From assembly GCF_030068615.1 (NCBI RefSeq), contig NZ_JASJOC010000004.1:186001-250000 (forward strand): DNA of 64,000 nucleotides, read 5' to 3'. A program made the position numbers and the translations under genes. The notes beneath the pieces were generated by a model, which saw only the letters and a program-made list of their open reading frames with translations, made no database searches and was not told where the DNA came from. Each line of letters starts with the position of its first letter. Position 1 is the stretch's first letter. Source of the stretch: Halostagnicola sp. A-GB9-2. Its GTDB lineage: Archaea; Halobacteriota; Halobacteria; Halobacteriales; Natrialbaceae. Of this stretch, positions 1 through 64,000 are shown piece after piece.

Positions 1-72
1 GCGCTTCAGGGGAACGATTACGTCGTCCTCGGGCGGACGAAGGAGTACCTCGAGCAACGCCGCCAGCACTGA
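1..72 (+). CDS. C-terminal end of an unidentified protein (truncated by window edge)
   Basis: Frame 1 is open from the first base and ends at TGA 70-72, giving the last 23 residues of a protein (ends YLEQRRQH). Codon use is typical of the neighbours. The fragment is too short to assign a family. The piece VVLGRTKEYLE would fit the end of a small regulatory or ligand-binding domain, but this is only an impression. Confidence 0.6.
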   Translation, partial: ALQGNDYVVLGRTKEYLEQRRQH

Positions 73-325
73 GCCCGGTTTCGCCCTGACGATAAGAGAC
101 TGAACTGTTCGACGATGATTTTCCTGTTCCGTTGCTTCTGGCCGAGTTCGTTGTCGACGCGACCAGTACAGTTCCGCCGGACCGAGACAACTGCGACGAA
201 CGTGGGACCGTTGCTCTCCGTTAGATAGTGCTAGTGGTCTCGAGTGGACAGTGCTATTGCTCTGCGCTGAACGGTGTCGTTGGTCTGGCACTGACTGGTG
301 CCGTCGCTCTGCACTGTAGCGCCAA

Positions 326-337
326 TAAAAATTTTTA
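326..337 (-). terminator. AT palindrome with T-run after the DUF1931-like gene
   Basis: A perfect 12-base palindrome (TAAAAATTTTTA) lies 11 bases past the stop of the leftward gene at 349. Read leftward it gives a run of five T, the usual archaeal intrinsic stop signal. Confidence 0.5.
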
Positions 338-348
338 GCGGGCGATCC

Positions 349-516
349 TTACAGGTCGCGGGGCTGGACCGTCTTCCGGTCGTTTGCTTCGGCACGTCGT
401 GCTGCGTCTTCGAGAAGCTCGTCGACTTCCTCGTCGAGTGCTTCGTAGAAGTCCGAGGCGACGTTCTTATCATCGAGCGCTTCTTTTACGGCGGCTTTGA
501 CGATCAGATCTGCCAT
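349..516 (-). CDS. Small histone-fold protein, DUF1931-like
   Basis: A 55-residue protein starting MADLIVKAAV and ending VQPRDL. The composition (short helix, long acidic helix DEEVDELLEDAARRAEAN, short strand and helix) matches the single histone-like fold of DUF1931 proteins that are common in haloarchaea. The family may bind DNA, but its role is not established. I chose the internal ATG at 514-516 because the family begins with MADL; the open frame continues upstream without family resemblance. A T-run follows the stop. Confidence 0.75.
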   Translation of the reverse strand: MADLIVKAAVKEALDDKNVASDFYEALDEEVDELLEDAARRAEANDRKTVQPRDL

Positions 517-755
517 ACGAAATGTTCGTTTCCGTTTCCCTCTTATAATTGTTTCGGTTACTACCGCCAATACCGGGTCTGCAGGGGCCAATTCGTCGGT
601 TCCGACGCCTGATTTCACCGGAAAATATATGTCCTATGAGTTTTCGATCGGTCTCTGACCGGCTAAATACCCCGAAGACCTGCTCGCGCGCGGTCCTCGA
701 GTGGGTTTGCAACGAGTGCCGACGGATTCGAGTAGGTGCGCCGACGAGAACGAAT

Positions 756-1529
756 ATGCGCGAACTTCTCGAGGCCGTCGCGGAGGGATCTCTCTCCCCG
801 GCCCAGGCCGAAGCCGAGCTCGCCGGGTACGTCACCGACGACGCCGGTCGATTCGATGCGACCCGTCGACAGCGACGCGGGATTCCCGAAGCGATCTTCG
901 CTCAGGGAAAATCACCCGAAGCGGTCGCGTCGCTGTCGACGACCGCACTCGAAACGACGGGACGAGCGCTCATAACTCGACTTTCGGATGAGCAAATCAG
1001 GGTTCTCGAGTCCGCTATCGACGACACCGAACCCGACGCGACCATCGATCACTGGAGCACATCGGCTCTCGTCCGAACAGCGGAGTACGAACGTCCGTCG
1101 CTCGAAGCGACGGTCGCGATCGCGACCGGAGGGACCGTCGACGCCCCGGTCGCCGACGAGGCACAGGTCGTCTGTGAAGATGCGGGGGCGACCGTGGACC
1201 GACTCGACGACGTCGGCGTTGCCGCGCTCGACCGCATACTCGATCAAGTCGATCGATTGCGGGCAGCGGACGTCGTGATCGTGGTCGCCGGCCGCGAGGG
1301 TGCGTTGCCGACTGTCGTCGCCGGACTGATCGATGCACCCGTGATCGGCGTGCCCGTCTCGAGTGGCTACGGATACGGTGGCGATGGTGAGGCCGCTCTC
1401 GCTGGCATGCTCCAGTCCTGTACCGTCCTTTCGGTCGTCAACATCGATGCCGGCTTCGTCGCTGGAGCCCAGGCGGCGCTTATCGCACAGGCCGTCGATC
1501 GAGCTGTGACACAGTCGAATGAGGGATAA
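756..1529 (+). CDS. larB: LarB, nickel-pincer cofactor biosynthesis carboxylase/hydrolase
   Basis: A 257-residue protein of the AIR-carboxylase superfamily. In bacteria LarB carboxylates and hydrolyses the pyridinium ring of nicotinic acid adenine dinucleotide, the first step towards the nickel-pincer cofactor. Residues 1-110 are the helical N-terminal part; residues 118-250 are the PurE-like domain with the GGTVDAPVADE stretch (125-135) and the glycine-rich GYGYGGDGE loop (204-212), both typical of LarB. I chose the ATG at 756 because MRELLEAVAEG begins the family homology; the open frame starts earlier at 549 but that part looks non-coding. larC and larE are not in the window, so cofactor synthesis here is inferred from the family only. 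Confidence 0.85.
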   Translation: MRELLEAVAEGSLSPAQAEAELAGYVTDDAGRFDATRRQRRGIPEAIFAQGKSPEAVASLSTTALETTGRALITRLSDEQIRVLESAIDDTEPDATIDHWSTSALVRTAEYERPSLEATVAIATGGTVDAPVADEAQVVCEDAGATVDRLDDVGVAALDRILDQVDRLRAADVVIVVAGREGALPTVVAGLIDAPVIGVPVSSGYGYGGDGEAALAGMLQSCTVLSVVNIDAGFVAGAQAALIAQAVDRAVTQSNEG

Positions 1530-1612
1530 TGATTTTTGACGACCCCGCTGAATAACTGATACCGGAAAAATATTCTTCTATAGCCCAAATATGAGTCTTC
1601 GATAGGGGAAGG

Positions 1613-1659
1613 TTATTTAGTACACTACCGATTATTTCTACGTGCCGGCAAACGCCGGT
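1613..1659 (+). promoter_or_regulatory. TATA-like box and leader hairpin before the small zinc-finger gene
   Basis: TTATTTAG at 1613-1620 is a plausible TATA element. A five-pair hairpin CCGGC-AAAC-GCCGG (1645-1658) ends seven bases before the ATG at 1665. If transcription starts about 26 bases after the TATA box the hairpin sits in a very short leader. Confidence 0.4.
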
Positions 1660-1664
1660 GAACT

Positions 1665-1814
1665 ATGCCAGAGTGTAACCACTGCAGTGCGCACGTCTCG
1701 GAGCGCTTCGTTCGCGTGTTTGCAGACGAACACGGTGACGTCCACGCGTGTACCAGCTGCTCGGCGAACGCAGGAATCGCAGAAGCTGCACGAGAACGCG
1801 CTCGACGCGTCTGA
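1665..1814 (+). CDS. Small double-CxxC zinc-finger protein (DUF7563-like)
   Basis: A 49-residue protein, MPECNHCSAHVSE at the N-terminus, with two cysteine pairs: C4/C7 (CNHC) and C29/C32 (CTSC). The spacing suggests one four-cysteine zinc site. Such very small zinc-finger proteins are numerous in haloarchaea and some affect motility or biofilm formation, but this one has no known role. It resembles the DUF7563 type from memory. It is separated by 98 bases from the following GIY-YIG gene on the same strand. Confidence 0.7.
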   Translation: MPECNHCSAHVSERFVRVFADEHGDVHACTSCSANAGIAEAARERARRV

Positions 1815-1912
1815 TCCCAACGCGAACAGAGACGATCACCACGCAACCGCTGAACCGTCCCCGAACACGGTAAAGGTCGGACTTTTTGTCGCCGCCGGCG
1901 AACCGATACTCG

Positions 1913-2161
1913 ATGAGTGATCACGTCGTTTACGTCCTCGAGTGTGCCGACGGGAGCCTTTACACGGGTTATACGACGGGCCTCGAGCGTCGCGTCGCCG
2001 AACACAACGCTGGTGACGGTGCGAAGTACACGAAACCGCGAACGCCCGTTGAGCTCGTCTATCACGAGCGATACGACTCGAAGTCGGCTGCGATGTCGCG
2101 TGAGTACGAGATCAAGCAGTGCTCGAGAACCGAAAAGGAACAGCTCGTCGACCTCGATTGA
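1913..2161 (+). CDS. GIY-YIG nuclease-fold protein (UvrC-like small domain)
   Basis: An 82-residue single-domain protein. The diagnostic motif appears as [17 protein letters not shown] (the Y-x(n)-YTG form of GIY-YIG), followed by the conserved arginine in LERRVAEHN and the glutamate in [11 protein letters not shown]. This is the YhbQ/UPF0213 class of small GIY-YIG proteins, presumed DNA endonucleases or repair-associated proteins. I took the ATG at 1913 because [11 protein letters not shown] is the usual family start; the open frame begins nine codons earlier. Confidence 0.85.
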
Positions 2162-2219
2162 GCCGGTCTGTCGATGATCTGCCCCGTCGAGTACCCCAGA
2201 TCCTGCCGCCGCCGGCTCC

Positions 2220-2813
2220 CTAATCGTCCGTGTTCGCCGTCCGCGGCGAACTCACGTCGGGTTCGATGAAGGCGTACTCGGTGAGCATCCGTCCGAGTTT
2301 CTCCACGCGATTTTGGAGGCTCGGATCGACGAACGCCCGCCCGTCGATCGCATCGGGGTCGGCATCGAACTCTCCCGACGCGCCGCGGATACCGACCTGA
2401 TGTGGGAGCACCCAGCCGTGAACCCCTCGAACGGTGATACGCAGGTGATCGAGCGTCGAGCCGTAACTGCCGCCGCCGGCGGTCGCAAGGAGCCCGACGG
2501 TCGTGTCCTCGTATTCGTCGAATCCACAATAGTCGTGGAAGTTCTTCAGAACGCCGGAGTACGAGCCGTGATAGACCGGTGTTCCGAGCGCGACGGCATC
2601 CGCTTCACGGACGAGCCGCTTGACTTCCGTGCCGTCTCCCTGCCCTTCGATATCCGGGTCGTAGAGCGGGAGGTCGTACTCCTGAAGATCGAGAAGACGC
2701 GTCTGTGCACCCGCTTGCTCAGCGGCCCGGAGGGCGTATTTGAGCCCCGTTCGGGTGTAGCTTTCGTCCCGAAGGCTACCGGAAACGGCGAGGACGGAGG
2801 GACCACGTGTCAT
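2220..2813 (-). CDS. NADPH-dependent FMN reductase family protein
   Basis: A 197-residue flavodoxin-fold enzyme. The N-terminal phosphate-binding loop SGSLRDESYT (residues about 11-20) binds FMN; the GTPVYHGSYSGVLKNFHD stretch near residue 77 is the second flavin contact of the SsuE/ArsH-like NADPH-dependent FMN reductase family. The C-terminal acidic tail (after about 180) is probably a halophilic extension. It lies opposite in direction to the phosphohexomutase gene, with 150 bases between the two starts. The electron acceptor is unknown. Confidence 0.85.
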   Translation of the reverse strand: MTRGPSVLAVSGSLRDESYTRTGLKYALRAAEQAGAQTRLLDLQEYDLPLYDPDIEGQGDGTEVKRLVREADAVALGTPVYHGSYSGVLKNFHDYCGFDEYEDTTVGLLATAGGGSYGSTLDHLRITVRGVHGWVLPHQVGIRGASGEFDADPDAIDGRAFVDPSLQNRVEKLGRMLTEYAFIEPDVSSPRTANTDD

Positions 2814-2963
2814 AGGTGGATTATCATCTCGGTTGGGAAAACGTCATCGCCGTTCGAGTCCCCAATCGTCGTTCGGAGATTCGAACAGCGGCCTGGAACC
2901 GCCGATTCTTCGAAACGGATGCACGTCGTCGCTTTTTTCGCACCGGCCGCTGATACTCGCGCT

Positions 2964-4373
2964 ATGGAGACGATTTCGTTCGGAACCGACGGCTGGCGGG
3001 CGACACTCGAGGAGTTCACCACGCCTCGGGTGCGGATAGTCGGACAGGCAGTTGCAACGTATCTCCGGGACGAGGGACTCGAGGCACCCGTCGCGATCGG
3101 ATACGACGCCCGGGAAACCTCGCGCGGATTCGCGGAGGAACTGACGCGTGTCCTCTGTGCGAACGGGTTCGATGTTCTACTCAGCGATCGCGACCGCCCG
3201 ACGCCGCTGATCGCCCATGCTATCGTCGACAGGGATCTCGCCGGCGCGCTCGTCGTCACCGCCTCGCACAACCCGCCAGAGTACAACGGCGTCAAGTTCA
3301 TCCCCGAAGACGGCGCACCTGCGCTCCCGGACGTGATGGACGCCGTCGCCGATCGGCTCGCTGAACCCGATCCGCTTCCGGCCTCCGAACACGGCTCCGC
3401 CCGAGAGGTCGATTTCGTCGACTCCCACGCCGAGGCCGCGATGGACGTTCTCGAGGAGACGACTCGAACTCGCGCCGCCATATCCGATCTCACCGTCGCC
3501 TACGACGCGATGCACGGGAGCGGTCGAGGGACGACAGATCGGCTCCTCGAGGATGCCGGTGCCGCCGTCAACCGGTTGCGCTGCGACCTCGATCCCGAGT
3601 TCGGCGGAACCGGCCCCGAACCCGCCCCCGAGAATCTCGAGGAGTTGATCGAGATCGTTTCGGGAGAACCCGAGGACGATCGCTCCGATGTCGACCTCGG
3701 CATCGCGAACGACGGCGACGCGGATCGTCTCGCAATCGTCACTCCCGAACGGGGCTATCTCGACGAGAACCTGTTTTTCGCCGCGCTCTATGACTTCTTG
3801 CTCGAGTCGAACGACGGCGCTGCGGTCAGAACCGTGTCGACGACTTACCTGATCGATCGGGTCGCCGACGCACACGACGAATCCGTCCACGAGGTTCCCG
3901 TCGGCTTCAAGTGGGTCGCCCAGGCGATGGCCGACCACGACGCGGTCGTCGGCGGCGAGGAGTCCGGCGGGTTCACGGTTCGCGGCCACGTCCGCGAGAA
4001 AGACGGCGTCCTGATGGCCCTCCTCGCGGCGGCGATGCACGCGGAGGAACCGCTCGACGACCGCGTCGATCGATTGCTCGAGGAACACGGTACCGTCACG
4101 CAGGACAAGGTCAGCGTCGACTGCCCGGAGTCGGAAAAAGAGCGCGTTCTCCTCGATCTCGAGGAGGAAATCCCCGAAACGGTCGCTGGAACAGCGGTCG
4201 GGGACGTAAACACCGCGGACGGCTTCAAACTCCTGCTCGAGGACGGCTCGTGGCTTTTGGTTCGCCCGAGCGGTACCGAACCCGTGCTTCGAGTCTACGC
4301 CGAAGCGACCGACGAGGAACGAATCGAGGAGTTGCTCGCGGCTGGCGAGGAACTGCTCGAGCCGTTGGTCTGA
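2964..4373 (+). CDS. Phosphohexomutase (phosphoglucomutase/phosphomannomutase family)
   Basis: A 469-residue enzyme of the alpha-D-phosphohexomutase family. All four hallmark motifs are present: FGTDGWRA at 6-13, the phosphoserine loop TASHNP at 99-104 (Ser101), the metal-binding DGDADR near residue 252 and the sugar-phosphate loop RPSGTEP near 434. The family interconverts hexose (or glucosamine) 1- and 6-phosphates for glycan, glycoprotein and polymer synthesis; which sugar is used cannot be read from the motifs. The start at ATG 2964 gives the standard family N-terminus, although the reading frame is open from 2313 through the antisense of the flavoprotein gene. Confidence 0.9.
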   Translation: METISFGTDGWRATLEEFTTPRVRIVGQAVATYLRDEGLEAPVAIGYDARETSRGFAEELTRVLCANGFDVLLSDRDRPTPLIAHAIVDRDLAGALVVTASHNPPEYNGVKFIPEDGAPALPDVMDAVADRLAEPDPLPASEHGSAREVDFVDSHAEAAMDVLEETTRTRAAISDLTVAYDAMHGSGRGTTDRLLEDAGAAVNRLRCDLDPEFGGTGPEPAPENLEELIEIVSGEPEDDRSDVDLGIANDGDADRLAIVTPERGYLDENLFFAALYDFLLESNDGAAVRTVSTTYLIDRVADAHDESVHEVPVGFKWVAQAMADHDAVVGGEESGGFTVRGHVREKDGVLMALLAAAMHAEEPLDDRVDRLLEEHGTVTQDKVSVDCPESEKERVLLDLEEEIPETVAGTAVGDVNTADGFKLLLEDGSWLLVRPSGTEPVLRVYAEATDEERIEELLAAGEELLEPLV

Positions 4374-4504
4374 GACGACTCGCTCGCCACAATCCGCGGA
4401 CGACTCATTCGGCAGTTTCTCCCCCATTCGTGGTGGCGATCACACTTCGCCTGGTTGCGTTTGCCGGGTCCGAATTTACCCGTCTCACCGTCCTATCAGT
4501 CTCC

Positions 4505-4912
4505 ATGAGCGATCAGGCGGGTGTCGCCCGGATGGAACTCGAGCCGGACGCCTGGCACCAGAACGACGACGGAAACTACTACCTCGACTGCCCGGAATGT
4601 GGCTCGGCGGCGACGCTGATGAACGTCGTCGAGCACAACCGCTGTAACGGGTATCTCGACCAGCAGGAAGGTGAGACGGAACTCGACGAGGGGCGCATGG
4701 AGTGTACGGCGAAGCTCACGCTAGAGCTTGCGTACACCTCCGATCCTGCGGTGGAGGCGTCCGATGACGATGTCGGTGGCGAAGCACACTCTGACGATGA
4801 TAGCTTCGCCAACGGTGATGAGATGGATGCGAGCCTCGAGGAGGACGACGGCGTCACTGGCGAAGGGACGCCGCCGGGATCGGGTGGGACGGTCGACGAC
4901 GAGCAGGAATAA
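4505..4912 (+). CDS. Haloarchaeal hypothetical protein with CxxC and acidic tail
   Basis: A 135-residue protein. Residues about 10-75 form a compact N-terminal part with DCPECGSAATLMNVVEHNRC (CxxC plus further cysteines in NRC and MEC), suggesting a metal-binding ribbon. The last 60 residues are low-complexity Asp/Glu/Ser/Gly and probably disordered. ATG 4505 is used; MELEPDAWHQ (4532) is an alternative start. No function is known to me. Confidence 0.65.
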   Translation: MSDQAGVARMELEPDAWHQNDDGNYYLDCPECGSAATLMNVVEHNRCNGYLDQQEGETELDEGRMECTAKLTLELAYTSDPAVEASDDDVGGEAHSDDDSFANGDEMDASLEEDDGVTGEGTPPGSGGTVDDEQE

Positions 4913-5071
4913 GGTCGTAACGAGCAGGGATAAGGCGGAACGAACAGGGATACAGACGCGACCAGTAATTATATTTGCTCTCACGGGTGGTCGCTCCCGA
5001 GGTGTACGACCGGATTGGCGCTATCTGGGAGCAGTTCGATTCCTGAACTGCTGTGACCCCGGAATTGCGTT

Positions 5072-5602
5072 CTAGTTGACGGGCTCGGCGGGAACGCCGA
5101 CGACGGTCGTCTCCGGGCTCACGTCGCTCGTCACGACCGACCCAGCACCGACCGCCGCGTTCTCCCCGATCGTAATGTCGCCCAACAGCGTCGCGTTCGC
5201 CCCGATCTGGACCCCGTCCTCGAGCGTCGGGTGTCGTTTGACGGGTTTGTTCGTGTCCCCGCCGAGGGTGACACCGTGATACATGTGCACGTCATCACCG
5301 ATTTCGGCCGTCTCGCCGATTACGACGCCCATTCCGTGATCGATCGTTACGCGCCGTCCGATCGACGCGCCGGGGTGGATTTCGATGCCGGTGAGGAACC
5401 GGACGAACTGCGAGAACACTCGAGCGAGAAGCTTGAAACCCAGATTCCAGAGCCGGTGATTGATCCGGTGCGCCCAGACGGCGTGCAATCCGGAGTAACA
5501 GAGCACGACCTCGAGACAGCCGGTTGCGGCGGGGTCGCGATTGCACATCGTGAGCGCGTCCTCGCGTATTCGCCCGATCATCGGCTCTCGTGTGACGTCC
5601 AA
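5072..5602 (-). CDS. cysE: Serine O-acetyltransferase
   Basis: A 176-residue left-handed parallel beta-helix acyltransferase. It carries the CysE signature: [13 protein letters not shown], the catalytic [17 protein letters not shown] stretch, HGVTLGG and KRHPTLED, followed by hexapeptide repeats such as [14 protein letters not shown]. It makes O-acetylserine from serine and acetyl-CoA for cysteine synthesis. The length is that of the short EpsC-like archaeal and bacterial forms, which lack the long N-terminal helical domain. No cysteine synthase is adjacent. Confidence 0.9.
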
Positions 5603-5814
5603 CTCGGCTGTTCGTGAGCAACCCGTTTTGCCCGTTCGAGTCGATCCCCAATACTGGGCCGGCTACAACACCGTGCCACAGTCGTTCGCCGTCGATTCCT
5701 GTCGATTCGGCCGATGTGGCAGGCGGTTACCATATCACCACCTCACGAACGGCTTTGTGAAAACCCCTTCGAGGTCGCTCTTTCAAGCGTTCTCGCGCTT
5801 CGAGGTTCGTTAGA

Positions 5815-6522
5815 TCACTTCCCTCGAGCGAGTCGCGTCCCGATACGGTCGGGAAGCCCGGCCGCGTCGACGGCCTCCTGAACGCTCTCGATGTCGTACT
5901 CGACGCGATGGGTTTCGACGGTCATGGCGTCGAGATCCGCGACGGCGTACCCCGCCCGCGGATCGCCGTCTCGAGGCTGTCCGACGCTCCCCGGATTGAC
6001 GACGATCCCCTCCGCGTACGTCTCGACGTGCTGGACGTGTGTATGGCCAAGGATGAGGATATCCTCGTCCTCGAGCAGTCGCGGCGAGAAGTCCTCCGGA
6101 CGGGTGTACCGATCCGGATCGTCGGGGTGGCCGTGGATCAGCTTCATTCGGCCGTCGAATTCGACGCGTTCTTCGGGCAGAGATCTAAGCCAGTCGCGCT
6201 GGTCGTCGGTCAGTTCCGCCTGCGCGTGTTCGACGCCGGCGCGGGCCATTCCGTTGAATCGGAACGACGTTCCCTCGACGACGGCGGCGTCGTGGTTTCC
6301 GATCACCGTCGGAACGTCGCGATCGCGTGGCTCTCCCGTCCGCGTCCCGACGGCGCTCAACATCGCGCCTTCTCGGAGAGCTTCCACGCACTCGGCCGGC
6401 CACGGATTGTAGCCGACCACGTCGCCGGCACACACCAGCTCGTCGACCGGCGGCATGTCCTCGAGGACGGCCTTGAGGGCGATCCGGTTGCCGTGGATGT
6501 CGGAAATGAGGCCGACGTTCAT
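5815..6522 (-). CDS. Calcineurin-like metallophosphoesterase (YfcE/MJ0936 type)
   Basis: A 235-residue protein with the metallophosphoesterase metal ligands in order: GLISDIHGN at the start, CAGDVVGYNPWP, VIGNHD, LIHGHPDD and LGHTHVQ. This is the small UPF0025/YfcE-like phosphodiesterase class that needs two metals. The ATG at 6522 puts the first metal motif at residues 3-10; a GTG three codons upstream is possible. The substrate is unknown. It is 80 bases downstream of purO on the same strand. Confidence 0.85.
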   Translation of the reverse strand: MNVGLISDIHGNRIALKAVLEDMPPVDELVCAGDVVGYNPWPAECVEALREGAMLSAVGTRTGEPRDRDVPTVIGNHDAAVVEGTSFRFNGMARAGVEHAQAELTDDQRDWLRSLPEERVEFDGRMKLIHGHPDDPDRYTRPEDFSPRLLEDEDILILGHTHVQHVETYAEGIVVNPGSVGQPRDGDPRAGYAVADLDAMTVETHRVEYDIESVQEAVDAAGLPDRIGTRLARGK

Positions 6523-6602
6523 GGGAGACACAACTCGCTCGAGGCGTTTGTAGCTTCCTGCGGTTCGGCGGTGACCTCGGCTGGGAAAAGCAGCGCCGCC
6601 GA

Positions 6603-7193
6603 TCAGTCGCCGTTTTCGATCGCCGTCTCGAACCCGTCTTCGGTTCGGACGACGCCCGCCGCACAGACGGCGTGTTCGAACTCGAGGTCGTAGGCCTCGC
6701 CTGCGGCCTCTTTGGCACTCGTGGCTTCGAACTCGAACGCTCCGGGAGTGTCCGTCTCGTAGGTCGCGACGAGCGTCGGCTCCTCGACGGTTTTGACGAT
6801 GAGTGAGTCCTTCCGAACCGTGGCGATCAGCGCCTCGCCGTCCGCACCGATCGTCGCGGCGATCCGCGGCGTATCGTAATCGTCTTTTTCGTAGTCGAGC
6901 GCGAGCAAACTCGTCGCGAGCGCGTCCCGCGCGGGATAGCCCCGCTCGAGTTTCTCCGCGATCGGATCGACGTGTGACCCGTTTCCGAAGGCGGCCGTCT
7001 CCCCTTTCGGGGTCTCGACCGTGCGAAGGCAGTTGTACCCGACGTACGGATTGTCGGTCTCCGGTGCGTCTTCAGTTGGGCCGACGGTCAAGGCGTCCTC
7101 TCGAGCGGTTATCTTTCGGTTCGGGAACGACCGCGAGGAGACGCGGTAGGCTCCCACATCGGGGCCGACGACGACGAAGCGTCCAACGTACAT
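6603..7193 (-). CDS. purO: Archaeal IMP cyclohydrolase PurO
   Basis: A 196-residue protein starting [12 protein letters not shown], the conserved N-terminus of the archaeal PurO family, with RSFPNR and the NCLRTV region in the first third and the [21 protein letters not shown] block in the middle. PurO closes the purine ring, converting FAICAR to IMP, the last step of purine synthesis; archaea use this enzyme instead of the bacterial PurH C-terminal activity. The length is normal for the family. The other pur genes are not in this window. Confidence 0.9.
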
Positions 7194-7465
7194 ACTCGGG
7201 GATGGACAGAGAGCGGAAAAGGGGTATCGGTTCTGATTTGATTTGCGTCCTCGTCCGAACTAATTTCGGATAATCGATCGATGGAGCGCATACGCACTGA
7301 AATAGACCACTGTATCGTTCTTTGTGCAAATTGTCACAGGATCGAACAAGGTCACTCGCGCACGTCTGGAACGTAGTACGAATTATCCGTCTCGGTTCGT
7401 TTTCGCTTTGATTCGCTACTGAACCCGGCCCCGTCTCAGGATTTGAATGGTTACAAACCGAAAGC

Positions 7466-7476
7466 GATAAACTATA
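7466..7476 (+). promoter_or_regulatory. TATA-like box of the tRNA-Gln gene
   Basis: An AT-rich element (GATAAACTATA) is centred about 30 bases ahead of the mature tRNA 5' end, after 270 bases with no recognisable gene (7194-7465). Position and sequence fit an archaeal TATA box. Confidence 0.5.
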
Positions 7477-7501
7477 CCCTCCCCAATCTATGGTCGCACG
7501 A

Positions 7502-7574
7502 AGTCCATTAGGGTAGTGGCCAATCCTTCTGCCTTCTGGGGGCCGAGACCCTGGTTCGAATCCAGGATGGACTA
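7502..7574 (+). tRNA. tRNA-Gln (anticodon CUG)
   Basis: A 73-base tRNA without encoded CCA. The acceptor strands AGTCCAT (7502-7508) and ATGGACT (7567-7573) pair perfectly, with A as discriminator. The D-loop contains AGTGGCCA. The T-arm CCTGG-TTCGAAT-CCAGG is perfect. Anticodon CTG is at 7536-7538 in the loop TTCTGGG. The anticodon stem CTGCC/GGCCG has one T-C mismatch at the second pair. No intron is apparent. The D-stem includes one or two G-U pairs depending on register. A T-rich stretch follows. Confidence 0.85.
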
Positions 7575-7698
7575 TCCTCTTACTTCAACTCGAGCAGTTT
7601 ACCGTTCCCCTCTCCTGTTCTCCAGTCGAAACAAGGGGGTCTCAACCGGCGTCCGATCTGTCGGAAGAACTATTTAAATACATTTCGTACACGATGGT

Positions 7699-8418
7699 AT
7701 GAATAGACGATCGTTTCTCGCTATCGCCGGGAGTGGATCCCTCGCGACCACTGCCGGATGTCTCGACGAGTTCGGGAGTGACGATGATAGCGGCGATGGG
7801 GACGAGTCGGAGTACGAAACCGACTCCTTCGAGGGAACGGAGATCCCGCTCGCTCCCGCGGAGGACGTTCACGAGTGGTTCGAGGAAGACGAGGCGAAGT
7901 TCGTTGATACCCGCGGCGTCAGTCAGTACGACGCCGGACACATCCCCGGTGCCGTCCTGAGTCCGGGAATCGATAACGAAGGGGACGACCCGACCGACGA
8001 CTGGTCGACCGACACGCGGGTCGTAACCTACTGTGACTGTCCGCACTCGCTCGCCGTCCGGCGCGGAGCCGATCTCAAGGCGGACGGATTCGAAGACGTC
8101 TATGCGATCGACGAAGGCTACAACGGCTGGGAACAAGCTGGCTATCCGACGGAGTATAACGAAGCCGATGCCGATGTCGAAACGTACGAGATCGAAGGCG
8201 AATCGGATCCGTCCCACGAGGACGAGTACGTCCACATCTCTACCGCCGACGGCGGAAGCTACGAGGTCGCCCCAATCGACGGCGACGGAATCTACGAAAC
8301 CGAAATCCGATTCCCCGATCTGACTGACGACTCCGAACTGATCGTCGAGGCACCCGATTACACCGTCGAAGGCACGCTCAAGGAGTTGACTGACGAACCC
8401 GTTACCGCCGATAGCTGA
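7699..8418 (+). CDS. Rhodanese-domain lipoprotein (Tat-type signal)
   Basis: A 239-residue exported protein. MNRRSFLAIAG is a twin-arginine signal and TAGC (cysteine near 21) is a lipobox, so it is probably membrane-anchored outside the cell. After an acidic linker, residues about 50-150 form a rhodanese domain with VDTRGVSQYDAGHIPGAV and the active loop CDCPHSLAVR, where the first or second cysteine would be the sulfur carrier. The remaining 80 residues form a beta-rich tail of unknown role. Rhodaneses transfer sulfane sulfur; the natural acceptor is unknown. Confidence 0.85.
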   Translation: MNRRSFLAIAGSGSLATTAGCLDEFGSDDDSGDGDESEYETDSFEGTEIPLAPAEDVHEWFEEDEAKFVDTRGVSQYDAGHIPGAVLSPGIDNEGDDPTDDWSTDTRVVTYCDCPHSLAVRRGADLKADGFEDVYAIDEGYNGWEQAGYPTEYNEADADVETYEIEGESDPSHEDEYVHISTADGGSYEVAPIDGDGIYETEIRFPDLTDDSELIVEAPDYTVEGTLKELTDEPVTADS

Positions 8419-8424
8419 GCCGTC

Positions 8425-9795
8425 TCACCCCCCACGTCTTTCTCGTTCGTATACGCCGGCGCGCTCGAGTTCGCCGCGTTCGCTGAGCACGGCTGGCGTT
8501 CGACAGATACCGGGTGCGCCGGTCACTTGCGGCACCGTACAGTTGTTGCAACTTTCACACAGCAAGCGAGTCTCGGCCGATTCGGGCTCGAGCAGTCGCG
8601 CACCCAGTTTCGGCTCGGCGTAGAACGGTCGAGCCATGCCGACCATGTCGCTGGCCGCCGACCCGCCGTTTCGGCTCGAACCCGATTGACGACTCGAGTC
8701 GCCGAGCAACCGATCCATTTCGTCCCGCTCCCGTATTCCGCCTTCGGCGAGTACCGGAATCGAAACTTCGTCGCGAACCCGTCGACAGAATCCTTCGTTC
8801 CAGGCCGATTCGAAATCGTACTGTAGCGATTGTACCCAGTTCGCCGCGGCGACGAGCCGTCGGCGATTGGGACCGCCGAAGGCCGCGTCGTACCCCTCGA
8901 CCATCGCCTCGTTCGCCCAGGCTCGGTCGGGGTATTCACCGCGAACGATGCTCATGTCCCAGACGACCGACGCGTTGACGGGAACGACGGCGTTGTAACC
9001 GATTTTCTCGAGTCGACGGCAGATTTCGATACTGTCCTCGAGCGAGAGGGTCCGCCGGACGACCGGCCACGGCGGCGCGGCGGTCTCGGCCGGCACTTTC
9101 GTCAACAGCGGAACGTCCCCCGCCCGGTCGCGAATTTCGTCGTGAACCAGCGTGAGAAACTCGAGGCGAGCCTCGGGGCTCCCGCCGAACTCGTCCTCCC
9201 GGCGGTTGTAGAACGGCGAGAGGAACTGCTGGATAATCCCCATGTTCGCCCCCGCGAGGTGGATGCCGTCGTAGCCCGCTTCGATACAGTAGTTTGCAGA
9301 TCTGCCGAAGTCCGCGGCCAGTTCGTACACCTCCTCGGTCGTCAGCACGTGAGGATCACAGGAGAGAAACCCGAGCCGATCGAGCACTCGCAACTGCCAC
9401 GGCGGCTTCGATACGGCGAGTTGCTCGAGATCCGGATTCTCGGCGCGGTGCTCGGCGTGCCAGGTTTCCATACTCCGGAGGCCGCCGTGTTCGAGCTGGA
9501 CGAAGATCCGACTGCCGTGTTCGTGAATTCGATCGGTGAGCCGCGACAATCGGGATACAAACTCGGGGTCGTGGACGCGAGTCATTCCCGGCGCGGCACA
9601 CCCGCCCTCGCCGCGAACGATGGTCGCTCCCTGACAGATGAGCCCGACCCCCGATTCCGCCGCGGGCTCGAGATCCTCGATCAGCGCGTCGATGGCGCCG
9701 GGGCCGTTTCCGGCGCACTCGAGTAACGGCGCTCGATAGAGTCGATTCGGGACCCGCACTCCGCCAATTTCGATCGGATCCTCGAGACTGGCCAT
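8425..9795 (-). CDS. Old Yellow Enzyme-like NADH:flavin oxidoreductase with C-terminal Fe-S cysteines
   Basis: A 456-residue flavoenzyme. Residues 1-370 form the OYE TIM barrel (start EDPIEIGGVRVPNRLYRAP, FVQLEHGG, the substrate region HLAGANMGIIQQFLSP, then VLAEGGI and VGMARPF). Near the C-terminus CESCNNC and a later cysteine in APGIC resemble the 4Fe-4S ligands of 2,4-dienoyl-CoA reductase and trimethylamine dehydrogenase, but the FAD/NAD domain that follows in those enzymes is absent. It is therefore an OYE barrel plus Fe-S tail that must receive electrons from a partner. The loop DSSRQSGSSRNGGSA near 375 looks like an inserted flexible segment. Confidence 0.85.
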   Translation of the reverse strand: MASLEDPIEIGGVRVPNRLYRAPLLECAGNGPGAIDALIEDLEPAAESGVGLICQGATIVRGEGGCAAPGMTRVHDPEFVSRLSRLTDRIHEHGSRIFVQLEHGGLRSMETWHAEHRAENPDLEQLAVSKPPWQLRVLDRLGFLSCDPHVLTTEEVYELAADFGRSANYCIEAGYDGIHLAGANMGIIQQFLSPFYNRREDEFGGSPEARLEFLTLVHDEIRDRAGDVPLLTKVPAETAAPPWPVVRRTLSLEDSIEICRRLEKIGYNAVVPVNASVVWDMSIVRGEYPDRAWANEAMVEGYDAAFGGPNRRRLVAAANWVQSLQYDFESAWNEGFCRRVRDEVSIPVLAEGGIRERDEMDRLLGDSSRQSGSSRNGGSAASDMVGMARPFYAEPKLGARLLEPESAETRLLCESCNNCTVPQVTGAPGICRTPAVLSERGELERAGVYERERRGG

Positions 9796-9872
9796 GGTGT
9801 ATATTCAGGCGGAAGTACCAAGAACGTAGTGTCGAGTCGCAGTCTGAGTGCGGTCACCCCTCTCACCGGTGA

Positions 9873-10421
9873 CTACTTTTCGACCTCGAGCAACGCAACT
9901 CGCTCGCAGACGAGATCCTCGAGTCCCGCGTCGGTTGCCTCACGTTCGGCCGACGTAATGTCGAAGTACGACTGGAGCGTCTCTTCGTTCGGACCCTCGA
10001 GCGTCGGCTCGGGATCGAACTGTTCTGCTTCGATTACCTCTTTGCGGGCCCGCGTTTCGCCGCTTTCGCCACTGTCGCTGTTTTCGCGATCATCTCCGCT
10101 GCCCTCGCCGTTGCCACCGGCATCGAAGAGTACGACAACGCGGTTCCCTCCCTCGCTGACGCCCATCTCGAGCGCTCGGTCGATCTGTCTGCGCCCGGCG
10201 GCGTACAGCAGGATTTCGACGGCCCGATCGCGGGCGACGTTCTCGCCGCGCTCGCGTGCTCGGTCCGCCAGCTCGATAGAGCGCTCGAGGTGGCGTTCGC
10301 CGGCGATATAGCTCGCGTCGAAGGCCTGAATCGTGACCCCGTGGCGGTCACCCAACTCGCCGAGTCGGGCGACGAACGCGTCCAAATCCTCGAGTTCGAG
10401 TCGGCCTTCGAGTAACTCCAT
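9873..10421 (-). CDS. KEOPS complex subunit Cgi121
   Basis: A 182-residue protein whose N-terminal part (IQAFDASYIAGERHLERSIELADRA-type sequence) is characteristic of archaeal Cgi121. In KEOPS, Cgi121 binds the tRNA 3' end and Bud32 and stimulates t6A formation at position 37. The middle (residues 100-125) carries a Gly/Asp/Ser-rich insert that is probably a halophilic loop. The ATG overlaps the stop of hel308 by one base (TGATG), so the two are co-transcribed and translation may be coupled. The pairing of Cgi121 with Hel308 recurs in haloarchaea, to my knowledge. Confidence 0.85.
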   Translation of the reverse strand: MELLEGRLELEDLDAFVARLGELGDRHGVTIQAFDASYIAGERHLERSIELADRARERGENVARDRAVEILLYAAGRRQIDRALEMGVSEGGNRVVVLFDAGGNGEGSGDDRENSDSGESGETRARKEVIEAEQFDPEPTLEGPNEETLQSYFDITSAEREATDAGLEDLVCERVALLEVEK

Positions 10422-12838
10422 CAGAAATCACCCAGACTGGCCTGGTCGTCATCGGTTTCGTCAGCTCCGCTGTTCTCCGCTGTCGTTTCGGATCGGTCGC
10501 TCCCCGCGCTCGTCGTCACTTCGACGCCCTCGAGGTCCGTTCGCGGTTCGATACCGTCCATCGACGAATCTTCACGGCCGGCGTTCTCGAGGATGTTCTC
10601 GGCCGTCTTCTCCCCTTTTAGCACCGCGAGGACGACTCCCTTGTCGGCGTTTCGGAGGTCCGCAGGACCTTCGATGCTGACGTCGTAGAGCTGGCGCGCG
10701 CGCTTGCGGCCGACGCCCCGAACCGAAACCAACTCGAGGAGGTCCTCGCTCACGCCGTGTTCGACGCGGGCGCGGGCCTCTCGGACCGCGACGGTCCACT
10801 CGCTTCCGATTTCGTTCGCGAGTGATTCGGCCGCGCCGAGCAGCCATTCGGCGGTGTCGACCTTCCCGCGGAGGTCGCCCGGCCCGATCTTGTACTCGTC
10901 GGTGAGCCACTCCTCGTCGCGTTCCTCGGCCCAGTCCTCGAGCAGTTTGCCGGTCTTCAGCGAGGCGAGCCAATCTTCGAACCGACCGTCCTCGTACTCG
11001 CTGGGCGCGTCGCCGAGCAGTTCGGTCTCGCGCTTGTAGAAGAGTTCGCCGAAGGTCTCGTCCTCGCCGGAACGGAGGTACAGTTCGTACATGTCCGGCG
11101 TTCTCGAGATCAGCTGGTAGAGCCCGAGGGCCGTCGGTCGATCGTCCGCCGACTCGAGCCCGTAGACGATTTCCGCGGCGGTCATGGGATCGAGATAGAG
11201 CCTCGAGACAGTGTGTCCGAGGCTGGTGGCGGTGAGTTCGACCTCGCTGCCAGCATCATGATCCCTGTCGCTGCCGGTTTCGTCATCCGTAAGCTCCGCG
11301 GCGGAAACAAACGCGTCGGTCGCGGGTTCTGCTTGCTCGTCGGTCGCCCCTCCTGTTCCTGTCGTCGTCGGTCCGCCCTCGCGGTCGATGAAGTCGTTCG
11401 ACTCGAGGTACTCGAGCACGTCGTCGGTGACCGTCTCGAGTCGGTTCCCCTCCGTCGACTGGCTCGCGTAGAGTGTCGCCTGCATGAACTCGAGCAATCC
11501 TCGGCGTGTCCGAGCGAATCCGGAGGCGATGGTCGCGAGAACGTGGGTGCGAAGCGCGGGTTCGGCGGCGAGCTTGGAGCGAACGGGTTCCGGTTCGCCC
11601 CAGACGTACCGATCGAACAGCTCCTGGCGCTCGTCGTGGCTGTTCGCGAGCAGGACGGCTTCGCCGTAGGGATCGAGCCCGGGCCGTCCGGCCCGACCCA
11701 TCATCTGGTGGACCTCGAGAACGTCCAGCGGCGACATGCCGCCGGCAGTGGGGTCGAACCGCCGCCAGTCGCGGACGATCACGCGCCGGGCGGGCGTGTT
11801 GACGCCGGCGGCGAGCGTCGGTGTCGCGGAGATCATCTTGAGCAGTCGGTCGCGAAAGGCGTCCTCGACGATCGTTCGGTGTTCGCTTGCGAGTCCCGCG
11901 TGGTGAAAGGCGGCCCCGCGTTCGACGCAGTCTGCGAGGTCTTTGCTCGTCTCGGTATCGCTGACGTCCCGAATGTCGTCGGCGAGTTCCGACAGTTCGT
12001 TCCGTTCCTCGTCGGTGAGTTCCGGCTTCGAGACCTGCGAAAGTCGCCGCGCTGCGGCTTCTGCATTTCGACGCGAACTGACGAAAACGAGCGACGAACC
12101 CCCCTCCTGTAGAATGTCCCGGACCAGAGCGGCCTCCTGCTTTTCGGATCCTTCGACGGGAACCTCTCTCGTCGAGCCGTCGTCGAACTCGAGGGCGTTG
12201 CCGTAGTGGACCCCCATCTGGAGGTCGATCGGTCGCCAATCCGTGTCGACGAGGTCAGCCTCGAGCCAGTCCGCGATTTCGTCTGCGTTGCCGACTGTCG
12301 CCGAAAGTGCGACCGTCTGCAATCCGGGGTTTAGCTCCCGGAGCTTCGCGAGGGTTACCTCGAGGGTGGGTCCCCGGTTCCGGTCGTCGATCAGGTGAAC
12401 CTCGTCGCTGACGACGCAGGTGAGATCCGAGAGCCAGTCCGCGCCGTTTCGCACGAGCGAGTCAACCTTCTCGCTGGTCGCGACGATCAGGTCCTTCGTG
12501 GCGAGCCACTCGTCGGTCGACTCGTAGTTTCCGGTCGTCACGCCCGTCGTGACGCCGAACTCCTCGTAGGCGTCGAACTCGGCCTTTTTCTCGCTTGCCA
12601 GGGCGCGGAGGGGAACGATGTACAGTGCCTTCCCCCCGCGCTGGACCGCAGAAAGCATTGAGAGGGCGGCGATCATCGTCTTCCCGCTCGCGGTCGGCAC
12701 GGCGGCGACGAGACTCTCCCCCTCGAGGATCCCCGCTTCGACGGACTCGGCTTGCGGTGGGTACAACTCCTCGATCCCCTCGTCCTGAAAGTGCTCGAGC
12801 GCCCCCGGCGGGAGCCCCGACAGCTCCTCGACGTTCAT
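10421..12838 (-). CDS. hel308: Hel308 (HelQ/Ski2-type) DNA helicase
   Basis: An 805-residue superfamily 2 helicase that unwinds lagging strands at stalled forks. Motif [18 protein letters not shown] and the Walker A PTASGKT near residue 50; motif II DEVH near 145; motif [11 protein letters not shown]; motif [15 protein letters not shown]; motif [12 protein letters not shown]. The C-terminal third has the winged-helix and ratchet domains, with [15 protein letters not shown] as a helix-hairpin-helix near 700. An acidic insert of about 60 residues ([18 protein letters not shown] and following, near 490-540) interrupts the core and is probably disordered. It is the first gene of the leftward pair with cgi121. 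Confidence 0.9.
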
Positions 12839-12915
12839 TACTCGCTCTTGTGCCGTCCCGCGGTTTAAAGTATCGTCTCTCGCCGGGTTTGGACCCGGTT
12901 CGGTCCGGAAGCGGT

Positions 12916-13188
12916 ATGTCGAAGACTCCCGAACCGTCGCGTATGCAAGTCGAATTCGACGAAGACACGTGTATCGGCATGTACCAGTGTGTCGCCGAAT
13001 GGGACGCCTTCTCGAAGGACAAGTCCGCCGGGAAGGCGGTTCTCGAAGGGGGCGAAGAGAAAGAAGAGGGAATGTTCGTTCGTGAGGTGCCAGACGACGC
13101 GGAACTCGACGCGAAGTTTGCCGCTCGGACCTGTCCCGTCGACGCGATCGCGATCTACGACGACGACGGCGAGCAGTTGATTCCGTAG
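12916..13188 (+). CDS. Three-cysteine small ferredoxin
   Basis: A 90-residue acidic protein with only three cysteines in ferredoxin positions: C19 and C25 (CIGMYQC) and C73 (CPVDAI). The second ligand of a normal CxxCxxC set is replaced by Met22. This pattern matches the small [3Fe-4S] ferredoxins that reduce cytochrome P450s in actinobacteria, so a three-iron cluster is the first guess. An insert of Lys/Glu-rich sequence (residues 35-52) is present. ATG 12916 is used; Met10 is an alternative. A cytochrome P450 gene begins 750 bases downstream on the same strand, across a leftward regulator. Confidence 0.8.
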
Positions 13189-13201
13189 GTAGCTCCGTTT
13201 C

Positions 13202-13858
13202 TCACCGTCGTAACGCTGCATCGACAAGCTTCGACTCGACCGTCCGCAGGAGCGTCGAGGCCGCGCTTTCAGAACACTTGAGCGACGCCGCAACCTCGGC
13301 CAGCGATCCGGTTCGGGGGATATCGTAGTAGCCAAGTTCTCGAGCCGTCTCCATCGCCTCGAACTGTCGTGCGGTCAGTCGCCCGGCGAGGGTCTCGGCT
13401 TTCCGCTGGTGGTCGCTCACCCGCTCGACCTCGACGCCGACGTCATCGGGGAAGCGTTCGACCAGCCCCGCGAGCGCGTCGGGCTCGCCGAGAACGGTAA
13501 CGTGGACGCTCTCGCGACCGGTGTAGATGATCGGCGGCACGATCACGAGCCCGGAGTCGTCGAACGTTCCCAGTAACGCCTCGTCGGCCCCCCGGAGGTC
13601 CATCTCGGCGTAGCCGTAGAACGTGTCCTCGTCGACGGGCGTAATCTCGAACCGGTGGACAACGGTCAGGTCGGTTGCCGTCTCCCGGATTTTGTCGCGG
13701 TCGCCGACGATCAGCGAGAGGAATCGCACCCGCTCGGTCTCGGGATCGACGTGCCAGGAAAGCAGTTCCTCGCGGCGAAACTCGAGTTCGGAATCGGGCC
13801 TGGGAACCGGCAGCTGCATTCGGTCGGGCAGTCGGAGCGTTAGATCCGTCGATTGCAT
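13202..13858 (-). CDS. HTH-10 (Bat-type) transcriptional regulator
   Basis: A 218-residue protein. The C-terminal 55 residues (LTARQFEAMETARELGYYDIPR, then SLAEVAASLKCSESAASTLLR) are the HTH-10 domain of haloarchaeal bacterio-opsin-activator-like regulators. The first 150 residues are a beta-rich sensory part seen in this subgroup, with no recognisable cofactor motif. It lies convergent to the ferredoxin (14 bases between stops) and divergent from the P450 gene (80 bases between starts), so control of the P450 is the simplest proposal. Confidence 0.85.
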   Translation of the reverse strand: MQSTDLTLRLPDRMQLPVPRPDSELEFRREELLSWHVDPETERVRFLSLIVGDRDKIRETATDLTVVHRFEITPVDEDTFYGYAEMDLRGADEALLGTFDDSGLVIVPPIIYTGRESVHVTVLGEPDALAGLVERFPDDVGVEVERVSDHQRKAETLAGRLTARQFEAMETARELGYYDIPRTGSLAEVAASLKCSESAASTLLRTVESKLVDAALRR

Positions 13859-13938
13859 ACTCGCTGGTCACGCTCTATAATAAAGAAGTTCAGTGCTTCG
13901 GGCAAACGCCGACCATCTTTCCCATCCTGCGTACGAAC

Positions 13939-15387
13939 ATGTCCGATACCGAACCGCACTCGCTCCGCTCCGACGATGCCGCGTCGCTGGCGGCAGATTC
14001 CTCGAGCGATGAGCACTCGACTTCTACTTCTTCGAGCGTAGATGGCTCCAACACCGATCCCTCGAGCGCCGACCGACTGCCGGGACCGCGCGGCCTTCCG
14101 TTGATCGGGAGCACGCTTTCGATCGCCCGCGACCCGATCGCGTTCCTCGAGTCTGCCAGGAAGTACGGTGATATCGTCTCCTACGGGGCCTACGGTACCG
14201 AGTTCGCCCTCGTTTACGACCCCCACGTCGTGGAGGCCGTCCTCGTCTCGCGATCGGACGAGTTCGACAAAGGCGAGTTCGAGACCGAGTTCGGCGAACT
14301 CATCGCCCCCGACGGAATCGCGTTCACGGAGGGCGAGCGGTGGCGTCGACAGCGAACCCTGTTGCAGTCGTCGTTTACGCCCGATCGCATTCACGCCGTC
14401 GCCGACGAGATGGTCGCGGAGGCGGACGCGCTCGTCGACGGGTGGGACGACGGCGACATCGTCTCGCTTCGGGACGGTCTGGCGACCTACAGCGTCCGCG
14501 TTCTCGCCCGGACGCTGTTCGATCTCCCGCTCGAGGACGACCGCACGCGAACCGTCACGCGGGCGGCGACCGCAGTCAACGAGTATGCGTCGCCCCGCCG
14601 CCTCGCTGTCGGCTCGCTCATACCGTCGTGGGTTCCGGACCGCGTCGGTCGCGAGTACGAGACCGCGATGGCCGGCCTCGAGGAACTCGTCACCGAACTG
14701 GTCACGGAGCGACGCCGGACGGACACAACGGGTGACGACCTCCTCTCTGTATTAGCTCGAGCGGAGTACCCGGACGGCTCGCGACTCTCGCCCGACGAAA
14801 TCCGAGATCAACTCGTCACGTTCCTCTTCGCCGGTCACGAGACGACTTCGACCACGCTCGCGGTCGCGTGCTGGCTCCTCGCAGGCAATCCAAACCTTCG
14901 CGAAAAACTCGAGTCGGAACTCGAGACTGTCTGTGACAATCGGGACCCCGCAGTCGGCGACCTCGCCAGCCTCGAGTACACCGAAGCCGTTCTCAGGGAG
15001 GCGATGCGTCTCTACCCGCCGGTAACGGGCGTCTATCGCGAACCACTCACGGACGCGGTGCTCGCCGGGTATCGAATTTCGGCCGACACGACCCTCCAGC
15101 TCTCGGCGTACGGTATCCACCGCGACGAACGCTGGTGGGACGACCCCGAGGCGTTCCACCCCGAGCGGTGGCTCGCCGATACCGATCGGCCCGAGTACGC
15201 GTACTTTCCCTTCGGGGGAGGGCCTCGCCACTGCCTCGGAATGCGCTTTGCGATGGTCGAACTCCAACTCGCCCTCGCCTCGATCGTCAGCCGCGTCGAG
15301 TTCGGCCGCCTCACGGAGACCCTCGAGCCGTCGCTCGGTGTGACGCTCGATCCCGGCCCGCTCGAGGCGCGAGTGCGGAAGCGATAA
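13939..15387 (+). CDS. Cytochrome P450
   Basis: A 482-residue soluble-type P450. LPGPRGLPLIG (47-57) opens the fold, the I-helix oxygen-binding motif is AGHETT (298-303), the K-helix ExxR is in EAMRLYPP, and the heme loop FGGGPRHCLG places the thiolate ligand at Cys432. The first 46 residues are Ser/Asp-rich and not a membrane anchor. Layout and motifs are closest to the CYP102/CYP110-like bacterial class; haloarchaeal P450s such as CYP174 are known, but I cannot assign a family. A redox partner is needed; the nearby three-cysteine ferredoxin is a candidate. The substrate is unknown. Confidence 0.92.
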   Translation: MSDTEPHSLRSDDAASLAADSSSDEHSTSTSSSVDGSNTDPSSADRLPGPRGLPLIGSTLSIARDPIAFLESARKYGDIVSYGAYGTEFALVYDPHVVEAVLVSRSDEFDKGEFETEFGELIAPDGIAFTEGERWRRQRTLLQSSFTPDRIHAVADEMVAEADALVDGWDDGDIVSLRDGLATYSVRVLARTLFDLPLEDDRTRTVTRAATAVNEYASPRRLAVGSLIPSWVPDRVGREYETAMAGLEELVTELVTERRRTDTTGDDLLSVLARAEYPDGSRLSPDEIRDQLVTFLFAGHETTSTTLAVACWLLAGNPNLREKLESELETVCDNRDPAVGDLASLEYTEAVLREAMRLYPPVTGVYREPLTDAVLAGYRISADTTLQLSAYGIHRDERWWDDPEAFHPERWLADTDRPEYAYFPFGGGPRHCLGMRFAMVELQLALASIVSRVEFGRLTETLEPSLGVTLDPGPLEARVRKR

Positions 15388-15599
15388 CGCGGCGCTCGTT
15401 CAACCAGGTCGGCACCGACTCTCGGCCGAGGGACACGGTCGGTCGGAACGGCTGAATCGGAATCACCTCCCGAACGTCGTTCAAATCTCGGCCGCACGTC
15501 GTCTACGAAAGTGCCGTCAAGTACGAAGTGGCTCGTTTTTCGGGATCGTTTCGATGTAGGGTCGTTTTGCGGTGAAATCGTTTCGACGGAGTGACTTCC

Positions 15600-16139
15600 T
15601 CACTCCTCCGCGACGGTGATCGTTATTTCGTCGGTTTCACCGAAGGCGCGGTGCGGTCCGTCGGCGATCTGGAGGGTTAGATCATATTCGCCGGGATCGA
15701 GTTCGATCTCTCCGTTGGACTGTCCGTCACCCCAGTGATAGATACCGTCCGCTTCGGCTTCGTCACCTGGTCCGGGGATGGTTTCGCCTTCTTCGAAGCC
15801 CTCGTGATCGACCAGCACGTGCAGGTGTCCCTCACCTTCAGTGGCTTCTCCTGCTGGCGCGAGTTCGATGCCCTCGGCTTCCGCCTCGATTTCGACCGGC
15901 GACTCGACGGTGTCGCCGTCCTCGGGTGCCGTAAACACCGCGCTTGCGTCGTCGGGCTGGTCTCCGACGTCGATTTCGCCGTTATCGTCTTCGCCGTTGT
16001 CGTCTTCGCTCGGTTCCTCGTCGTCGTCTTCCGGCTCGTCGTCATCGTCTCCGCTGAGACAGCCGCTCAGTCCGATGATACCGACGCCCGCGAGAGCGCT
16101 GAATCTTCTCCGTGTGTACGTTGTGTTTTCGGGAGCCAT
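15600..16139 (-). CDS. DUF4399 lipoprotein
   Basis: A 179-residue exported protein. TRRRFSALAG is a Tat signal and LSGC a lipobox (cysteine near residue 27). An acidic linker of Asp/Glu repeats leads to a beta-rich domain of about 100 residues with GHLHVLVDHEG, GIYHWGDGQSNGEIEL and DGPHRAFG, the histidine-rich pattern of DUF4399. The histidines could bind a metal, but no function is established. It lies alone, with non-coding flanks of 212 and 165 bases. Confidence 0.8.
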   Translation of the reverse strand: MAPENTTYTRRRFSALAGVGIIGLSGCLSGDDDDEPEDDDEEPSEDDNGEDDNGEIDVGDQPDDASAVFTAPEDGDTVESPVEIEAEAEGIELAPAGEATEGEGHLHVLVDHEGFEEGETIPGPGDEAEADGIYHWGDGQSNGEIELDPGEYDLTLQIADGPHRAFGETDEITITVAEE

Positions 16140-16304
16140 GATTGTATTATTCTCGCGAACGGGTATGAAATCACCGGTGTCGAGATACCCGACAGTCTCC
16201 TCAATTGATATAGTCGAGAAATCCTGCTACTGTCCTCTCTGGAAAACGTCGCTCGAGACCCGGATACGCCGGGCTCGAGAAATGGTCGCGCCGATCGACG
16301 CGAG

Positions 16305-17219
16305 TTAGGAAATCTTCTCGTACTGTTCGGAGAGTTTCTCCGCGGCTTCGCCGAGTTCGTTGCGTTCGAACTCCGAGAGGTCCCATTCGACGATCTCTTC
16401 GATTCCGTTCGAACCGAGTTTGGCGGGCACGCCGAAGGCGGTGTCCTCATGGCCGAACTCGCCCTCGAGCGTGACACTCGCGGGGAGCACTTCGCCCGTG
16501 TCGCGGATGACGGCCTCGACCATGTGGCCGACGCCGGTAGCTGGACCCCACTCGGTCGCGCCTTTCTTCTCGATGACGTTCATCGCGGAGGTCTGAAGCT
16601 CCTCGAGGAGTTCTTCCTTTTCGTCGGCGGTGAACTCGGGATCCCGGCCGTTGACCCGAACCTTCGAGAAGACGGGAACCTGCGCGTCGCCGTGCTCGCC
16701 GAGGATCGTCGCCTCGACGTTTTGAACGGGAACGTCGAAGCGCTGGGCGATGACGTACCGGAATCGCGCGGAGTCGAGTCGGCCGCCGAAGCCGATCACT
16801 TGCTCGCGCGCCCGGTCGCCGGTTTCGTAGAGGTGGCGGTTGAGCAGGTCGACGGGGTTCGAGGTCGTGATCGTGACGAAATCGTCGTTGTGCTCGGCGA
16901 GTGAGGAACCGATATCCTCCATGATCGGCGCGTTATCGCCCGCGAGGTCGATACGGGTCTGTCCCGGCTGCCGTGGAATACCCGCCGTGATAACGACGAC
17001 ATCTGATCCTTCGGTGTCCTCGTACCCGCCCTGTCGGATGACGGTATTGGAGTCGTAGGCCGCGCCGTGGTTCGCGTCGGCGGCCTGTCCGACCGTGTCG
17101 TCTTCCTTGTCCGGAATGTCGACGAAGACGAGCTCGTCTGCAACGTCCCGAAGCGCGATGTTGTAGCCTGCGGCGGCCCCGACCGTCCCGGCCGCGCCGA
17201 CTACGCTAACTTTCGTCAT
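16305..17219 (-). CDS. mdh: Malate dehydrogenase (LDH-like, halophilic)
   Basis: A 304-residue NAD-dependent dehydrogenase. The Rossmann motif is [15 protein letters not shown] (residues 5-19). The active-site arginine region reads [10 protein letters not shown]; the arginine at this loop marks malate rather than lactate as substrate. NPVDLLN and the catalytic histidine in [14 protein letters not shown] are present. Length and acidity match the well-studied Haloarcula marismortui tetrameric enzyme. It oxidises malate to oxaloacetate in the citric-acid cycle. The ATG at 17219 begins MTKVSVVG; the frame remains open upstream through unrelated sequence. Confidence 0.93.
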
Positions 17220-17360
17220 ACCACGTAATGGTGCACCGTCCCTCGCGTTAAATCCGTCGAAACCCGTCGATTTGTACGATTTACTGATCATCGAACTGGT
17301 GTTCGTCGACTTCCTGACTGAGACCGAACCGATCATACAGCCGGCCCTTGAGACTCGAGT

Positions 17361-17810
17361 ATGCGAGTCAGCGTGGTCGGCGGCGGAACGATTACCGACG
17401 AACAGGAGGGAACTGCCGTGGCGGTCGGGAAGGCACTGGCGCGAAACGGCCACACCGTCGTCTGTGGCGGTCTCGGCGGGACGATGGAAGCGGTCTGTCG
17501 CGGGGCGAAATCCGAAGGCGGAGCGACCATCGGGATCCTCCCGACGGATCGTCGGACCGATGCGAACGAGTACGTCGACACGGCGATTGCGACGGGACTG
17601 GGTCACGCCCGAAACGTCCTCGTTCCGATGAATGGTGAAGGGGTCGTCGCGCTGGCAGGCAGTGCGGGGACCCTCTCGGAAATCGGCTTCGCACAGGTGT
17701 ACGACCGCCCGGTCGTCGGAATCGACACCCACGAGATTCCCGGCGTCGATGCCGTCGAGACGCCCGAGGAGGCGGTCGCGACGCTCGAGCGAGCTGTCGC
17801 GGAGAGATAA
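17361..17810 (+). CDS. LOG/TIGR00725-type Rossmann protein
   Basis: A 149-residue protein of the SLOG/LOG superfamily. [15 protein letters not shown] is the nucleotide-binding start, [16 protein letters not shown] the second loop, and [13 protein letters not shown] corresponds to the PGGxGTxxE motif, here with the first PGG reduced to AGS. Related proteins are cytokinin-activating phosphoribohydrolases or nucleotide sensors; the altered motif makes catalytic activity uncertain. It is often misannotated as a lysine decarboxylase. Confidence 0.8.
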
Positions 17811-17918
17811 TGTCTGGCTCGAGGGACTTACCGGTCGACGTTACCGGCGGCCGCCGTCGCCGGTCGTCGCTGCGTCGAAGCCGGCGCTCCTTCGGTTGCT
17901 GGACCCCTCGTTTCCGGT

Positions 17919-18374
17919 ATGACTAGTGATGCCGAGAGCGGTTTCGCCACCATTCCCGAATCTTACGACCTTCGCGAAGACCTCCCGACGCTCGAGCAGT
18001 TCGCCGAGCTTCGCGACGCCGCCGGACTTCCGGCTCGCTCGCGCGAGGGAATCGAACGCGGCCTTCCAAACTCTCTTTACGGCGTGACCGTCGCGTACGG
18101 GCCCAATGACGAGGTCGTGGGGATGGGGCGAATCATCGGCGACGGCAGGACGGTCTTCCAGATTGGCGACCTGGCGGTCCGTCCCGAACACCAGGGAAAC
18201 GGCCTCGGAACGGCGATGATGGCCGCGCTCGTTTCGCACCTCGAGGAGAACGCCCCTCCTCGGGCGTACGTCAACTTGATGGCGGACACCGACGGCTTTT
18301 ACGACCGGTTCGGGTTCAAGGAGACGCGACCCGAATCGAAGGGAATGTACCGCCGAACGGGCGAGGAGCGATAG
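17919..18374 (+). CDS. GNAT-family N-acetyltransferase
   Basis: A 151-residue acetyl-CoA-dependent transferase. The acetyl-CoA pyrophosphate loop is VRPEHQGNGLGTAMM (motif A, R/QxxGxG/A), preceded by a beta strand FQIGDLA. The C-terminal FYDRFGF is the motif B tyrosine region. The acceptor is unknown. It lies 108 bases after the LOG-like gene on the same strand. Confidence 0.85.
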   Translation: MTSDAESGFATIPESYDLREDLPTLEQFAELRDAAGLPARSREGIERGLPNSLYGVTVAYGPNDEVVGMGRIIGDGRTVFQIGDLAVRPEHQGNGLGTAMMAALVSHLEENAPPRAYVNLMADTDGFYDRFGFKETRPESKGMYRRTGEER

Positions 18375-18457
18375 CGACGCGGTCGCTCGTATCCGATTTC
18401 TCAAACCCTTCAACCCTCTTCGTAGCCTTTTCGACGTTCCAGCCCGTTGAGACGAGT

Positions 18458-19183
18458 ATGAGCGACTTCGACAAGGAAGCCGAGCGCGAGAAGCTTCGAG
18501 AGAAGTACGAGCGCGACAAACAGGAGCGGGAGGCGACCCAGCGGATGAGCGACCTCCTGCTCAAGGGGGCGCGGATGACCAACACCCACTGTAACACCTG
18601 CGGCGATCCGCTCTTCCAGCAGAACGGAACGACGTTCTGTCCGTCCTGTCACGGCACCGCCGAGGGCGTCGAGGCGTCCGTGGCCGACCAGTCGGCCGAA
18701 GAGGACGCTCGAGGAACTGACGCTTCGGATGGTCAGACGGCATCACCAGAATCGAATAGCGCTGACCCCGCTACCGCCGAAGGCGCATCCGGAACCGTCG
18801 ACGCTCCCGAATCCGGGCCCGAACCGACCGAATCGGTTTCGAACGACCGATCGACAGGGTCTCGAGCCACGCCCGCTCAACCGCGGAACGAACCGGAGCC
18901 GTCGAACGCGAACGAAACGGCCGCTCAGCCGTCCGACGCTCGAGATGAACCATTCGATCGGTCTCGAACCCCCTCTGGGGACCGGTCGAGTCGAGACCCT
19001 GCCGGCAACAGCCGTTCGTCTCCCGCCCCCGTCGACGGCGACCTCGAGGTCGCACAGGACGCACTGGTCGAGTCCCTCGAGCGATTCGCACGGAAAGCCG
19101 CCGAAACTGACGACCCGCGGTACGCCAAAGAGTGCCTCGAGGCCGCCCGCGAGGCGAGCGAGGCGTTGTCGGCGTTGCGGTAA
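18458..19183 (+). CDS. Zinc-ribbon protein of the Sjogren/scleroderma autoantigen-1 (p27) family
   Basis: A 241-residue protein. Residues 1-30 are a charged helix (KLREKYERDKQEREATQRM), residues 31-60 the zinc ribbon with CNTCGDPLF and CPSCHG (four cysteines), then about 110 disordered residues rich in Ser, Thr, Pro and Asp, and a C-terminal helical segment (AQDALVESLERFARKAAE). The N-terminal part is the archaeal counterpart of the eukaryotic autoantigen p27 family. Role unknown. The next gene, hef, is convergent with it. Confidence 0.8.
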   Translation: MSDFDKEAEREKLREKYERDKQEREATQRMSDLLLKGARMTNTHCNTCGDPLFQQNGTTFCPSCHGTAEGVEASVADQSAEEDARGTDASDGQTASPESNSADPATAEGASGTVDAPESGPEPTESVSNDRSTGSRATPAQPRNEPEPSNANETAAQPSDARDEPFDRSRTPSGDRSSRDPAGNSRSSPAPVDGDLEVAQDALVESLERFARKAAETDDPRYAKECLEAAREASEALSALR

Positions 19184-19209
19184 GGACCGTTCGACCCCTT
19201 CGGTCCCGG

Positions 19210-21708
19210 CTACTTCCCGGAACCGGTGTAGTCGCTCCCGATAACTTCCCGAATCCGTTCTGCGGTGACCGAGCCGACGCCGTCGGCCGCCTGAAGTTCG
19301 TCCTCGCTCGCGATCATCACCGCCTCGACGGTACCGAACTCCTCGAGTAAGGATCGCGCGGTCACCGGCCCGATTTCGGCGATCGAACCGACGACGTACT
19401 CCTGTTGCTCGGCCAGGGTCTTGCTCTGTTTCTCGCCGTGGACCGAGATTTCGCGACTCGAGGTCTCCTGTTCGCGTCCGGCGATGACGCCGAGTAGCTC
19501 CTCCGTGTCGGTTTCGTCTTCCGTTCTGAGAATGCTCACGCCAAAATCGACGGCGAGACTCGAGAGCGCGCCCCTGATGGCGTTCGGATGGATGTCGCGC
19601 TGTTCGTACAGCCCGTCGCCCTCGACGATCACGATCGGTCGGGAGTAGTGTCTGGCCATCGCGCCGACCTGCTCGAAGACCGACCGATCGCCGCCGACCA
19701 GCGAGTCCACGAAGTCGGCGACCGACTTTCGCTCGACGACGGCCCGATCCGAGAGGACGTAGTCGCCTACCTCGAGGGTCTCGAGGCGGATGTCGATCTC
19801 CTCGCGTTTGGAAAGCTCTCGAGCGATGTTAGCGTCCATCTCGCGTTGGTCGGCGACGATTTCGATCGCGTCTCCCTCCGCGTGTGGCTCGTGGGTTTCG
19901 ACCTCGTCTTCGGTCGATCCGTCCGCCTCGTTTCCGTCGCTGTCGTCGGCCGATTCGGCGTCGAACTCCTGCAATCCGGGCTGACCGGAAACCCCCCCAC
20001 TTCCACTGGAAGATGCGGCTTCATCGGGCGATTTTGTCGCACCAGTGTTCACTTCCGCTTCGCTTTCGATTCTACCACTATCGCTGGCCTCACTCCCCGT
20101 GCGTTCGCCGCCGCTCTCGAACGCGGCGAGCGATTGTTGGGCGTCGTCGAGTTCCTCCTCCAGGTTGTCGGCCATCCCTTTCAGTTCCCGTAATTCGTTC
20201 TCCATCTCCTTCTCTCGCCGCCTCGAGATCCAGAAGTACGCCTCGTCTCGGGTGTCTTCGGCCATCAGGACGACGACGCGACCTTCGGACTGGCGGCCGG
20301 TTCGACCCTTCCGCTGGATAGACCGAATCGCCGTCGGGACGGGCTCATAAAAGAGCACGAGGTCGACTTCGGGCACGTCCAGGCCCTCCTCAGCGACAGA
20401 GGTCGAAACCAGCACTTCGAACTCCCCGGCGCGGAAGTCGTTGAGCACGTCCTGCTGTTGGTTTTGGGTCATCCCGTCCGACCCTTCGCGGTCGCCCTGC
20501 CCGACGAAGCGCTTGGCGTCGAAGCTGTCGTTCAAAAAGTCCGTCAACGCCTCCGCGGTATCTCTCGATTCGGTAAAGACGATCACGCGCTCGCCGCCGT
20601 CGAGCCCCAGCGTTTCGGCCAGCAGCATCCGCGTCTTGCGATACTTGGGGTGGAGTTCGTCGTACTTTTCGGCCTTTCGCATCGACTCCCTGACCCGCGG
20701 ATCCGAGACAAGTCGCTGGCTCGCCTTCGAGGCACCGGAGGAGCGAGCCTGGTTTTTCTGTCGGTCGAAATACCGACGGAGCGCCTCCACACTCTGGGTC
20801 TCGACCAGCGTCACCGCCTGTCGAAGTTTCATCACCTCGGCGTGGACTGACATCCCTTTGAACCCTTCAGACTGGTCGTTGTTGATCAGCTCCTGTAACT
20901 CGGCACGCATCCGATTGAGGTCCTTTTGAGACTGATCTGGCTGGGTCGATTTTGCCACGCCGAGTTCCTTCAACTTCTCGAGGCGCTCTGTGATCACCTC
21001 GTTCAACGCGTCTCGAATTTCGATGACGTCTTCCGGGAGGTCGATCCGCTCCCACTCGACGTCGGTGTCGTGGGTGAACTCCGAGACGTCGGCGTCCTCC
21101 TCGGTCATCACCTCGACCTCGTGGAGCCCGAGGTTTTCACAGACCTCGAGGATGGCCTCCTCGTCGCCTCCCGGAGAAGCACTCATTCCCGTCACGAGCG
21201 GCTGGTCGGCGTCCGCGTGATAGCGCTCTGCAATGTAGTTGTAGGCGTAATCGCCGGTCGCCCGGTGGCACTCGTCGAAGGTGATGTGGGTAACCTCGGA
21301 AAGCGAGACGCGGCTCCCGACGAGGTCGTTCTCGATGACCTGCGGCGTCGCCATAATAATCGTCGACTCGTTCCAGAGTTCGGCGCGGTCCTCCGGGCTC
21401 ACGTCACCCGTGAAGACGACGATTTCCTCGTCGGGAATCTGCAACGCCTCGCGGTAGAACTCCGCGTGTTGCTGGACGAGGGGTTTCGTCGGCGCGAGCA
21501 TGAGCGACTTGCCGCCGGCCTCCTCGAGTCGCCGGGCGGTCACGAGCAGGCTCACCGTCGTCTTTCCCAGCCCGGTCGGGAGGCAGACGAGCGTGTGGTC
21601 GTTCGCCGCCGTTCCCGCGAGTTTCAGCTGGTAAAGTCGTCGCTCGAGAAAGTCGGGCGCAAGTAGGGGGTGGTCGATAGAGGGGATATCCTCGTCCGTC
21701 GCTGCCAT
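19210..21708 (-). CDS. hef: Hef helicase-nuclease
   Basis: An 832-residue fusion of an SF2 helicase and an XPF-type nuclease, the archaeal FANCM/XPF relative that processes stalled replication forks. Walker A PTGLGKTT near 45, DECH box near 150, SAS motif GMSASPGG, and motif VI QRKGRTGRQ near 470 define the helicase. After an acidic linker (about residues 530-620) the nuclease shows the ERKxxxD motif in VERKSVADFVDSL. Tandem helix-hairpin-helix elements close the protein (IGPVTARSLLEEFG and GVGSVTAERIRE). All key residues appear intact. Confidence 0.93.
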   Translation of the reverse strand: MAATDEDIPSIDHPLLAPDFLERRLYQLKLAGTAANDHTLVCLPTGLGKTTVSLLVTARRLEEAGGKSLMLAPTKPLVQQHAEFYREALQIPDEEIVVFTGDVSPEDRAELWNESTIIMATPQVIENDLVGSRVSLSEVTHITFDECHRATGDYAYNYIAERYHADADQPLVTGMSASPGGDEEAILEVCENLGLHEVEVMTEEDADVSEFTHDTDVEWERIDLPEDVIEIRDALNEVITERLEKLKELGVAKSTQPDQSQKDLNRMRAELQELINNDQSEGFKGMSVHAEVMKLRQAVTLVETQSVEALRRYFDRQKNQARSSGASKASQRLVSDPRVRESMRKAEKYDELHPKYRKTRMLLAETLGLDGGERVIVFTESRDTAEALTDFLNDSFDAKRFVGQGDREGSDGMTQNQQQDVLNDFRAGEFEVLVSTSVAEEGLDVPEVDLVLFYEPVPTAIRSIQRKGRTGRQSEGRVVVLMAEDTRDEAYFWISRRREKEMENELRELKGMADNLEEELDDAQQSLAAFESGGERTGSEASDSGRIESEAEVNTGATKSPDEAASSSGSGGVSGQPGLQEFDAESADDSDGNEADGSTEDEVETHEPHAEGDAIEIVADQREMDANIARELSKREEIDIRLETLEVGDYVLSDRAVVERKSVADFVDSLVGGDRSVFEQVGAMARHYSRPIVIVEGDGLYEQRDIHPNAIRGALSSLAVDFGVSILRTEDETDTEELLGVIAGREQETSSREISVHGEKQSKTLAEQQEYVVGSIAEIGPVTARSLLEEFGTVEAVMIASEDELQAADGVGSVTAERIREVIGSDYTGSGK

Positions 21709-21849
21709 TGCCGGCGGTTCGACGCGGCCGCGGTTAAGGTTTGAGAAAGCGCGGTGGAAGTAGTCACAATAGGCGGAAACGCAGCAAAAGCGGTTGGTCG
21801 ACGCTCAAGTTCGGGCACCGTGACGATATTCAGTTCCTTCGATCGTCGC

Positions 21850-21918
21850 TCACTCCAGCGGTTTGACGCCCGTCATTTCAGCGGTTGGACACCCGTCACT
21901 CCGGCGGTTGGACAGTCG
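21850..21918. repeat. Three tandem 23-base repeats across the end of the HTTM gene
   Basis: Three copies of a 23-base unit at 21850-21872, 21873-21895 and 21896-21918, sharing the core CAGCGGTTGGAC/CGGCGGTTGGAC with a few differences. The last copy holds the stop codon and final codons of the leftward HTTM gene; the other two lie just past its stop. Confidence 0.85.
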
Positions 21919-23557
21919 CCGGTTCGTTGTCGCCACACCCGTGGCGGTAGAACTCCGTGTATTCCCGGTCGCGATCGCCGGGCGTATCGATCGTCTCGTG
22001 GGTGATGTCCTCTTCGACGACGTACATGTTCAGGCGAACGAGCTCCTCGTCGTGTTCTCCGGCCCACTGCTCGCAGATACTGTCGGCCAACGTTCCGGGA
22101 ACGTCGTTGCCGCCGTAGCCGCCGCGGCGGACGCTGTTCATGTAGAAGCGCTCGCGGTAGGTGTCGTACTGCAGTTGTAACTCGTCGTGGGGACGATCGT
22201 AGGCCAGCGGCCGTTCGTTGTAGACGTCGACCAGCTCGCCGCTCTCGGTTTCGGCGGGGAAGACGTAGTACCGGTCGGTCGTCCGCGGATCCGGGCCGGC
22301 GAAGACACCCCAACCCACCGGTTGGTCAATTCCCAAACTCGAGGCGACCGTCTCGACCTGCGCGACGCCTCGGTGCTCCTCGAGGGTCTCGTGAACCGAT
22401 CCTTCGATTCGTTCCTCGAACTCCTGATCGCTCTCGACGTCGAGTGCGGCCCCGCCGACGTTGACCGCCAGTACGGTAGCGACGAACAGGACGGTGACGA
22501 CGACGACCCCCAGCGAAAGGCTGTACGCGCGCCCGCTGGCGAGGCTGAGTCGTTTCCGCTCGTCGGCGAATCCGGAATTGGGAACTCGCCCTGCGATCCC
22601 CTCGAGACGCCGGGTCGCTCGAGCGGCGATATCGGGAACGCCGGTTCCCAACCGGGTCGCTACCGCGCCCAGATCGTCCCAGAACTGCGCTTGCAAGAAG
22701 AGGAGGACGCCGGCGATCGAGACGTAGGAGAACGCGCCGATACGAACCGTCAGCGCGAACGAAAGGTGGCCCGCGACGAACATCCCGGCCAGCAGCATCC
22801 GTGGACGACCTCGTAGTACCAACAGGAGCGGCGAGCAGACGAGCATGAGGAACCAGAGCAAGCCGCCGTACTCGAGCAGGACTGGGAACTGGCGAACGGT
22901 GTCGCCCAGCAGGAACGTCATCTCGTCGAGGCCGAGCACAAGCGGCGCGGCGTCCCCGCTCGTCCAGACGTCGGATCGGGATTTGATCAGCCCGTTCGTG
23001 AAGTACATGTAGACCATCTGGCCCAGTATCAACGCCGAGGCGACGCTCGCGACGGCGGTTCTGGGTTCCCGGTCGGCGTGGACGGCGTCGATCGACCACC
23101 GCTCGCCCAGCGGGAGGAAGATGGCCCAAAACGCCAGAAGTCGAAACAGCGTGTCCGCGTAACTCAACACGAACGGGTTGTGGTTGTCCAGCGAGATGAT
23201 GAACAGAAATGTTAGCACCGCCGCAAGGCGCGTTTTGTAGCCGACGATCAACAGGATCGCGATCAGCCCCTGCAGGACGAACAGCCCCGCGATCAGGGTC
23301 GGATCCGTCGTCAGGTGGTAGATCGAGAACGGGTACGTTGTGGCTGTCTCGAGGACGAGCGATTGCGGGACGACGCGGCCGTCGGTGTAGAAGTACCCGA
23401 AGTTTCGCGCCCGGAGGAACAGATCGGCGAGGACGAGGAGGCCGATACTCACGCGAAAGACCGCGAGCGTTCGCGCGTCGATTCGAACGCCGTCACGGAG
23501 GCGACTTCGAAGCCGGCTACCCGACTCGCGGAGGGAGGTGATTGTCGTGGGACCCAT
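21896..23557 (-). CDS. HTTM-domain membrane protein (gamma-carboxylase-like)
   Basis: A 553-residue membrane protein. Residues about 25-330 carry several hydrophobic helices with the HTTM layout (RIDARTLAVFRVSIGLLVLADL, then the FYTDGRVVP loop and later YMYFTNGLIKSRSDVWTSGDA), related to the membrane part of vitamin-K-dependent gamma-carboxylase. Another hydrophobic stretch lies near 400, and the C-terminal 130 residues form a soluble acidic domain with two cysteines. No carboxylation system is known in haloarchaea, so function is unknown. The ATG at 23557 is preferred; upstream codons in the frame look non-coding. Confidence 0.8.
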   Translation of the reverse strand: MGPTTITSLRESGSRLRSRLRDGVRIDARTLAVFRVSIGLLVLADLFLRARNFGYFYTDGRVVPQSLVLETATTYPFSIYHLTTDPTLIAGLFVLQGLIAILLIVGYKTRLAAVLTFLFIISLDNHNPFVLSYADTLFRLLAFWAIFLPLGERWSIDAVHADREPRTAVASVASALILGQMVYMYFTNGLIKSRSDVWTSGDAAPLVLGLDEMTFLLGDTVRQFPVLLEYGGLLWFLMLVCSPLLLVLRGRPRMLLAGMFVAGHLSFALTVRIGAFSYVSIAGVLLFLQAQFWDDLGAVATRLGTGVPDIAARATRRLEGIAGRVPNSGFADERKRLSLASGRAYSLSLGVVVVTVLFVATVLAVNVGGAALDVESDQEFEERIEGSVHETLEEHRGVAQVETVASSLGIDQPVGWGVFAGPDPRTTDRYYVFPAETESGELVDVYNERPLAYDRPHDELQLQYDTYRERFYMNSVRRGGYGGNDVPGTLADSICEQWAGEHDEELVRLNMYVVEEDITHETIDTPGDRDREYTEFYRHGCGDNEPATVQPPE

Positions 23558-23616
23558 CTGTCGTCGTGATTCTACAGTAACGGTATAGGTTTTTCTACTG
23601 AAACGACGGTTCGGCG

Positions 23617-23733
23617 ATGCGTCGTCGGCAGACGAGACGTTTCGAGTTCGATGCTCGAGTCGCCGTGCTCCTCGGTTGGATCGTCTTTGCGACGTGGTTT
23701 GGCTATCGGCGGTTCCGGGCGACTGACTTGTAG
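23617..23733 (+). CDS. Possible small single-helix membrane protein
   Basis: An ATG-started frame of 38 residues, MRRRQTRRFEF followed by one hydrophobic helix (VAVLLGWIVFATWFGY) and a basic end. The arginine-rich N-terminus and helix suggest an inner-facing N-terminus by the positive-inside rule. It sits between the divergent HTTM start and the convergent dolichol kinase-like gene. Support is limited to composition and codon use. Confidence 0.4.
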   Translation: MRRRQTRRFEFDARVAVLLGWIVFATWFGYRRFRATDL

Positions 23734-23772
23734 CTGGCACCTCGCTGAAACCCCCGACGAAAGCAACACCGA

Positions 23773-24363
23773 TCAGAACGGTGTGAACTCGAGAACCAGA
23801 TACCCCAACAACCCGGCGTAGATCGGGATCGTGAGGTTGTCGTCGACGACGAAATCGCCGATTTTCACCGTAATACAGTCGGCGACCATTGCACCGATCG
23901 CCGCCGCAACCGCGACCTCGGGGTGTTCGCGCAGGAACGGCAAGGCGAGCAGAAAGCTCACGACGAACATCGTCGCGAACACTTTCGGACTCTTGTATCG
24001 CCGGAGGGAGTTGTCCGAAACCGCGCCGCTTACCGGATCGCCGATCGCGAGCATCAACATCGCCGGGAGGGCGATTTCGGACGGGAACGCGAGCACGGCG
24101 ACGGTCATCGAGACCATGTAGTAGCCGTAGCCGGCGAACTGGTCCTGTTCGTACTCTCGAGTGAGTTTATCGTAGAGCGACAACTCGAGGCCGGCCCTGA
24201 GTCGGAGGAACTCGAGGCCGATGGTCCCGACCGCGAGGACGACCATCAAGATTTGAAAACGGTCCCACGTCAATCCGAGATCGAGATAGGATGCGAGCAG
24301 GTAGAGAGCGACCAGTCCGGCACCGCTCGAGTGGACCAGTCGTCGCTTGAGTTCGTCGGCCAT
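23773..24363 (-). CDS. Dolichol kinase-like membrane protein
   Basis: A 196-residue integral membrane protein with about six hydrophobic helices. It begins MADELKRRLVHSSGAGLVALYLL, and contains the family motif IGDPVSGAVSD and a later MVADCITVKIGDFVVDDN, the conserved acidic pair of the SEC59/CTP-dependent polyprenol kinase superfamily. In haloarchaea such proteins are thought to phosphorylate dolichol for N-glycosylation; related phytol kinases recycle isoprenoids. The exact substrate is inferred only. Confidence 0.8.
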   Translation of the reverse strand: MADELKRRLVHSSGAGLVALYLLASYLDLGLTWDRFQILMVVLAVGTIGLEFLRLRAGLELSLYDKLTREYEQDQFAGYGYYMVSMTVAVLAFPSEIALPAMLMLAIGDPVSGAVSDNSLRRYKSPKVFATMFVVSFLLALPFLREHPEVAVAAAIGAMVADCITVKIGDFVVDDNLTIPIYAGLLGYLVLEFTPF

Positions 24364-24531
24364 CCCGTGAGTCCTCGAAGTACGTGACCTTCAGTTCGTC
24401 GGATTACTCTCCGCGCGGGCGCTCGTCGGTAACTTACGGCCCGGAGACGCCGAGGCGGACGCAGAACCGTCTCGTTCGACACGTTGCGACTGCCGGGCTA
24501 TCATCTTTGCTTGCCGGATCGTACGTATGGT

Positions 24532-25017
24532 ATGGGATCACGCTCTCTCGCACTCGAGCACTCGAACGTCGGGGAGGGGCCGGATCCGGTGTCGGTGGCC
24601 GAACTCGCCTCGGACACGGCGTTTCTCGTCCTCCTGTTGATGCAGAGTCATCGGAGCGGAACCTGTCGCCAGCAGGTTCGCAAGATCGCGGCCGAGTACG
24701 ACGAGTTTCGGCGGCGAGACGCTACGGTTGCGGCTGTGGTTCCGGGAACGCACCCGAAAGTCCGGTCCTGGCGACGACTCGTGGACCCGCCGTTTCCGAT
24801 TTTGGCGGACGACGACGGTGTCGTCCGAGAGGAGTTTCACCAACCGACGCAGTACGGAACGATCGGTCGGTTCGTCGCGTCGATCGGACGCGTTCCCGTG
24901 ACGCTCGTTCTGGACTGTCGCGACGGAGACCCGTCGGTCGTCTACAGCTACGAGGGCCAGACGTCCTTGGACCGTCCGTTGCCGGTCGATATCCTCGCGG
25001 CGATCGACGAACTGTGA
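24532..25017 (+). CDS. Peroxiredoxin-like (AhpC/TSA) thioredoxin-fold protein
   Basis: A 161-residue protein. LVLLLMQSHRSGTCRQQVRKI aligns with the strand, loop and helix that hold the peroxidatic cysteine of peroxiredoxins (here in GTC), though the usual Thr-Pro before it is not present. Later features are the strand ATVAAVVPGTHP, PFPILADDDGVV (the typical LxxDxxG turn) and GRVPVTLVLD. A second cysteine (VLDC) could act as resolving residue. ATG 24532 is the likely start; the frame is open further upstream without family resemblance. Confidence 0.7.
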   Translation: MGSRSLALEHSNVGEGPDPVSVAELASDTAFLVLLLMQSHRSGTCRQQVRKIAAEYDEFRRRDATVAAVVPGTHPKVRSWRRLVDPPFPILADDDGVVREEFHQPTQYGTIGRFVASIGRVPVTLVLDCRDGDPSVVYSYEGQTSLDRPLPVDILAAIDEL

Positions 25018-25126
25018 GAACGAATCGAGCACTCGAACTGGGGCGTCTCGAGCGAAACCGGCGTAGTAAACCGGTTTGATTCCGAGCTAGCTGACCAATA
25101 CGAGACAGTTTTCGACGCCCGTCTTG

Positions 25127-25161
25127 TTACTACGGTTGTAGTAATTACTATTCCTATAGTA
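25127..25161. promoter_or_regulatory. Four alternating TACTAY half-sites upstream of gntP
   Basis: Two perfect inverted repeats lie next to each other: TTACTAC-GGTT-GTAGTAA (25127-25144) and TACTAT-TCCT-ATAGTA (25146-25161). Both have four-base spacers and the same half-site, TACTAC or TACTAT. They end about 35 bases before a TATA-like element at 25197, the normal place for an archaeal activator or repressor site. Confidence 0.6.
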
Positions 25162-25196
25162 GACTGGTTTGAAACAACACTTGGCACTTGATCGCC

Positions 25197-25250
25197 TATA
25201 AATTTAATATTTGAAAATTTGCTGTTGTTTACTTATCGATTAATATAATA
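25197..25250 (+). promoter_or_regulatory. AT-rich promoter region of gntP
   Basis: Two TATA-like elements are present, TATAAATTTA at 25197-25206 and TAATATAATA at 25241-25250. The second would place the transcript start about 13 bases before the ATG at 25283, the first about 55-60 bases before it. The stretch is far richer in A and T than its surroundings. Confidence 0.45.
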
Positions 25251-25282
25251 CGCTCTGTCAGGGTAGATAATCTGTAGCATAT

Positions 25283-26707
25283 ATGGCAATTGCTAACCCA
25301 CTGATAGTATTCGCAATCGGATTAGTCGCGGTTATCGCGCTACTCGTCTGGTTGAAATTACCCGCGGTTATCGGGCTCGTTGTCGCCTCCTTTATCGTCG
25401 GCGCTGCGACGGCATCGGTACCGATCGGTGACGTTCCCGAAGAGATTGCCGCCGGATTCGGTGACACGATGGTCGGGATCGGTATTCCCATCTTGATGGC
25501 AGCGGTTATCGGAAAGGGAATGATGGAAAGTGGTGCGGCAGAACGCATCGTTCGGTCGTTTCAGTCGGTGACAGGCGAAGATCGGTCCTACCTCGCCCTG
25601 TGGGGGAGCAGTAGCGCGCTGTCGATCCCCGTCTTCTTCGAGAACGTCTTCTACCTGATGGCGCCGTTGGCTCGCTCGATGCGAGCCCGAACCGGGCGCG
25701 ACTACGCGCTGTTCCTCTGTGTGGTCGGTGCCGGTGCGGCGACGACTCACGTGTTCGTCCCGCCGACGCCGGGCCCGCTGGCGGTTGCGGGAGAACTCGG
25801 CGACGCGGTCGACCTCGGCGCGATGATGCTCGGGGGCGTCCTCGTCGCGGTACCGACCGCCGCCGTGTCCGGAATCCTCTACGGCAAGTGGATCAACAGC
25901 CAACTCGACGACATCCCGCTACGCGAGACGATGGGATCGACCGCCGAGGAAGTTCACGAGATGGCGGACCGTCCAGCCAGCACCCTTCCCGGAATGTTCG
26001 AAGCGTTGCTCCCGATTCTGCTCACCGTCGTTCTGGTCGCCACGAACACCACGGTGGACTTCATGGTCGACCTGGCCGCCGACGGGGTCTCTCCCTTCGC
26101 CGGCATTCAGGGGCCGCTCGAGTCGTTCGCCCCCGTCGCGAGTTTTATCGGCGACCCCAACTTCGCGCTGACCGTCGCGGCGCTGGCCGCCGCCGTGACG
26201 TACCTTCGCGTTCGCGAGATCAGTCAGGAAATCTGGACCGACGAACTGGTCGAATCGCTCAAAAGCGGCGCGCACATCGCCGCGATCACCGCCTCCGGCG
26301 GGGCGTTCGGCGGGTTGCTCGCGGCCTCGGGTATCGGCGAGTACATCACGGATCTGGTCACCGTCGGATCGGGTGGCGGCGTGATGGTCCTTGTCTCGGC
26401 GTGGCTCATCGCCGCCGCGATCCGCATCGCGCAGGGCTCTGCGACCGTTGCGATGATCACGACCGCAGGGATCATGGCGCCGCAGGTTCCCGACCTCGCG
26501 GTCCACCCGGTCTACCTCGCGCTGATAATCGGGGCCGGCGGCAACATCTTCTCGTGGTTCAACGACAGCGGATTCTGGATGGTCAAGGAGATCGGCGGAC
26601 TCACGCAGGCCGAGACGCTCAAGATCTGGACGGCGCTCACGACGATCATTTCGGTTACGGGGTTCCTCATCATCGTCACCGTCGCGTCGGTTCTGCCGCT
26701 TTCCTGA
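25283..26707 (+). CDS. GntP-family gluconate-type permease
   Basis: A 474-residue membrane protein with about 12-14 hydrophobic helices. It has the GntP family features: IPILMAAVIGKGMMESGAAERIV, the LSIPVFFENVFYLMAPLA region, HVFVPPTPGPLAVAG (conserved prolines) and RIAQGSATVAMITTAG near the C-terminus. The family imports gluconate, glycerate or related hydroxy acids with protons. No sugar-acid enzyme is adjacent, so the substrate is open. It is monocistronic by position, with a T-run after its stop and an unusual operator array ahead. Confidence 0.9.
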   Translation: MAIANPLIVFAIGLVAVIALLVWLKLPAVIGLVVASFIVGAATASVPIGDVPEEIAAGFGDTMVGIGIPILMAAVIGKGMMESGAAERIVRSFQSVTGEDRSYLALWGSSSALSIPVFFENVFYLMAPLARSMRARTGRDYALFLCVVGAGAATTHVFVPPTPGPLAVAGELGDAVDLGAMMLGGVLVAVPTAAVSGILYGKWINSQLDDIPLRETMGSTAEEVHEMADRPASTLPGMFEALLPILLTVVLVATNTTVDFMVDLAADGVSPFAGIQGPLESFAPVASFIGDPNFALTVAALAAAVTYLRVREISQEIWTDELVESLKSGAHIAAITASGGAFGGLLAASGIGEYITDLVTVGSGGGVMVLVSAWLIAAAIRIAQGSATVAMITTAGIMAPQVPDLAVHPVYLALIIGAGGNIFSWFNDSGFWMVKEIGGLTQAETLKIWTALTTIISVTGFLIIVTVASVLPLS

Positions 26708-26738
26708 CCTGATCGGATCGTTCCCCCCTTTTCGATCG

Positions 26739-26745
26739 TTTTTTT
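26739..26745 (+). terminator. T-run after gntP
   Basis: Seven consecutive T lie 32 bases past the gntP stop, preceded by a shorter CCCTTTT run. This is the usual form of an archaeal intrinsic terminator. Confidence 0.55.
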
Positions 26746-26833
26746 CGAACGTACCCTATTCTGGGAACGGATCCGCCTGTGAGCCCGTACGGTGTTCAAA
26801 AAAGCGGTTCAGAGACAGCCGCAGGCGCGACGG

Positions 26834-28633
26834 TTACTCGCCCTCGAGTTCCGAAAACGCCACGTTGCCCTCCCGAAGCGCGACGAGGGTCTCGGCGAGT
26901 CCGTCCACCGGCAGGCGCTTCTGGTCGGTCGAGTCGCGCTCGCGAACCGTCACCGTCGTCTCCTCATTTTCTATGGTCTCGTAGTCGACAGTTACGCAAA
27001 ACGGCGTGCCGACCTCGTCCTGGCGACGGTATCGGCGACCGATGTTCCCCGAGTCGTCGTAGGTGGCCGACAGCCCGGCTTCGCGCAGTTCCGACGCGAT
27101 ATCGTCTGCCTGGGCCTCGAGTTCGTCGTCGTTCTGAAGCGGGAACACGCCCGCGAACGTCGGCGCGACTTCGGGCTCGAGCTCGAGGTAGGTGCGTTCC
27201 TCGCCCGCGACTTCGTCCTCCCGGTAGGCGTGGTGGAGGACGGTGTAGACGACACGGTCGACGCCGAAGGAGGGTTCGATGACGTTCGGAACGACGTGCT
27301 CGCCGGCTTCGGTCTGCTCCTCGACGGCGAAACCGGTCTTCTCGACGGGAATCTCGTGGCTCTCGCCCTCGAGTTCGATCTCGACCGGTTCGTCGTCAAA
27401 TGCGGACCGATCGCGTCCCGCGAGGGCCTCGAGTTCCTCGACGACGGCCTGTGCGTCGCCGCCGAACTCCGGCCCGAGGTAGCTCATATCGGGGTCGACG
27501 GTGGCGCGTTCGACGGTTTTGGGCTCGTCGTACTGCTTGAAGATCGTAAACCGGTCGCCGGAGTGCTCGGCGTGTTTCGAGAGGTCGTAGTCGCCCCGAT
27601 GGGCGAAGCCGGCGATTTCGATCCAATTTCGATCTATCTCGCTCTCGGCGTCCCAGCAGTCGCTCGCGTAGTGGGCGCGCTCGCCCGAGAGGTGCTGGCG
27701 GAACCGAAATCGGTCCATATCGACGCCGATCGAGTCGTACCATTCCTGGGCGATACCGAGGAAGTAGGCGACCCACGGGTCGGTGATGACGCCCTTCGCG
27801 ACGGCGTCGCCGATGGTCGTCTCGATCTCGTTGCCGTCTTCCGCGTTCTGTTCGGTGACGGGGTACAGCCGCACACCCACGTCTTCGACCGCAGAGAGGT
27901 CCGGTTCGTCCTCTTCGGGGTCGATGAAGTACTCGAGTTCGGCCTGGGTGAACTCGCGGGTCCGGATGATCGACCGTCGTGGACTGATCTCGTTGCGGTA
28001 GGCCCGGCCGATCTGGGTGACGCCGAAGGGGAGCGTGTTCCGGGCGTACTCCTTGAGCCGCGGGAACTCGACGAAGATGCCCTGTGCGGTCTCGGGTCGC
28101 AGGTAGCCCGGCTGGGAGTCGCCGGGGCCGATGTTCGTCGCGAACATGAGATTGAACGCTTCGACGGCCTCGCCCGCGAGTCCGGCACCGCAGGAGGGAC
28201 AGACGAGTTCGTGCTCGGCGATGACCTCCTCGACCTCCGGAATGGGGAGGCTTTCGGCGTCCTCGAAGTCCGTGTTGTCCTCGACGATGTGGTCCGCGCG
28301 GTGACTTTCGCCACACTCCGAGCACTCGACGAGCATGTCGTCGAAGCCCTCGAGGTGACCCGAGGCCTCGAAGACGGGTTCGGGCATGATCGTCGGCGCG
28401 TCGATTTCCATGTTGCCCTCCTCGAGGGCGAACCGATCGCGCCAGGCGTCTTCGACGTTGCTCTTCAGCGACGCTCCCTGCGGACCGAAGGTGTAGAAGC
28501 CGCCGACGCCGCCGTAGGCTCCGGAAGACTGGAAGAAGTAGCCCCGACGCTTGGCGAGTTCGACGAGCTGTTCGCTCGTCCGCTCGGCGTCGCCGTTCTG
28601 TTCTTGCTCTTGGGTTGTGCTCTCGTTACTCAT
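26834..28633 (-). CDS. glyS: Glycyl-tRNA synthetase
   Basis: A 599-residue class II synthetase of the archaeal/eukaryotic alpha2 type. Motif features visible: LAKRRGYFFQSSGAYGG and FYTFGPQGASLKSN near the start, a zinc-binding pair CSECGES and CPSCGAG near 100-170, motif 2 in GRAYRNEISPR, and motif 3 in EPSFGVDRVVYTVL. The anticodon-binding domain occupies the last 100 residues (FAGVFPLQNDDELEAQADDIAS). It charges tRNA-Gly. The ATG at 28633 overlaps the end of the upstream CBS gene by eight bases, indicating translation within the same message. Confidence 0.93.
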   Translation of the reverse strand: MSNESTTQEQEQNGDAERTSEQLVELAKRRGYFFQSSGAYGGVGGFYTFGPQGASLKSNVEDAWRDRFALEEGNMEIDAPTIMPEPVFEASGHLEGFDDMLVECSECGESHRADHIVEDNTDFEDAESLPIPEVEEVIAEHELVCPSCGAGLAGEAVEAFNLMFATNIGPGDSQPGYLRPETAQGIFVEFPRLKEYARNTLPFGVTQIGRAYRNEISPRRSIIRTREFTQAELEYFIDPEEDEPDLSAVEDVGVRLYPVTEQNAEDGNEIETTIGDAVAKGVITDPWVAYFLGIAQEWYDSIGVDMDRFRFRQHLSGERAHYASDCWDAESEIDRNWIEIAGFAHRGDYDLSKHAEHSGDRFTIFKQYDEPKTVERATVDPDMSYLGPEFGGDAQAVVEELEALAGRDRSAFDDEPVEIELEGESHEIPVEKTGFAVEEQTEAGEHVVPNVIEPSFGVDRVVYTVLHHAYREDEVAGEERTYLELEPEVAPTFAGVFPLQNDDELEAQADDIASELREAGLSATYDDSGNIGRRYRRQDEVGTPFCVTVDYETIENEETTVTVRERDSTDQKRLPVDGLAETLVALREGNVAFSELEGE

Positions 28634-29477
28634 ACAGAGCCTCCAGCAAGTCGATGTCACAGACGATACCAGCGAGCTGTTCGCCGGTTACCATCGGAAT
28701 CTGCTCGACGTCGTTGCTAATCATCTCCTGTGCGGCCTCCTGTACCGACCGATTGGCCGTCACGGTGACGACGTCGTCGGTCATGAAGTCCTCGACCGGG
28801 CCGTTCGGAATCTCGATGTCTCGAGTCGGTAGGTAGCGGCTCCCGACGCCTTTGATTCCCTCCCAGGAGTAGTCGGCGTCCTGATCCGGGAAGTTGTTCC
28901 CCGTCTCCTCTTCGCCTTCGACGATGCGAGCCACGTCGATGATGTCGACTTCGGTGAGGACGCCGCTCATACTCCCGTCCTCATCGAGTGCAACCGTGTA
29001 CGGAACGTTCGCGTAGTACAACTCGCGCTCTGCGACAGCCAGGGGAGCGCCCTCGTAGGTCGTGTTCACGTTCTCGCTCGCGTAGGAGCCGACGACGTCG
29101 TCGGTCTCCTGATCGCCCGTCGCGATGGCGTGGATAACGTCGGTTACCGTGAGGATTCCTTCAAACTCCCCGTCGACCACTGGCACGCGCCGCGCGCCAG
29201 TTTCGACCATCTCGCGCGCGACATCCTCGAGCGACGTCTCCGCGGTCGTCGTCGGCACGTCGTCCATCAGCATGACGAGCTGGTCTTCGTCCGGCTGTTC
29301 GATCAGGGCGTCTCGGGAGACGAGCCCGCGGTATTCGGTCTCCTCGTCGGTGGATTTGACGACGGGGACCGACGAGAACGACTGTTCTTGCAAGTACTCG
29401 AGCACGTCGGTTCTGGTTCCCGGCAGTTCGACGGTCACGACCTCCTCGCGCGGCGTCATCGCGTCGGCTACGTTCAT
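28626..29477 (-). CDS. Four-CBS-domain protein
   Basis: A 283-residue protein made of two CBS pairs. Each repeat shows the strand-helix pattern (VPVVKSTDEETEYRGLVSRDAL, VPVVDGEFEGILTVTDVIHAI, GSMSGVLTEVDIID, IPMVTGEQLAGIVCDIDLLEAL). CBS pairs bind adenosine nucleotides and often sense energy state. No enzymatic domain is attached, so it is probably a sensor or regulator. Its stop overlaps the glyS start; expression with a tRNA synthetase is seen but a functional link is unproven. Confidence 0.85.
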   Translation of the reverse strand: MNVADAMTPREEVVTVELPGTRTDVLEYLQEQSFSSVPVVKSTDEETEYRGLVSRDALIEQPDEDQLVMLMDDVPTTTAETSLEDVAREMVETGARRVPVVDGEFEGILTVTDVIHAIATGDQETDDVVGSYASENVNTTYEGAPLAVAERELYYANVPYTVALDEDGSMSGVLTEVDIIDVARIVEGEEETGNNFPDQDADYSWEGIKGVGSRYLPTRDIEIPNGPVEDFMTDDVVTVTANRSVQEAAQEMISNDVEQIPMVTGEQLAGIVCDIDLLEALYE

Positions 29478-29502
29478 GTCCCGCTTGTACGGCTAAAATG
29501 AG

Positions 29503-29524
29503 TATAAACCCAGTGTTTCACTGG
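29503..29524 (-). promoter_or_regulatory. TATA box with adjoining palindrome before the CBS-glyS operon
   Basis: On the leftward strand TTTATA lies at 29503-29508, about 28 bases ahead of the CBS start, fitting a leaderless message. Directly upstream of it is the inverted repeat CCAGTG-TTT-CACTGG (29510-29524), which would overlap or adjoin the TFB site. Confidence 0.55.
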
Positions 29525-29630
29525 TCGGATCTGACGGGAGCCCTCCTCGTCTGTTCGGGGTCGTTACGATCTCCCCTATCGAGCCAATTGTGGTGACAGT
29601 CATTTCCATTGGACAGTCAATTTCGATGCG

Positions 29631-29636
29631 TTTATA
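29631..29636 (+). promoter_or_regulatory. TATA box of the 54-residue gene
   Basis: TTTATA is centred 28 bases ahead of the ATG at 29661, so the message is probably leaderless. This spacing supports that start over the earlier in-frame GTG. Confidence 0.55.
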
Positions 29637-29660
29637 CGTGTGTGGGTGGGAACTTCTCCC

Positions 29661-29825
29661 ATGCCCAACAGTCACGCACACTCGGTTGGGTCCGACGACA
29701 CCGTCGTTGGCTCCATCGATTCGGGAGGATCGAGCAGCGAGTACGTCATCGCGGACATTTCAGCCGACGGTGCGTGGCTTTCGATGCAGGCCGACGACGC
29801 ACCGGAGCTTCCGGCGTGGCGCTAA
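29661..29825 (+). CDS. Small conserved haloarchaeal protein
   Basis: A 54-residue protein: MPNSHAHSVGSDD, then a compact core with VVGSIDSGGSSSEYVIADIS and DGAWLSMQADDAPEL, ending PAWR. The core pattern (xVIADxSxDxAWLS) recurs in small haloarchaeal proteins I remember as DUF7556; the label is from memory. Probably a single small beta-sheet fold. Function unknown. Confidence 0.65.
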   Translation: MPNSHAHSVGSDDTVVGSIDSGGSSSEYVIADISADGAWLSMQADDAPELPAWR

Positions 29826-29905
29826 CGCGTCGTGTGATTGATATCGTTTTTCGAAGTTAAGCCGAAACCGAAACCGGTGCCCGTCTCCAACACCTTGAGT
29901 CGAAC

Positions 29906-30715
29906 ATGCCAACTGCGTCGAACAGAGACGTCTCGCTTCACTACGAGGTCGACGGCGACGGCTATCGGGACAGTCCCGCCGGTAGTTCCGATACCGTCGT
30001 GTTCGTCCCCGAAGCCGGCCTCGGCGGCTGGTCGTGGGGCTGGCAACACGCGGCTCTCGCCGGCCCGTTCGAGACCATCGTTTGGGATCTTCGCGGAACG
30101 GGGCGATCGGACTCCCCGTCTGGACCCTACGACCTCGAGACGCTCGCGGCGGACCTCGAGGCCGTTATCGCTGACTCCGGAACCCGATCGGCCCACGTCG
30201 TCGGTGCCGGACTCGGCGGTGCCGTCGCGCTCGCGGCCGCACGTACGACAAACCGAGTAGAGACGCTCACGTTGCTCGGAACCGCACCGACGGAATCAGC
30301 GTTCGACCTCGAGCCCCTGTTCGCCCCACCAGAGGACCGTGAGGCGATCCGCTCGTCGCTCGAGACCGTCCTGTCGGCCGATTTTCGCGAACGCCAGCCC
30401 GAGGTTCTCGAGGGAATCGTCGACTGGCGAGCCGACGGCGACGCCTCCCGAACGGGATGGGAGGCCCAACTCGGTGCACTCTCCGGATTCGATGCGACCG
30501 ATTGGCTGGTCGAGGTCACCCAGCCCGCGCTCGTCGTCCACGGATCCGAAGACGAACTCGTCGATCCTGAGGGCGGCGAGCGACTCGCTCGAGGGCTCCC
30601 ACGGGGCGAGTTCGAAGCGGTCGATGACGCGGGCCACCTCGCGTTTATCGAACGCTCTCGGACCGTGAATGATTGGCTCCTGGGCTTTCTTGAGTCACAG
30701 GAAGACGAGCGCTGA
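29906..30715 (+). CDS. Alpha/beta-hydrolase-fold protein lacking the nucleophile serine
   Basis: A 269-residue alpha/beta-hydrolase-fold protein. The oxyanion-side loop FVPEAGLGGWSW, the WDLRGTGRSD turn, the acid loop VVHGSEDELVDP and the catalytic-histidine loop DDAGHLAFIE are all present. The nucleophile elbow reads VVGAGLGGAV at about 98-107, so Gly102 replaces the serine of GxSxG. The protein may be non-catalytic, act by another residue, or be a cofactor-free oxygenase-type relative. It stands alone on its strand. Confidence 0.8.
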   Translation: MPTASNRDVSLHYEVDGDGYRDSPAGSSDTVVFVPEAGLGGWSWGWQHAALAGPFETIVWDLRGTGRSDSPSGPYDLETLAADLEAVIADSGTRSAHVVGAGLGGAVALAAARTTNRVETLTLLGTAPTESAFDLEPLFAPPEDREAIRSSLETVLSADFRERQPEVLEGIVDWRADGDASRTGWEAQLGALSGFDATDWLVEVTQPALVVHGSEDELVDPEGGERLARGLPRGEFEAVDDAGHLAFIERSRTVNDWLLGFLESQEDER

Positions 30716-30795
30716 TTCCGATAGTCACCGTTTTGGACTCGAGACAGGCTCCCACCAGCCAAATTTTTGTATTACTCACCTGAACGGTTTGTCGA

Positions 30796-31458
30796 ATGCA
30801 GTTTATCGATCTCACCGTCGTTCCTGACCCGTCGATTCAGTCCGATTTGAGTCGCCGGCTGGCCGCCAGTGATACGATCATCAGGGAAGAACTGCTCATG
30901 TGGCGAATGAGTCGTCAACTGATTCTCAATCAGCTGTGTTTCGTTCACGGGGATCCAGATGTCTATGCCAATTCGCTGGCGGACGCTCCCGAAATACGCA
31001 AACACGAGATCAGGACGGTCAGTGACGGCAGGTTCTACGTCTACACGCAGGAGGAAGACGCCCACGAGCGGACCTCGTGGTGGTCGGTATTTTTGGGCCA
31101 CGATTTCATCCACGTTCCGCCGGTCGTCATCGAGGACGGAACGGTCACGGTCACGATTCTCGGGGACTTTCAGGAACTCCGCGAGGTGGTGGCCGATCTC
31201 TCCGAAGCGGTGTCGATCGAAATCGAGTCGGTCGGCGAATACCACGGTCGTGATCGACGGATCACCGATCGCCTAACCGCGAGACAGTATCGCGCCTTAC
31301 GGACCGCCGAGAACGTCGGATACTACGAAGTCCCTCGAGAGGGGTCGCTCGCCGAAATCGCAACGGAATTGAACTGCTCCGAGAGCACCGCCTCGGATCT
31401 ACTCAGGCGAGCGGAGCGGGAGATCGTTCACGCGCTCGTTCCGTCGCAGAACCGGTAG
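30796..31458 (+). CDS. HTH-10 (Bat-type) transcriptional regulator
   Basis: A 220-residue protein with the same two-part layout as the regulator at 13.2 kb: an N-terminal beta-rich sensory part and a C-terminal HTH-10 domain (LTARQYRALRTAENVGYYEVPR, then LAEIATELNCSESTASDLLRRAE). The N-terminal part begins MQFIDLTVVPDP and includes HVPPVVIEDGTVTVTILG, paralleling VIVPPIIYTGRE of the other, so the two are paralogues. Targets are unknown. Confidence 0.85.
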   Translation: MQFIDLTVVPDPSIQSDLSRRLAASDTIIREELLMWRMSRQLILNQLCFVHGDPDVYANSLADAPEIRKHEIRTVSDGRFYVYTQEEDAHERTSWWSVFLGHDFIHVPPVVIEDGTVTVTILGDFQELREVVADLSEAVSIEIESVGEYHGRDRRITDRLTARQYRALRTAENVGYYEVPREGSLAEIATELNCSESTASDLLRRAEREIVHALVPSQNR

Positions 31459-31502
31459 ATGCTCTCGCCGTCTCCTGGGATGCCTCTTGTCAGTTTTCTC
31501 AC

Positions 31503-32249
31503 TTAGACGACGAATAGGGCCACGATCACGTACGCGTACACGTTGTTTAACAGGTGCAGTAACCACGCACCCGTGAGATTGTCGAAACGGATCCGGAGTA
31601 TCGTCGGGAAGACCGCCCACGCGGCGATCGCAAACACCCCCGCGACGCCGAGCGCGAAGACGTGATACCCGGCGAAGACGGCGATCGAACCGAAGCCCGC
31701 GGCGACCGGAGACCACCCGCGGTCGCCGAGCGAACTAATCAGTGCACCTCTGTAGAGCAGTTCTTCGGCGACCGGCGAGACGATCACTGCACCCACCACC
31801 ACTCCGACGAACGTCGCCGGATCGGTTAGATCGTAGGCGTAGAACGGCTCCATTTCGAATCCGAGCAATCCTGCAACCCACTCGCCGCCGAGAAACGCAC
31901 CCAACCCGAGAGGAAAGAAAACGAGCGTCAAGGCGAGTTCGGCTCGAGTCGGTCGACGGAGCGGAAACGCCGATCGCCGTTCGGCTTCGTCGAACTGCCA
32001 CCACAGTAGGGACGCCGCCAACGCGAGCGCGATAGCGCTCGAGCCATACACGACGCCGGTCGGCGGCTCGACGGTCGGGTCACCGACCGTGAAAATGTAT
32101 CCGGAGATGGCGACAATTATCACTACGATTGCGAGCGTCGCAGCGCCGAGCGTGAGCCAGAGCCGGTCGGCGATGTTTGTCTTTACAGTATCCCTTCTAT
32201 TCACACCGGAGAGCCAGCCTGTATCCATGTTTCTACGGAAACGTATCAT
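31503..32249 (-). CDS. CPBP-family intramembrane metalloprotease
   Basis: A 248-residue membrane protein with about six to eight hydrophobic helices. The CPBP/Abi motifs are visible: EELLYRG (motif 1, with metal and catalytic glutamates), FAGYHVFALG (histidine motif) and the HLLNNVYAY end motif. The family includes prenyl-protein (CAAX-type) proteases and bacteriocin self-immunity proteins. Two ATG starts seven codons apart (32249 and 32228) are possible. Confidence 0.85.
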   Translation of the reverse strand: MIRFRRNMDTGWLSGVNRRDTVKTNIADRLWLTLGAATLAIVVIIVAISGYIFTVGDPTVEPPTGVVYGSSAIALALAASLLWWQFDEAERRSAFPLRRPTRAELALTLVFFPLGLGAFLGGEWVAGLLGFEMEPFYAYDLTDPATFVGVVVGAVIVSPVAEELLYRGALISSLGDRGWSPVAAGFGSIAVFAGYHVFALGVAGVFAIAAWAVFPTILRIRFDNLTGAWLLHLLNNVYAYVIVALFVV

Positions 32250-32377
32250 CCGAACCGTGATGGGAACTCGTACTGCACAGTTCGATCAGTTAAGTCCCCT
32301 CGAGAAGATAGCCGTTTCCGGAAACGCGACACTGATTCGTAACAGCTGTGGCTCCTCTCGAGGTCCTGATAGCGATG

Positions 32378-32402
32378 ACCCCTCTCGAGGGGTGTAACCA
32401 CG
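32378..32402. promoter_or_regulatory. Palindromes in the 278-base gap before the amidotransferase gene
   Basis: A perfect inverted repeat ACCCCTC-TC-GAGGGGT (32378-32393) is followed by AACCACG at 32396, which pairs with CGTGGTT about 11 bases later and is followed by TTTT. The first could be an operator, the second a terminator-like hairpin. Their roles are uncertain. Confidence 0.35.
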
Positions 32403-32527
32403 ATTTCGACGGCCGTGGTTTTGACTACGTTTCGGACAATGTCGCTCCGACTCTGCCTCGACGTAGGTCACGGCAACGCCCGTGGTGGGCGCAAGGCCTT
32501 TTTCCACCGAGGTGTCTACAACTGGTA

Positions 32528-33247
32528 ATGAGTCAACTTCGTATCGCCGTTCTCAACGCCGCACACGAGGACGCGAACACGACGCGAAATTTTCGACGCG
32601 AACTCGACGCCTCCCTGGTGGAGTTCGACGTTAACGGCGGCGAGCTCCCCGACACGGTCGACTTCGACGGCGCGATCGTGACCGGTTCTCGCTCGTCGGT
32701 CTACTGGGACGACGAGTGGATCCTTCCGGTCAAAGAGTGGGTTAGTGAAGCAATCGACGCCGACGTACCGTTTTTGGGTATCTGTTGGGGACACCAACTC
32801 CTCGCGGACGTCCTCGGGGGAACCGTCGCCGACATGGGTGCCTACGAGATCGGTTACAGCGAGATCGAACACACCGGATCCTCGAGGCTCTTCGACGGCA
32901 TCGACGGCAAGTTCACCGCCTTCACGAGTCACTCCGACGAAGTCGCCGAGCTTCCGGCGGGTGCAGAGCCCCTCGCCGAAAACGAGTACTCGAACCACGG
33001 TTTCAACAAAGGCCGCGTCTTCGGCGTTCAGTTCCATCCAGAGTACGATACGAAAACCGCACGCGAACTCGTCCACCGAAAGAAACTCTCCGACGAACGT
33101 CGCGAATCCGTCCTCTGTGAGATCACCGACGAGAACTACCAGCGAGCCTGTCAGGCGAAGCTGGTCTTCGAGAACTTCCTCGAGTACGTTCGCGACGTGC
33201 GACTCGAGGAGGGTGGCGGGAGGGCGTCTCGCGACGCCTCGGCATGA
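32528..33247 (+). CDS. Class I glutamine amidotransferase (GMP-synthase-like)
   Basis: A 239-residue single-domain amidotransferase. The nucleophile elbow is FLGICWGHQ and the His-Glu part of the triad is FGVQFHPEYD. VTGSRSSVYWDDEW is the oxyanion-side region. Stand-alone proteins of this type are called GMP synthase-like, but a partner synthase is not adjacent. ATG 32528 gives MSQLRIAVLNAA, a normal family start. Confidence 0.85.
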   Translation: MSQLRIAVLNAAHEDANTTRNFRRELDASLVEFDVNGGELPDTVDFDGAIVTGSRSSVYWDDEWILPVKEWVSEAIDADVPFLGICWGHQLLADVLGGTVADMGAYEIGYSEIEHTGSSRLFDGIDGKFTAFTSHSDEVAELPAGAEPLAENEYSNHGFNKGRVFGVQFHPEYDTKTARELVHRKKLSDERRESVLCEITDENYQRACQAKLVFENFLEYVRDVRLEEGGGRASRDASA

Positions 33248-33302
33248 GTACGGCCGTCCCTTGATTACCGGCGGATACACAGCCTGTTTTCTCTCTCATC
33301 TT

Positions 33303-33542
33303 GTCGGAACCAGACGCCGAGATTGCCACCTCGAGGTCGATCCGGACGTAGTCGATGTGATCGAGGTACAAACGCCCGACGGCGAGGTTGTCCGGACCCA
33401 CGACGTAGACGAGCGCGAGGTTACGGACTTCGAACTGTCAGCGGGCGATGACACCGATAGCCAGGAGCGAGACATCCTCCTGCGCGACGAAGACGGCGAC
33501 ATCGTTGATACCGGCAGTGCCAACACCGAATGTCGGTGGTAA
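33303..33542 (+). pseudogene. C-terminal remnant of an acidic protein
   Basis: A frame ending at TAA 33540-33542 reads like normal haloarchaeal protein for about 70 residues (VIEVQTPDGEVVRTHDVDE, ELSAGDDTDSQERD, ILLRDEDGDIVDTG) and uses GC-ending codons. No ATG precedes it; the only in-frame candidate is GTG 33357. It looks like the end of a lost gene, or a small GTG-started gene of 61 residues. Confidence 0.45.
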
Positions 33543-33595
33543 CTCTCCCTTCGATAGGTCGCTGATCGATTTGCGAGGCTCTCTCCCAACAGTCC

Positions 33596-33773
33596 ATGTG
33601 TCCATCCATCGAAATCAGCGAACAGACTACCGACGTTCTCGAGGAGCTACAGGAAGACATTCGAGACGGGACGCACGATACCGAAACGAATACTCTTCGA
33701 GCGAATCGTTCGAACCGTACACGAATCGAACGAGGCCACGATCGAACTCTTTCGGGACGACTCTGATTCGTAG
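33596..33773 (+). pseudogene. Frameshifted small ribbon-helix-helix-like gene
   Basis: ATG 33596 begins MCPSIEISEQTTDVLEELQ, which resembles the strand and first helix of a small antitoxin-like or RHH protein. Near base 33670-33690 the sensible reading moves to another frame, giving LFERIVRTVHESNEATIELF and a stop at 33771-33773. The unshifted frame runs on as arginine-rich sequence to TGA 33764. One inserted base would explain this. Confidence 0.5.
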
Positions 33774-33815
33774 CCGAGCCCGATTCGTAGCTGAGCCCGA
33801 CTTGAGCCGACCCGA

Positions 33816-36017
33816 TCAGTCGGCCGCGACCTCGAGACTCGCTTCGTCTTCTTTCCCGATCGCTTCGACGATCAGTTCGGCGACGTCGACGACCTCGATG
33901 TCGTCCTCGAAGCCGCCCGTTTTGCGCCCGTCCTCGTACATCGTCATGCACATCGGACAGGCGACGACGAACTTCTCGACGCCGCTTCCCGCGTCGGTGT
34001 CCTCGAGCGCTTCCCGAATGCGCTCTTCGCTCGGTTTGGGTTCTTCTTCGAAGTCCATCCAGAGCCCGCCCCCGCCACCGCCACAACAGAACGAGTTCGA
34101 ACGGTTGCGCGGCATCTCGTCGAGTTCACAGCCCGTCGCTTTGATGAGTTCTCGAGGCGCTTCGTACTCGTCGTTGTACCGCCCGAGGTGGCACGGATCG
34201 TGGTAGGTGACGGTGTAGTCGAGCTCGGTTCCGGATAGCTCGAGGTTGCCGTCGTTGACCAGCTCCTCGACGGCCTGGGTCCAGTGGAGCACGTCGATCT
34301 CGCCGTCGTCGTTCCAGAACTCGTCGTACTCGAAGGGCATGATCGGATCGTCGGCGAACTCCTCGAAGTCGACCTCCGGATATTCGTTCTCGAACGTGTT
34401 GTAGGAGTGGGGGTCCGTACAGACGATTTTATCGAACTCGCACGCTTCGAAGGATTCGACGTGGTGGCCGGCGAGTTCGATGTAGAGGAACTCCTCGCCG
34501 ACTCGCCGGATGTCGTTGCCGTCGTACTTCTCGTCCTCGAAGAGGATCCCGAAGCTCACGTCGGCTTCCTCGAGGATGGTCGCGAGCGAGCGCGCGACCT
34601 GCTTGTTGCGCTCGTCGTAGCTGGGGAAGTCCCCGACGTACCAGAGGTAGTCGACTTCCTCCTCGCGAGCGTCGGTCACATCGAACTCGAGTTCATCGGC
34701 CCAGTCGCCCCGGTTTCGGGGACTGTTGCCGAAGGTGTTGCCGTCCTGCATAACGTTCTGGAAGACGTCCTGCATCGAGGAGGCGATGTCGCCCTGATCG
34801 GTCATCTGACGGTTGAGCTTGGTGAAGGAGTTCAGGTGCTCGATTTCGACCGGGCAAGCGTCCATACAGGCCATGCATGCCATGCAGGACTCCATCGTCT
34901 CGGTGTTGATCACCGAGGTGCCACCATCGGCGATTATCGGCTGCTCTTCGCCGCCAGCGTCGAGCTCCTCGCGGTACTGTTTCAGATCGAGGATGACGTT
35001 TCGCGGGTCGAGCGGGCGGTCGGAGGCTTTCGCGGGACAGACCGACGAACAGCGGCCGCACTTGGTGCAGGCGTCCTGGTCGAGGATATCTTTCCAGGTA
35101 AAGTCGTCAATATCCTCGGCGTTGGTCGCGTCGAGATCCGAGGGGACGCCGGGGAGCCGTGCGCCCGCTTTCTCGTCGCGCGTGACGACGTTCGCGAACG
35201 AGGAGATCATGTGGAACGGCTTGGCGTAGGGGATCCAGGCGATGAAAAAGAGCGCCAGCAAGGAGTGAGACCACCATGAGAGCCAGTGGAGGGTTTCGGC
35301 GTTCGCGCCGAACGCGCCCATTGCGACGTATTCCTGAGCGACGTCCGCGCCGCCGACCGTCGGGATCCCGATCGCACCAAATAGCATTGCGAGGCCGTAG
35401 CCGACAAAGCTGACGATCTCGTGTTCGGGCATCCCGGTGATATAGATACGGAACCCCTCGAGGAGGAAGCCGCCGACGCCGAGACCGAACAGCGTCCAGA
35501 TGAAGATGTCGTCCTCGCTCGAGGTATGGCGATCCCAGAGGCGGTGATTTCGGACCCAGTACCGGCGATACATCGCCATGCCGATACCGACGACGAACAG
35601 CAGCCCCATCGCGTCGACCATGAACTGGTAGGCTAGGTAGAAGTCGCCTTCCCAGAAGAGGATGCCAAACAGCATGTCGGTCGCGTAGGCTTCGAAGCCG
35701 ATGATGAGCGTCGCGATGAGGAGGGTCAGGAAACCCCACATAATAAAGGAGTGCATCAGTCCGCCGTAGAGATCTCTGTTGAACTGCTTCTCGTTCGAGA
35801 GGACGATCTTCGCTGCGCTCACGATTCGGTTCGGCAGGTCGTCGAGTCGAGCGAACGGATCTTCGTTCCCGCGGGTGTAGCGCGCGAATCGGCGGTACAC
35901 TCCGTAGGCGAAGACGAAGAGCGTGACCGCGACGAGGAAGTAAAACAGGAGTATCTCGACGCCGTGAAGCCCAAGATACATGTCCCTCGACGCGCCCGCC
36001 TGTGCGACAATGTTCAT
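33816..36017 (-). CDS. Membrane-bound HdrD-like Fe-S oxidoreductase
   Basis: A 733-residue fusion. The N-terminal 270 residues hold five or six hydrophobic helices resembling the nitrate-reductase gamma/HdrE cytochrome-b type. Two 4Fe-4S motifs follow: CTKCGRCSSVCPAKA and CMACMACMDACPVEI. The C-terminal part has HdrD-type cysteine-rich motifs: one near HDPCHLGRYND, and a CCGGGGGG loop with a further CPMCMTMYED. Such proteins oxidise quinol or a cytosolic donor and pass electrons through Fe-S clusters. Haloarchaea lack methanogen heterodisulfide, so the substrate is unknown. Monocistronic by layout. Confidence 0.85.
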   Translation of the reverse strand: MNIVAQAGASRDMYLGLHGVEILLFYFLVAVTLFVFAYGVYRRFARYTRGNEDPFARLDDLPNRIVSAAKIVLSNEKQFNRDLYGGLMHSFIMWGFLTLLIATLIIGFEAYATDMLFGILFWEGDFYLAYQFMVDAMGLLFVVGIGMAMYRRYWVRNHRLWDRHTSSEDDIFIWTLFGLGVGGFLLEGFRIYITGMPEHEIVSFVGYGLAMLFGAIGIPTVGGADVAQEYVAMGAFGANAETLHWLSWWSHSLLALFFIAWIPYAKPFHMISSFANVVTRDEKAGARLPGVPSDLDATNAEDIDDFTWKDILDQDACTKCGRCSSVCPAKASDRPLDPRNVILDLKQYREELDAGGEEQPIIADGGTSVINTETMESCMACMACMDACPVEIEHLNSFTKLNRQMTDQGDIASSMQDVFQNVMQDGNTFGNSPRNRGDWADELEFDVTDAREEEVDYLWYVGDFPSYDERNKQVARSLATILEEADVSFGILFEDEKYDGNDIRRVGEEFLYIELAGHHVESFEACEFDKIVCTDPHSYNTFENEYPEVDFEEFADDPIMPFEYDEFWNDDGEIDVLHWTQAVEELVNDGNLELSGTELDYTVTYHDPCHLGRYNDEYEAPRELIKATGCELDEMPRNRSNSFCCGGGGGGLWMDFEEEPKPSEERIREALEDTDAGSGVEKFVVACPMCMTMYEDGRKTGGFEDDIEVVDVAELIVEAIGKEDEASLEVAAD

Positions 36018-36163
36018 GTTCTATCACGTGCGGGGATTCGACTTAACTCTTATCACCACGTTCGGTACCCCTACCCGATGCCCTCTTCGTAAAATGTTAT
36101 TTATGTTTTGAGTTTACAACTGTGGGACGTTTCTTCCTCCTTGCGACGATATCTGGCAACAGG

Positions 36164-36172
36164 CTTATATAG
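36164..36172 (+). promoter_or_regulatory. TATA box of the Cmi4-like gene
   Basis: CTTATATAG is centred 28 bases ahead of ATG 36196, consistent with a leaderless message. Confidence 0.55.
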
Positions 36173-36195
36173 CGTCCTATCTCCAGTGTCCACTC

Positions 36196-36786
36196 ATGAA
36201 CGAAAAAACCGAGGAACTTCGCGATCTCTTTACGAGCGTTACCGACGGTGAGGAGACCGTCACTGAGTCCCAGACGGCGAGTCGGGGCTCGCTCGAGAAA
36301 GACGAGCGAACGATCGACGAGCGCCTCGAGAACGTTGTCACCCAGATGCGCGAGCGATACGAGTTCGATACCCCGCTCACGGACGAGGAGTTGATCGACG
36401 TGGCCAAGGAGTTCTACGAGGGGACGAGTGACGAAGAGATCGCTTCGGAGCTTGATGCCACGGAAGAGAGCATCTTCGAAGCGAGGCTCTCGCTTCATCT
36501 GGTGGACGACGTCGACGCGGACGAGGTTGACCTCGTTGCGATCCGAGAACGTGATGAGGACCCAGCCACGATCGCTTCGGAGTACGACGCCAGCGAGGAG
36601 CAGATCCGACGATACCGTCGAATCGCGTCGGCTCGAGACGAATCCCGGGCGGCCAACGATCGGTACCGGGACGAGTTCGATAGCGTTCTGGCGGATTCGG
36701 ATCTGACGGATCGAATGGCCAGCGACGTTCGAGAGGACGGCCTCGAGGACGCAACCGAGGGAATGGAAACCGACGTCTCGCTCTAG
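36196..36786 (+). CDS. Conditioned-medium-induced protein 4-like
   Basis: A 196-residue, very acidic soluble protein beginning MNEKTEELRDLFTSVTD. It contains repeated short helix-turn-helix-like units (LIDVAKEFYEGTSDEEIASELDA; DPATIASEYDASEEQIRRYR), so it may bind nucleic acid. It resembles proteins annotated as conditioned-medium-induced protein 4 in Natrialbales genomes, a name recalled from annotation. Function is unknown. The Cas4-like gene follows after 42 bases on the same strand. Confidence 0.65.
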   Translation: MNEKTEELRDLFTSVTDGEETVTESQTASRGSLEKDERTIDERLENVVTQMRERYEFDTPLTDEELIDVAKEFYEGTSDEEIASELDATEESIFEARLSLHLVDDVDADEVDLVAIRERDEDPATIASEYDASEEQIRRYRRIASARDESRAANDRYRDEFDSVLADSDLTDRMASDVREDGLEDATEGMETDVSL

Positions 36787-36828
36787 GACCTGCTACCCTT
36801 TTTATCGGATCGGGCGGCCAACACGGCC

Positions 36829-37503
36829 GTGTCCCGCGTCGCTTTCAGCGATCTCCGATCGGCCGCTTACTGTCCGCGCAAATGCTATTACGACCGTCGC
36901 CGCGACGAACGCGACCCGCCCGCGACCGTCGAACACATCCGGTCGCTCGCTTTTCGGTACGAAGCCCTGCTCGAGGCCGACGCGAACGCCCTCGCGGGCG
37001 AGCCGATCAAAACTGATCCAGACTCCTTCCGACGTGCGCTCGAGCACACCCGGTCCAAACTCGAGCGGGCGGACCGGTGGGACCCTATCTGTAACCCCGC
37101 TGCCGAATCCGTCCTCGCCACTGGACGCGACGTGCGCGGAATCGTTCACAAGGTTCTGTCGGATCCACTCGAGCCGACGCTCGTCTCAACGGGAAAGCCG
37201 CCGGAAACCGGCGTCTGGGAGTCCCAGTCGGTCCACGCCGTCGCGGCCGCGAAGGCGATCGCCTGGGAGCACGAAACGCCGGTCGAGGGCGTCTGGCTCG
37301 AGTACCCCTCATACGGCGTCGTTCGACGGCTCGAGATGACGACTCGCCGGAAGGCCCGGTACCGTCGGGTGCTTCGGACGGTTCGCGAACTCGACGGCCC
37401 TCCCGCGCGCATTCAAAACGATTCGAAGTGCGAAGCATGCGAGTACGCGGGCGAGTGTGGCGTTAGAACGCGAACGCTCCGTTCGTTGCTCGGGCTGGGA
37501 TGA
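36829..37503 (+). CDS. Solitary Cas4-like (PD-(D/E)XK superfamily) protein
   Basis: A 224-residue protein with the Cas4 cysteine layout: C15 and C19 (CPRKC) at the N-terminus and C201, C204, C210 (CEACEYAGEC) at the C-terminus, enough for a 4Fe-4S cluster. The nuclease core is atypical: where Cas4 has GxxD, this reads GIVHKV, and no clear E/DxK pair follows. It starts with GTG. No CRISPR repeats or other cas genes are in the window, so it is not part of a local CRISPR system. Confidence 0.75.
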   Translation: MSRVAFSDLRSAAYCPRKCYYDRRRDERDPPATVEHIRSLAFRYEALLEADANALAGEPIKTDPDSFRRALEHTRSKLERADRWDPICNPAAESVLATGRDVRGIVHKVLSDPLEPTLVSTGKPPETGVWESQSVHAVAAAKAIAWEHETPVEGVWLEYPSYGVVRRLEMTTRRKARYRRVLRTVRELDGPPARIQNDSKCEACEYAGECGVRTRTLRSLLGLG

Positions 37504-37544
37504 GAGTCTCGTGCGGTCGTACGGGTCCGTAACGCTCGGCCGAC

Positions 37545-38168
37545 TCACCGCGTCTCGAGCCACTGCTCGATCTCGCCGGCCATCGCGCCGCGGCGGTGGA
37601 TCTCCCCCGTCGAGACGTTTACGACGGTACTTTCTGTGCCCGCGGTTTCGCCGCCGTCGAGCACTACGGCCGCTCGGTCGCGGATCTCCGGGTCGAGATC
37701 CGCAACTCGCCTGGCGCTCGAGCGGCCGCTAACGTTCGCGCTCGTGGACGTGATCGGCGTCTCGGCCTTCTCACAGAGCGCCAGCGCGAGTCGGTGATCC
37801 GGAACGCGAACGCCGACGCGATCAGCACCGGCAGTGAGTTCGTCCGGGACGCTCTCTCGCCGCTGACAGAGGACGGTGACGGGGCCGGGGAGGAACGTCG
37901 CCATGAACTCCCGTTCGCGGGTGGTCGTTCGGACGTGCTCAAGCGCTGCGGGAACCGACGGTACCGCGAGGGAGACGGGGTTCGATCGATTCCGCTCTTT
38001 CGCGTCGTAAACGCGTTCGACTGCCGCGGCGTCGAGCGCGTCGGCGGCGAGGCCGTAGACGGTTTCGGTCGGGTATACGACGAGCTCGCCGCTCCGAATC
38101 GCCGTCGCGGCTCGCTCGAGAGATGACGATGACACGGTTTCGATTCGAACTCCGCTCGTCGCGGCCAA
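37545..38168 (-). CDS. Sua5/YrdC threonylcarbamoyl-AMP synthase
   Basis: A 207-residue YrdC-domain protein. VVYPTETVYGLAADA and KERNRSNPVSL (the KxR nucleotide site) are near the N-terminus; TSTSANVSGRSSA and ESTVVNVSTGEIHRRGA are near the C-terminus. It makes threonylcarbamoyl-AMP from threonine, bicarbonate and ATP, the precursor of t6A; KEOPS (Cgi121 at 9.9 kb) then transfers it to tRNA. The start used is TTG 38168; the next candidate is a GTG ten codons in. Confidence 0.88.
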   Translation of the reverse strand: MAATSGVRIETVSSSSLERAATAIRSGELVVYPTETVYGLAADALDAAAVERVYDAKERNRSNPVSLAVPSVPAALEHVRTTTREREFMATFLPGPVTVLCQRRESVPDELTAGADRVGVRVPDHRLALALCEKAETPITSTSANVSGRSSARRVADLDPEIRDRAAVVLDGGETAGTESTVVNVSTGEIHRRGAMAGEIEQWLETR

Positions 38169-38223
38169 AAACGTACCGCGTCGTGGCCGACGCTTCCCTG
38201 ATCTACTTCGGCGATCCGGGGGC

Positions 38224-38352
38224 GTGTTGCTTCAGCCGTTCGTCGTGATGGCGTTCGGAACCGTTCTCAGTATCCTCGTCTTGCTTCGGGTCGCGTTCTG
38301 TCGCCTTTTCGCGGGGAAAACCGATTCTTCCGTGGCGAACGCGCCGCCATGA
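38224..38352 (+). CDS. Doubtful small hydrophobic protein
   Basis: A GTG-started frame of 42 residues (MLLQPFVVMAFGTVLSILVLL at the start) would make one membrane helix with a charged tail. About three quarters of its codons end in G or C. It occupies a 269-base gap otherwise without a gene. No family is recognised. Confidence 0.25.
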   Translation: MLLQPFVVMAFGTVLSILVLLRVAFCRLFAGKTDSSVANAPP

Positions 38353-38437
38353 ACGCGTTCGAGTTGGTTCGCCGATAGGCGCTCTTCGAGTCGCTTCCGA
38401 AGATCGATCTCGGAAAACGTAGCGTTGTTCGAACGCT

Positions 38438-38947
38438 TCAGACGAGATCCAGCTGTTCCTCGAGGTCGTCATACTCGGGGAACTCGGGCCACTCGGTGGC
38501 GACCCAGCTGGCCTCGACGACGCCGTCCGAATCGATCGCGAAGAACGCGGTTCGGGGCTCCGAAACGCCAGCCATTCCGTCGAGGTCGTGGGCGATGCCG
38601 TACCGTTCCGCGACGCCGTTTGCCGGATCCGCGAACAGCTCGAACGGATAGTCGTTGTCCGCGATCACGCTCGAGTGTGCGTAGGGCGTCGAGGCGCTGA
38701 CGCCGACGATGCGCGCGTCGCCCTCATTCCAGCCGCGCTCCGTGAGTTCGTCCCAGACGTACTTCGCGGCGTAGGAGGCGATCATCGGCGTGAAGATGAG
38801 AATCACTCGCCCCTCGTCGGTTAGTTCCGACAGCGAGCGGTCCTCCCAGAACTCGTCGTTGACGAGCGGGCGAGTGAAATCGGGTGCCTCGTCGCCGGCT
38901 TCGGGATGATCCGTCGGACCGAGTTCGACGACGTCGAAGTCCGGCAT
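38438..38947 (-). CDS. Peroxiredoxin-fold protein with no cysteine
   Basis: A 169-residue AhpC/TSA-fold protein: GDEAPDFTRPLVNDEF at the N-terminus, VILIFTPMIASYAAKY at the position of the peroxidatic loop, and ADNDYPFELFADPANGVAERYG. The protein contains no cysteine at all; alanine or serine stands in the peroxidatic region. It therefore cannot act as a normal peroxiredoxin. It follows the glutaredoxin gene with no gap (TGA then ATG), so they are co-transcribed. Confidence 0.85.
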   Translation of the reverse strand: MPDFDVVELGPTDHPEAGDEAPDFTRPLVNDEFWEDRSLSELTDEGRVILIFTPMIASYAAKYVWDELTERGWNEGDARIVGVSASTPYAHSSVIADNDYPFELFADPANGVAERYGIAHDLDGMAGVSEPRTAFFAIDSDGVVEASWVATEWPEFPEYDDLEEQLDLV

Positions 38948-39247
38948 TCAGTCGTCACCCCCTGCGGCCGCGCCTTGTGCTTTTCCGTGCTCACCGTAGG
39001 TCCGCTCGAGGTACTCGACGATGTTCCCGCTTTCGGCCATCGTGACGCCCGTTTCCTCGTCGACGATAACGGGGACCGACCGGACGCCGGCGACGCGTTT
39101 GACGACGTCCCGCTCGGAGTGCATCGGTTCGACGTACCGCGAGGCGTACTCGAGGTCGTACTCCTCGAGGAGGGCAACCACGCGCTCGCAGTAGGGACAG
39201 GCCTGCAGTCGGTACAGGGTGATCGGTGATTCACTCGGTGCGCTCAT
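38948..39247 (-). CDS. Glutaredoxin-like protein
   Basis: A 99-residue thioredoxin-fold protein. The dithiol site is CPYC near residue 17, in TLYRLQACPYCERV. The cis-proline is in VRSVPVIVDEETG, and MAESGNIVEYLERTYG resembles the glutathione-S-transferase N-terminal domain. Haloarchaea use gamma-glutamylcysteine rather than glutathione, so the likely thiol partner is that. It is the first gene of a pair with the cysteine-free peroxiredoxin. Confidence 0.87.
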   Translation of the reverse strand: MSAPSESPITLYRLQACPYCERVVALLEEYDLEYASRYVEPMHSERDVVKRVAGVRSVPVIVDEETGVTMAESGNIVEYLERTYGEHGKAQGAAAGGDD

Positions 39248-39349
39248 GTGTCTCCGTTGGTGGAACGGGCGGGTAAACGTATCGTCGCCGGAAATCCCTC
39301 ACAAAAGGATAAAGGGTTAGTCGGCAGGGTGATAATTTCCCGATAATCA

Positions 39350-40735
39350 ATGGCGTTGTCTTCGTTCCTCGACATCTTGCTTGCCACATACGAAGTTCCA
39401 GTTGCTGGACTCGAGTTCGACCGGTCGACAGTAACGATTCTCGGGGCGCTCGCGGTCGTCGTCCTCATCGCATTATCGGGCTTTTTCTCATCCTCGGAGA
39501 TCGCGATGTTCTCGCTCCCGAAACACCGCGTCGAGGGGATGGTCGAAGAAGGGGTCCCGGGCGCAGAGCTGGTGAAGTCGTTGAAGGAGGATCCACACCG
39601 CCTGCTCGTAACGATCCTCGTCGGGAACAACATCGTCAACATCGCGATGTCCTCGATCGCGACTGCGCTGCTTGGCTTCTATTTCGGCGGATTGGCTGCT
39701 GTCTTGCTGGCGACGTTTGGCATTACTGCGATCGTCTTGCTGTTCGGCGAGAGCGTTCCCAAGTCCTACGCCGTCGAGAACACCGAAACCTGGTCGGTTC
39801 GGATCTCGAAACCGCTCAAGGCAACCGAGTACCTCCTCTACCCGCTCATCGTCCTGTTCGATTATCTCACCCGTCAGGTCAACCGCATTACCGGATCTAC
39901 GGGGGCGATTGAGTCCCCCTACGTGACTCGCGACGAAATCCAGGAGATGATCGAGTCCGGTGAGCGCGAGGGCGTCCTGGAGGAGGAAGAACACGAGATG
40001 CTCACGCGGATCTTCCGATTCAATAACACGATCGTCAAGGAAGTGATGACCCCTCGGCTCGATATGACGGCGGTTCCAAAGGACGCCGACATCGACGAGG
40101 CAATCGAAACCTGCATCCAAAGTGGTCACGCTCGAGTGCCGGTCTACGAAAATAGCCTCGATAACGTGTTGGGTATCGTCCACATTCGTGACCTCGTTCG
40201 CGACCTCAACTACGGCGAAACCAAGGCTAACGACCTGGAGATCGACGACCTCATCCAGCCGACGCTTCACGTTCCCGAGTCGAAAAACGTCGACGAGTTG
40301 CTCACCGAGATGCGCGAAAACCGGATGCACATGGCGATCGTCATCGACGAGTTCGGCACCACCGAGGGGCTGGTGACGATGGAGGACATGATCGAGGAGA
40401 TCATCGGCGAGATTCTCGAGGGCGGCGAAGATCTCCCCGTCGAAGAAATCGACGAACGGACCGTCCTCGTCCGCGGCGAGGTCAACATTGAGGACGTTAA
40501 CGAGGCCCTCGAGATCGAACTCCCCGAAGGCGAGGAGTTCGAGACCATCGCCGGTTTCATCTTCAACCGAGCGGGCCGACTCGTCGAGGAAGGCGAGGAA
40601 CTCACCTACGAAGGCGTCCGGATCACCGTCGAAGATGTCGAAAACACCCGGATCATGAAGGCTCGACTCCGGAAACTCGAGGAACTGGACAAAGACGGGG
40701 AGACGCAAGCGGCTGAAGACGAGACGGAGGAGTAG
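39350..40735 (+). CDS. CNNM/CorC-family (hemolysin-type) transporter with CBS domains
   Basis: A 461-residue membrane protein. Residues about 1-200 are the DUF21 membrane domain (GFFSSSEIAMFSLPKHRVEGM; LVGNNIVNIAMSS; FGESVPKSYAVEN), followed by a CBS pair (EVMTPRLDMTAVP; HARVPVYENSLDNVLGIVHIRDL) and the CorC C-terminal transporter-associated domain (EEFETIAGFIFNRAGRL). Proteins of this family export or regulate magnesium and other cations. The last nine codons are copied just after the stop. Confidence 0.9.
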   Translation: MALSSFLDILLATYEVPVAGLEFDRSTVTILGALAVVVLIALSGFFSSSEIAMFSLPKHRVEGMVEEGVPGAELVKSLKEDPHRLLVTILVGNNIVNIAMSSIATALLGFYFGGLAAVLLATFGITAIVLLFGESVPKSYAVENTETWSVRISKPLKATEYLLYPLIVLFDYLTRQVNRITGSTGAIESPYVTRDEIQEMIESGEREGVLEEEEHEMLTRIFRFNNTIVKEVMTPRLDMTAVPKDADIDEAIETCIQSGHARVPVYENSLDNVLGIVHIRDLVRDLNYGETKANDLEIDDLIQPTLHVPESKNVDELLTEMRENRMHMAIVIDEFGTTEGLVTMEDMIEEIIGEILEGGEDLPVEEIDERTVLVRGEVNIEDVNEALEIELPEGEEFETIAGFIFNRAGRLVEEGEELTYEGVRITVEDVENTRIMKARLRKLEELDKDGETQAAEDETEE

Positions 40736-40770
40736 GCGGGGCACAAGCGGCTGAAGACGAGACGGAGGAG
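40706..40770. repeat. 27-base direct repeat at the end of the CNNM/CorC gene
   Basis: The 27 bases at 40706-40732, which encode the final residues QAAEDETEE, recur identically at 40744-40770, past the stop codon. The copies are separated by 11 bases, so the duplicated unit is 38 bases. Confidence 0.9.
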
Positions 40771-40884
40771 CAGACGAGGCGGACGACATTCCGAGGAGCG
40801 CTCATAGGGTTGGTTGTCCCTGTTTATCGGTTTGTCGCCAGGGCGGGGCGGCGAATGGCCAGAAATGACTGACAACCGATCCTA

Positions 40885-41595
40885 TCAGTTGTCGGCGTTG
40901 ACTAACTCCTGTACTTCTCGTGCGACCGCTGGCGGAACGACGATCCGCCGCGGTCCCTGCACGTACTGACCGTCCGGTTGCGCGTACTCGAGGCTCAAGA
41001 TCGCCGCGTCTCCGAGTCTGCGGATCGAGGTGTCCTCGATCAGTTCGAGTTCGATCGCCTGATCGGGGTCGTGGAGGTAGATCACTCGCTCTTCGTGATC
41101 GAGCGTGCCGACCGACCGGAGAAACGACGAGAGTGCAATCGCGACGAGTGCGAGCGGAATCGTCAGTGCCGCGAGCAACGTAAACGGACCGGCACCGAGT
41201 TCCAGCAGTTCGTTCTGCGAGACGTACCGACCGGTCGCCATCAGGGCCGCAATCGCGCCGGCCATCACGAGCATTCCGAGCGCCGCGTCGAGTGCTCGCT
41301 CGAGGCTCGTTCCGGTCGGTGCACTGACCGGGAGCCGTTCGCTCACTCGCGCGACTCGCTGTTCGGTATTACTACCGAACGCGAACGCGAGGATTGTAAC
41401 GACGAGTGCGGCGAGGCCGGCGACGATGATCGATTGGCCGCCAGTCTGACCGGTCATATCGAACAGTCGCCAGAAGACGATGATGAGCGCCGCGGCGAAG
41501 AACGTCCCGACGCCGAGTGACCACAGGATACGAACGGTTCGCGACGTTGCGGCGTCCCGCCGCCACTGAATCGGTTCGGAATCGTCTACTGCCAT
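40885..41595 (-). CDS. Hypothetical membrane protein
   Basis: A 236-residue protein with about four hydrophobic helices (two near residues 25-80, two near 105-160) followed by a soluble C-terminal domain of about 75 residues (DHEERVIYLHDPDQAIELEL). It begins MAVDDSEPIQWRR. No family is recognised. It lies downstream of the PiT gene on the same strand, across a 169-base gap that contains an inverted-repeat pair. Confidence 0.75.
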   Translation of the reverse strand: MAVDDSEPIQWRRDAATSRTVRILWSLGVGTFFAAALIIVFWRLFDMTGQTGGQSIIVAGLAALVVTILAFAFGSNTEQRVARVSERLPVSAPTGTSLERALDAALGMLVMAGAIAALMATGRYVSQNELLELGAGPFTLLAALTIPLALVAIALSSFLRSVGTLDHEERVIYLHDPDQAIELELIEDTSIRRLGDAAILSLEYAQPDGQYVQGPRRIVVPPAVAREVQELVNADN

Positions 41596-41651
41596 ACTGG
41601 AATTCACGGCCGTTCGTGTAAATGCCGTTCGGTATCGCGCTCGTCGCCTTC

Positions 41652-41770
41652 CTCTCATAGGGTCGTTCGTACCTATTTTCAGCCAGCCTGAGCGGAGAAC
41701 GAGTTTTGCCGAGCGAAACCGACGACTGAGTATCTATGCCGGGAGAGAATTACGAACGACCCTATCAGAG
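41652..41770. repeat. Inverted repeat pair enclosing 79 bases at the PiT 3' end
   Basis: ATAGGGTCGTTCGTA (41657-41671) is the exact inverse of 41751-41765; the match extends to 19 of 20 bases (41652-41671 with 41751-41770). The right arm contains the stop codon of the PiT gene. The inner 79 bases hold no evident gene. Confidence 0.85.
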
Positions 41771-42955
41771 CAACAGGATATCGATAACCCAGTAGCCGAA
41801 GAACGCGATGAGGATCGAGCCGACGAGCGAAAGAACCCACGCGAGGACCGTGTACCCCATTTTCCTCCCGCTCACTCCTCCTCCCGCCGTCGATGCAGCG
41901 TAGCCGCTTCCGATGATCGCACTTACGATAATTTCGTTAAACGAGACGGGGATGCCGTACAAAACGGCGACCTGTGCGATCGCGAACGACGGGATCAGCG
42001 CTGCGATGGACCGACGCGGGCCAAGCGAGGAGTAGTCCTGCGAGATCGCTTTGATCATCCGTGGCGCACCCGTCCACGAGCCGATCAGAAGTCCGACGCC
42101 ACCCCCGAGCAATAATGCGATCAGCGGAAGTTCGAGGTCGCCGGAGATGGGTACCAGCGGCCCGATTGCGAGCCCGACCTGACTGCCGCCCGCCGAGAAG
42201 GCGACGAGGCCGCCGAGAACGAGCAAAAAGTGTCGCTCGCCGCGTTCGGTTCCCTTGTTGAGGTCGGCCCCGACAGCGACCCCCCAGAGTATCGCTATTA
42301 CCAGGGTTACGCTGGCGACCGAAAGGGTCGGCGACAACGGAAGCCAGCCGCCGACCGTTTGTGCGATCGATTCTCCGCCGTCGGGTGGACCGAGGACGGC
42401 GAACTCGATGTTCGCGACGACCGCACCCACGATGGCGGCCAGCCCGACAATCAAGCGCTCTTCGCCGATCGGCTCGTCTCGCAAAATTCGTGCGATCGCG
42501 TACGCAATTCCACCACCGACGAACGGTGTCAGAATCCACATCGCGCCGATCTCCGTGTACTTCGCCCAGGCGGGGTCGCCCCCCATCGCTAGCCCGACCC
42601 CTATCACGGCTCCAGTAGAGGTAAACGCCGTCGCTATCGGGTAGCCGGCGAAGACGCCGATCGCGACCAGCGATGCCGCGATGGTGAGTGCCACTGCAGC
42701 GGCGATCGGCGACAACGTGACCCCATCGATCAGTTCGGTTCCGACGGCTTCGGAGACGTTCGCACCCTGTAACACCGCACCCGCAAACCCGAGAATCCCG
42801 ACGAAGAATCCCGCTCGCATGACTGAAATTGCGTTCGCACCGACGGCTGGGGCGAACGGCGTCGACCCGCTCGAGCCCGCGCCGATCGACCAGGCCATAA
42901 AGAGTGCCGCGAGTGCAGCCACGAGAAACGTCGCGATCGTCGCGATATCGACCAT
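41765..42955 (-). CDS. PiT-family inorganic anion (phosphate) transporter, divergent
   Basis: A 396-residue membrane protein with about ten hydrophobic helices. The PiT signature appears twice but altered: near the N-terminus SGSTPFAPAVGANAIS instead of GANDVANA, and in the second half GGSQVGLAIGPLVPIS. FAGYPIATAFTSTGAVIGVGL matches the PxSxSxT/G region in changed form. Phosphate with H+ or Na+ is the family substrate; the altered motifs make it less certain. Confidence 0.8.
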   Translation of the reverse strand: MVDIATIATFLVAALAALFMAWSIGAGSSGSTPFAPAVGANAISVMRAGFFVGILGFAGAVLQGANVSEAVGTELIDGVTLSPIAAAVALTIAASLVAIGVFAGYPIATAFTSTGAVIGVGLAMGGDPAWAKYTEIGAMWILTPFVGGGIAYAIARILRDEPIGEERLIVGLAAIVGAVVANIEFAVLGPPDGGESIAQTVGGWLPLSPTLSVASVTLVIAILWGVAVGADLNKGTERGERHFLLVLGGLVAFSAGGSQVGLAIGPLVPISGDLELPLIALLLGGGVGLLIGSWTGAPRMIKAISQDYSSLGPRRSIAALIPSFAIAQVAVLYGIPVSFNEIIVSAIIGSGYAASTAGGGVSGRKMGYTVLAWVLSLVGSILIAFFGYWVIDILLL

Positions 42956-43053
42956 TTACACGGGGTTACCAGCGGGTCCTACAAGTGTGTGCCGACCTAT
43001 TGGCGACGTTAGCGTTCTCGAGCGTTGGCACCGATGAAAAGTCCGTAAGACTG

Positions 43054-43776
43054 TTAGTTCGTCGTCGATTTCGAGTTGTCTTCGGGCTCCGGCGGCGGCT
43101 CGGCACCTTCGATCGCTTCGGCGGCCTCCGTATCTTTCTCGGTAACGACGTGCCATCGGTCGACCTCGTCCTCGTAGGACGCAAGTGATTCCGAAACGTC
43201 GTCTTTGAGCACGTCGTCGTTGACGTTGACCTCGAAGACGAACGACTCGCCGTTGTCGTTTCCACGGGCAGACTGTTGGATGTTCGCGCTGACGAGTTCG
43301 TTGTCGAAGTAGTAGGGTGCGAGTTGTGTCATCACGTTCTGGTAGACCGTGTCCTCGACGCGGCGAAGCGCTTTTCGACTCGCAGAATCCGCCGCCCGCG
43401 CGACGTAATCGATGGATTCCTTCCAGTTGTCGACGGCGGCTTCGGCGTCGTCTTCTTCTAACTGCTCGTAGGATTCCGAGAGTTTCTCGCCAGCGGTTTT
43501 GATGTCCTCGTCGGGATCTTTACCGGCCTTTTCGCCTTTTCCTTCTTCGACGCTCGCTTGATCAGCGGTTTTCTCGCTGACGTCTCGCTCGAGCGTTTCG
43601 TGGGCTTTCGGCCGCCACTCCTCCCACTCTTCGAAGGCTCGAGCGAAGCGCGCGCCGTAGTCGTGATCGGGGTCGTGGACACCGGCGTCTCTGAGCGCGC
43701 GTGTGACTCGCTCCCCGTGCTCGACGACGGTCGACCAATCACCGCGGACTTTGAAACCCGAGATGCTCTCTTCCAT
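43054..43776 (-). CDS. Haloarchaeal hypothetical protein (DUF5828-like)
   Basis: A 240-residue soluble acidic protein. It begins MEESISGFKVRGDWSTVVEHGERV, has a Lys/Glu-rich flexible segment near 75-95 (EEGKGEKAGKDPDEDI) and a helical region, then a beta-rich C-terminal half (FVFEVNVNDDVLKDDVSESL). It resembles DUF5828, a haloarchaeal family, from memory. It lies divergent from upp (131 bases between starts). Function unknown. Confidence 0.65.
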   Translation of the reverse strand: MEESISGFKVRGDWSTVVEHGERVTRALRDAGVHDPDHDYGARFARAFEEWEEWRPKAHETLERDVSEKTADQASVEEGKGEKAGKDPDEDIKTAGEKLSESYEQLEEDDAEAAVDNWKESIDYVARAADSASRKALRRVEDTVYQNVMTQLAPYYFDNELVSANIQQSARGNDNGESFVFEVNVNDDVLKDDVSESLASYEDEVDRWHVVTEKDTEAAEAIEGAEPPPEPEDNSKSTTN

Positions 43777-43907
43777 TCGGTTAAGGGAGTCGTATGGCGC
43801 GAAGCGGTATAAACTTCTCCGCCGGGGGGAAATCTGCGGGTTCGTTCGTCGTCACCCGCTCGAACCGGATCGATACCATGAACTATCCGGCGGATGGCTG
43901 TACTACT

Positions 43908-44585
43908 ATGCCGATAGACAAGCGGGACAACGCCTACGTCGTCACTCACGCACTGGCGAAAGATACGCTTTCACGCCTTCGAGACGTCGAAACCGAACAG
44001 GTCGGCTTTCGGAAAGGCCTGGTCAAACTGGGCCGTATCTGCGGCTACGAGATCATCGACGGCCGGATGGAAACCGAGTACGCCGAGATCGAAACGCCCC
44101 TCGAGCCGACGATGGGCGAGCGCGTCAAGGGACTCGACAACGTCGTCATCATCAACGTGTTGCGCGCGGCGACTCCGTTCGTCGAAGGCTTGCTGAAAGC
44201 CTTCCCTCGCGCGCGACAGGGCGTCATCAGCGCAAGCAGAGACGAAGAAGCCGGCCGGGGCGAGGACGGCTCGTTCCCGATCACGATCGACTACGTGAAA
44301 CTGCCGGAGATCCACGAGGAAGATACCGTCATCGTCGCCGACCCGATGCTCGCGACGGGGAGTACGATGTGTGCCGTCCTGGACCACGTCGTCGAGAACT
44401 CCGTCGATCCGGAGCATCTCATCGTTCTCTCTGCGGTTTCTGCACCCGACGGGCTCTTGCGCGTCGACGAGGAGTTCGAGCAGGTCGATCTGCTCACCGT
44501 CTCGATTGACGACCGTTTGGACGACGACGGCTTCATCGTCCCCGGACTGGGCGATGCGGGTGACCGCGCGTTCCGAACGACCTGA
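43908..44585 (+). CDS. upp: Uracil phosphoribosyltransferase
   Basis: A 225-residue enzyme that makes UMP from uracil and PRPP. The PRPP-binding motif is [13 protein letters not shown]. The uracil-binding end is [40 protein letters not shown] and the KLPE segment complete the family pattern. Pyrimidine salvage in haloarchaea depends on this gene, and loss gives 5-fluorouracil resistance in related organisms. ATG 43908 ([12 protein letters not shown]) is preferred; upstream in-frame codons look non-coding. Confidence 0.93.
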
Positions 44586-44643
44586 GCGCTGCTTTGCGTT
44601 TTCTCCAGTGACTTCTTGGGCTGTGTCTCGAGTCGCCCTTGCT

Positions 44644-44850
44644 CTACCAGTTCTCCTCGCCGCAGGTGTCGATTCCGAACATGGCGTTTATCGGACACCG
44701 CTGGATGATCGCGGTCGCGAGGATATCGCTCCCGGCGATAAACGCGAGCGTGCCGATCGTCGTTTCTCGATTCCGGTACCCGTAGATCAGCAGTGTGAAT
44801 CCAGCGCCGAACCGAAGCAGCCGATCGATCCCGCCGACGTTTCGGTCCAT
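44644..44850 (-). CDS. DUF2892 small membrane protein
   Basis: A 68-residue protein: MDRNVGGIDRLLRFGAGFTLLIYGY, then a second hydrophobic helix, and a short C-terminal tail with cysteines in RCPINAMFGIDTC. This is the DUF2892 domain also found fused to rhodaneses in YgaP. It probably forms two membrane helices. Here it is alone, with no rhodanese beside it. Confidence 0.85.
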   Translation of the reverse strand: MDRNVGGIDRLLRFGAGFTLLIYGYRNRETTIGTLAFIAGSDILATAIIQRCPINAMFGIDTCGEENW

Positions 44851-44917
44851 AGCTGAGTTTTGGACTCGAGACTCCTAACGGTATTCCCGTCAGCTGTCGG
44901 CACGTCACTCCCTGCTT

Positions 44918-44932
44918 TGTGCCTCAGGCACA
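44918..44932. promoter_or_regulatory. Short palindrome upstream of the DUF2892 gene
   Basis: TGTGCCT-C-AGGCACA is a perfect seven-base inverted repeat about 70 bases ahead of the leftward DUF2892 start. It could be an operator; the rest of the gap (44851-45050) shows nothing else. Confidence 0.3.
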
Positions 44933-45050
44933 CACCCCCGTTTCGACTCGAGAGCGCGCACCTATCCCCGCCGTTTGAACCCTCTCGTTTCACCTCGAAC
45001 CCTCGAGCCCGCTGGCGGTTCCCTAGTCAATAGTTGCAGTCGAATTGGAC

Positions 45051-47195
45051 CTAGTCCGTTTCGCCCTCGTTCTTGCTTTCGTCTCCCGTCCCCTCGCTCT
45101 CGCCTCCGCTCAATCCCTCGCCCGGACCGCACTCGAGCGCGGGTGGCGAGTCGTGATAGTTCGAGTAGCCGTCGAACCAGCGAACGATGCGTTCGAGGCG
45201 GTCGACGACGTGGGCAGGCTCGCCGCTTCGGGAGAGTTCGTGGCCCTCTCGAGGGTAGCGAACGAGGCGGGTATCGACGCCGTATTTTTGCAGTCCGAGG
45301 TAGAACAGTTCGGCGGTGTTGGCGGGCGTTCGATAGTCCCGATCGGAGTGAATCAGGAGCGTCGGGGTCTCGACACCTTCGACGTGTGCGGCGGGCGATT
45401 GCGCCCGGAGCAATTCGGGGTCCTCCCACGGGGTCGTTCCGAAGTCGCCTTCGACGAGTTTGAACGCGTCCGTCGAGCCGTAAAATCCCGTCAGATCGTA
45501 AACGCCGCGTTGCGAGACGGCGGCCCGGAATCGATCCGTCTGGGTTACGGACCAGGCGGTCATGAAGCCGCCGAAGCTTCCGCCGGTGATGTGGGTGTCG
45601 TTCTCGTCGACGTACCCGCGTTCACAGACTTCGTCGACGCCGGCGAGAATATCGGCCAGCGTCACGTCGCCCCAGTCGCGTTCGATCGCTGCCGCATGCT
45701 CTTGCCCGTAGCCGGTCGACCCTCGAGGGTTACACCAGAAGACGACGTAGCCGCTGGCGGCAAGCGCCTGAAACTCGTACCACATCGTCCCCGAGGTGGT
45801 CCACTGGACGTGCGGGCCGCCGTGGATTTCGACGGCGAGCGGGTAGGTTTCGTCCTCGTCGAACTTGGGCGGGGTGAGCACCCACCCCTGGATCGTCCCC
45901 GCGTCGCTGTCGATCCACAATTCTTCGGGCTGAGAGACGGCGCGGTCGGTGAGATACTCGTCGTTGGCGCGAGTCAGCCGCGTAGTCTCGTTGCCACCTC
46001 GAGTCGTCACGAAGACATCTCCGGGGTGGTCCCACTCGCTCTGGACGAACGCGATGGCGTCCGGGCCGACAGAAAAGTCTTCAACGGTAACGCCCTCGCC
46101 GTAGACCGGCTCTGGCGGCTCGCTCGCGTCTCCGGGTGCCGAATAGCAGACGACGGACCCCTCGTCGGGGACGGTAAAGTACAGCAACTCACCGTCGGGC
46201 CCCCACTCAACGTGGCCGTCGTGAGCGAGATCTCGATCGAGCGATTCCGTCGGCGTCGTCTCTGTTCCCGTCTCCCGATCGTGGACCCGAATTTGGGTCT
46301 GGGCCAGCGTGAGTCGTTCTTCGGGGGTGGAGGGGTAGGCGATCCGTCCATCTTCGGTCGCCCACAGCGAGCCGACCCAGCCGGTCGTCTCCGTGAACGC
46401 CGCCGATTCGCCCGACTCGAGGTCGCACTCGAGCAGTTCGAAGGTGACCGAGTCGTCCGGCGCTCGGTCGTCCTCGGTCACCTTTCTCGCGTAGTAGATC
46501 GTCCCGCTGTCTCCCCACGTCGGCCCGACGAAATCGTCGTCCCCGTCGGTGATCCGTTCGATTGGCTCCGAGTCGGTACCGTCGTCCTCACCTCGGCCTG
46601 GGCCACCGACCTGGTTCTCGTTTGCAGTTCCCACTCCGTCCTCGAGCGCCGCGGCGACATCGAGTACGTACACGTGCGCCCGCTTGCCGTCGAGGTACTG
46701 CGTTCCGGCCCGGTAGATCATCCGGTCGATCACGCGCGGATCGGGCGACTCCGGTTCATAGTCGGGTTCGGCCTCGAGATCGCGACCTTCCTCGCGGTCT
46801 TCGTCCGTGACCTGCTGGGCGAACAGGATTTTCGTCCCGTCTGGACTCCACTCGACGTTCGAAACGCCGCCGACGACGTCCGTCACCTGTCTCGCCTCGC
46901 CGCCGTCGGTTGGAAGGACCCACAACTGCGGCCGGTCGTCGTCCGCGCCTCGAGTGCTGACGAACGCGATATATTCGCCGTCGGGGCTCCAGCGCGGCTG
47001 GCTATCGACGCCTTCGGCGACGGTGAACTGCCTCGAGCCGTCCCCGCCGAGGGGGACGACGTGAATCGTCGCCTCGTAGTTCTCCTCGTTGGCTGGAACT
47101 TTTTCGACGTAGGCAACGCGTTCGCTATCGGGCGAAATCTGGGGGCTCTCGACCCGCGTCAGGTCGTAGTAACCGTCGGCGGCGATCGTTTTCAT
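45051..47195 (-). CDS. S9-family prolyl oligopeptidase/acylaminoacyl peptidase
   Basis: A 714-residue serine peptidase. Residues about 1-430 are a beta-propeller built of WSPDG-like blades (PRWSPDGEYIAFVSTRG, VEWSPDGTKILFAQQ). The C-terminal alpha/beta-hydrolase domain has the nucleophile in GGSFGG, the aspartate in LIHSDRDYRTP and the histidine in REGHELSRSG. An acidic insert near 190-215 is a halophilic feature. It removes N-terminal acyl-amino acids or cleaves short peptides. The ATG at 47195 (MKTIAADGYYDL) is chosen; earlier in-frame starts lack family resemblance. Confidence 0.9.
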   Translation of the reverse strand: MKTIAADGYYDLTRVESPQISPDSERVAYVEKVPANEENYEATIHVVPLGGDGSRQFTVAEGVDSQPRWSPDGEYIAFVSTRGADDDRPQLWVLPTDGGEARQVTDVVGGVSNVEWSPDGTKILFAQQVTDEDREEGRDLEAEPDYEPESPDPRVIDRMIYRAGTQYLDGKRAHVYVLDVAAALEDGVGTANENQVGGPGRGEDDGTDSEPIERITDGDDDFVGPTWGDSGTIYYARKVTEDDRAPDDSVTFELLECDLESGESAAFTETTGWVGSLWATEDGRIAYPSTPEERLTLAQTQIRVHDRETGTETTPTESLDRDLAHDGHVEWGPDGELLYFTVPDEGSVVCYSAPGDASEPPEPVYGEGVTVEDFSVGPDAIAFVQSEWDHPGDVFVTTRGGNETTRLTRANDEYLTDRAVSQPEELWIDSDAGTIQGWVLTPPKFDEDETYPLAVEIHGGPHVQWTTSGTMWYEFQALAASGYVVFWCNPRGSTGYGQEHAAAIERDWGDVTLADILAGVDEVCERGYVDENDTHITGGSFGGFMTAWSVTQTDRFRAAVSQRGVYDLTGFYGSTDAFKLVEGDFGTTPWEDPELLRAQSPAAHVEGVETPTLLIHSDRDYRTPANTAELFYLGLQKYGVDTRLVRYPREGHELSRSGEPAHVVDRLERIVRWFDGYSNYHDSPPALECGPGEGLSGGESEGTGDESKNEGETD

Positions 47196-47271
47196 GCTAC
47201 GTGACACCTCGTCGCGAGAATTAGCAGTTTCGATTCGAAACAACGGCTGGTGTCATCGAACGGGGTCGCAC

Positions 47272-47880
47272 TCACTCGAGATCCGCTCGCCCGCTCGTCG
47301 CGCTCCGCAGTCGATCTTTGAACGCCTCGCTCTCCGCAACTGGAACCCGAACGCCGAAGCTCACGTCGGTCTCGTAGCTCGCGTCGAACTCGTAGCTCTC
47401 GCTCTCTATAATTCCTCTGACGGTTCCGGAATCGTCGTACTCGACGGTGATCGCAACCCGCTCGTGGGGCCGTTCCTCGATGACGCCTGCCTCCTCGACG
47501 GCGTCTTTGACCGCCTTCGAATAGGCCCGGACGAGGCCGCCGACGCCGAGGTTCGTCCCGCCGTAGTACCGCGTTACGACAACCGCGCAGTTCTCGAGTT
47601 CCTCCTGTGCGAGGACGTTCAACGCCGGCTTTCCGGCCGAACCCGACGGCTCGCCGTCGTCGCTCGAGTACTCCCGCAAAAAGTTGCCCTCGGCGTCCGC
47701 TCGCACGCGGTATGCCGGGACGTTGTGGGTCGCGTCGTCGTATTCCCGTTCGACCGTTTCGATGAACTCCTCCGCCGCGTCGACGGACTCGGCGGGACGG
47801 GCGTGTCCGAGGAACTCCGATCCCTGGACGACGAATTCGGCGGTGGCGGGCTCGGCAAGGGTGCGGTACGTTCCGGTCAC
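47272..47880 (-). CDS. IMPACT/YigZ-family (UPF0029) protein
   Basis: A 202-residue protein. Residues 1-125 are the UPF0029 N-terminal domain (SEFLGHARPAES, AYRVRADAEGNFLREYSSDDGEPSGSAGKP, VVVTRYYGGTNLGVGGLVRAYSKA). The last 65 residues are the DUF1949-type C-terminal domain. The family relates to yeast Yih1/mammalian IMPACT, regulators of translation control; bacterial YigZ is poorly understood. I chose GTG 47880 because VTGTYRTLAEPA leads directly into the domain and upstream frame codons belong to the ACT gene in another frame. Confidence 0.87.
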   Translation of the reverse strand: MTGTYRTLAEPATAEFVVQGSEFLGHARPAESVDAAEEFIETVEREYDDATHNVPAYRVRADAEGNFLREYSSDDGEPSGSAGKPALNVLAQEELENCAVVVTRYYGGTNLGVGGLVRAYSKAVKDAVEEAGVIEERPHERVAITVEYDDSGTVRGIIESESYEFDASYETDVSFGVRVPVAESEAFKDRLRSATSGRADLE

Positions 47881-47899
47881 TGTCTTCTCTCCTTGCTTC

Positions 47900-48403
47900 T
47901 CACTGCAGTTCGATCTTGCGGACGAACGTAATCTCCCGTAAGTCCGTAAACAGCTCTCCCGGCAGATCCTCGTCGGTGACCAGGTACAGGCGCGGATCGT
48001 CGGTGAACTCGGGATCCTCGCTGATCGTCTGGCGAATCGAGATGTCGTGATCGGCCAGCAGTCCGGTGATCGTCGCGACGATACCTTTCTTGTCCGCATC
48101 GTCGACCTCGATCGACAGGACGGTCAGATCGAGCACCGGCGCGAGATCCATCAGGCTCGGCACCTGCGAGATGTTCTGGAAGATCCGTCGCAGTTCGGGA
48201 TCCTCGAGGATCGCGTCGGTCGTCGAGTCGACGACGCGTCGGTCGACGTCGATTTCGCGGGCGATACCCGTGTTCGGAATCTCGATCCCACCGGAGACGA
48301 CGCGGCCTTCGTCGTTGACCGAGAACCCCCGCTCGAGCAGCAGGCGGATAACCGCCTGCTGGCTCGGCGATCCCTCGAACTTCTCCATGATCTCGTCGAA
48401 CAT
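47900..48403 (-). CDS. ACT-domain regulatory protein
   Basis: A 167-residue protein. Residues 1-60 are helix-rich (SPSQQAVIRLLLERGFSV, which resembles a winged helix), and residues 90-167 hold an ACT-type domain (VLDLTVLSIEVDDADKKGIVATITGLLADHDISIRQ). It belongs to the haloarchaeal/methanogen ACT regulators presumed to sense amino acids. It lies just upstream of the IMPACT-family gene on the same strand (19 bases between). Confidence 0.82.
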   Translation of the reverse strand: MFDEIMEKFEGSPSQQAVIRLLLERGFSVNDEGRVVSGGIEIPNTGIAREIDVDRRVVDSTTDAILEDPELRRIFQNISQVPSLMDLAPVLDLTVLSIEVDDADKKGIVATITGLLADHDISIRQTISEDPEFTDDPRLYLVTDEDLPGELFTDLREITFVRKIELQ

Positions 48404-48535
48404 TCGTTCTCGTATATTCGCGGGCCGTGGTATAATGTCCGGTGGTCGCTCGTCGCCGTTGAAACGCCACGAGACGCGAACGGCTCACCTCGCGTCTGAC
48501 GGACGTTTTTGAGGGCGTAGTCGAAACGAGTTCTC

Positions 48536-49309
48536 ATGCGCGCACTCAGCCACTGTGACTTCTGCGGAGCCGACGCCGCGGGGACCTTCGAACTGCTACC
48601 ACCCGAACTCGAACCGACCGAAGCCGAACAGCGCCGCGTCGTCCTCTGTCGTACGTGTGGCGATCGACTTGAAGACCTGCTCGAACCCCTGCTCGCTCGC
48701 GCCGGCGTCGAGTCGTCCGAGGAACCGACTTCCGGGAGCGATTCCGATGCGGTGACCGAAGCCGACGATTCATCCTCTTGTGGCGATGCGAGCGGCGTGG
48801 AACCGACAGCAGAGGATCCGGATCGAACTGGCCGGCCATCCGTAATCGACGTGAGCGAAGCCAAAGCGGACGCCGTTGCGGACGACTCGGATCGTGGGGA
48901 TTCCGGGGCTGACGACCGGGACCGCGGAATCACGCTTGAGCGAAGCCCCGATTCCGAATCCGAGGACACCGAAGACATATCCACGGAGTCCTCGAATATC
49001 GACGAGTCTTCAACTACTGATGCTCCCTCGAGTACAGACGAACAGAGAGACTCTTCCGATACTGGGGAAGACAGCAGCTCCTCGAACTCCAGTAATTCGA
49101 ACGCGAACTCGAAGGCGAGCCCGCCACAGGGCTACGGTAAGGTCATCCGTCTGCTCCGAAACCGCGAGTTCCCGATGGACCGCAGCGCCGTCGAAACGCT
49201 CGCCGCAGGGGCCTACGACCTCGAGACGCGAGAAGTCGAGGCGATCATCGAGCACGCGCTCGAGGACGGCGAGTTCGCCGAAAATGGCGACCAACTCGTT
49301 CGTTCGTGA
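48536..49309 (+). CDS. Haloarchaeal zinc-finger protein with long disordered middle
   Basis: A 257-residue protein. The first 45 residues have two CxxC pairs (HCDFCGAD and CRTCGDR), a likely zinc site. Residues 60-195 are Ser/Asp/Glu-rich and disordered. The last 60 residues (GYGKVIRLLRNREFPMDRSAVETLAAGAYD) form a compact helical unit. Function unknown. No family name is recalled. Confidence 0.7.
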   Translation: MRALSHCDFCGADAAGTFELLPPELEPTEAEQRRVVLCRTCGDRLEDLLEPLLARAGVESSEEPTSGSDSDAVTEADDSSSCGDASGVEPTAEDPDRTGRPSVIDVSEAKADAVADDSDRGDSGADDRDRGITLERSPDSESEDTEDISTESSNIDESSTTDAPSSTDEQRDSSDTGEDSSSSNSSNSNANSKASPPQGYGKVIRLLRNREFPMDRSAVETLAAGAYDLETREVEAIIEHALEDGEFAENGDQLVRS

Positions 49310-49405
49310 ACCGGTAGTCTCCGCTCTTTCCTCGGTCTGTACCGGTTTTGTTGACCGCCCGTTGACACCGAAACGCTCAATTGACGAACGTATCATGATC
49401 GCCGT

Positions 49406-50483
49406 ATGGTCTCCCGGTCGCTCCTCGGAATCGGTCTCGTCCTCGTCATCGGCTTCTGTTGGCTTCGATTGTACGGCTGGTACACCGCTCGAGACGATGT
49501 CGACCCTGAGCGTGGAGCGCGGGGACGTATCGACAGCTCATCGCCGTCGGGTTCCTGACGCTCGCCGGAACCGTCTTCGTCGGTGATTTTCCCGCACGGA
49601 CCGAGGCGGTTCTCGAGTCGGTCGACCCGGCGCTTGTCGGTGGTGTCGCGATGGCGCTGGCCTGGATTCCCGCTCTCGGTATCGTCTTCGCGGTGGTGAT
49701 CGTTTCCTCCCTTGGCGTCTTCCCCTACGCTCGCCAGCGAGCCGACACCGAAATTTCCACCACTCGTGCGACATGGGGACTGACCAGGTTTTTGCTCGGT
49801 CTCTTCGCAATCGCCGTCGTTGTGACCGCGGTTACGGGTCTCCTCTTCGAGACGCCGTTCTGGGTCGCTGGCCCGGTCGCCGGAACGCTGTTTGTCGCCC
49901 TGTTCTACGTCTGGGGGCAGTTCTCGACGCGCCTCGTCACGATGTCACCGTGCCGACGGACCGACAGCGCCACCGGCTTGAGGGGGCGCTCGAAGCGACC
50001 GACCTCGAGGCGTCCATCGGAGGGATTCTGCCCGGCCTCGAGAGTCAAACCGCGGCTCTCTATCTGCAAGGCCCGTTCTGGAATCGTCAACTGTACGCCA
50101 CCGACTACGCCCTCCAGACATGTTCGGACGCGGAACTCGAGGCCCGATGCGCTCGCGAAGCGGGGTCTCACAAGCTGCGTATCCGAGAGTTACGAGCGAT
50201 CACCGCGGGTATTTTGCTCGCATCGACCATCGTCGGACTCTCCGTCTTCGGTCTTCTCGGACTGCTGGGAGCACTGGCTTGTTGGCTCGCGTTCAGTTGG
50301 TGGCTCCGCCGTCGTACGCTCGTTGCGGACCGCGAGGCTTCCAGACGGACGGCCACGGAACCGCTCCTCGAGACGTACGAGACCGCCGAAAATCCGCCCT
50401 CCGAAGATTCTGGTCGGATCCGTTCACTCTTCTCGCTCACGCCGCCGGTCGAGCGGCGTCTCGAGGCGGTAAAAACGGATTAA
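49406..50483 (+). pseudogene. Twice-frameshifted membrane protein, M48-peptidase-like
   Basis: Three overlapping frames together read as one protein of about 355 residues. ATG 49406 gives MVSRSLLGIGLVLVIGFCWL; near 49515 the sensible frame changes to RQLIAVGFLTLAGTVFVGD and then several membrane helices (ALGIVFAVVIVSSLGVFPYA); near 49935 it changes again to HDVTVPTDRQRHRLEGALEA, TAALYLQGPFWNRQ and CSDAELEARCAREAG, ending at 50483. The last stretch aligns by eye with the HExxH region of M48 peptidases but the zinc motif is lost. Two frameshifts indicate decay or sequencing errors. Confidence 0.7.
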
Positions 50484-50532
50484 CATCGTTACCGCGCCGC
50501 GATTATACTGCGGCCGAACGACTGCGCCCCCA

Positions 50533-51126
50533 TCACTCCGAAAGGGTCCCTTTCGTACTCGGCGCGCCCTCGCGTCGCTCGTCGAACCGCGTCGCGTCGT
50601 CGAGCGCTCGAGCGAGCGCCTTGAACAGCGCCTCGACCTCGTGGTGGGCGTTCTCGCCCTCGACCGCGAGGTGGAGCGTTAGCCCGGCGTTCATCGCCAG
50701 CGACTCGCCGAAGTGCCGGGCCATGTCGCTCGTAAAGTCGCCGATCTGATCCTGAGAGAATTCGCCGTCGAAGTAAAACCGAGGGCGACCGCTCACGTCG
50801 ACGATCGCCGAGGCGACGGCTTCGTCCAGCGGAACCCGTCGGTCGGCGTATCGGACGATCCCCGCTCGATCGCCCAGCGCCTCCGAGAGGGCCGTTCCGA
50901 CGACGATCGCGACGTCCTCGACCGTGTGGTGGTCGTCGATCTCGAGGTCGCCGTCGCAGTCGACCTCGAGGTCGAACAATCCGTGTTTGGCCAGTGCGCT
51001 CAGCATGTGATCGAAGAACCCAATTCCGGTCTCGACGTCGGCGGTCCCGCTACCGTCGACGGTGAGTGTACACTCGATCGTCGTTTCGGCCGTCTCGCGG
51101 GTGACGGTCGCCGTTCGCTCGCTCAT
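50533..51126 (-). CDS. hisB: Imidazoleglycerol-phosphate dehydratase
   Basis: A 197-residue stand-alone HisB. Metal-binding motifs [11 protein letters not shown] and [15 protein letters not shown] are present, as are [17 protein letters not shown] near the N-terminus and [10 protein letters not shown] in the middle. It converts imidazole glycerol phosphate to imidazole acetol phosphate in histidine synthesis. The start is [12 protein letters not shown] at 51126; upstream in-frame codons are non-coding. hisA lies 2.5 kb upstream on the same strand. Confidence 0.93.
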
Positions 51127-51393
51127 GGGCAAACGAGGGGGCCGGCGGTACAAGGCGATTGCGCTCGAACTGCTCGCTGACTCCCTCTCTGAATCCCGGT
51201 TTTGAAAACTCACGCCAATCCGGTAAAACCTATTTAGAATGCTCTATAAAACGTCTAAAGGTTTTTAAGTTCGTATCGAAACATCCGATTACATCGCCTA
51301 CTCGCGTAAAACGGACCGAAATTACGCCAACCTTCTCCCTATTATATGTTATTGCCGATGAAAGTCGTGAGTAACTGAGGTGAATGTCCCGAG

Positions 51394-51666
51394 ATGTCCA
51401 ACTCCTCCCCGCTCCCGAACGAATCGATCGCTCAGTCGCCTGCTGAGACGGATCGAGATATTGACACCCATCGCCGCCTGCTCCGGACGATCAAGCGACC
51501 AGCCCAGTTCCTCTCGTTCTGGGTTGCGATCGCCTTGCCGTTCGTTCACGTCCCGTTGCTCTCCCAGGGTCTCGGCGACCCGACCGTTACGATGGCGTTT
51601 CTCGCTCTGTTAGCCATCAACGTTCTCGCCCTCTACTTCGGCCACGGATACAACCGATCGTCCTGA
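51394..51666 (+). CDS. Small two-helix membrane protein
   Basis: A 90-residue protein with a polar N-terminus (MSNSSPLPNESIAQSPAETD) and two hydrophobic helices (FLSFWVAIALPFVHVPLL; MAFLALLAINVLALYFGHGY). The GAGGTG element about 12 bases upstream could be a ribosome binding site. It precedes trkH by 94 bases on the same strand. No family is recognised. Confidence 0.65.
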   Translation: MSNSSPLPNESIAQSPAETDRDIDTHRRLLRTIKRPAQFLSFWVAIALPFVHVPLLSQGLGDPTVTMAFLALLAINVLALYFGHGYNRSS

Positions 51667-51760
51667 ACGCGAACTGCCTCCGTTCTCCACCACTCCCCAC
51701 CCTCGCCGGTGAATCGCCGACCGAACCGATTATTTCCTCCCCGACTCACGGTCTGACTCG

Positions 51761-53260
51761 ATGAAGATTCGCGTCGACTGGCGCTCGAGTTGCAGCCTCA
51801 CCGGAACGGTATTAAAGTGGCTCGCCGTTCCGCTTGCTGCGCCGCTCGTTTTGGCGATGATCGACGGCTCCGACCCGACGCCGTTCGTGGTGGCGATTAT
51901 TGTCACTGCGCTCGCCGGACTGGGTCTCGAGCGACTCAGCATGGAGCGCGACCTCGGCCAGCGCGAAGCGTTTTTGATGGTCGCGCTGACGTGGCTCTGC
52001 GTCGCCGCCGTCGGCGCGATTCCGTTCTTCGTCGCCGGCGTGGGCACGCTCGCCCATCCGATCAACGCGCTCTTTGAGAGTACGAGCGGGCTCACGACCA
52101 CGGGAGCGACCGTCATCGACGACTTCGACGAGCACTCGCGGGCGATCATGCTCTGGCGACAGCTCATCCAGTGGCTCGGTGGACTGGGTATCCTGGTCGT
52201 CGCCATCGGCCTGCTCTCGAACCTGATGGTCGGTGGTGCACAACTGATGGAGACCGAAACGCAGACGCGAAACGTCACCAAGTTACGACCGCACATCGGC
52301 GACACCGCTCGGCTCATCTGGGGACTGTACGTCGGATTAACGGTCGCAGCGGCGACGACCTTTTACGCGCTCTATCTCCTCGGCCTGGCGCCGGAAATGG
52401 ATCTGTTCAACGCCGTGTCACACGCCTTTACGAGCGTCGCGACGGCCGGCTTTTCGCCGGAGGCCCAGAGCGCCGGCGCGTTCTCGCCGATCGCTCAGTG
52501 GGCGATCGTCCCCTTCATGATTCTCGGGGCGACGAACTTCGTGCTGATCTACTATGTCGTCCAGGGTAACTACCTCCAGCCGTTCAAAAGCGAGGAGTTC
52601 CGTTTCTACTTGAGCATCCTCGGAACCTTTAGCCTGCTCGTCGTCGGCATTCTGTACGTCGACTCGACGTTCGGCCGCGGCCTCGAACCGACGATTCGAC
52701 ACGGCGTGTTCAACGTCGTCTCGCTCGTCTCGACGACGGGCTACGCCTCGGTGGACTTCGACCTCTGGTCGCCCGGCGCGAAGCACATGCTCTTTTTGTG
52801 CATGTTCATCGGCGGCATGGCGGGGAGTACGACCTGTTCGATCAAGTCCCTGCGCTGGCTCGTAATTCTCAAGAGCCTCTACCGGAACCTCTTCACCTCG
52901 ATTCACCCGCAAGCAGTTCGTCCCGTGCGACTCGGCGACAGCGTCGTCGACGAGGATACGATCACCGACATCTTCTCGTACGTCCTGCTCGCCATCATCA
53001 TCTTCTTTTTGCTGACGATCTTCATCGTCGTCGACGCCGCTCGAGACCCGTCCACCGTTGTTTCGGAGTTCGACGCGCTCGGGGCGGCCGCGTCGATCTT
53101 CCTGAATATCGGACCCGCTTTCGGGATGGCCGGACCGATGGGCAACTACGAAGGCTTCTCGACGCTCTCGAAGTCCGTTATGATCATCATGATGTGGATC
53201 GGGCGCATCGAGATCATCCCCGTACTGGTACTGTTGACGCCGGCGTTCTGGAAGTCCTAA
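51761..53260 (+). CDS. trkH: TrkH-family potassium uptake protein
   Basis: A 499-residue membrane protein with the four-fold M1-P-M2 repeat of Trk/Ktr/HKT transporters. Filter-like segments are STSGLTTTGATVI, HAFTSVATAGFSP, VVSLVSTTGYASVDF and NIGPAFGMAGPMGNY; the glycine in each is the expected filter residue. It forms the K+ pore, normally gated by cytosolic TrkA. No trkA gene is in this window. Potassium uptake is essential for the salt-in strategy of haloarchaea. Confidence 0.92.
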   Translation: MKIRVDWRSSCSLTGTVLKWLAVPLAAPLVLAMIDGSDPTPFVVAIIVTALAGLGLERLSMERDLGQREAFLMVALTWLCVAAVGAIPFFVAGVGTLAHPINALFESTSGLTTTGATVIDDFDEHSRAIMLWRQLIQWLGGLGILVVAIGLLSNLMVGGAQLMETETQTRNVTKLRPHIGDTARLIWGLYVGLTVAAATTFYALYLLGLAPEMDLFNAVSHAFTSVATAGFSPEAQSAGAFSPIAQWAIVPFMILGATNFVLIYYVVQGNYLQPFKSEEFRFYLSILGTFSLLVVGILYVDSTFGRGLEPTIRHGVFNVVSLVSTTGYASVDFDLWSPGAKHMLFLCMFIGGMAGSTTCSIKSLRWLVILKSLYRNLFTSIHPQAVRPVRLGDSVVDEDTITDIFSYVLLAIIIFFLLTIFIVVDAARDPSTVVSEFDALGAAASIFLNIGPAFGMAGPMGNYEGFSTLSKSVMIIMMWIGRIEIIPVLVLLTPAFWKS

Positions 53261-53294
53261 TGAACGAAGTTCTGACACCGAAGTTTTGCGCTGC

Positions 53295-53638
53295 GTGCGG
53301 TCGCGGAGCGATCGCACTCGGCAAAATCCTCAAAAGAGCGCTTGCGCTCTTTTGGACTGGGCGATTCCTTCGGAATCGCTTGCAGTCGGGCGGCAGCGCC
53401 GCCCGACGACCTCGCGGGAGCTTCGCTCCCGCTTAGCTTCGATTAAAAGCGCTCCTCCTTCCTCTTCGTTCGCATTGCTCACTCCGAGTCAGTCGTCGGC
53501 CCGCTCGGTCACTGACTCACGGGCGTCGCCCGTTCGTCGTTGCGCGTCGCGCCGCGCTCTCGTGACCTCGCGGTACAAATTCGTGAACCGCCTGCCCTCC
53601 CCCGAGTCGCGGGCGTCTCGCAGTGGCTCGACGCCCGC
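53295..53638. repeat. Cluster of at least seven inverted repeats between trkH and hisA
   Basis: The 410-base gap (53261-53670) contains consecutive inverted repeats with 6-9-base stems: 53295-53317, 53332-53353, 53361-53379, 53386-53406, 53414-53432, 53486-53518 and 53609-53638, with a smaller one at 53519-53533. Five of them have loops of only three to five bases (for example GCGGGAGC-TTC-GCTCCCGC). No gene is visible in the gap. Confidence 0.85.
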
Positions 53639-53670
53639 TCCCGGCCACCGCTCTGTTCTCTCCTTTCGGG

Positions 53671-54405
53671 TTATTGGTTCTCGACGACGGCCTGTGCTTC
53701 CTCGAGCGAAAACTCGCCCTCGTACAGCGCGCTCCCGACGACGACGGCGGCCGCGCCGGCTTCCTCGAGCGCCCGCACGTCTTCTAGCGTGGCAACGCCG
53801 CCGCTGGCCACGATGGGAATATCGGTCGCCTCGACGAGTTCCCGGACGGGTTCGGTGGCGACCCCCTCGAGTTGCCCTTCGACGTCGACGTTCGTAAAGA
53901 GGATTCCGGCGGCACCGAGGTCCTCGTAGCGTTCAGCGGCTTCGACGGGCGTAATTCCCGCCCCTTCGGTCCACCCTTCGATGACGACTTCGCCGTCTTT
54001 CGCGTCGAGGCTCACGACCACCGAATCAGGGTGGGTCTCGCTGATTTCGGCGACGATTTCCGGATTCTCGACGGCCGCCGTCCCCAGGATGACTCGGTTG
54101 ACGCCGCGCTCGAGCAGATCGGTCGCGCCCTCGGCGGTTCGGATGCCGCCGCCGAGTTGCGTCGGAACGGCTACCGAATCGACGACTGCGTCGATCGCGT
54201 CGGCGTTCGCTCGCTCCCCTTCGAAGGCTCCGTCGAGGTCGACGAGATGGAGCGTTTTCGCCCCCGCGTCGATCCACCGTTGTGCGGCATCGACGGGGTC
54301 GCCGTAGCGCGTTTCGGTACCGCGTTCGCCCTGTACGAGTTGGACGACTTCTCCATCCTGCACGTCGACGGCCGGTATCACCTCGAACGCTGGGAACTGG
54401 CTCAT
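53671..54405 (-). CDS. hisA: ProFAR isomerase
   Basis: A 244-residue TIM-barrel enzyme. FEVIPAVDVQDG and the second-half FTNVDVEGQLEGV hold the two catalytic aspartates. VPTQLGGGIRT and PIVASGGVATLED are the two phosphate-binding loops, and LGTAAVENPEIV is typical of HisA. It catalyses the Amadori rearrangement of ProFAR to PRFAR in histidine synthesis. The divergent PiT gene starts 161 bases to its right. Confidence 0.93.
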   Translation of the reverse strand: MSQFPAFEVIPAVDVQDGEVVQLVQGERGTETRYGDPVDAAQRWIDAGAKTLHLVDLDGAFEGERANADAIDAVVDSVAVPTQLGGGIRTAEGATDLLERGVNRVILGTAAVENPEIVAEISETHPDSVVVSLDAKDGEVVIEGWTEGAGITPVEAAERYEDLGAAGILFTNVDVEGQLEGVATEPVRELVEATDIPIVASGGVATLEDVRALEEAGAAAVVVGSALYEGEFSLEEAQAVVENQ

Positions 54406-54566
54406 ACCCGAACGCGCGGTGCCGGTCGGGATAATCTCGTTGGTCCGGCGCGACGATTCGGCACCGCTCTCGACGGTTCGTTTGTACCAACACCCTTCAA
54501 TCTCGACCGGTCAGCGGCGAACAAAAATACGCGTGCTTTTAGGTCTTCACACTCTATTTTACAGAC

Positions 54567-55748
54567 GTGACAGAAGTACTGCTACTCGTCGGAATTCTCG
54601 TTGCAGCCTTCGTCGGATACAATATCGGTGGTGCAACGACCGGCCCGGCATTCGGGCCTGCCGTCGGTGCAAATATCCTTTCGAAAGGAATTGCAGCGGC
54701 GCTAATGTCTATCTTCTTCGCGATCGGCGCATTTACGATCGGACGGGAGGTCGTCGATACGCTCGGAAACGAATTGGTGACGAGCACGGCCATCTTCACC
54801 CTCGAGGCCAATGTCGCCGTCCTCTTTTTTATCGGCGGTGCCCTCTTCATCGGAAACTACGCCGGTGTTCCGGCTTCCACGTCGATGACGGCAGTCGGCG
54901 CGATCGCCGCGCTCGGCCTAGCAACGGGCGAACTCAACTGGGCCGTTCTCGGAGAAATCGCCATCTGGTGGATTGTCGCCCCGATCATCGGCTTCTGGAT
55001 CGGCGGCGTCGTCGGCCGGTATTTCTACACGCGGATCAACGAGTGGGTGGCCATCGAAGGCAACGCCGCCGAGGACGCCCTGCTCGGAATCGATACTTCG
55101 GGGTATATTCCCCGATTGCACATCGAAACCGGGGTCTCGAGACGGGAGTGGACCGGTTCGGTAGTCGTTATCGTTATCGGCTGTCTCATGGGCTTCAGTT
55201 CGGGAACGAGCAACATCGCCAACGCCGTTGCACCCCTCGTCGGGAGCGGCCAACTCGCAGAGGATCCCGCCATCATCATCGGTTCGATCGCGGTCGCCAT
55301 CGGCGCGTTTACCATCGCCCGCCGAACGCTCGACACGCTCGGCAACGATATCACCAATCTCCCTCTGACCGCGGCGGTCGTCGTCGCCGTCATCAGCTCG
55401 ACGATCGTCGTCGGACTCTCCTGGATCGGGATCCCGGCGAGTTTCGTCGTCATCGCGACCATGTCCATCGTTGGGCTGGGTTGGGGTCGTGCAACCCGGA
55501 CGACTCGACTCTCGGAGGCGGCTCGAGGCGAAGAGACGGCGGTTTCGGTCGGTGCGCTCACGGCCGACGAGGAAGGCGAACCGTCCCCGGAAATCGGCGA
55601 GGAGGAAGTCAGCGACATTCCGAAAGCGTCCGATCTGTTCAATCCCTCGACGACGGCTCGGGTGATCCTCATGCAAAACGTCGTTCCGATTATTTCGACG
55701 ACGGGAGCATTTCTTACGTTCCGATACGTTCCGATCTTCGGATTCTAA
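54567..55748 (+). CDS. PiT-family inorganic phosphate transporter (second copy)
   Basis: A 393-residue membrane protein with about ten hydrophobic helices. The first signature reads YNIGGATTGPAFGPAVGANIL and the second FSSGTSNIANAVAPLVGSG, the latter close to the classic GANDxANA motif. YAGVPASTSMTAVGAIAALGL fits the PxSxSxT region. A soluble loop rich in Glu follows residue 310. It starts with GTG at 54567. A T-rich AT element (CTTTTAGG, about 54537) would be its promoter. It differs strongly from the PiT gene at 41.8 kb. Confidence 0.85.
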   Translation: MTEVLLLVGILVAAFVGYNIGGATTGPAFGPAVGANILSKGIAAALMSIFFAIGAFTIGREVVDTLGNELVTSTAIFTLEANVAVLFFIGGALFIGNYAGVPASTSMTAVGAIAALGLATGELNWAVLGEIAIWWIVAPIIGFWIGGVVGRYFYTRINEWVAIEGNAAEDALLGIDTSGYIPRLHIETGVSRREWTGSVVVIVIGCLMGFSSGTSNIANAVAPLVGSGQLAEDPAIIIGSIAVAIGAFTIARRTLDTLGNDITNLPLTAAVVVAVISSTIVVGLSWIGIPASFVVIATMSIVGLGWGRATRTTRLSEAARGEETAVSVGALTADEEGEPSPEIGEEEVSDIPKASDLFNPSTTARVILMQNVVPIISTTGAFLTFRYVPIFGF

Positions 55749-55910
55749 CCGTTCGAGCTATTTCTGCCCGTATTTTTGATTCTAGGCCGATATCTGCCGT
55801 GAAACTATACGATCACCGAACCAATCCATGGATACTTACCAATTCTATGTGAAAGACAATTTAGGACTGAACAGCAAGCTATACCAGTGCGGGACTCGAA
55901 TCACCGCCTG

Positions 55911-56300
55911 ATGCCCACCGTAGAATACCTCAACTACGAAGTGTTAGATGACCAGGGATGGGAGATGGACGACGACGACCTCTTCGAGAACGCGGCTGAC
56001 GCCGGTCTCGACGATGAGGATTACGGCTCCCTCGACGTCGCCGAAGGCGAGTACATCCTCGAGGCCGCAGAGGCGCAGGGCTACGACTGGCCGTTCTCCT
56101 GTCGAGCTGGCGCGTGTGCAAACTGTGCAGCCATCATCAAGGAAGGCGAAATCCAGATGGACATGCAACAGATTCTCTCCGACGAAGAAGTCGAGGAGAA
56201 AGACGTCGTCCTGACCTGTATCGGTTCGGCTGAAACCGAGGAAGTCAAAATCGTCTACAACGCGAAACACCTCGACTACCTGCAGAACCGCGTCATTTAA
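55911..56300 (+). CDS. Halobacterial-type 2Fe-2S ferredoxin
   Basis: A 129-residue plant-type ferredoxin with cluster ligands C64, C69, C72 and C103 (CRAGACANC and LTC). The acidic N-terminal insert (residues 8-40, [16 protein letters not shown]) is the hyperacidic extension characteristic of Halobacterium and Haloarcula ferredoxins. It is the main electron acceptor of 2-oxoacid oxidoreductases in these organisms. ATG 55911 gives [10 protein letters not shown], the normal start. Confidence 0.93.
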
Positions 56301-56337
56301 CGACCGTACTCGTACCCGTCGTATTTACACGGATTGT

Positions 56338-56355
56338 GGGATCCCTCGTGATCCC
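56338..56355 (+). terminator. Possible hairpin terminator after ferredoxin
   Basis: GGGATC-CCTCGT-GATCCC lies 38 bases past the ferredoxin stop and is followed by GCTTTAC, so it has a six-pair stem but a weak T-run. Confidence 0.35.
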
Positions 56356-56361
56356 GCTTTA

Positions 56362-56562
56362 CTATTCGTCCATAGCCTTGATTGTCCAGCCCGGAGTGGC
56401 TCTCTTCGGTCGCCCCCTCGCTTGTTCCGAACGCATTTCGACACAGCGGGCGATTTCGTCACGGAAGCTTTGGTCCCTCGGCGTAGATTTCAAACCGTCG
56501 ATGTATGCGCGGCAAGACTTTACCGTAACCAGCCAGTACTGGTCCCAAAATGGGTTCGTCAT
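56362..56562 (-). CDS. Possible 66-residue protein of unknown family
   Basis: A leftward ATG frame of 66 residues (MTNPFWDQYWLVTVKSCRAY at the start, PGWTIKAMDE at the end). Residue use is protein-like, with Trp, Tyr, Phe and Met rather than the Arg/Ser/Thr bias of antisense frames here. Its first 13 bases overlap the start of the rightward histidine kinase, so either it is spurious or the kinase begins further in. No family is recognised. Confidence 0.4.
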   Translation of the reverse strand: MTNPFWDQYWLVTVKSCRAYIDGLKSTPRDQSFRDEIARCVEMRSEQARGRPKRATPGWTIKAMDE

Positions 56563-58508
56563 CGAAGCCCAGAACGGAACTCGAGATCAGGGTTCACCAA
56601 CGCGAACTCGTTACCGACCTCGGAACGCAAGCGCTCGACGACGACGATTCGGATAAGTTGCTCGAGGATGCTATAGATGCGATCACGACGTCGTTGAACA
56701 CGGAATTCTGTCATGTTCTCGAAACGGACTCGAGCGACGAGCAGCTGTCTTTTCGCGAGGGTGTCGGGTGGGACGAGACGGGAGTCGACTCCTCGAATCT
56801 GTCGACGATGTCGAAGTCGCTGTTTGGACACACCCTCCGTTCGGACGAGCCGGTTATCGTTTCTGAGCTCGAACCCGGGAATCGCTTTTCGGTCGCTTCA
56901 GTCCTCGTCGAACACGATATCACAAGCGGGATTACCGTTTCGCTCGGACCGGATGATGATCCGTGGGGTATTCTCGGCACGTACTCGACGAACCCCCGCG
57001 ATTTCACCGAAGACGATGCCCGTTTCGTCGAAAACGTCGCCAGTATTCTCACGTCGGCTCTCGACGGACCGCGGCGGACCGACCGTCGGAATGACGACCG
57101 ACGCACGGACCGAATCCTCGAGACGAGTCCGGTCGGCATTACCGCCATCGACGCTGACGGGACGATTACCTTCGCGAACGACCACGCCGAGGACCTCCTC
57201 GGTGGCTCGACCGATCAACTTCCGACCAGCGTTCTCGACGAATCGTGGGAGTTCGCCGATCGAGACGGTAACGTGATCTCGCCGGATAACACTCCGTTTT
57301 CACGTGCGAAGCGGGCGAAAGAACCGGTGACCGAAGACGGTATCGGTATCACTCAGGCGAACGGGACGCGCGTCTGGCTGTCCGTCCGTTGTGCTCCCTC
57401 GTTCGACGGCGACGGCTCCTTCGATGGCGCAGTCTGTACGCAAACGGACGTCACCGATCGGAAAGAACTCGAAGGAAAGCTCGAGCGGATACTGGGCCGG
57501 ATCGACGACGCGTTCTGTGCGTTCGACGACGAGCTTCGATATACGCTCGTCAACGATCGCGCGGAAGTGCTCCTCCAGCATTCTGAGGAAGAACTCCTCG
57601 GGAACACGCTCTGGGAGATGTTTCCCGAGGCGAGCGACGATCAGGACGTTCGAGAGAGCTTCGAGAGGGCGATAGAAACCCAGGAACCGACGAGTTACCA
57701 GCACTACTACGAACCGCTCGGGAACTGGATCGAGGGGAACATCTATCCGTCAGAAACGGGCGTCTCGTTGTATTTTCGCGACATCACCGAGCGCAAGGAG
57801 TACGAACGGAAACTCGAGCGCTCGAACGAACGGCTGGAGCAGTTCGCGTATGCGGCAAGTCACGACTTGCAGGAGCCGCTTCGAATGGTCACGAGCTATC
57901 TGAACCTGATCGAACGTCGACACGGCGCGGCCCTCGACGAGGAGGGGCGAGAGTTTCTCGAGTTCGCGGTCGACGGTGCCGAGCGGATGCACGAGATGAT
58001 CGACGGACTCCTCGAGTATTCACGAGTCGAGACGCGAGGGGATTCGTTCGATATGATCGATTTGAACGACGTTTTCGCGGACGCCCGAAAGGACTTGAAA
58101 GTTCATATCGAGGAGACCGACGCTCGAATCACGGGGGGTTCGCTTCCGTGCGTCGAGGGGGACGGTAATCAACTTCGCCAGGTGTTTCAGAACCTCTTGA
58201 GCAACGCAATGGAGTATTCGGGAGCGGATCCTCCGCAGATCGATGTCTCGGCCAGGCGAGATGGAGACGAGTGGAAAATAACCGTTCAGGACAATGGTGT
58301 TGGGATCGATCCCAGTAACGAAGGCCGTATCTTTCAGGTCTTTCAACGGTTCCCAAGCGCCGACGATCAGCAAGGGAGCGGCATTGGGCTCGCACTCTGC
58401 AAGCGGATCGTCGAGCGACACGACGGACGGATCGACGTCGATTCGGTTCCCGGCGAGGGCTCGACGTTTACGATTACGCTTCCGGTTTCTCGCGAGCAAT
58501 CGCCGTAG
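56550..58508 (+). CDS. GAF-PAS-PAS sensor histidine kinase
   Basis: A 652-residue soluble kinase with no membrane helix. Residues about 15-175 are a GAF domain, 185-300 a PAS domain (ILETSPVGITAIDADGTITFAN), 310-415 a second PAS (ILGRIDDAFCAFDDELRYTLVN). The HisKA box is AASHDLQEPLRM with phospho-acceptor His438, then N-box NLLSNAMEYSG, G1 DNGVGIDPS and G2 GSGIGLALCKR of the HATPase domain. No receiver domain or response regulator is adjacent. The signal is unknown. Confidence 0.9.
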   Translation: MGSSSKPRTELEIRVHQRELVTDLGTQALDDDDSDKLLEDAIDAITTSLNTEFCHVLETDSSDEQLSFREGVGWDETGVDSSNLSTMSKSLFGHTLRSDEPVIVSELEPGNRFSVASVLVEHDITSGITVSLGPDDDPWGILGTYSTNPRDFTEDDARFVENVASILTSALDGPRRTDRRNDDRRTDRILETSPVGITAIDADGTITFANDHAEDLLGGSTDQLPTSVLDESWEFADRDGNVISPDNTPFSRAKRAKEPVTEDGIGITQANGTRVWLSVRCAPSFDGDGSFDGAVCTQTDVTDRKELEGKLERILGRIDDAFCAFDDELRYTLVNDRAEVLLQHSEEELLGNTLWEMFPEASDDQDVRESFERAIETQEPTSYQHYYEPLGNWIEGNIYPSETGVSLYFRDITERKEYERKLERSNERLEQFAYAASHDLQEPLRMVTSYLNLIERRHGAALDEEGREFLEFAVDGAERMHEMIDGLLEYSRVETRGDSFDMIDLNDVFADARKDLKVHIEETDARITGGSLPCVEGDGNQLRQVFQNLLSNAMEYSGADPPQIDVSARRDGDEWKITVQDNGVGIDPSNEGRIFQVFQRFPSADDQQGSGIGLALCKRIVERHDGRIDVDSVPGEGSTFTITLPVSREQSP

Positions 58509-59177
58509 TTTCGCGATAGCGACGCGAAGCCGATGAAACCGTCGCGCCGCCTTACTCGGAGTCAGAAACGCCCCACCGCCTTGCTCGGCTCTCGAACTAC
58601 AATATCTTGAGAGGCACCTTCTATCATGTCTCTGTCTATTATTGGTCCTCTCTTTATATCTTTCATATTGTGGGATGATCGGTTATCGGTTTCTCTTCGA
58701 TGAATACTCCGCCGATTGTAATATCTATAGATAGAATCTCGAATAATGGGGTGTATAACTGGAAAATATAGCTGACTGTCTGACCGATTGAACCGCTATA
58801 CGAACGCTTTCCTATTCTCCTCCTTATCCCTGGAAATCCGCTCTCTAGATAACTGAGACAGCACTTCCTTCTGTGAGCTGGTTATCTCAAGCATCTCCTC
58901 ACTCAGTAATTACCATTTAAGTAATATGAACTGTAAAGTGTTACTTATGGCATCATAGGAACGGTTCAGGCCGGTCGATTCGAATCATTCTCGCAGATTC
59001 GTTTCCCGCTTTTTGTCGCATGGCCCGCTCGGAAGCCCCAACCGCGTCTCGGTGATTTCACTGGGTTCGATCCTATATGTGCATCTCTAGATACCGCATG
59101 ACAGGATCGATCCTCGAGAAATCGTCGTTCGTCGAAACCGACTCCGCGTCGTTCGGACGGCGAAATCCGAAACCGTC
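58509..59177. other. 669-base AT-rich gap without a gene
   Basis: No coding frame with normal haloarchaeal codon use is present. The part 58600-58960 is markedly AT-rich. A hairpin at 58847-58887 has an outer stem AGATAAC/GTTATCT and an inner stem ACAG/CTGT. Two similar short segments, GCCGCCTTACTCGG and CACCGCCTTGCTCGG, lie near 58548-58590. It may be a degraded insertion, a promoter region or an RNA gene. Confidence 0.5.
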
Positions 59178-59903
59178 CTAGCCGCCGATGTACGTCTCGA
59201 CGAACTTGTCCGACTCGAGACTGTCCGGCGTTCCCGAGCGTCGAACGGCCCCGTTCTCGAGCAAGTAGAGACGGTCTGCGTGTTCGAGCGCGAAGGTGAT
59301 GTTCTGTTCGCAGATGAGGACCTCGACGGACAGTTCTTGAATCGATTCGAGGGCTTCGCTGATATCCTGCAGGATAACCGGCGCGAGCCCGATCGAGGGC
59401 TCGTCGAGGATGAGGAATTCGGGATCGCTCATCAGCCCCCGCCCGAGCGAGAGCATTTGCTTTTCGCCCCCGCTCAATGACTGGGTCTCCTGTGATCGTC
59501 GCTCCTCGAGTCGTGGAAAGAGGTCGAACACGTCAGCGAGTCGTTCTTCCTCGCCCTCGTTGTTTAGGTACGAGCCGAGTCGAAGGTTCTGTTCGACGCT
59601 CATGTAGTCGAACAGGTCCCGCCGCTCCGTGCAGTAGAACAAGCCGTCGTCGATCAGTGCCGGCGTCGACGAGTCGGCGATCTCCGTCCCGTTGTACCGG
59701 ATGGTTCCCTCGTAGTCGTGGAACCCGCCAATCGTATCGACGAGCGTCGATTTCCCCGCTCCATTGGGGCCGATAACCGCGACGGTTTCGCCGCTTCGAA
59801 CGGCGATGTCGACGTCCTTGAGCGCCTGTACTTTCCCGTAGGATACCGACAGGTTCTCGACCGAGAGCACGGCGTCGTCGGCGTCCGGCGTCGTTGTACT
59901 CAT
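59178..59903 (-). CDS. livF: Branched-chain amino-acid ABC transporter ATPase LivF
   Basis: A 241-residue ATPase with Walker A GPNGAGKST, signature LSGGEKQMLSLGRG, Walker B FLILDEPSIG and the H-loop region. The LivF character is shown by SIGLAPVILQDI and the C-terminal YIGG. It pairs with LivG as the two different nucleotide-binding subunits. It overlaps livG by four bases (ATGA). Confidence 0.92.
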   Translation of the reverse strand: MSTTTPDADDAVLSVENLSVSYGKVQALKDVDIAVRSGETVAVIGPNGAGKSTLVDTIGGFHDYEGTIRYNGTEIADSSTPALIDDGLFYCTERRDLFDYMSVEQNLRLGSYLNNEGEEERLADVFDLFPRLEERRSQETQSLSGGEKQMLSLGRGLMSDPEFLILDEPSIGLAPVILQDISEALESIQELSVEVLICEQNITFALEHADRLYLLENGAVRRSGTPDSLESDKFVETYIGG

Positions 59904-60676
59904 AGTTCACCTCCGAGATAGGCCTCCTGAACCGTCGGATCGTTTCGAATCTCTTCCGGACTGCCTTCGGCGATCTTTTCGCCGAACGAGATCACGACGA
60001 CCCTGTCGACGAGGTCGAGGAGTCCGTGCATGTTGTGATCGATAACGATCAACGTCATGCCGTTTTCGCGAAGCGATCGGAACAGCGTCGCCGTTCGTTC
60101 GACCTCTTCGGGCGTGAGTCCGGCGAACGGTTCGTCGACTAACAGGAGGTTGGGATCCGTCCCGAGGGCGCGACCGACCTCGAGGCGTAACAGCCCAGCG
60201 TGTGGCAGTTCGTCCGGCGTCTGGTGCATGTATTCGGTCAACCCGACCTGCTGACAGATATCTTTGGCCCGATCCTCGACGTCGGTTCGAAACTCTTCGA
60301 TCGAGAACAACTTGTTGGGCACCATCGAGAGCGAAACGTTCTCGAGGACGGTTCGATCGTCTAGCGGTCGAAACGTCTGATAGGTCCGTGCCAGTCCCTT
60401 CTCGACGAGCGCATACTGTGGAACGCCCGTGATGTCTTCGTCCCGATAGTACACCTTGCCGTCGGTCGGCGGAAACGCTCCCGAGACGCAGTTGAACGTC
60501 GTCGACTTGCCGGCTCCGTTCGGCCCGATGAACCCGAGAATTTCCCGGTCGTGAACCGAAAACGAAAGATCGTCGACGGCGACGACGCCGCCGAAGCGCT
60601 TGGTCACGTTCTCGAGTCTGAGCACGTCGTCCGTGTTCGCTGTCCCATCCGTCGATTGCGTAGATTGTGAGCTCAT
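59900..60676 (-). CDS. livG: Branched-chain amino-acid ABC transporter ATPase LivG
   Basis: A 258-residue ATPase with Walker A GPNGAGKST, the LivG-type TYQTFRPLDDRTVLENV, Walker B LLLVDEPFAGLTPEE and the IDHNMHGLLDLVDRVVV H-loop region. The ABC signature is unusual: instead of LSxGxxRRLE the sequence reads LPHAGLLRLEVGRAL. The first 15 residues are a Ser/Thr-rich extension. It is 13 bases after livM. Confidence 0.9.
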   Translation of the reverse strand: MSSQSTQSTDGTANTDDVLRLENVTKRFGGVVAVDDLSFSVHDREILGFIGPNGAGKSTTFNCVSGAFPPTDGKVYYRDEDITGVPQYALVEKGLARTYQTFRPLDDRTVLENVSLSMVPNKLFSIEEFRTDVEDRAKDICQQVGLTEYMHQTPDELPHAGLLRLEVGRALGTDPNLLLVDEPFAGLTPEEVERTATLFRSLRENGMTLIVIDHNMHGLLDLVDRVVVISFGEKIAEGSPEEIRNDPTVQEAYLGGEL

Positions 60677-60689
60677 TGATGTCTCCGTA

Positions 60690-61718
60690 TTAAGTGGTCG
60701 GCTTTCCGCGTTGGTCTCGCCACGCTAGCAACGTACGTCCCCGGTCGGCCAGCCACGGAACGACTCCTTTCGGAAGGAAAAACAGGACCAAAAGCGCGAC
60801 CGAGAAGAAGATCACCATTGAGACGTGACTGACGGTCGACTGGAGGAAATCTCGAACGAAGTAGTAGCCGATCCCAGCGGCTGCGGGGCCCGTGATCGTC
60901 CCCATCCCGCCGAGAATGGCGATCAGTACGACTTCGATGCTGACGACGACCGCCAACAGAAGCCCCGGATTCGGATTCCCGACCGGAGTGTGGACGAACG
61001 CCGCCCCGGCGAGGCCGCCGACCGCACCGCTCATCGTGAAGGCGAAGACCTTGAACTTCGCCGGGTTGATACCCGAGGCGAGTACCGCGTCCTCGTCCTC
61101 TCGAATCGCCGTGAATATGTCGCCGACGTACGAGCGAGTGAAGACGTAAAACAGGGCGAAGATCGCCAGGAACAACAGGAGACTGAGATAGTAGTAGACG
61201 AACACCTCCTGATCGAACGGCGTTTCGAAACCGATCGTCGAAAGGATCGGTGCTATCGTGTCACCGACGGAAATCAGATTATCGGGACTGCGCAACCCCG
61301 CTTCTCCACCGAGCGTTCCGGGGAAGATGTTGACGATCTGAACGAGTATGAGCGGAACGATGAGCGTGATGAGCGCGAGATACGGTCCTCGAAGCCGAAG
61401 TGCGGGAACGCCGATAACGACGCCGAGAATTCCCGCCGCAATCGTTCCGATGATGATTGCGAGCAGGGGTGTAACGTCCAGGTGGAGATTAAAAAGCGCC
61501 GCCGTATAGCCGCCCGTGGCGAAGAACATACTGTGTCCGAAGCTGAGCTGACCGGTGTACCCCGAGACGTAGTCCCAACTCATCGCGAACATCCCGAGAA
61601 ACAGCGCGCCCGTAAGCTGTCGTAACGTAAGAACGGGGAGCAAAAACGGCGCAGATGCTAACCCTATCAGACAGACGATACCCACTGCTTGTCGCGGCTC
61701 GAGATCCAGACGTGTCAT
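60690..61718 (-). CDS. livM: Branched-chain amino-acid ABC transporter permease LivM
   Basis: A 342-residue permease with about nine or ten hydrophobic helices. LivM features: YTGQLSFGHSMFFATGGYTAALF, PALRLRGPYLALITL, the EAA-like coupling loop AIREDEDAVLASGINPAKFKVFAF, and GGMGTITGPAAAG near the end. It forms the pore with LivH, whose gene lies on the opposite strand to the right. Confidence 0.92.
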   Translation of the reverse strand: MTRLDLEPRQAVGIVCLIGLASAPFLLPVLTLRQLTGALFLGMFAMSWDYVSGYTGQLSFGHSMFFATGGYTAALFNLHLDVTPLLAIIIGTIAAGILGVVIGVPALRLRGPYLALITLIVPLILVQIVNIFPGTLGGEAGLRSPDNLISVGDTIAPILSTIGFETPFDQEVFVYYYLSLLLFLAIFALFYVFTRSYVGDIFTAIREDEDAVLASGINPAKFKVFAFTMSGAVGGLAGAAFVHTPVGNPNPGLLLAVVVSIEVVLIAILGGMGTITGPAAAGIGYYFVRDFLQSTVSHVSMVIFFSVALLVLFFLPKGVVPWLADRGRTLLAWRDQRGKPTT

Positions 61719-61757
61719 GTCATCACTTACCCTCTCGTTAGAGATGACGCAACATTG

Positions 61758-61767
61758 TATTTATAAC
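61758..61767 (-). promoter_or_regulatory. TATA-like box for livMGF
   Basis: On the leftward strand TTATAAATAC lies about 40 bases ahead of the livM start, giving a leader of roughly 15-20 bases. Confidence 0.45.
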
Positions 61768-61813
61768 TTGTTGTCCAGTGTTGACTCGTGGGTTATGGCA
61801 TGTTACCAACACA

Positions 61814-61821
61814 CTTATTTA
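61814..61821 (+). promoter_or_regulatory. TATA box for livJH
   Basis: CTTATTTA is centred 27 bases ahead of ATG 61845, so transcription would begin at or beside the start codon. This supports ATG 61845 over the earlier in-frame ATGs. Confidence 0.55.
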
Positions 61822-61844
61822 GGAGGGTGGTCATCCCAACTATT

Positions 61845-63122
61845 ATGCGTGATAACGCAACCCAGGGTATCGACAGACGACGGTTTGTCGGAATGATTGG
61901 TGCAGGTGCAACGATGTCCGTTGCGGGGTGTCTCGGTGGTTCAAACGGCGGGAACGGCGATGATGGGGTCCAGATCGGGCTCCTCGCCTTCGAACCGGGA
62001 AGTGCACCGCAAGGAACGGCACAGGAATACGCCGCGGAACTAGCCGTCGACGAAATCAACGACGACGGTGGAGTGCTCGGAGAGGAGGTCGAACTTCACG
62101 TTGCAAACTATCAAGGTTCGCCGACGACCGCCGAGGATCGGTATCTCGAGTTCGTCGTCGACGATAACGTCGATATGACCGCCGGCGTGTTCCAGACGGA
62201 GGTCATGCTCGACCTCATGGAGAACATCGCAGAACACCAGGTCGTTCACATCAGCGGCGGAAACACGTCGCCGGAGGTTTCGCGGTACCTCGCGGACGAT
62301 TACGATCGATACAAGTACCATTTCAGACCCTACGGAAACGGAGTCCTCTGGGCGGAGTCGGTCGCGGAGTTCGCCGGGTACATGCACGAGGAAGAGGGGT
62401 GGGATCGAGTCGCCGTGCTCAACGAGGAGTTCGAGTGGACCCAGCCGTTCTCGGAGGATCTCCCGGACTTGCTCGAGGACCAGGGGATCGAAGTGCCGTA
62501 CAACGAGCGCTATCCTGGCGACACGGATAACTTCACGCCGATGTTCGACAGTATCGAGGGAGAAGACGCCGACGCCGTTCTGATGAGCATGGCTCACACC
62601 GCCGGTCCCGCACAGATTCAGTGGCGAGACGAGGAACGGGAGTTCGCGATCGCCGGGTTGATCTCACAGATTAACGACCCCGGCGCACACGAGGCGTTCG
62701 ACGGTGCGACCGAGTTCGCGATGAGCAACACGCCGGGTGTCCACACCGCGGAACTCACCGATCAAACGATTCCGTTCGCCGAAAACTATTACGACGAGTT
62801 CGGCGTCTATCCGAACGATGCCTTCTCCTACGCCACCTACGACGGCATCAAGATGTGGGCCGAAGTCGTCGAGCAAGAGGAGACGACAGATTCCGAAGCG
62901 ATCGTTCCGGCGCTCGCGTCGCACACGTACGAGGGTACCCGCGGAACGGTCGCGTTCAACGGCGAAGGAGACGAATTCCCCCACGACGCCCAGTTCGGGG
63001 AGGACCGCCTTCGCCGAGTCAACTTCCAGTGGCAAGTTGACGACGACGGAGACGGCATCCAGGAAGTGGTTTACCCGGAGGATCTGGCAACGGCCGACTA
63101 TCAGGAACCAGAGTGGTTCTGA
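61845..63122 (+). CDS. livJ: ABC transporter substrate-binding lipoprotein LivJ
   Basis: A 425-residue exported protein of the Leu/Ile/Val-binding (peripla_BP_6) family. DRRRFVGMIGAG is a Tat signal and VAGC the lipobox, so it is a lipid-anchored receptor outside the cell. The mature fold begins at VQIGLLAFEPGSAPQG, with the hinge-containing repeats VDEINDDGGVLGEEVEL and YDGIKMWAEV. The amino-acid ligand cannot be read from sequence. livH follows three bases after its stop. Confidence 0.9.
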   Translation: MRDNATQGIDRRRFVGMIGAGATMSVAGCLGGSNGGNGDDGVQIGLLAFEPGSAPQGTAQEYAAELAVDEINDDGGVLGEEVELHVANYQGSPTTAEDRYLEFVVDDNVDMTAGVFQTEVMLDLMENIAEHQVVHISGGNTSPEVSRYLADDYDRYKYHFRPYGNGVLWAESVAEFAGYMHEEEGWDRVAVLNEEFEWTQPFSEDLPDLLEDQGIEVPYNERYPGDTDNFTPMFDSIEGEDADAVLMSMAHTAGPAQIQWRDEEREFAIAGLISQINDPGAHEAFDGATEFAMSNTPGVHTAELTDQTIPFAENYYDEFGVYPNDAFSYATYDGIKMWAEVVEQEETTDSEAIVPALASHTYEGTRGTVAFNGEGDEFPHDAQFGEDRLRRVNFQWQVDDDGDGIQEVVYPEDLATADYQEPEWF

Positions 63123-63125
63123 CGA

Positions 63126-63983
63126 ATGGTTGATATCGTCGGTATCGTCGCGAACACGCTCATCCTCGGTTCGCTGTACGCGCTCATCGCGATCGGGTTC
63201 ACGCTGGTGTTCGGCGTCGCCGGGCAGGCGAACCTCGCCCACGGCGGAACCATTACGGTCGGCGCGTTTACCGCATGGTTCGTCGCCGGCATGGGATACG
63301 GCGTCTGGATCGGGCTTGTTGCCGCGACGGTGATGGGAGCGCTCTTCCACGTCGTCTTGCATTCCGTCTTCGTCAAGCACACGGACGACCCGGTTAACGT
63401 CCTCATTATCACGCTCCTGGCCTGGCTGGTCATCGAGTACTCGTTTCGAGCGGCCGTCGGGACCGATCCTCGATCGGTCCCCTCGATGCTCGCCGGCAGT
63501 ACATCGATCGGCGGCGTCTCGTTTCTCTACAACAACCTGCTGATATTCGTCATCTCCTGGCTGTTCATCATCGGGTTGTTCGTGTTCATCAACTACACGA
63601 AAGTCGGACAGGCGATTATCGCGACGGGACAGAACGAAAAGGGCGCGGCGCTGGTCGGCATCAACACGAACCAGATCACGCTCCTCGTCTGGGCGGTGGC
63701 GGGTCTCCTCGCTGGCTCTGCAGGCGTTATGTACGGGACCTTCCGGGCCGCGTCCTACGATATGGGTATGATGCCGCTGGTTCTGGCGTTCGCGATCGTC
63801 ATCCTCGGTGGCATCGGCTCGATTCGGGGGAGCCTCATCGCCGCGTACGTCATCGGCTTTCTCGAGGTGTTCACGACGACCGCCATTTCGCCGCGATTAA
63901 GCGGTATGACGGCGCTGATCGTGATTATCCTCGTGTTGCTCTACAAACCGACCGGCCTCTACGGGCGGGAACTGCCGCACTAA
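63126..63983 (+). CDS. livH: Branched-chain amino-acid ABC transporter permease LivH
   Basis: A 285-residue permease with about eight hydrophobic helices. LivH features: LILGSLYALIAIGFTLVFGVAG, NLAHGGTITVGAFTAW, the coupling loop AIIATGQNEKGAALVGINTNQI, and ILGGIGSIRGSLIAAYVIGFLE. With LivM, LivG, LivF and LivJ it completes the importer. The last 17 bases of the window are non-coding. Confidence 0.92.
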   Translation: MVDIVGIVANTLILGSLYALIAIGFTLVFGVAGQANLAHGGTITVGAFTAWFVAGMGYGVWIGLVAATVMGALFHVVLHSVFVKHTDDPVNVLIITLLAWLVIEYSFRAAVGTDPRSVPSMLAGSTSIGGVSFLYNNLLIFVISWLFIIGLFVFINYTKVGQAIIATGQNEKGAALVGINTNQITLLVWAVAGLLAGSAGVMYGTFRAASYDMGMMPLVLAFAIVILGGIGSIRGSLIAAYVIGFLEVFTTTAISPRLSGMTALIVIILVLLYKPTGLYGRELPH

Positions 63984-64000
63984 GCCGGTTTTCACCTCTT

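Follow-up and report, generated by a model that had tools for sequence, protein, structure and literature searches.

The trkH-hisA gap and its hairpins

The window, the whole stretch of 64,000 nucleotides that was analysed, contains a 410-nt gap between trkH, which encodes a TrkH family cation transport protein, and the convergent gene hisA. The gap holds a cluster of inverted repeats that a preliminary description had called a set of different palindromes packed together, for which a reason beyond a single terminator was needed. The genes and the parts of the gap are listed here in window coordinates.

51761-53260 (+): trkH, the upstream gene (open reading frame, PF02386, E 1.2e-63)
53258-53260 (+): stop codon TAA of trkH
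53265-53274 (+): direct repeat CGAAGTTCTG, a near-repeat of CGAAGTTTTG (53279-53288) in the 5′ arm of P1
53279-53289 (+): 5′ arm of the closing stem P1, CGAAG-TTTT-GC (from the alignment of copies, covariation and invariance of the T-run)
53284-53287 (+): invariant T-run within the 5′ arm of P1
53290-53294 (+): GCTGC, conserved side of an internal loop, opposite TCG at 53318-53320
53295-53317 (+): hp1, hypervariable hairpin GTGCGGTCGC-GGA-GCGATCGCAC, 10 bp with one G.T
53321-53326 (+): inner 3′ arm of P1, GCAAAA
53327-53436 (+): array of four hairpins, about 110 nt, inside the 3′ arm of P1 (from comparison with L304 and L034)
53331-53354 (+): hp2, CAAAAGAGCG-CTTG-CGCTCTTTTG
53361-53379 (+): hp3, GCGATTCC-TTC-GGAATCGC
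53385-53407 (+): hp4, GTCGGGCGGC-AGC-GCCGCCCGAC
53414-53432 (+): hp5, GCGGGAGC-TTC-GCTCCCGC
53437-53441 (+): outer 3′ arm of P1, CTTCG, which across the array pairs with CGAAG (53279-53283)
53442-53462 (+): conserved tail ATTAAAAGCGCTCCTCCTTCC, the other strand of which contains TTTT and GGAGGAG
53463-53491 (+): hp6 region, a variable imperfect hairpin
53486-53518: inverted repeat, 8 bp with a 17-nt loop
53492-53507 (+): conserved motif GTCGTCGGCCCGCTCG, module B2 (G000:C33:239492-239507, from the motif search)
53501-53573 (+): hp7 region, arms CCGCTCGGTCAC and GTGACCTCGCGG, 83% complementary, enclosing further inverted repeats (53514-53538)
53519-53533: inverted repeat, 6 bp
53591-53647 (+): module B3, consisting of CCTGCCCTCCCCCGAGTCGC, a hairpin (53609-53638, 9 bp with a 12-nt loop) and CTCCCGGCCA
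53671-54405 (-): hisA, convergent, downstream of the gap (open reading frame, PF00977, E 3.8e-78)

Every palindrome quoted in the preliminary description was found where it had been placed, and the cluster is real. The gap contains four perfect stems of 8 bp or more whose loops fall in the range 3-8 nt, all within 53331-53432 (with actual loops of 3-4 nt). Stretches of 410 nt in the window hold 0.11 such stems on average, and 300 dinucleotide-shuffled versions of the block hold a mean of 0.14 and never more than 2. The fold z-score of the block is -4.5 as RNA and -4.4 as DNA. On both sides of 53331-53432 there are more hairpins, with one mismatch or longer loops. Short inverted repeats are numerous in haloarchaeal spacers, and the preliminary description had allowed for a chance cluster in GC-rich spacer DNA, but the probability of this is close to nil: it is refuted by the shuffle test together with the family-wide occurrence of a motif whose control is near zero, the covariation of the closing stem, and the positional anchoring of the copies.

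The direct repeat CGAAGTTCTG is probably a decayed duplicate of the 5′ arm of P1; it reads CGAAGTTTTG in the congener G004 (L304). The end of the conserved tail, CTCCTCCYTCC (53452-53462 in the window, and present in all copies), resembles the 3′ end of 16S rRNA, and on the other strand it is the Shine-Dalgarno-like GGAGGAG.

A modular element family: structure, range and position

The search of other haloarchaeal genomes proposed in the preliminary description revealed the block to be a dispersed element with many copies. Matches to the block were found at no fewer than eight other positions of its own genome (E < 1e-7) and in 34 of 61 relatives (E ≤ 1e-3). The 16-mer GTCGTCGGCCCGCTCG is present in 117 of 125 genomes of the family, which is probably Natrialbaceae; every one of the 29 genera has it, a single genome can contain as many as 25 exact copies, and the reversed pattern used as a control is almost absent. 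Carriers among the matches listed for an 18-mer scan, which yields chance matches in GC-rich bacteria as well, include Natrinema, Haloterrigena, Natronococcus, Natronorubrum, Natrialba and Halobiforma. At E ≤ 0.01, the covariance model R1 has matches in 177 of the 292 genomes sampled from the class (57 of 77 genera), and the 12 carriers in a phylum-wide sample of 148 genomes all belong to the same order. Roughly 1-30 copies were found per genome, as counted from searches and from the loci sampled. At the gathering score, no Rfam family matched in the window and 20 element loci yielded only a tRNA. In the open literature searched, the k-mers of the element turned up just as parts of unrelated primers, one of them for leuA in Natrinema; thus, within these sources, the element is apparently undescribed. 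Phage records gave no match and plasmids few, which speaks against a viral or plasmid origin, and a protein-coding role is improbable because hypervariable palindromes of differing length would not hold a reading frame.

When copies are placed side by side, the stop codon and a few bases are followed by CGA(A/C)N-TTTT-(G/A)C, an internal loop kCTGC, the hypervariable hairpin hp1, TCG, G(C/T)AAAA-NNTCG, AT-N-AAAAGCaCTCCTCCYTCC, the variable hp6, GTCRGTCGTCGGCCCGCTCGC, the variable hp7, CTCGCGGT, a spacer, CCTGCCCTYCCCCGRGTCGC, hp8 and CTCCCGGCCA. The stems are hypervariable and the joints between them are conserved. The modularity implied by the preliminary description was therefore confirmed and its demand for a further reason was justified, but the palindromes are not independent units; they are parts of a single composite element.

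The two outer blocks of the core pair with each other to form the closing stem P1, around the invariant TTTT and enclosing the hypervariable hairpin. In 32 compact copies, 95.2% of the cells of P1 pair, 10 of its 19 pairs have changed on both sides, and the covariation score is 0.406, compared to at most 0.077 when the partner is slid, although such covariation could be imitated in part by the exchange of hairpins between copies. At the orthologous trkH locus of 12 species the score is 0.237, compared to at most 0.072 when slid, and in L289 part of the trkH stop codon is included in the stem (CTAAATTTTGC with GCAAAATTTAG). Outside the family, 34 of 34 copies have the TTTT, next to which the bases change in pairs; the search somewhat favours this constancy, since copies with TTTT were used to build R1 and the core pattern. 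Most copies retain one mismatch in P1, the internal loop is asymmetric, and G.U pairs are rare (as a raw fraction, taken without a tRNA control). The commonest class of 3-nt loop is GAA/TTC, and 19 of 38 stems that occur with several loops have them in both orientations, as if the palindromes may have been rewritten at the DNA level, for example by template switching or exchange between copies.

Two other features of the alignment deserve mention. The base after AAAA in P1 and a base in GATnAAAAGC (columns 52 and 59 of A1) are correlated as C-G, A-T and G-C, but T is found with C, and the structure of P1 offers no explanation. An insert of two hairpins (GTCGTTCGA-hairpin-TGATGACGA-hairpin-TCGAACCACG) is found at several different places inside the element (L199, L022, L003, L031, L072, L198, L224, L230 and L340), and its own closing stem covaries (GTCGTT/AACGAC in L198).

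The position of the element relative to genes is constrained. With genes called by a codon-usage model made for this analysis, the core starts 3-15 nt behind a stop codon in 82 of 110 sampled copies, compared to 3.3% of random positions in the gaps of the same loci. By set of copies, the T-run lies 0-15 nt behind a stop codon in 47 of 58 located by an independent downstream motif and, among those located by R1, in 15 of 18 within the family and 20 of 34 outside it; about one quarter of copies are not anchored to a stop codon. The upstream gene is co-directional with the element at 81 of 88 intergenic motif sites, and the downstream genes are both convergent and tandem. In other families, matches face each other in pairs a few hundred bases apart, and the loci of this kind that were read have convergent genes with one copy each. 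One copy starts directly behind a tRNA-Ala gene (L355). Several relatives have a different recurring spacer motif (GGGATGAGCGAG...GAATCGGCTGGGGAGG) close to the convergent gene, oriented opposite to the element (L297-L301, L303, L367).

The 131 stop-anchored copies sit behind just 39 families of upstream genes, many of them housekeeping genes, and several of these families are common to different genera, some to different taxonomic families. Their NCBIfam names include ribosomal protein L16, EngB, TbsP, TFS, DNA polymerase II large subunit, MvaD, aIF-1A and geranylgeranyl reductase family protein; by our own reading of the sequences, other host genes are presumably those of GyrB, PurF, aIF-5B and PAN. 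The host genes of the 131 copies end with TAA (80), TAG (43) or TGA (8), TAA being commoner than in the sampled loci overall (207 TAA, 155 TAG, 251 TGA). At the trkH-hisA gap, which the preliminary description had suggested comparing among relatives, the element is kept in 14 of the gaps that were read, the window included; it is absent from four, of which two are only 25 and 44 nt long, and three more (in G019, G092 and G025) have module B3 without the core. The four species without it indicate that the element is dispensable there. Restriction of the anchored copies to so few gene families shared across genera suggests that the element is old and has been inherited largely vertically with losses, a pattern that argues for a function at the 3′ end of the gene.

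The four-hairpin array and a free 147-nt form

At the trkH-hisA locus, the congeners G003 and G004 have a compact form of the element. The extra 110 bases or so of the window lie exactly inside the 3′ arm of P1 (53327-53436) and are the four perfect hairpins that were noticed first; the CGAAG/CTTCG pairing of P1 is kept in expanded copies. The array is thus a lineage-specific difference at trkH, most simply explained as a gain in the lineage of the window rather than a loss in both congeners. Segments that contain the array, 84-89% identical, are found elsewhere in the same genome (C13:8474 and C1:1000370) with flanks that do not look stop-anchored, and we infer that the array derives from free copies of the same element family.

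Free copies are best defined in two relatives. Four near-identical copies in G071 and three in G118 have in common a segment of exactly 147 nt that runs from TGCGAACCGAAC to CACACTTCTCCGCCT, whereas their flanks are unrelated, and this form appears to have multiplied recently in both genomes. The end of the free form is found in none of 137 anchored copies and in 7 of 28 unanchored copies, and module B2 is found in 134 of the 137 anchored copies, a figure biased by the way of collection, since some of the copies had been located through the B2 motif or the core pattern. Flanking inverted repeats are clear in one of the seven free copies examined. At one locus of G118 (L365), the 147-nt core is carried within a TIR element with the ends CAGTAGTTGC...TTCTTTATTC, for which the relatives G106 (L424) and G095 (L425) have an empty site with a 4-5-bp overlap.

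In G110 (L423), the TIR element at this site carries other cargo with a possible small orf, as if cargo had been swapped while the ends stayed fixed. In place of the 147-nt core that G118 (L364) has at a second orthologous site, G119 (L421) has about 500 nt containing a possible small orf, and G106 (L422) has another hairpin-rich segment; the ends of this site, CACTAYACGTG and RTACTGA, are alike in all three.

The proposal of modular mobile palindromes in the preliminary description therefore applies to the free form and probably to the added array, but not mainly to the core, which stays behind the same genes across genera and appears largely vertical.

A possible role at transcript ends

The element family, its anchoring, orientation, orthology, covariation and range, and the array as a lineage-specific difference having been established, the best explanation, with a probability of about 0.58, is that the element, modular, structured and anchored to the stop codon, acts at the 3′ end of the upstream gene to terminate or process its transcript. 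A few nucleotides beyond the stop codon, RNA polymerase would pause at the invariant U4 tract, the hairpins including P1 would fold in the RNA, and pausing together with cleavage, probably by archaeal aCPSF1, would release the transcript and leave a folded 3′ end; transcripts from the convergent side may likewise be stopped by the T4 runs of the other strand. Termination or processing, the role of aCPSF1 and the effect in both directions are what we infer from position and structure. Since the closure of P1 lies 50-190 nt downstream of the U tract, the element cannot act as a classical terminator with a hairpin followed by U residues. The copy of the element at trkH in the window would additionally have gained the array of about 110 nt. 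Archaeal 3′ ends lie at U tracts (PMC7515710), and one hairpin gave 59% termination in a Haloferax reporter (PMC7237163). The rarity of G.U pairs and the loops in both orientations, neither of which a purely RNA-level element would need, fit less well with such a function.

A series of strong hairpins directly behind a stop codon, kept behind housekeeping genes, might instead shield the 3′ ends of housekeeping mRNAs from 3′-5′ exonucleases in organisms without an exosome, with termination taking place elsewhere; Haloferax is reported to lack the RNA exosome (PMC10470531). Stabilisation of mRNA cannot be the purpose of the copy behind the tRNA gene, which together with the constancy of a T-run that pairing does not require favours a role at the transcript end; convergent genes also have one copy each, and mRNA stabilisation as the main function is considered unlikely. 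Less likely still is that the copies are small mobile repeats (REP-, MITE-, PATE- or SMR-like) that prefer to insert just behind stop codons and have no host function. Related copies are dispersed, those of the 147-nt form are identical with unrelated flanks in G071 and G118, a TIR element whose site is empty in relatives carries the core, and the array is a lineage-specific addition; but the same orthologues are followed by anchored copies in different genera and in some cases different families, the closing stem covaries at a single orthologous locus, and the end of the free form is missing from every anchored copy.

A structure acting in the DNA, with cruciforms or hairpins that insulate convergent genes or affect supercoiling or replication, would account for the near-perfect stems with few G.U pairs, for the GAA/TTC loops and loops in both orientations, and for a fold z-score that is nearly as low for DNA as for RNA. 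The scarcity of G.U pairs and the loops in both orientations lend indirect support to the cruciform site considered in the preliminary description. Against it, the orientation of the element to the upstream gene and its distance from the stop codon are fixed, a mismatch and an asymmetric internal loop are kept, and copies are present at the ends of tandem genes too, making a DNA-level function improbable.

Beyond a possible role at transcript ends, the element could belong to a dedicated haloarchaeal system in which a specific protein or RNA factor reads a conserved RNA structure (T4 inside P1 with its kept mismatch, the GCUGC/UCG internal loop and the CUCCUCC tract) behind a defined set of housekeeping genes, and which small mobile elements have captured and spread; this extension is tentative. 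Archaeal termination has been described as dependent on U tracts without hairpins, and the element would give haloarchaeal genetics a defined, testable transcript-end signal, as well as explaining a common class of palindromes in haloarchaeal spacers. An old anchored element and a mobile form share the same core.

The element was compared with known systems. Like the sites of archaeal U-tract termination with aCPSF1 (PMC7515710, PMC8716108), it has a short T-run shortly downstream of the stop codon (in 82 of 110 copies, with TTTT in 34 of 34 copies outside the family), and the 3′-end map of Haloferax volcanii (PMC7237163), in which a single hairpin terminated 59% of transcripts, also concerns haloarchaea. 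In contrast to known archaeal 3′ ends, which are U tracts without preceding hairpins, the element has several conserved hairpins and its T-run is inside a stem. A bacterial-type intrinsic terminator was rejected, as AAAAGC and the CTCCTCC tract come after the hairpin of the core, whose 5′ arm contains the T-run. Hairpin-cluster intrinsic terminators of bacteria (PMC8355165) likewise have several hairpins within tens of bases of the stop codon and require no U run after the stem, but they are defined by position and folding only, whereas the element is a homologous family with conserved joints that is kept behind orthologous genes.

REP and BIME sequences (GTAG- and CGTC-tagged, PMC3733652; REPINs, PMC3116915) are also dispersed, modular extragenic palindromes, often behind genes. 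They were rejected as a class for the element, which is not one short repeated palindrome in high copy with a conserved stem but has hypervariable stems, conserved joints and anchorage to orthologues. The MITE, PATE and SMR sequences of Haloquadratum (PMC3119063) are short non-coding repeats of haloarchaea that contain palindromes and nested insertions. The free form resembles them, and its copies in G071 and G118 would fit lineage-specific insertions of a homogeneous small repeat, as in SMR and PATE sequences. Anchored copies differ from such repeats, being without the end of the free form and largely vertical behind the same genes. By these comparisons, the element would work most like a hairpin-assisted terminator, and its free form appears to behave like a small mobile repeat.
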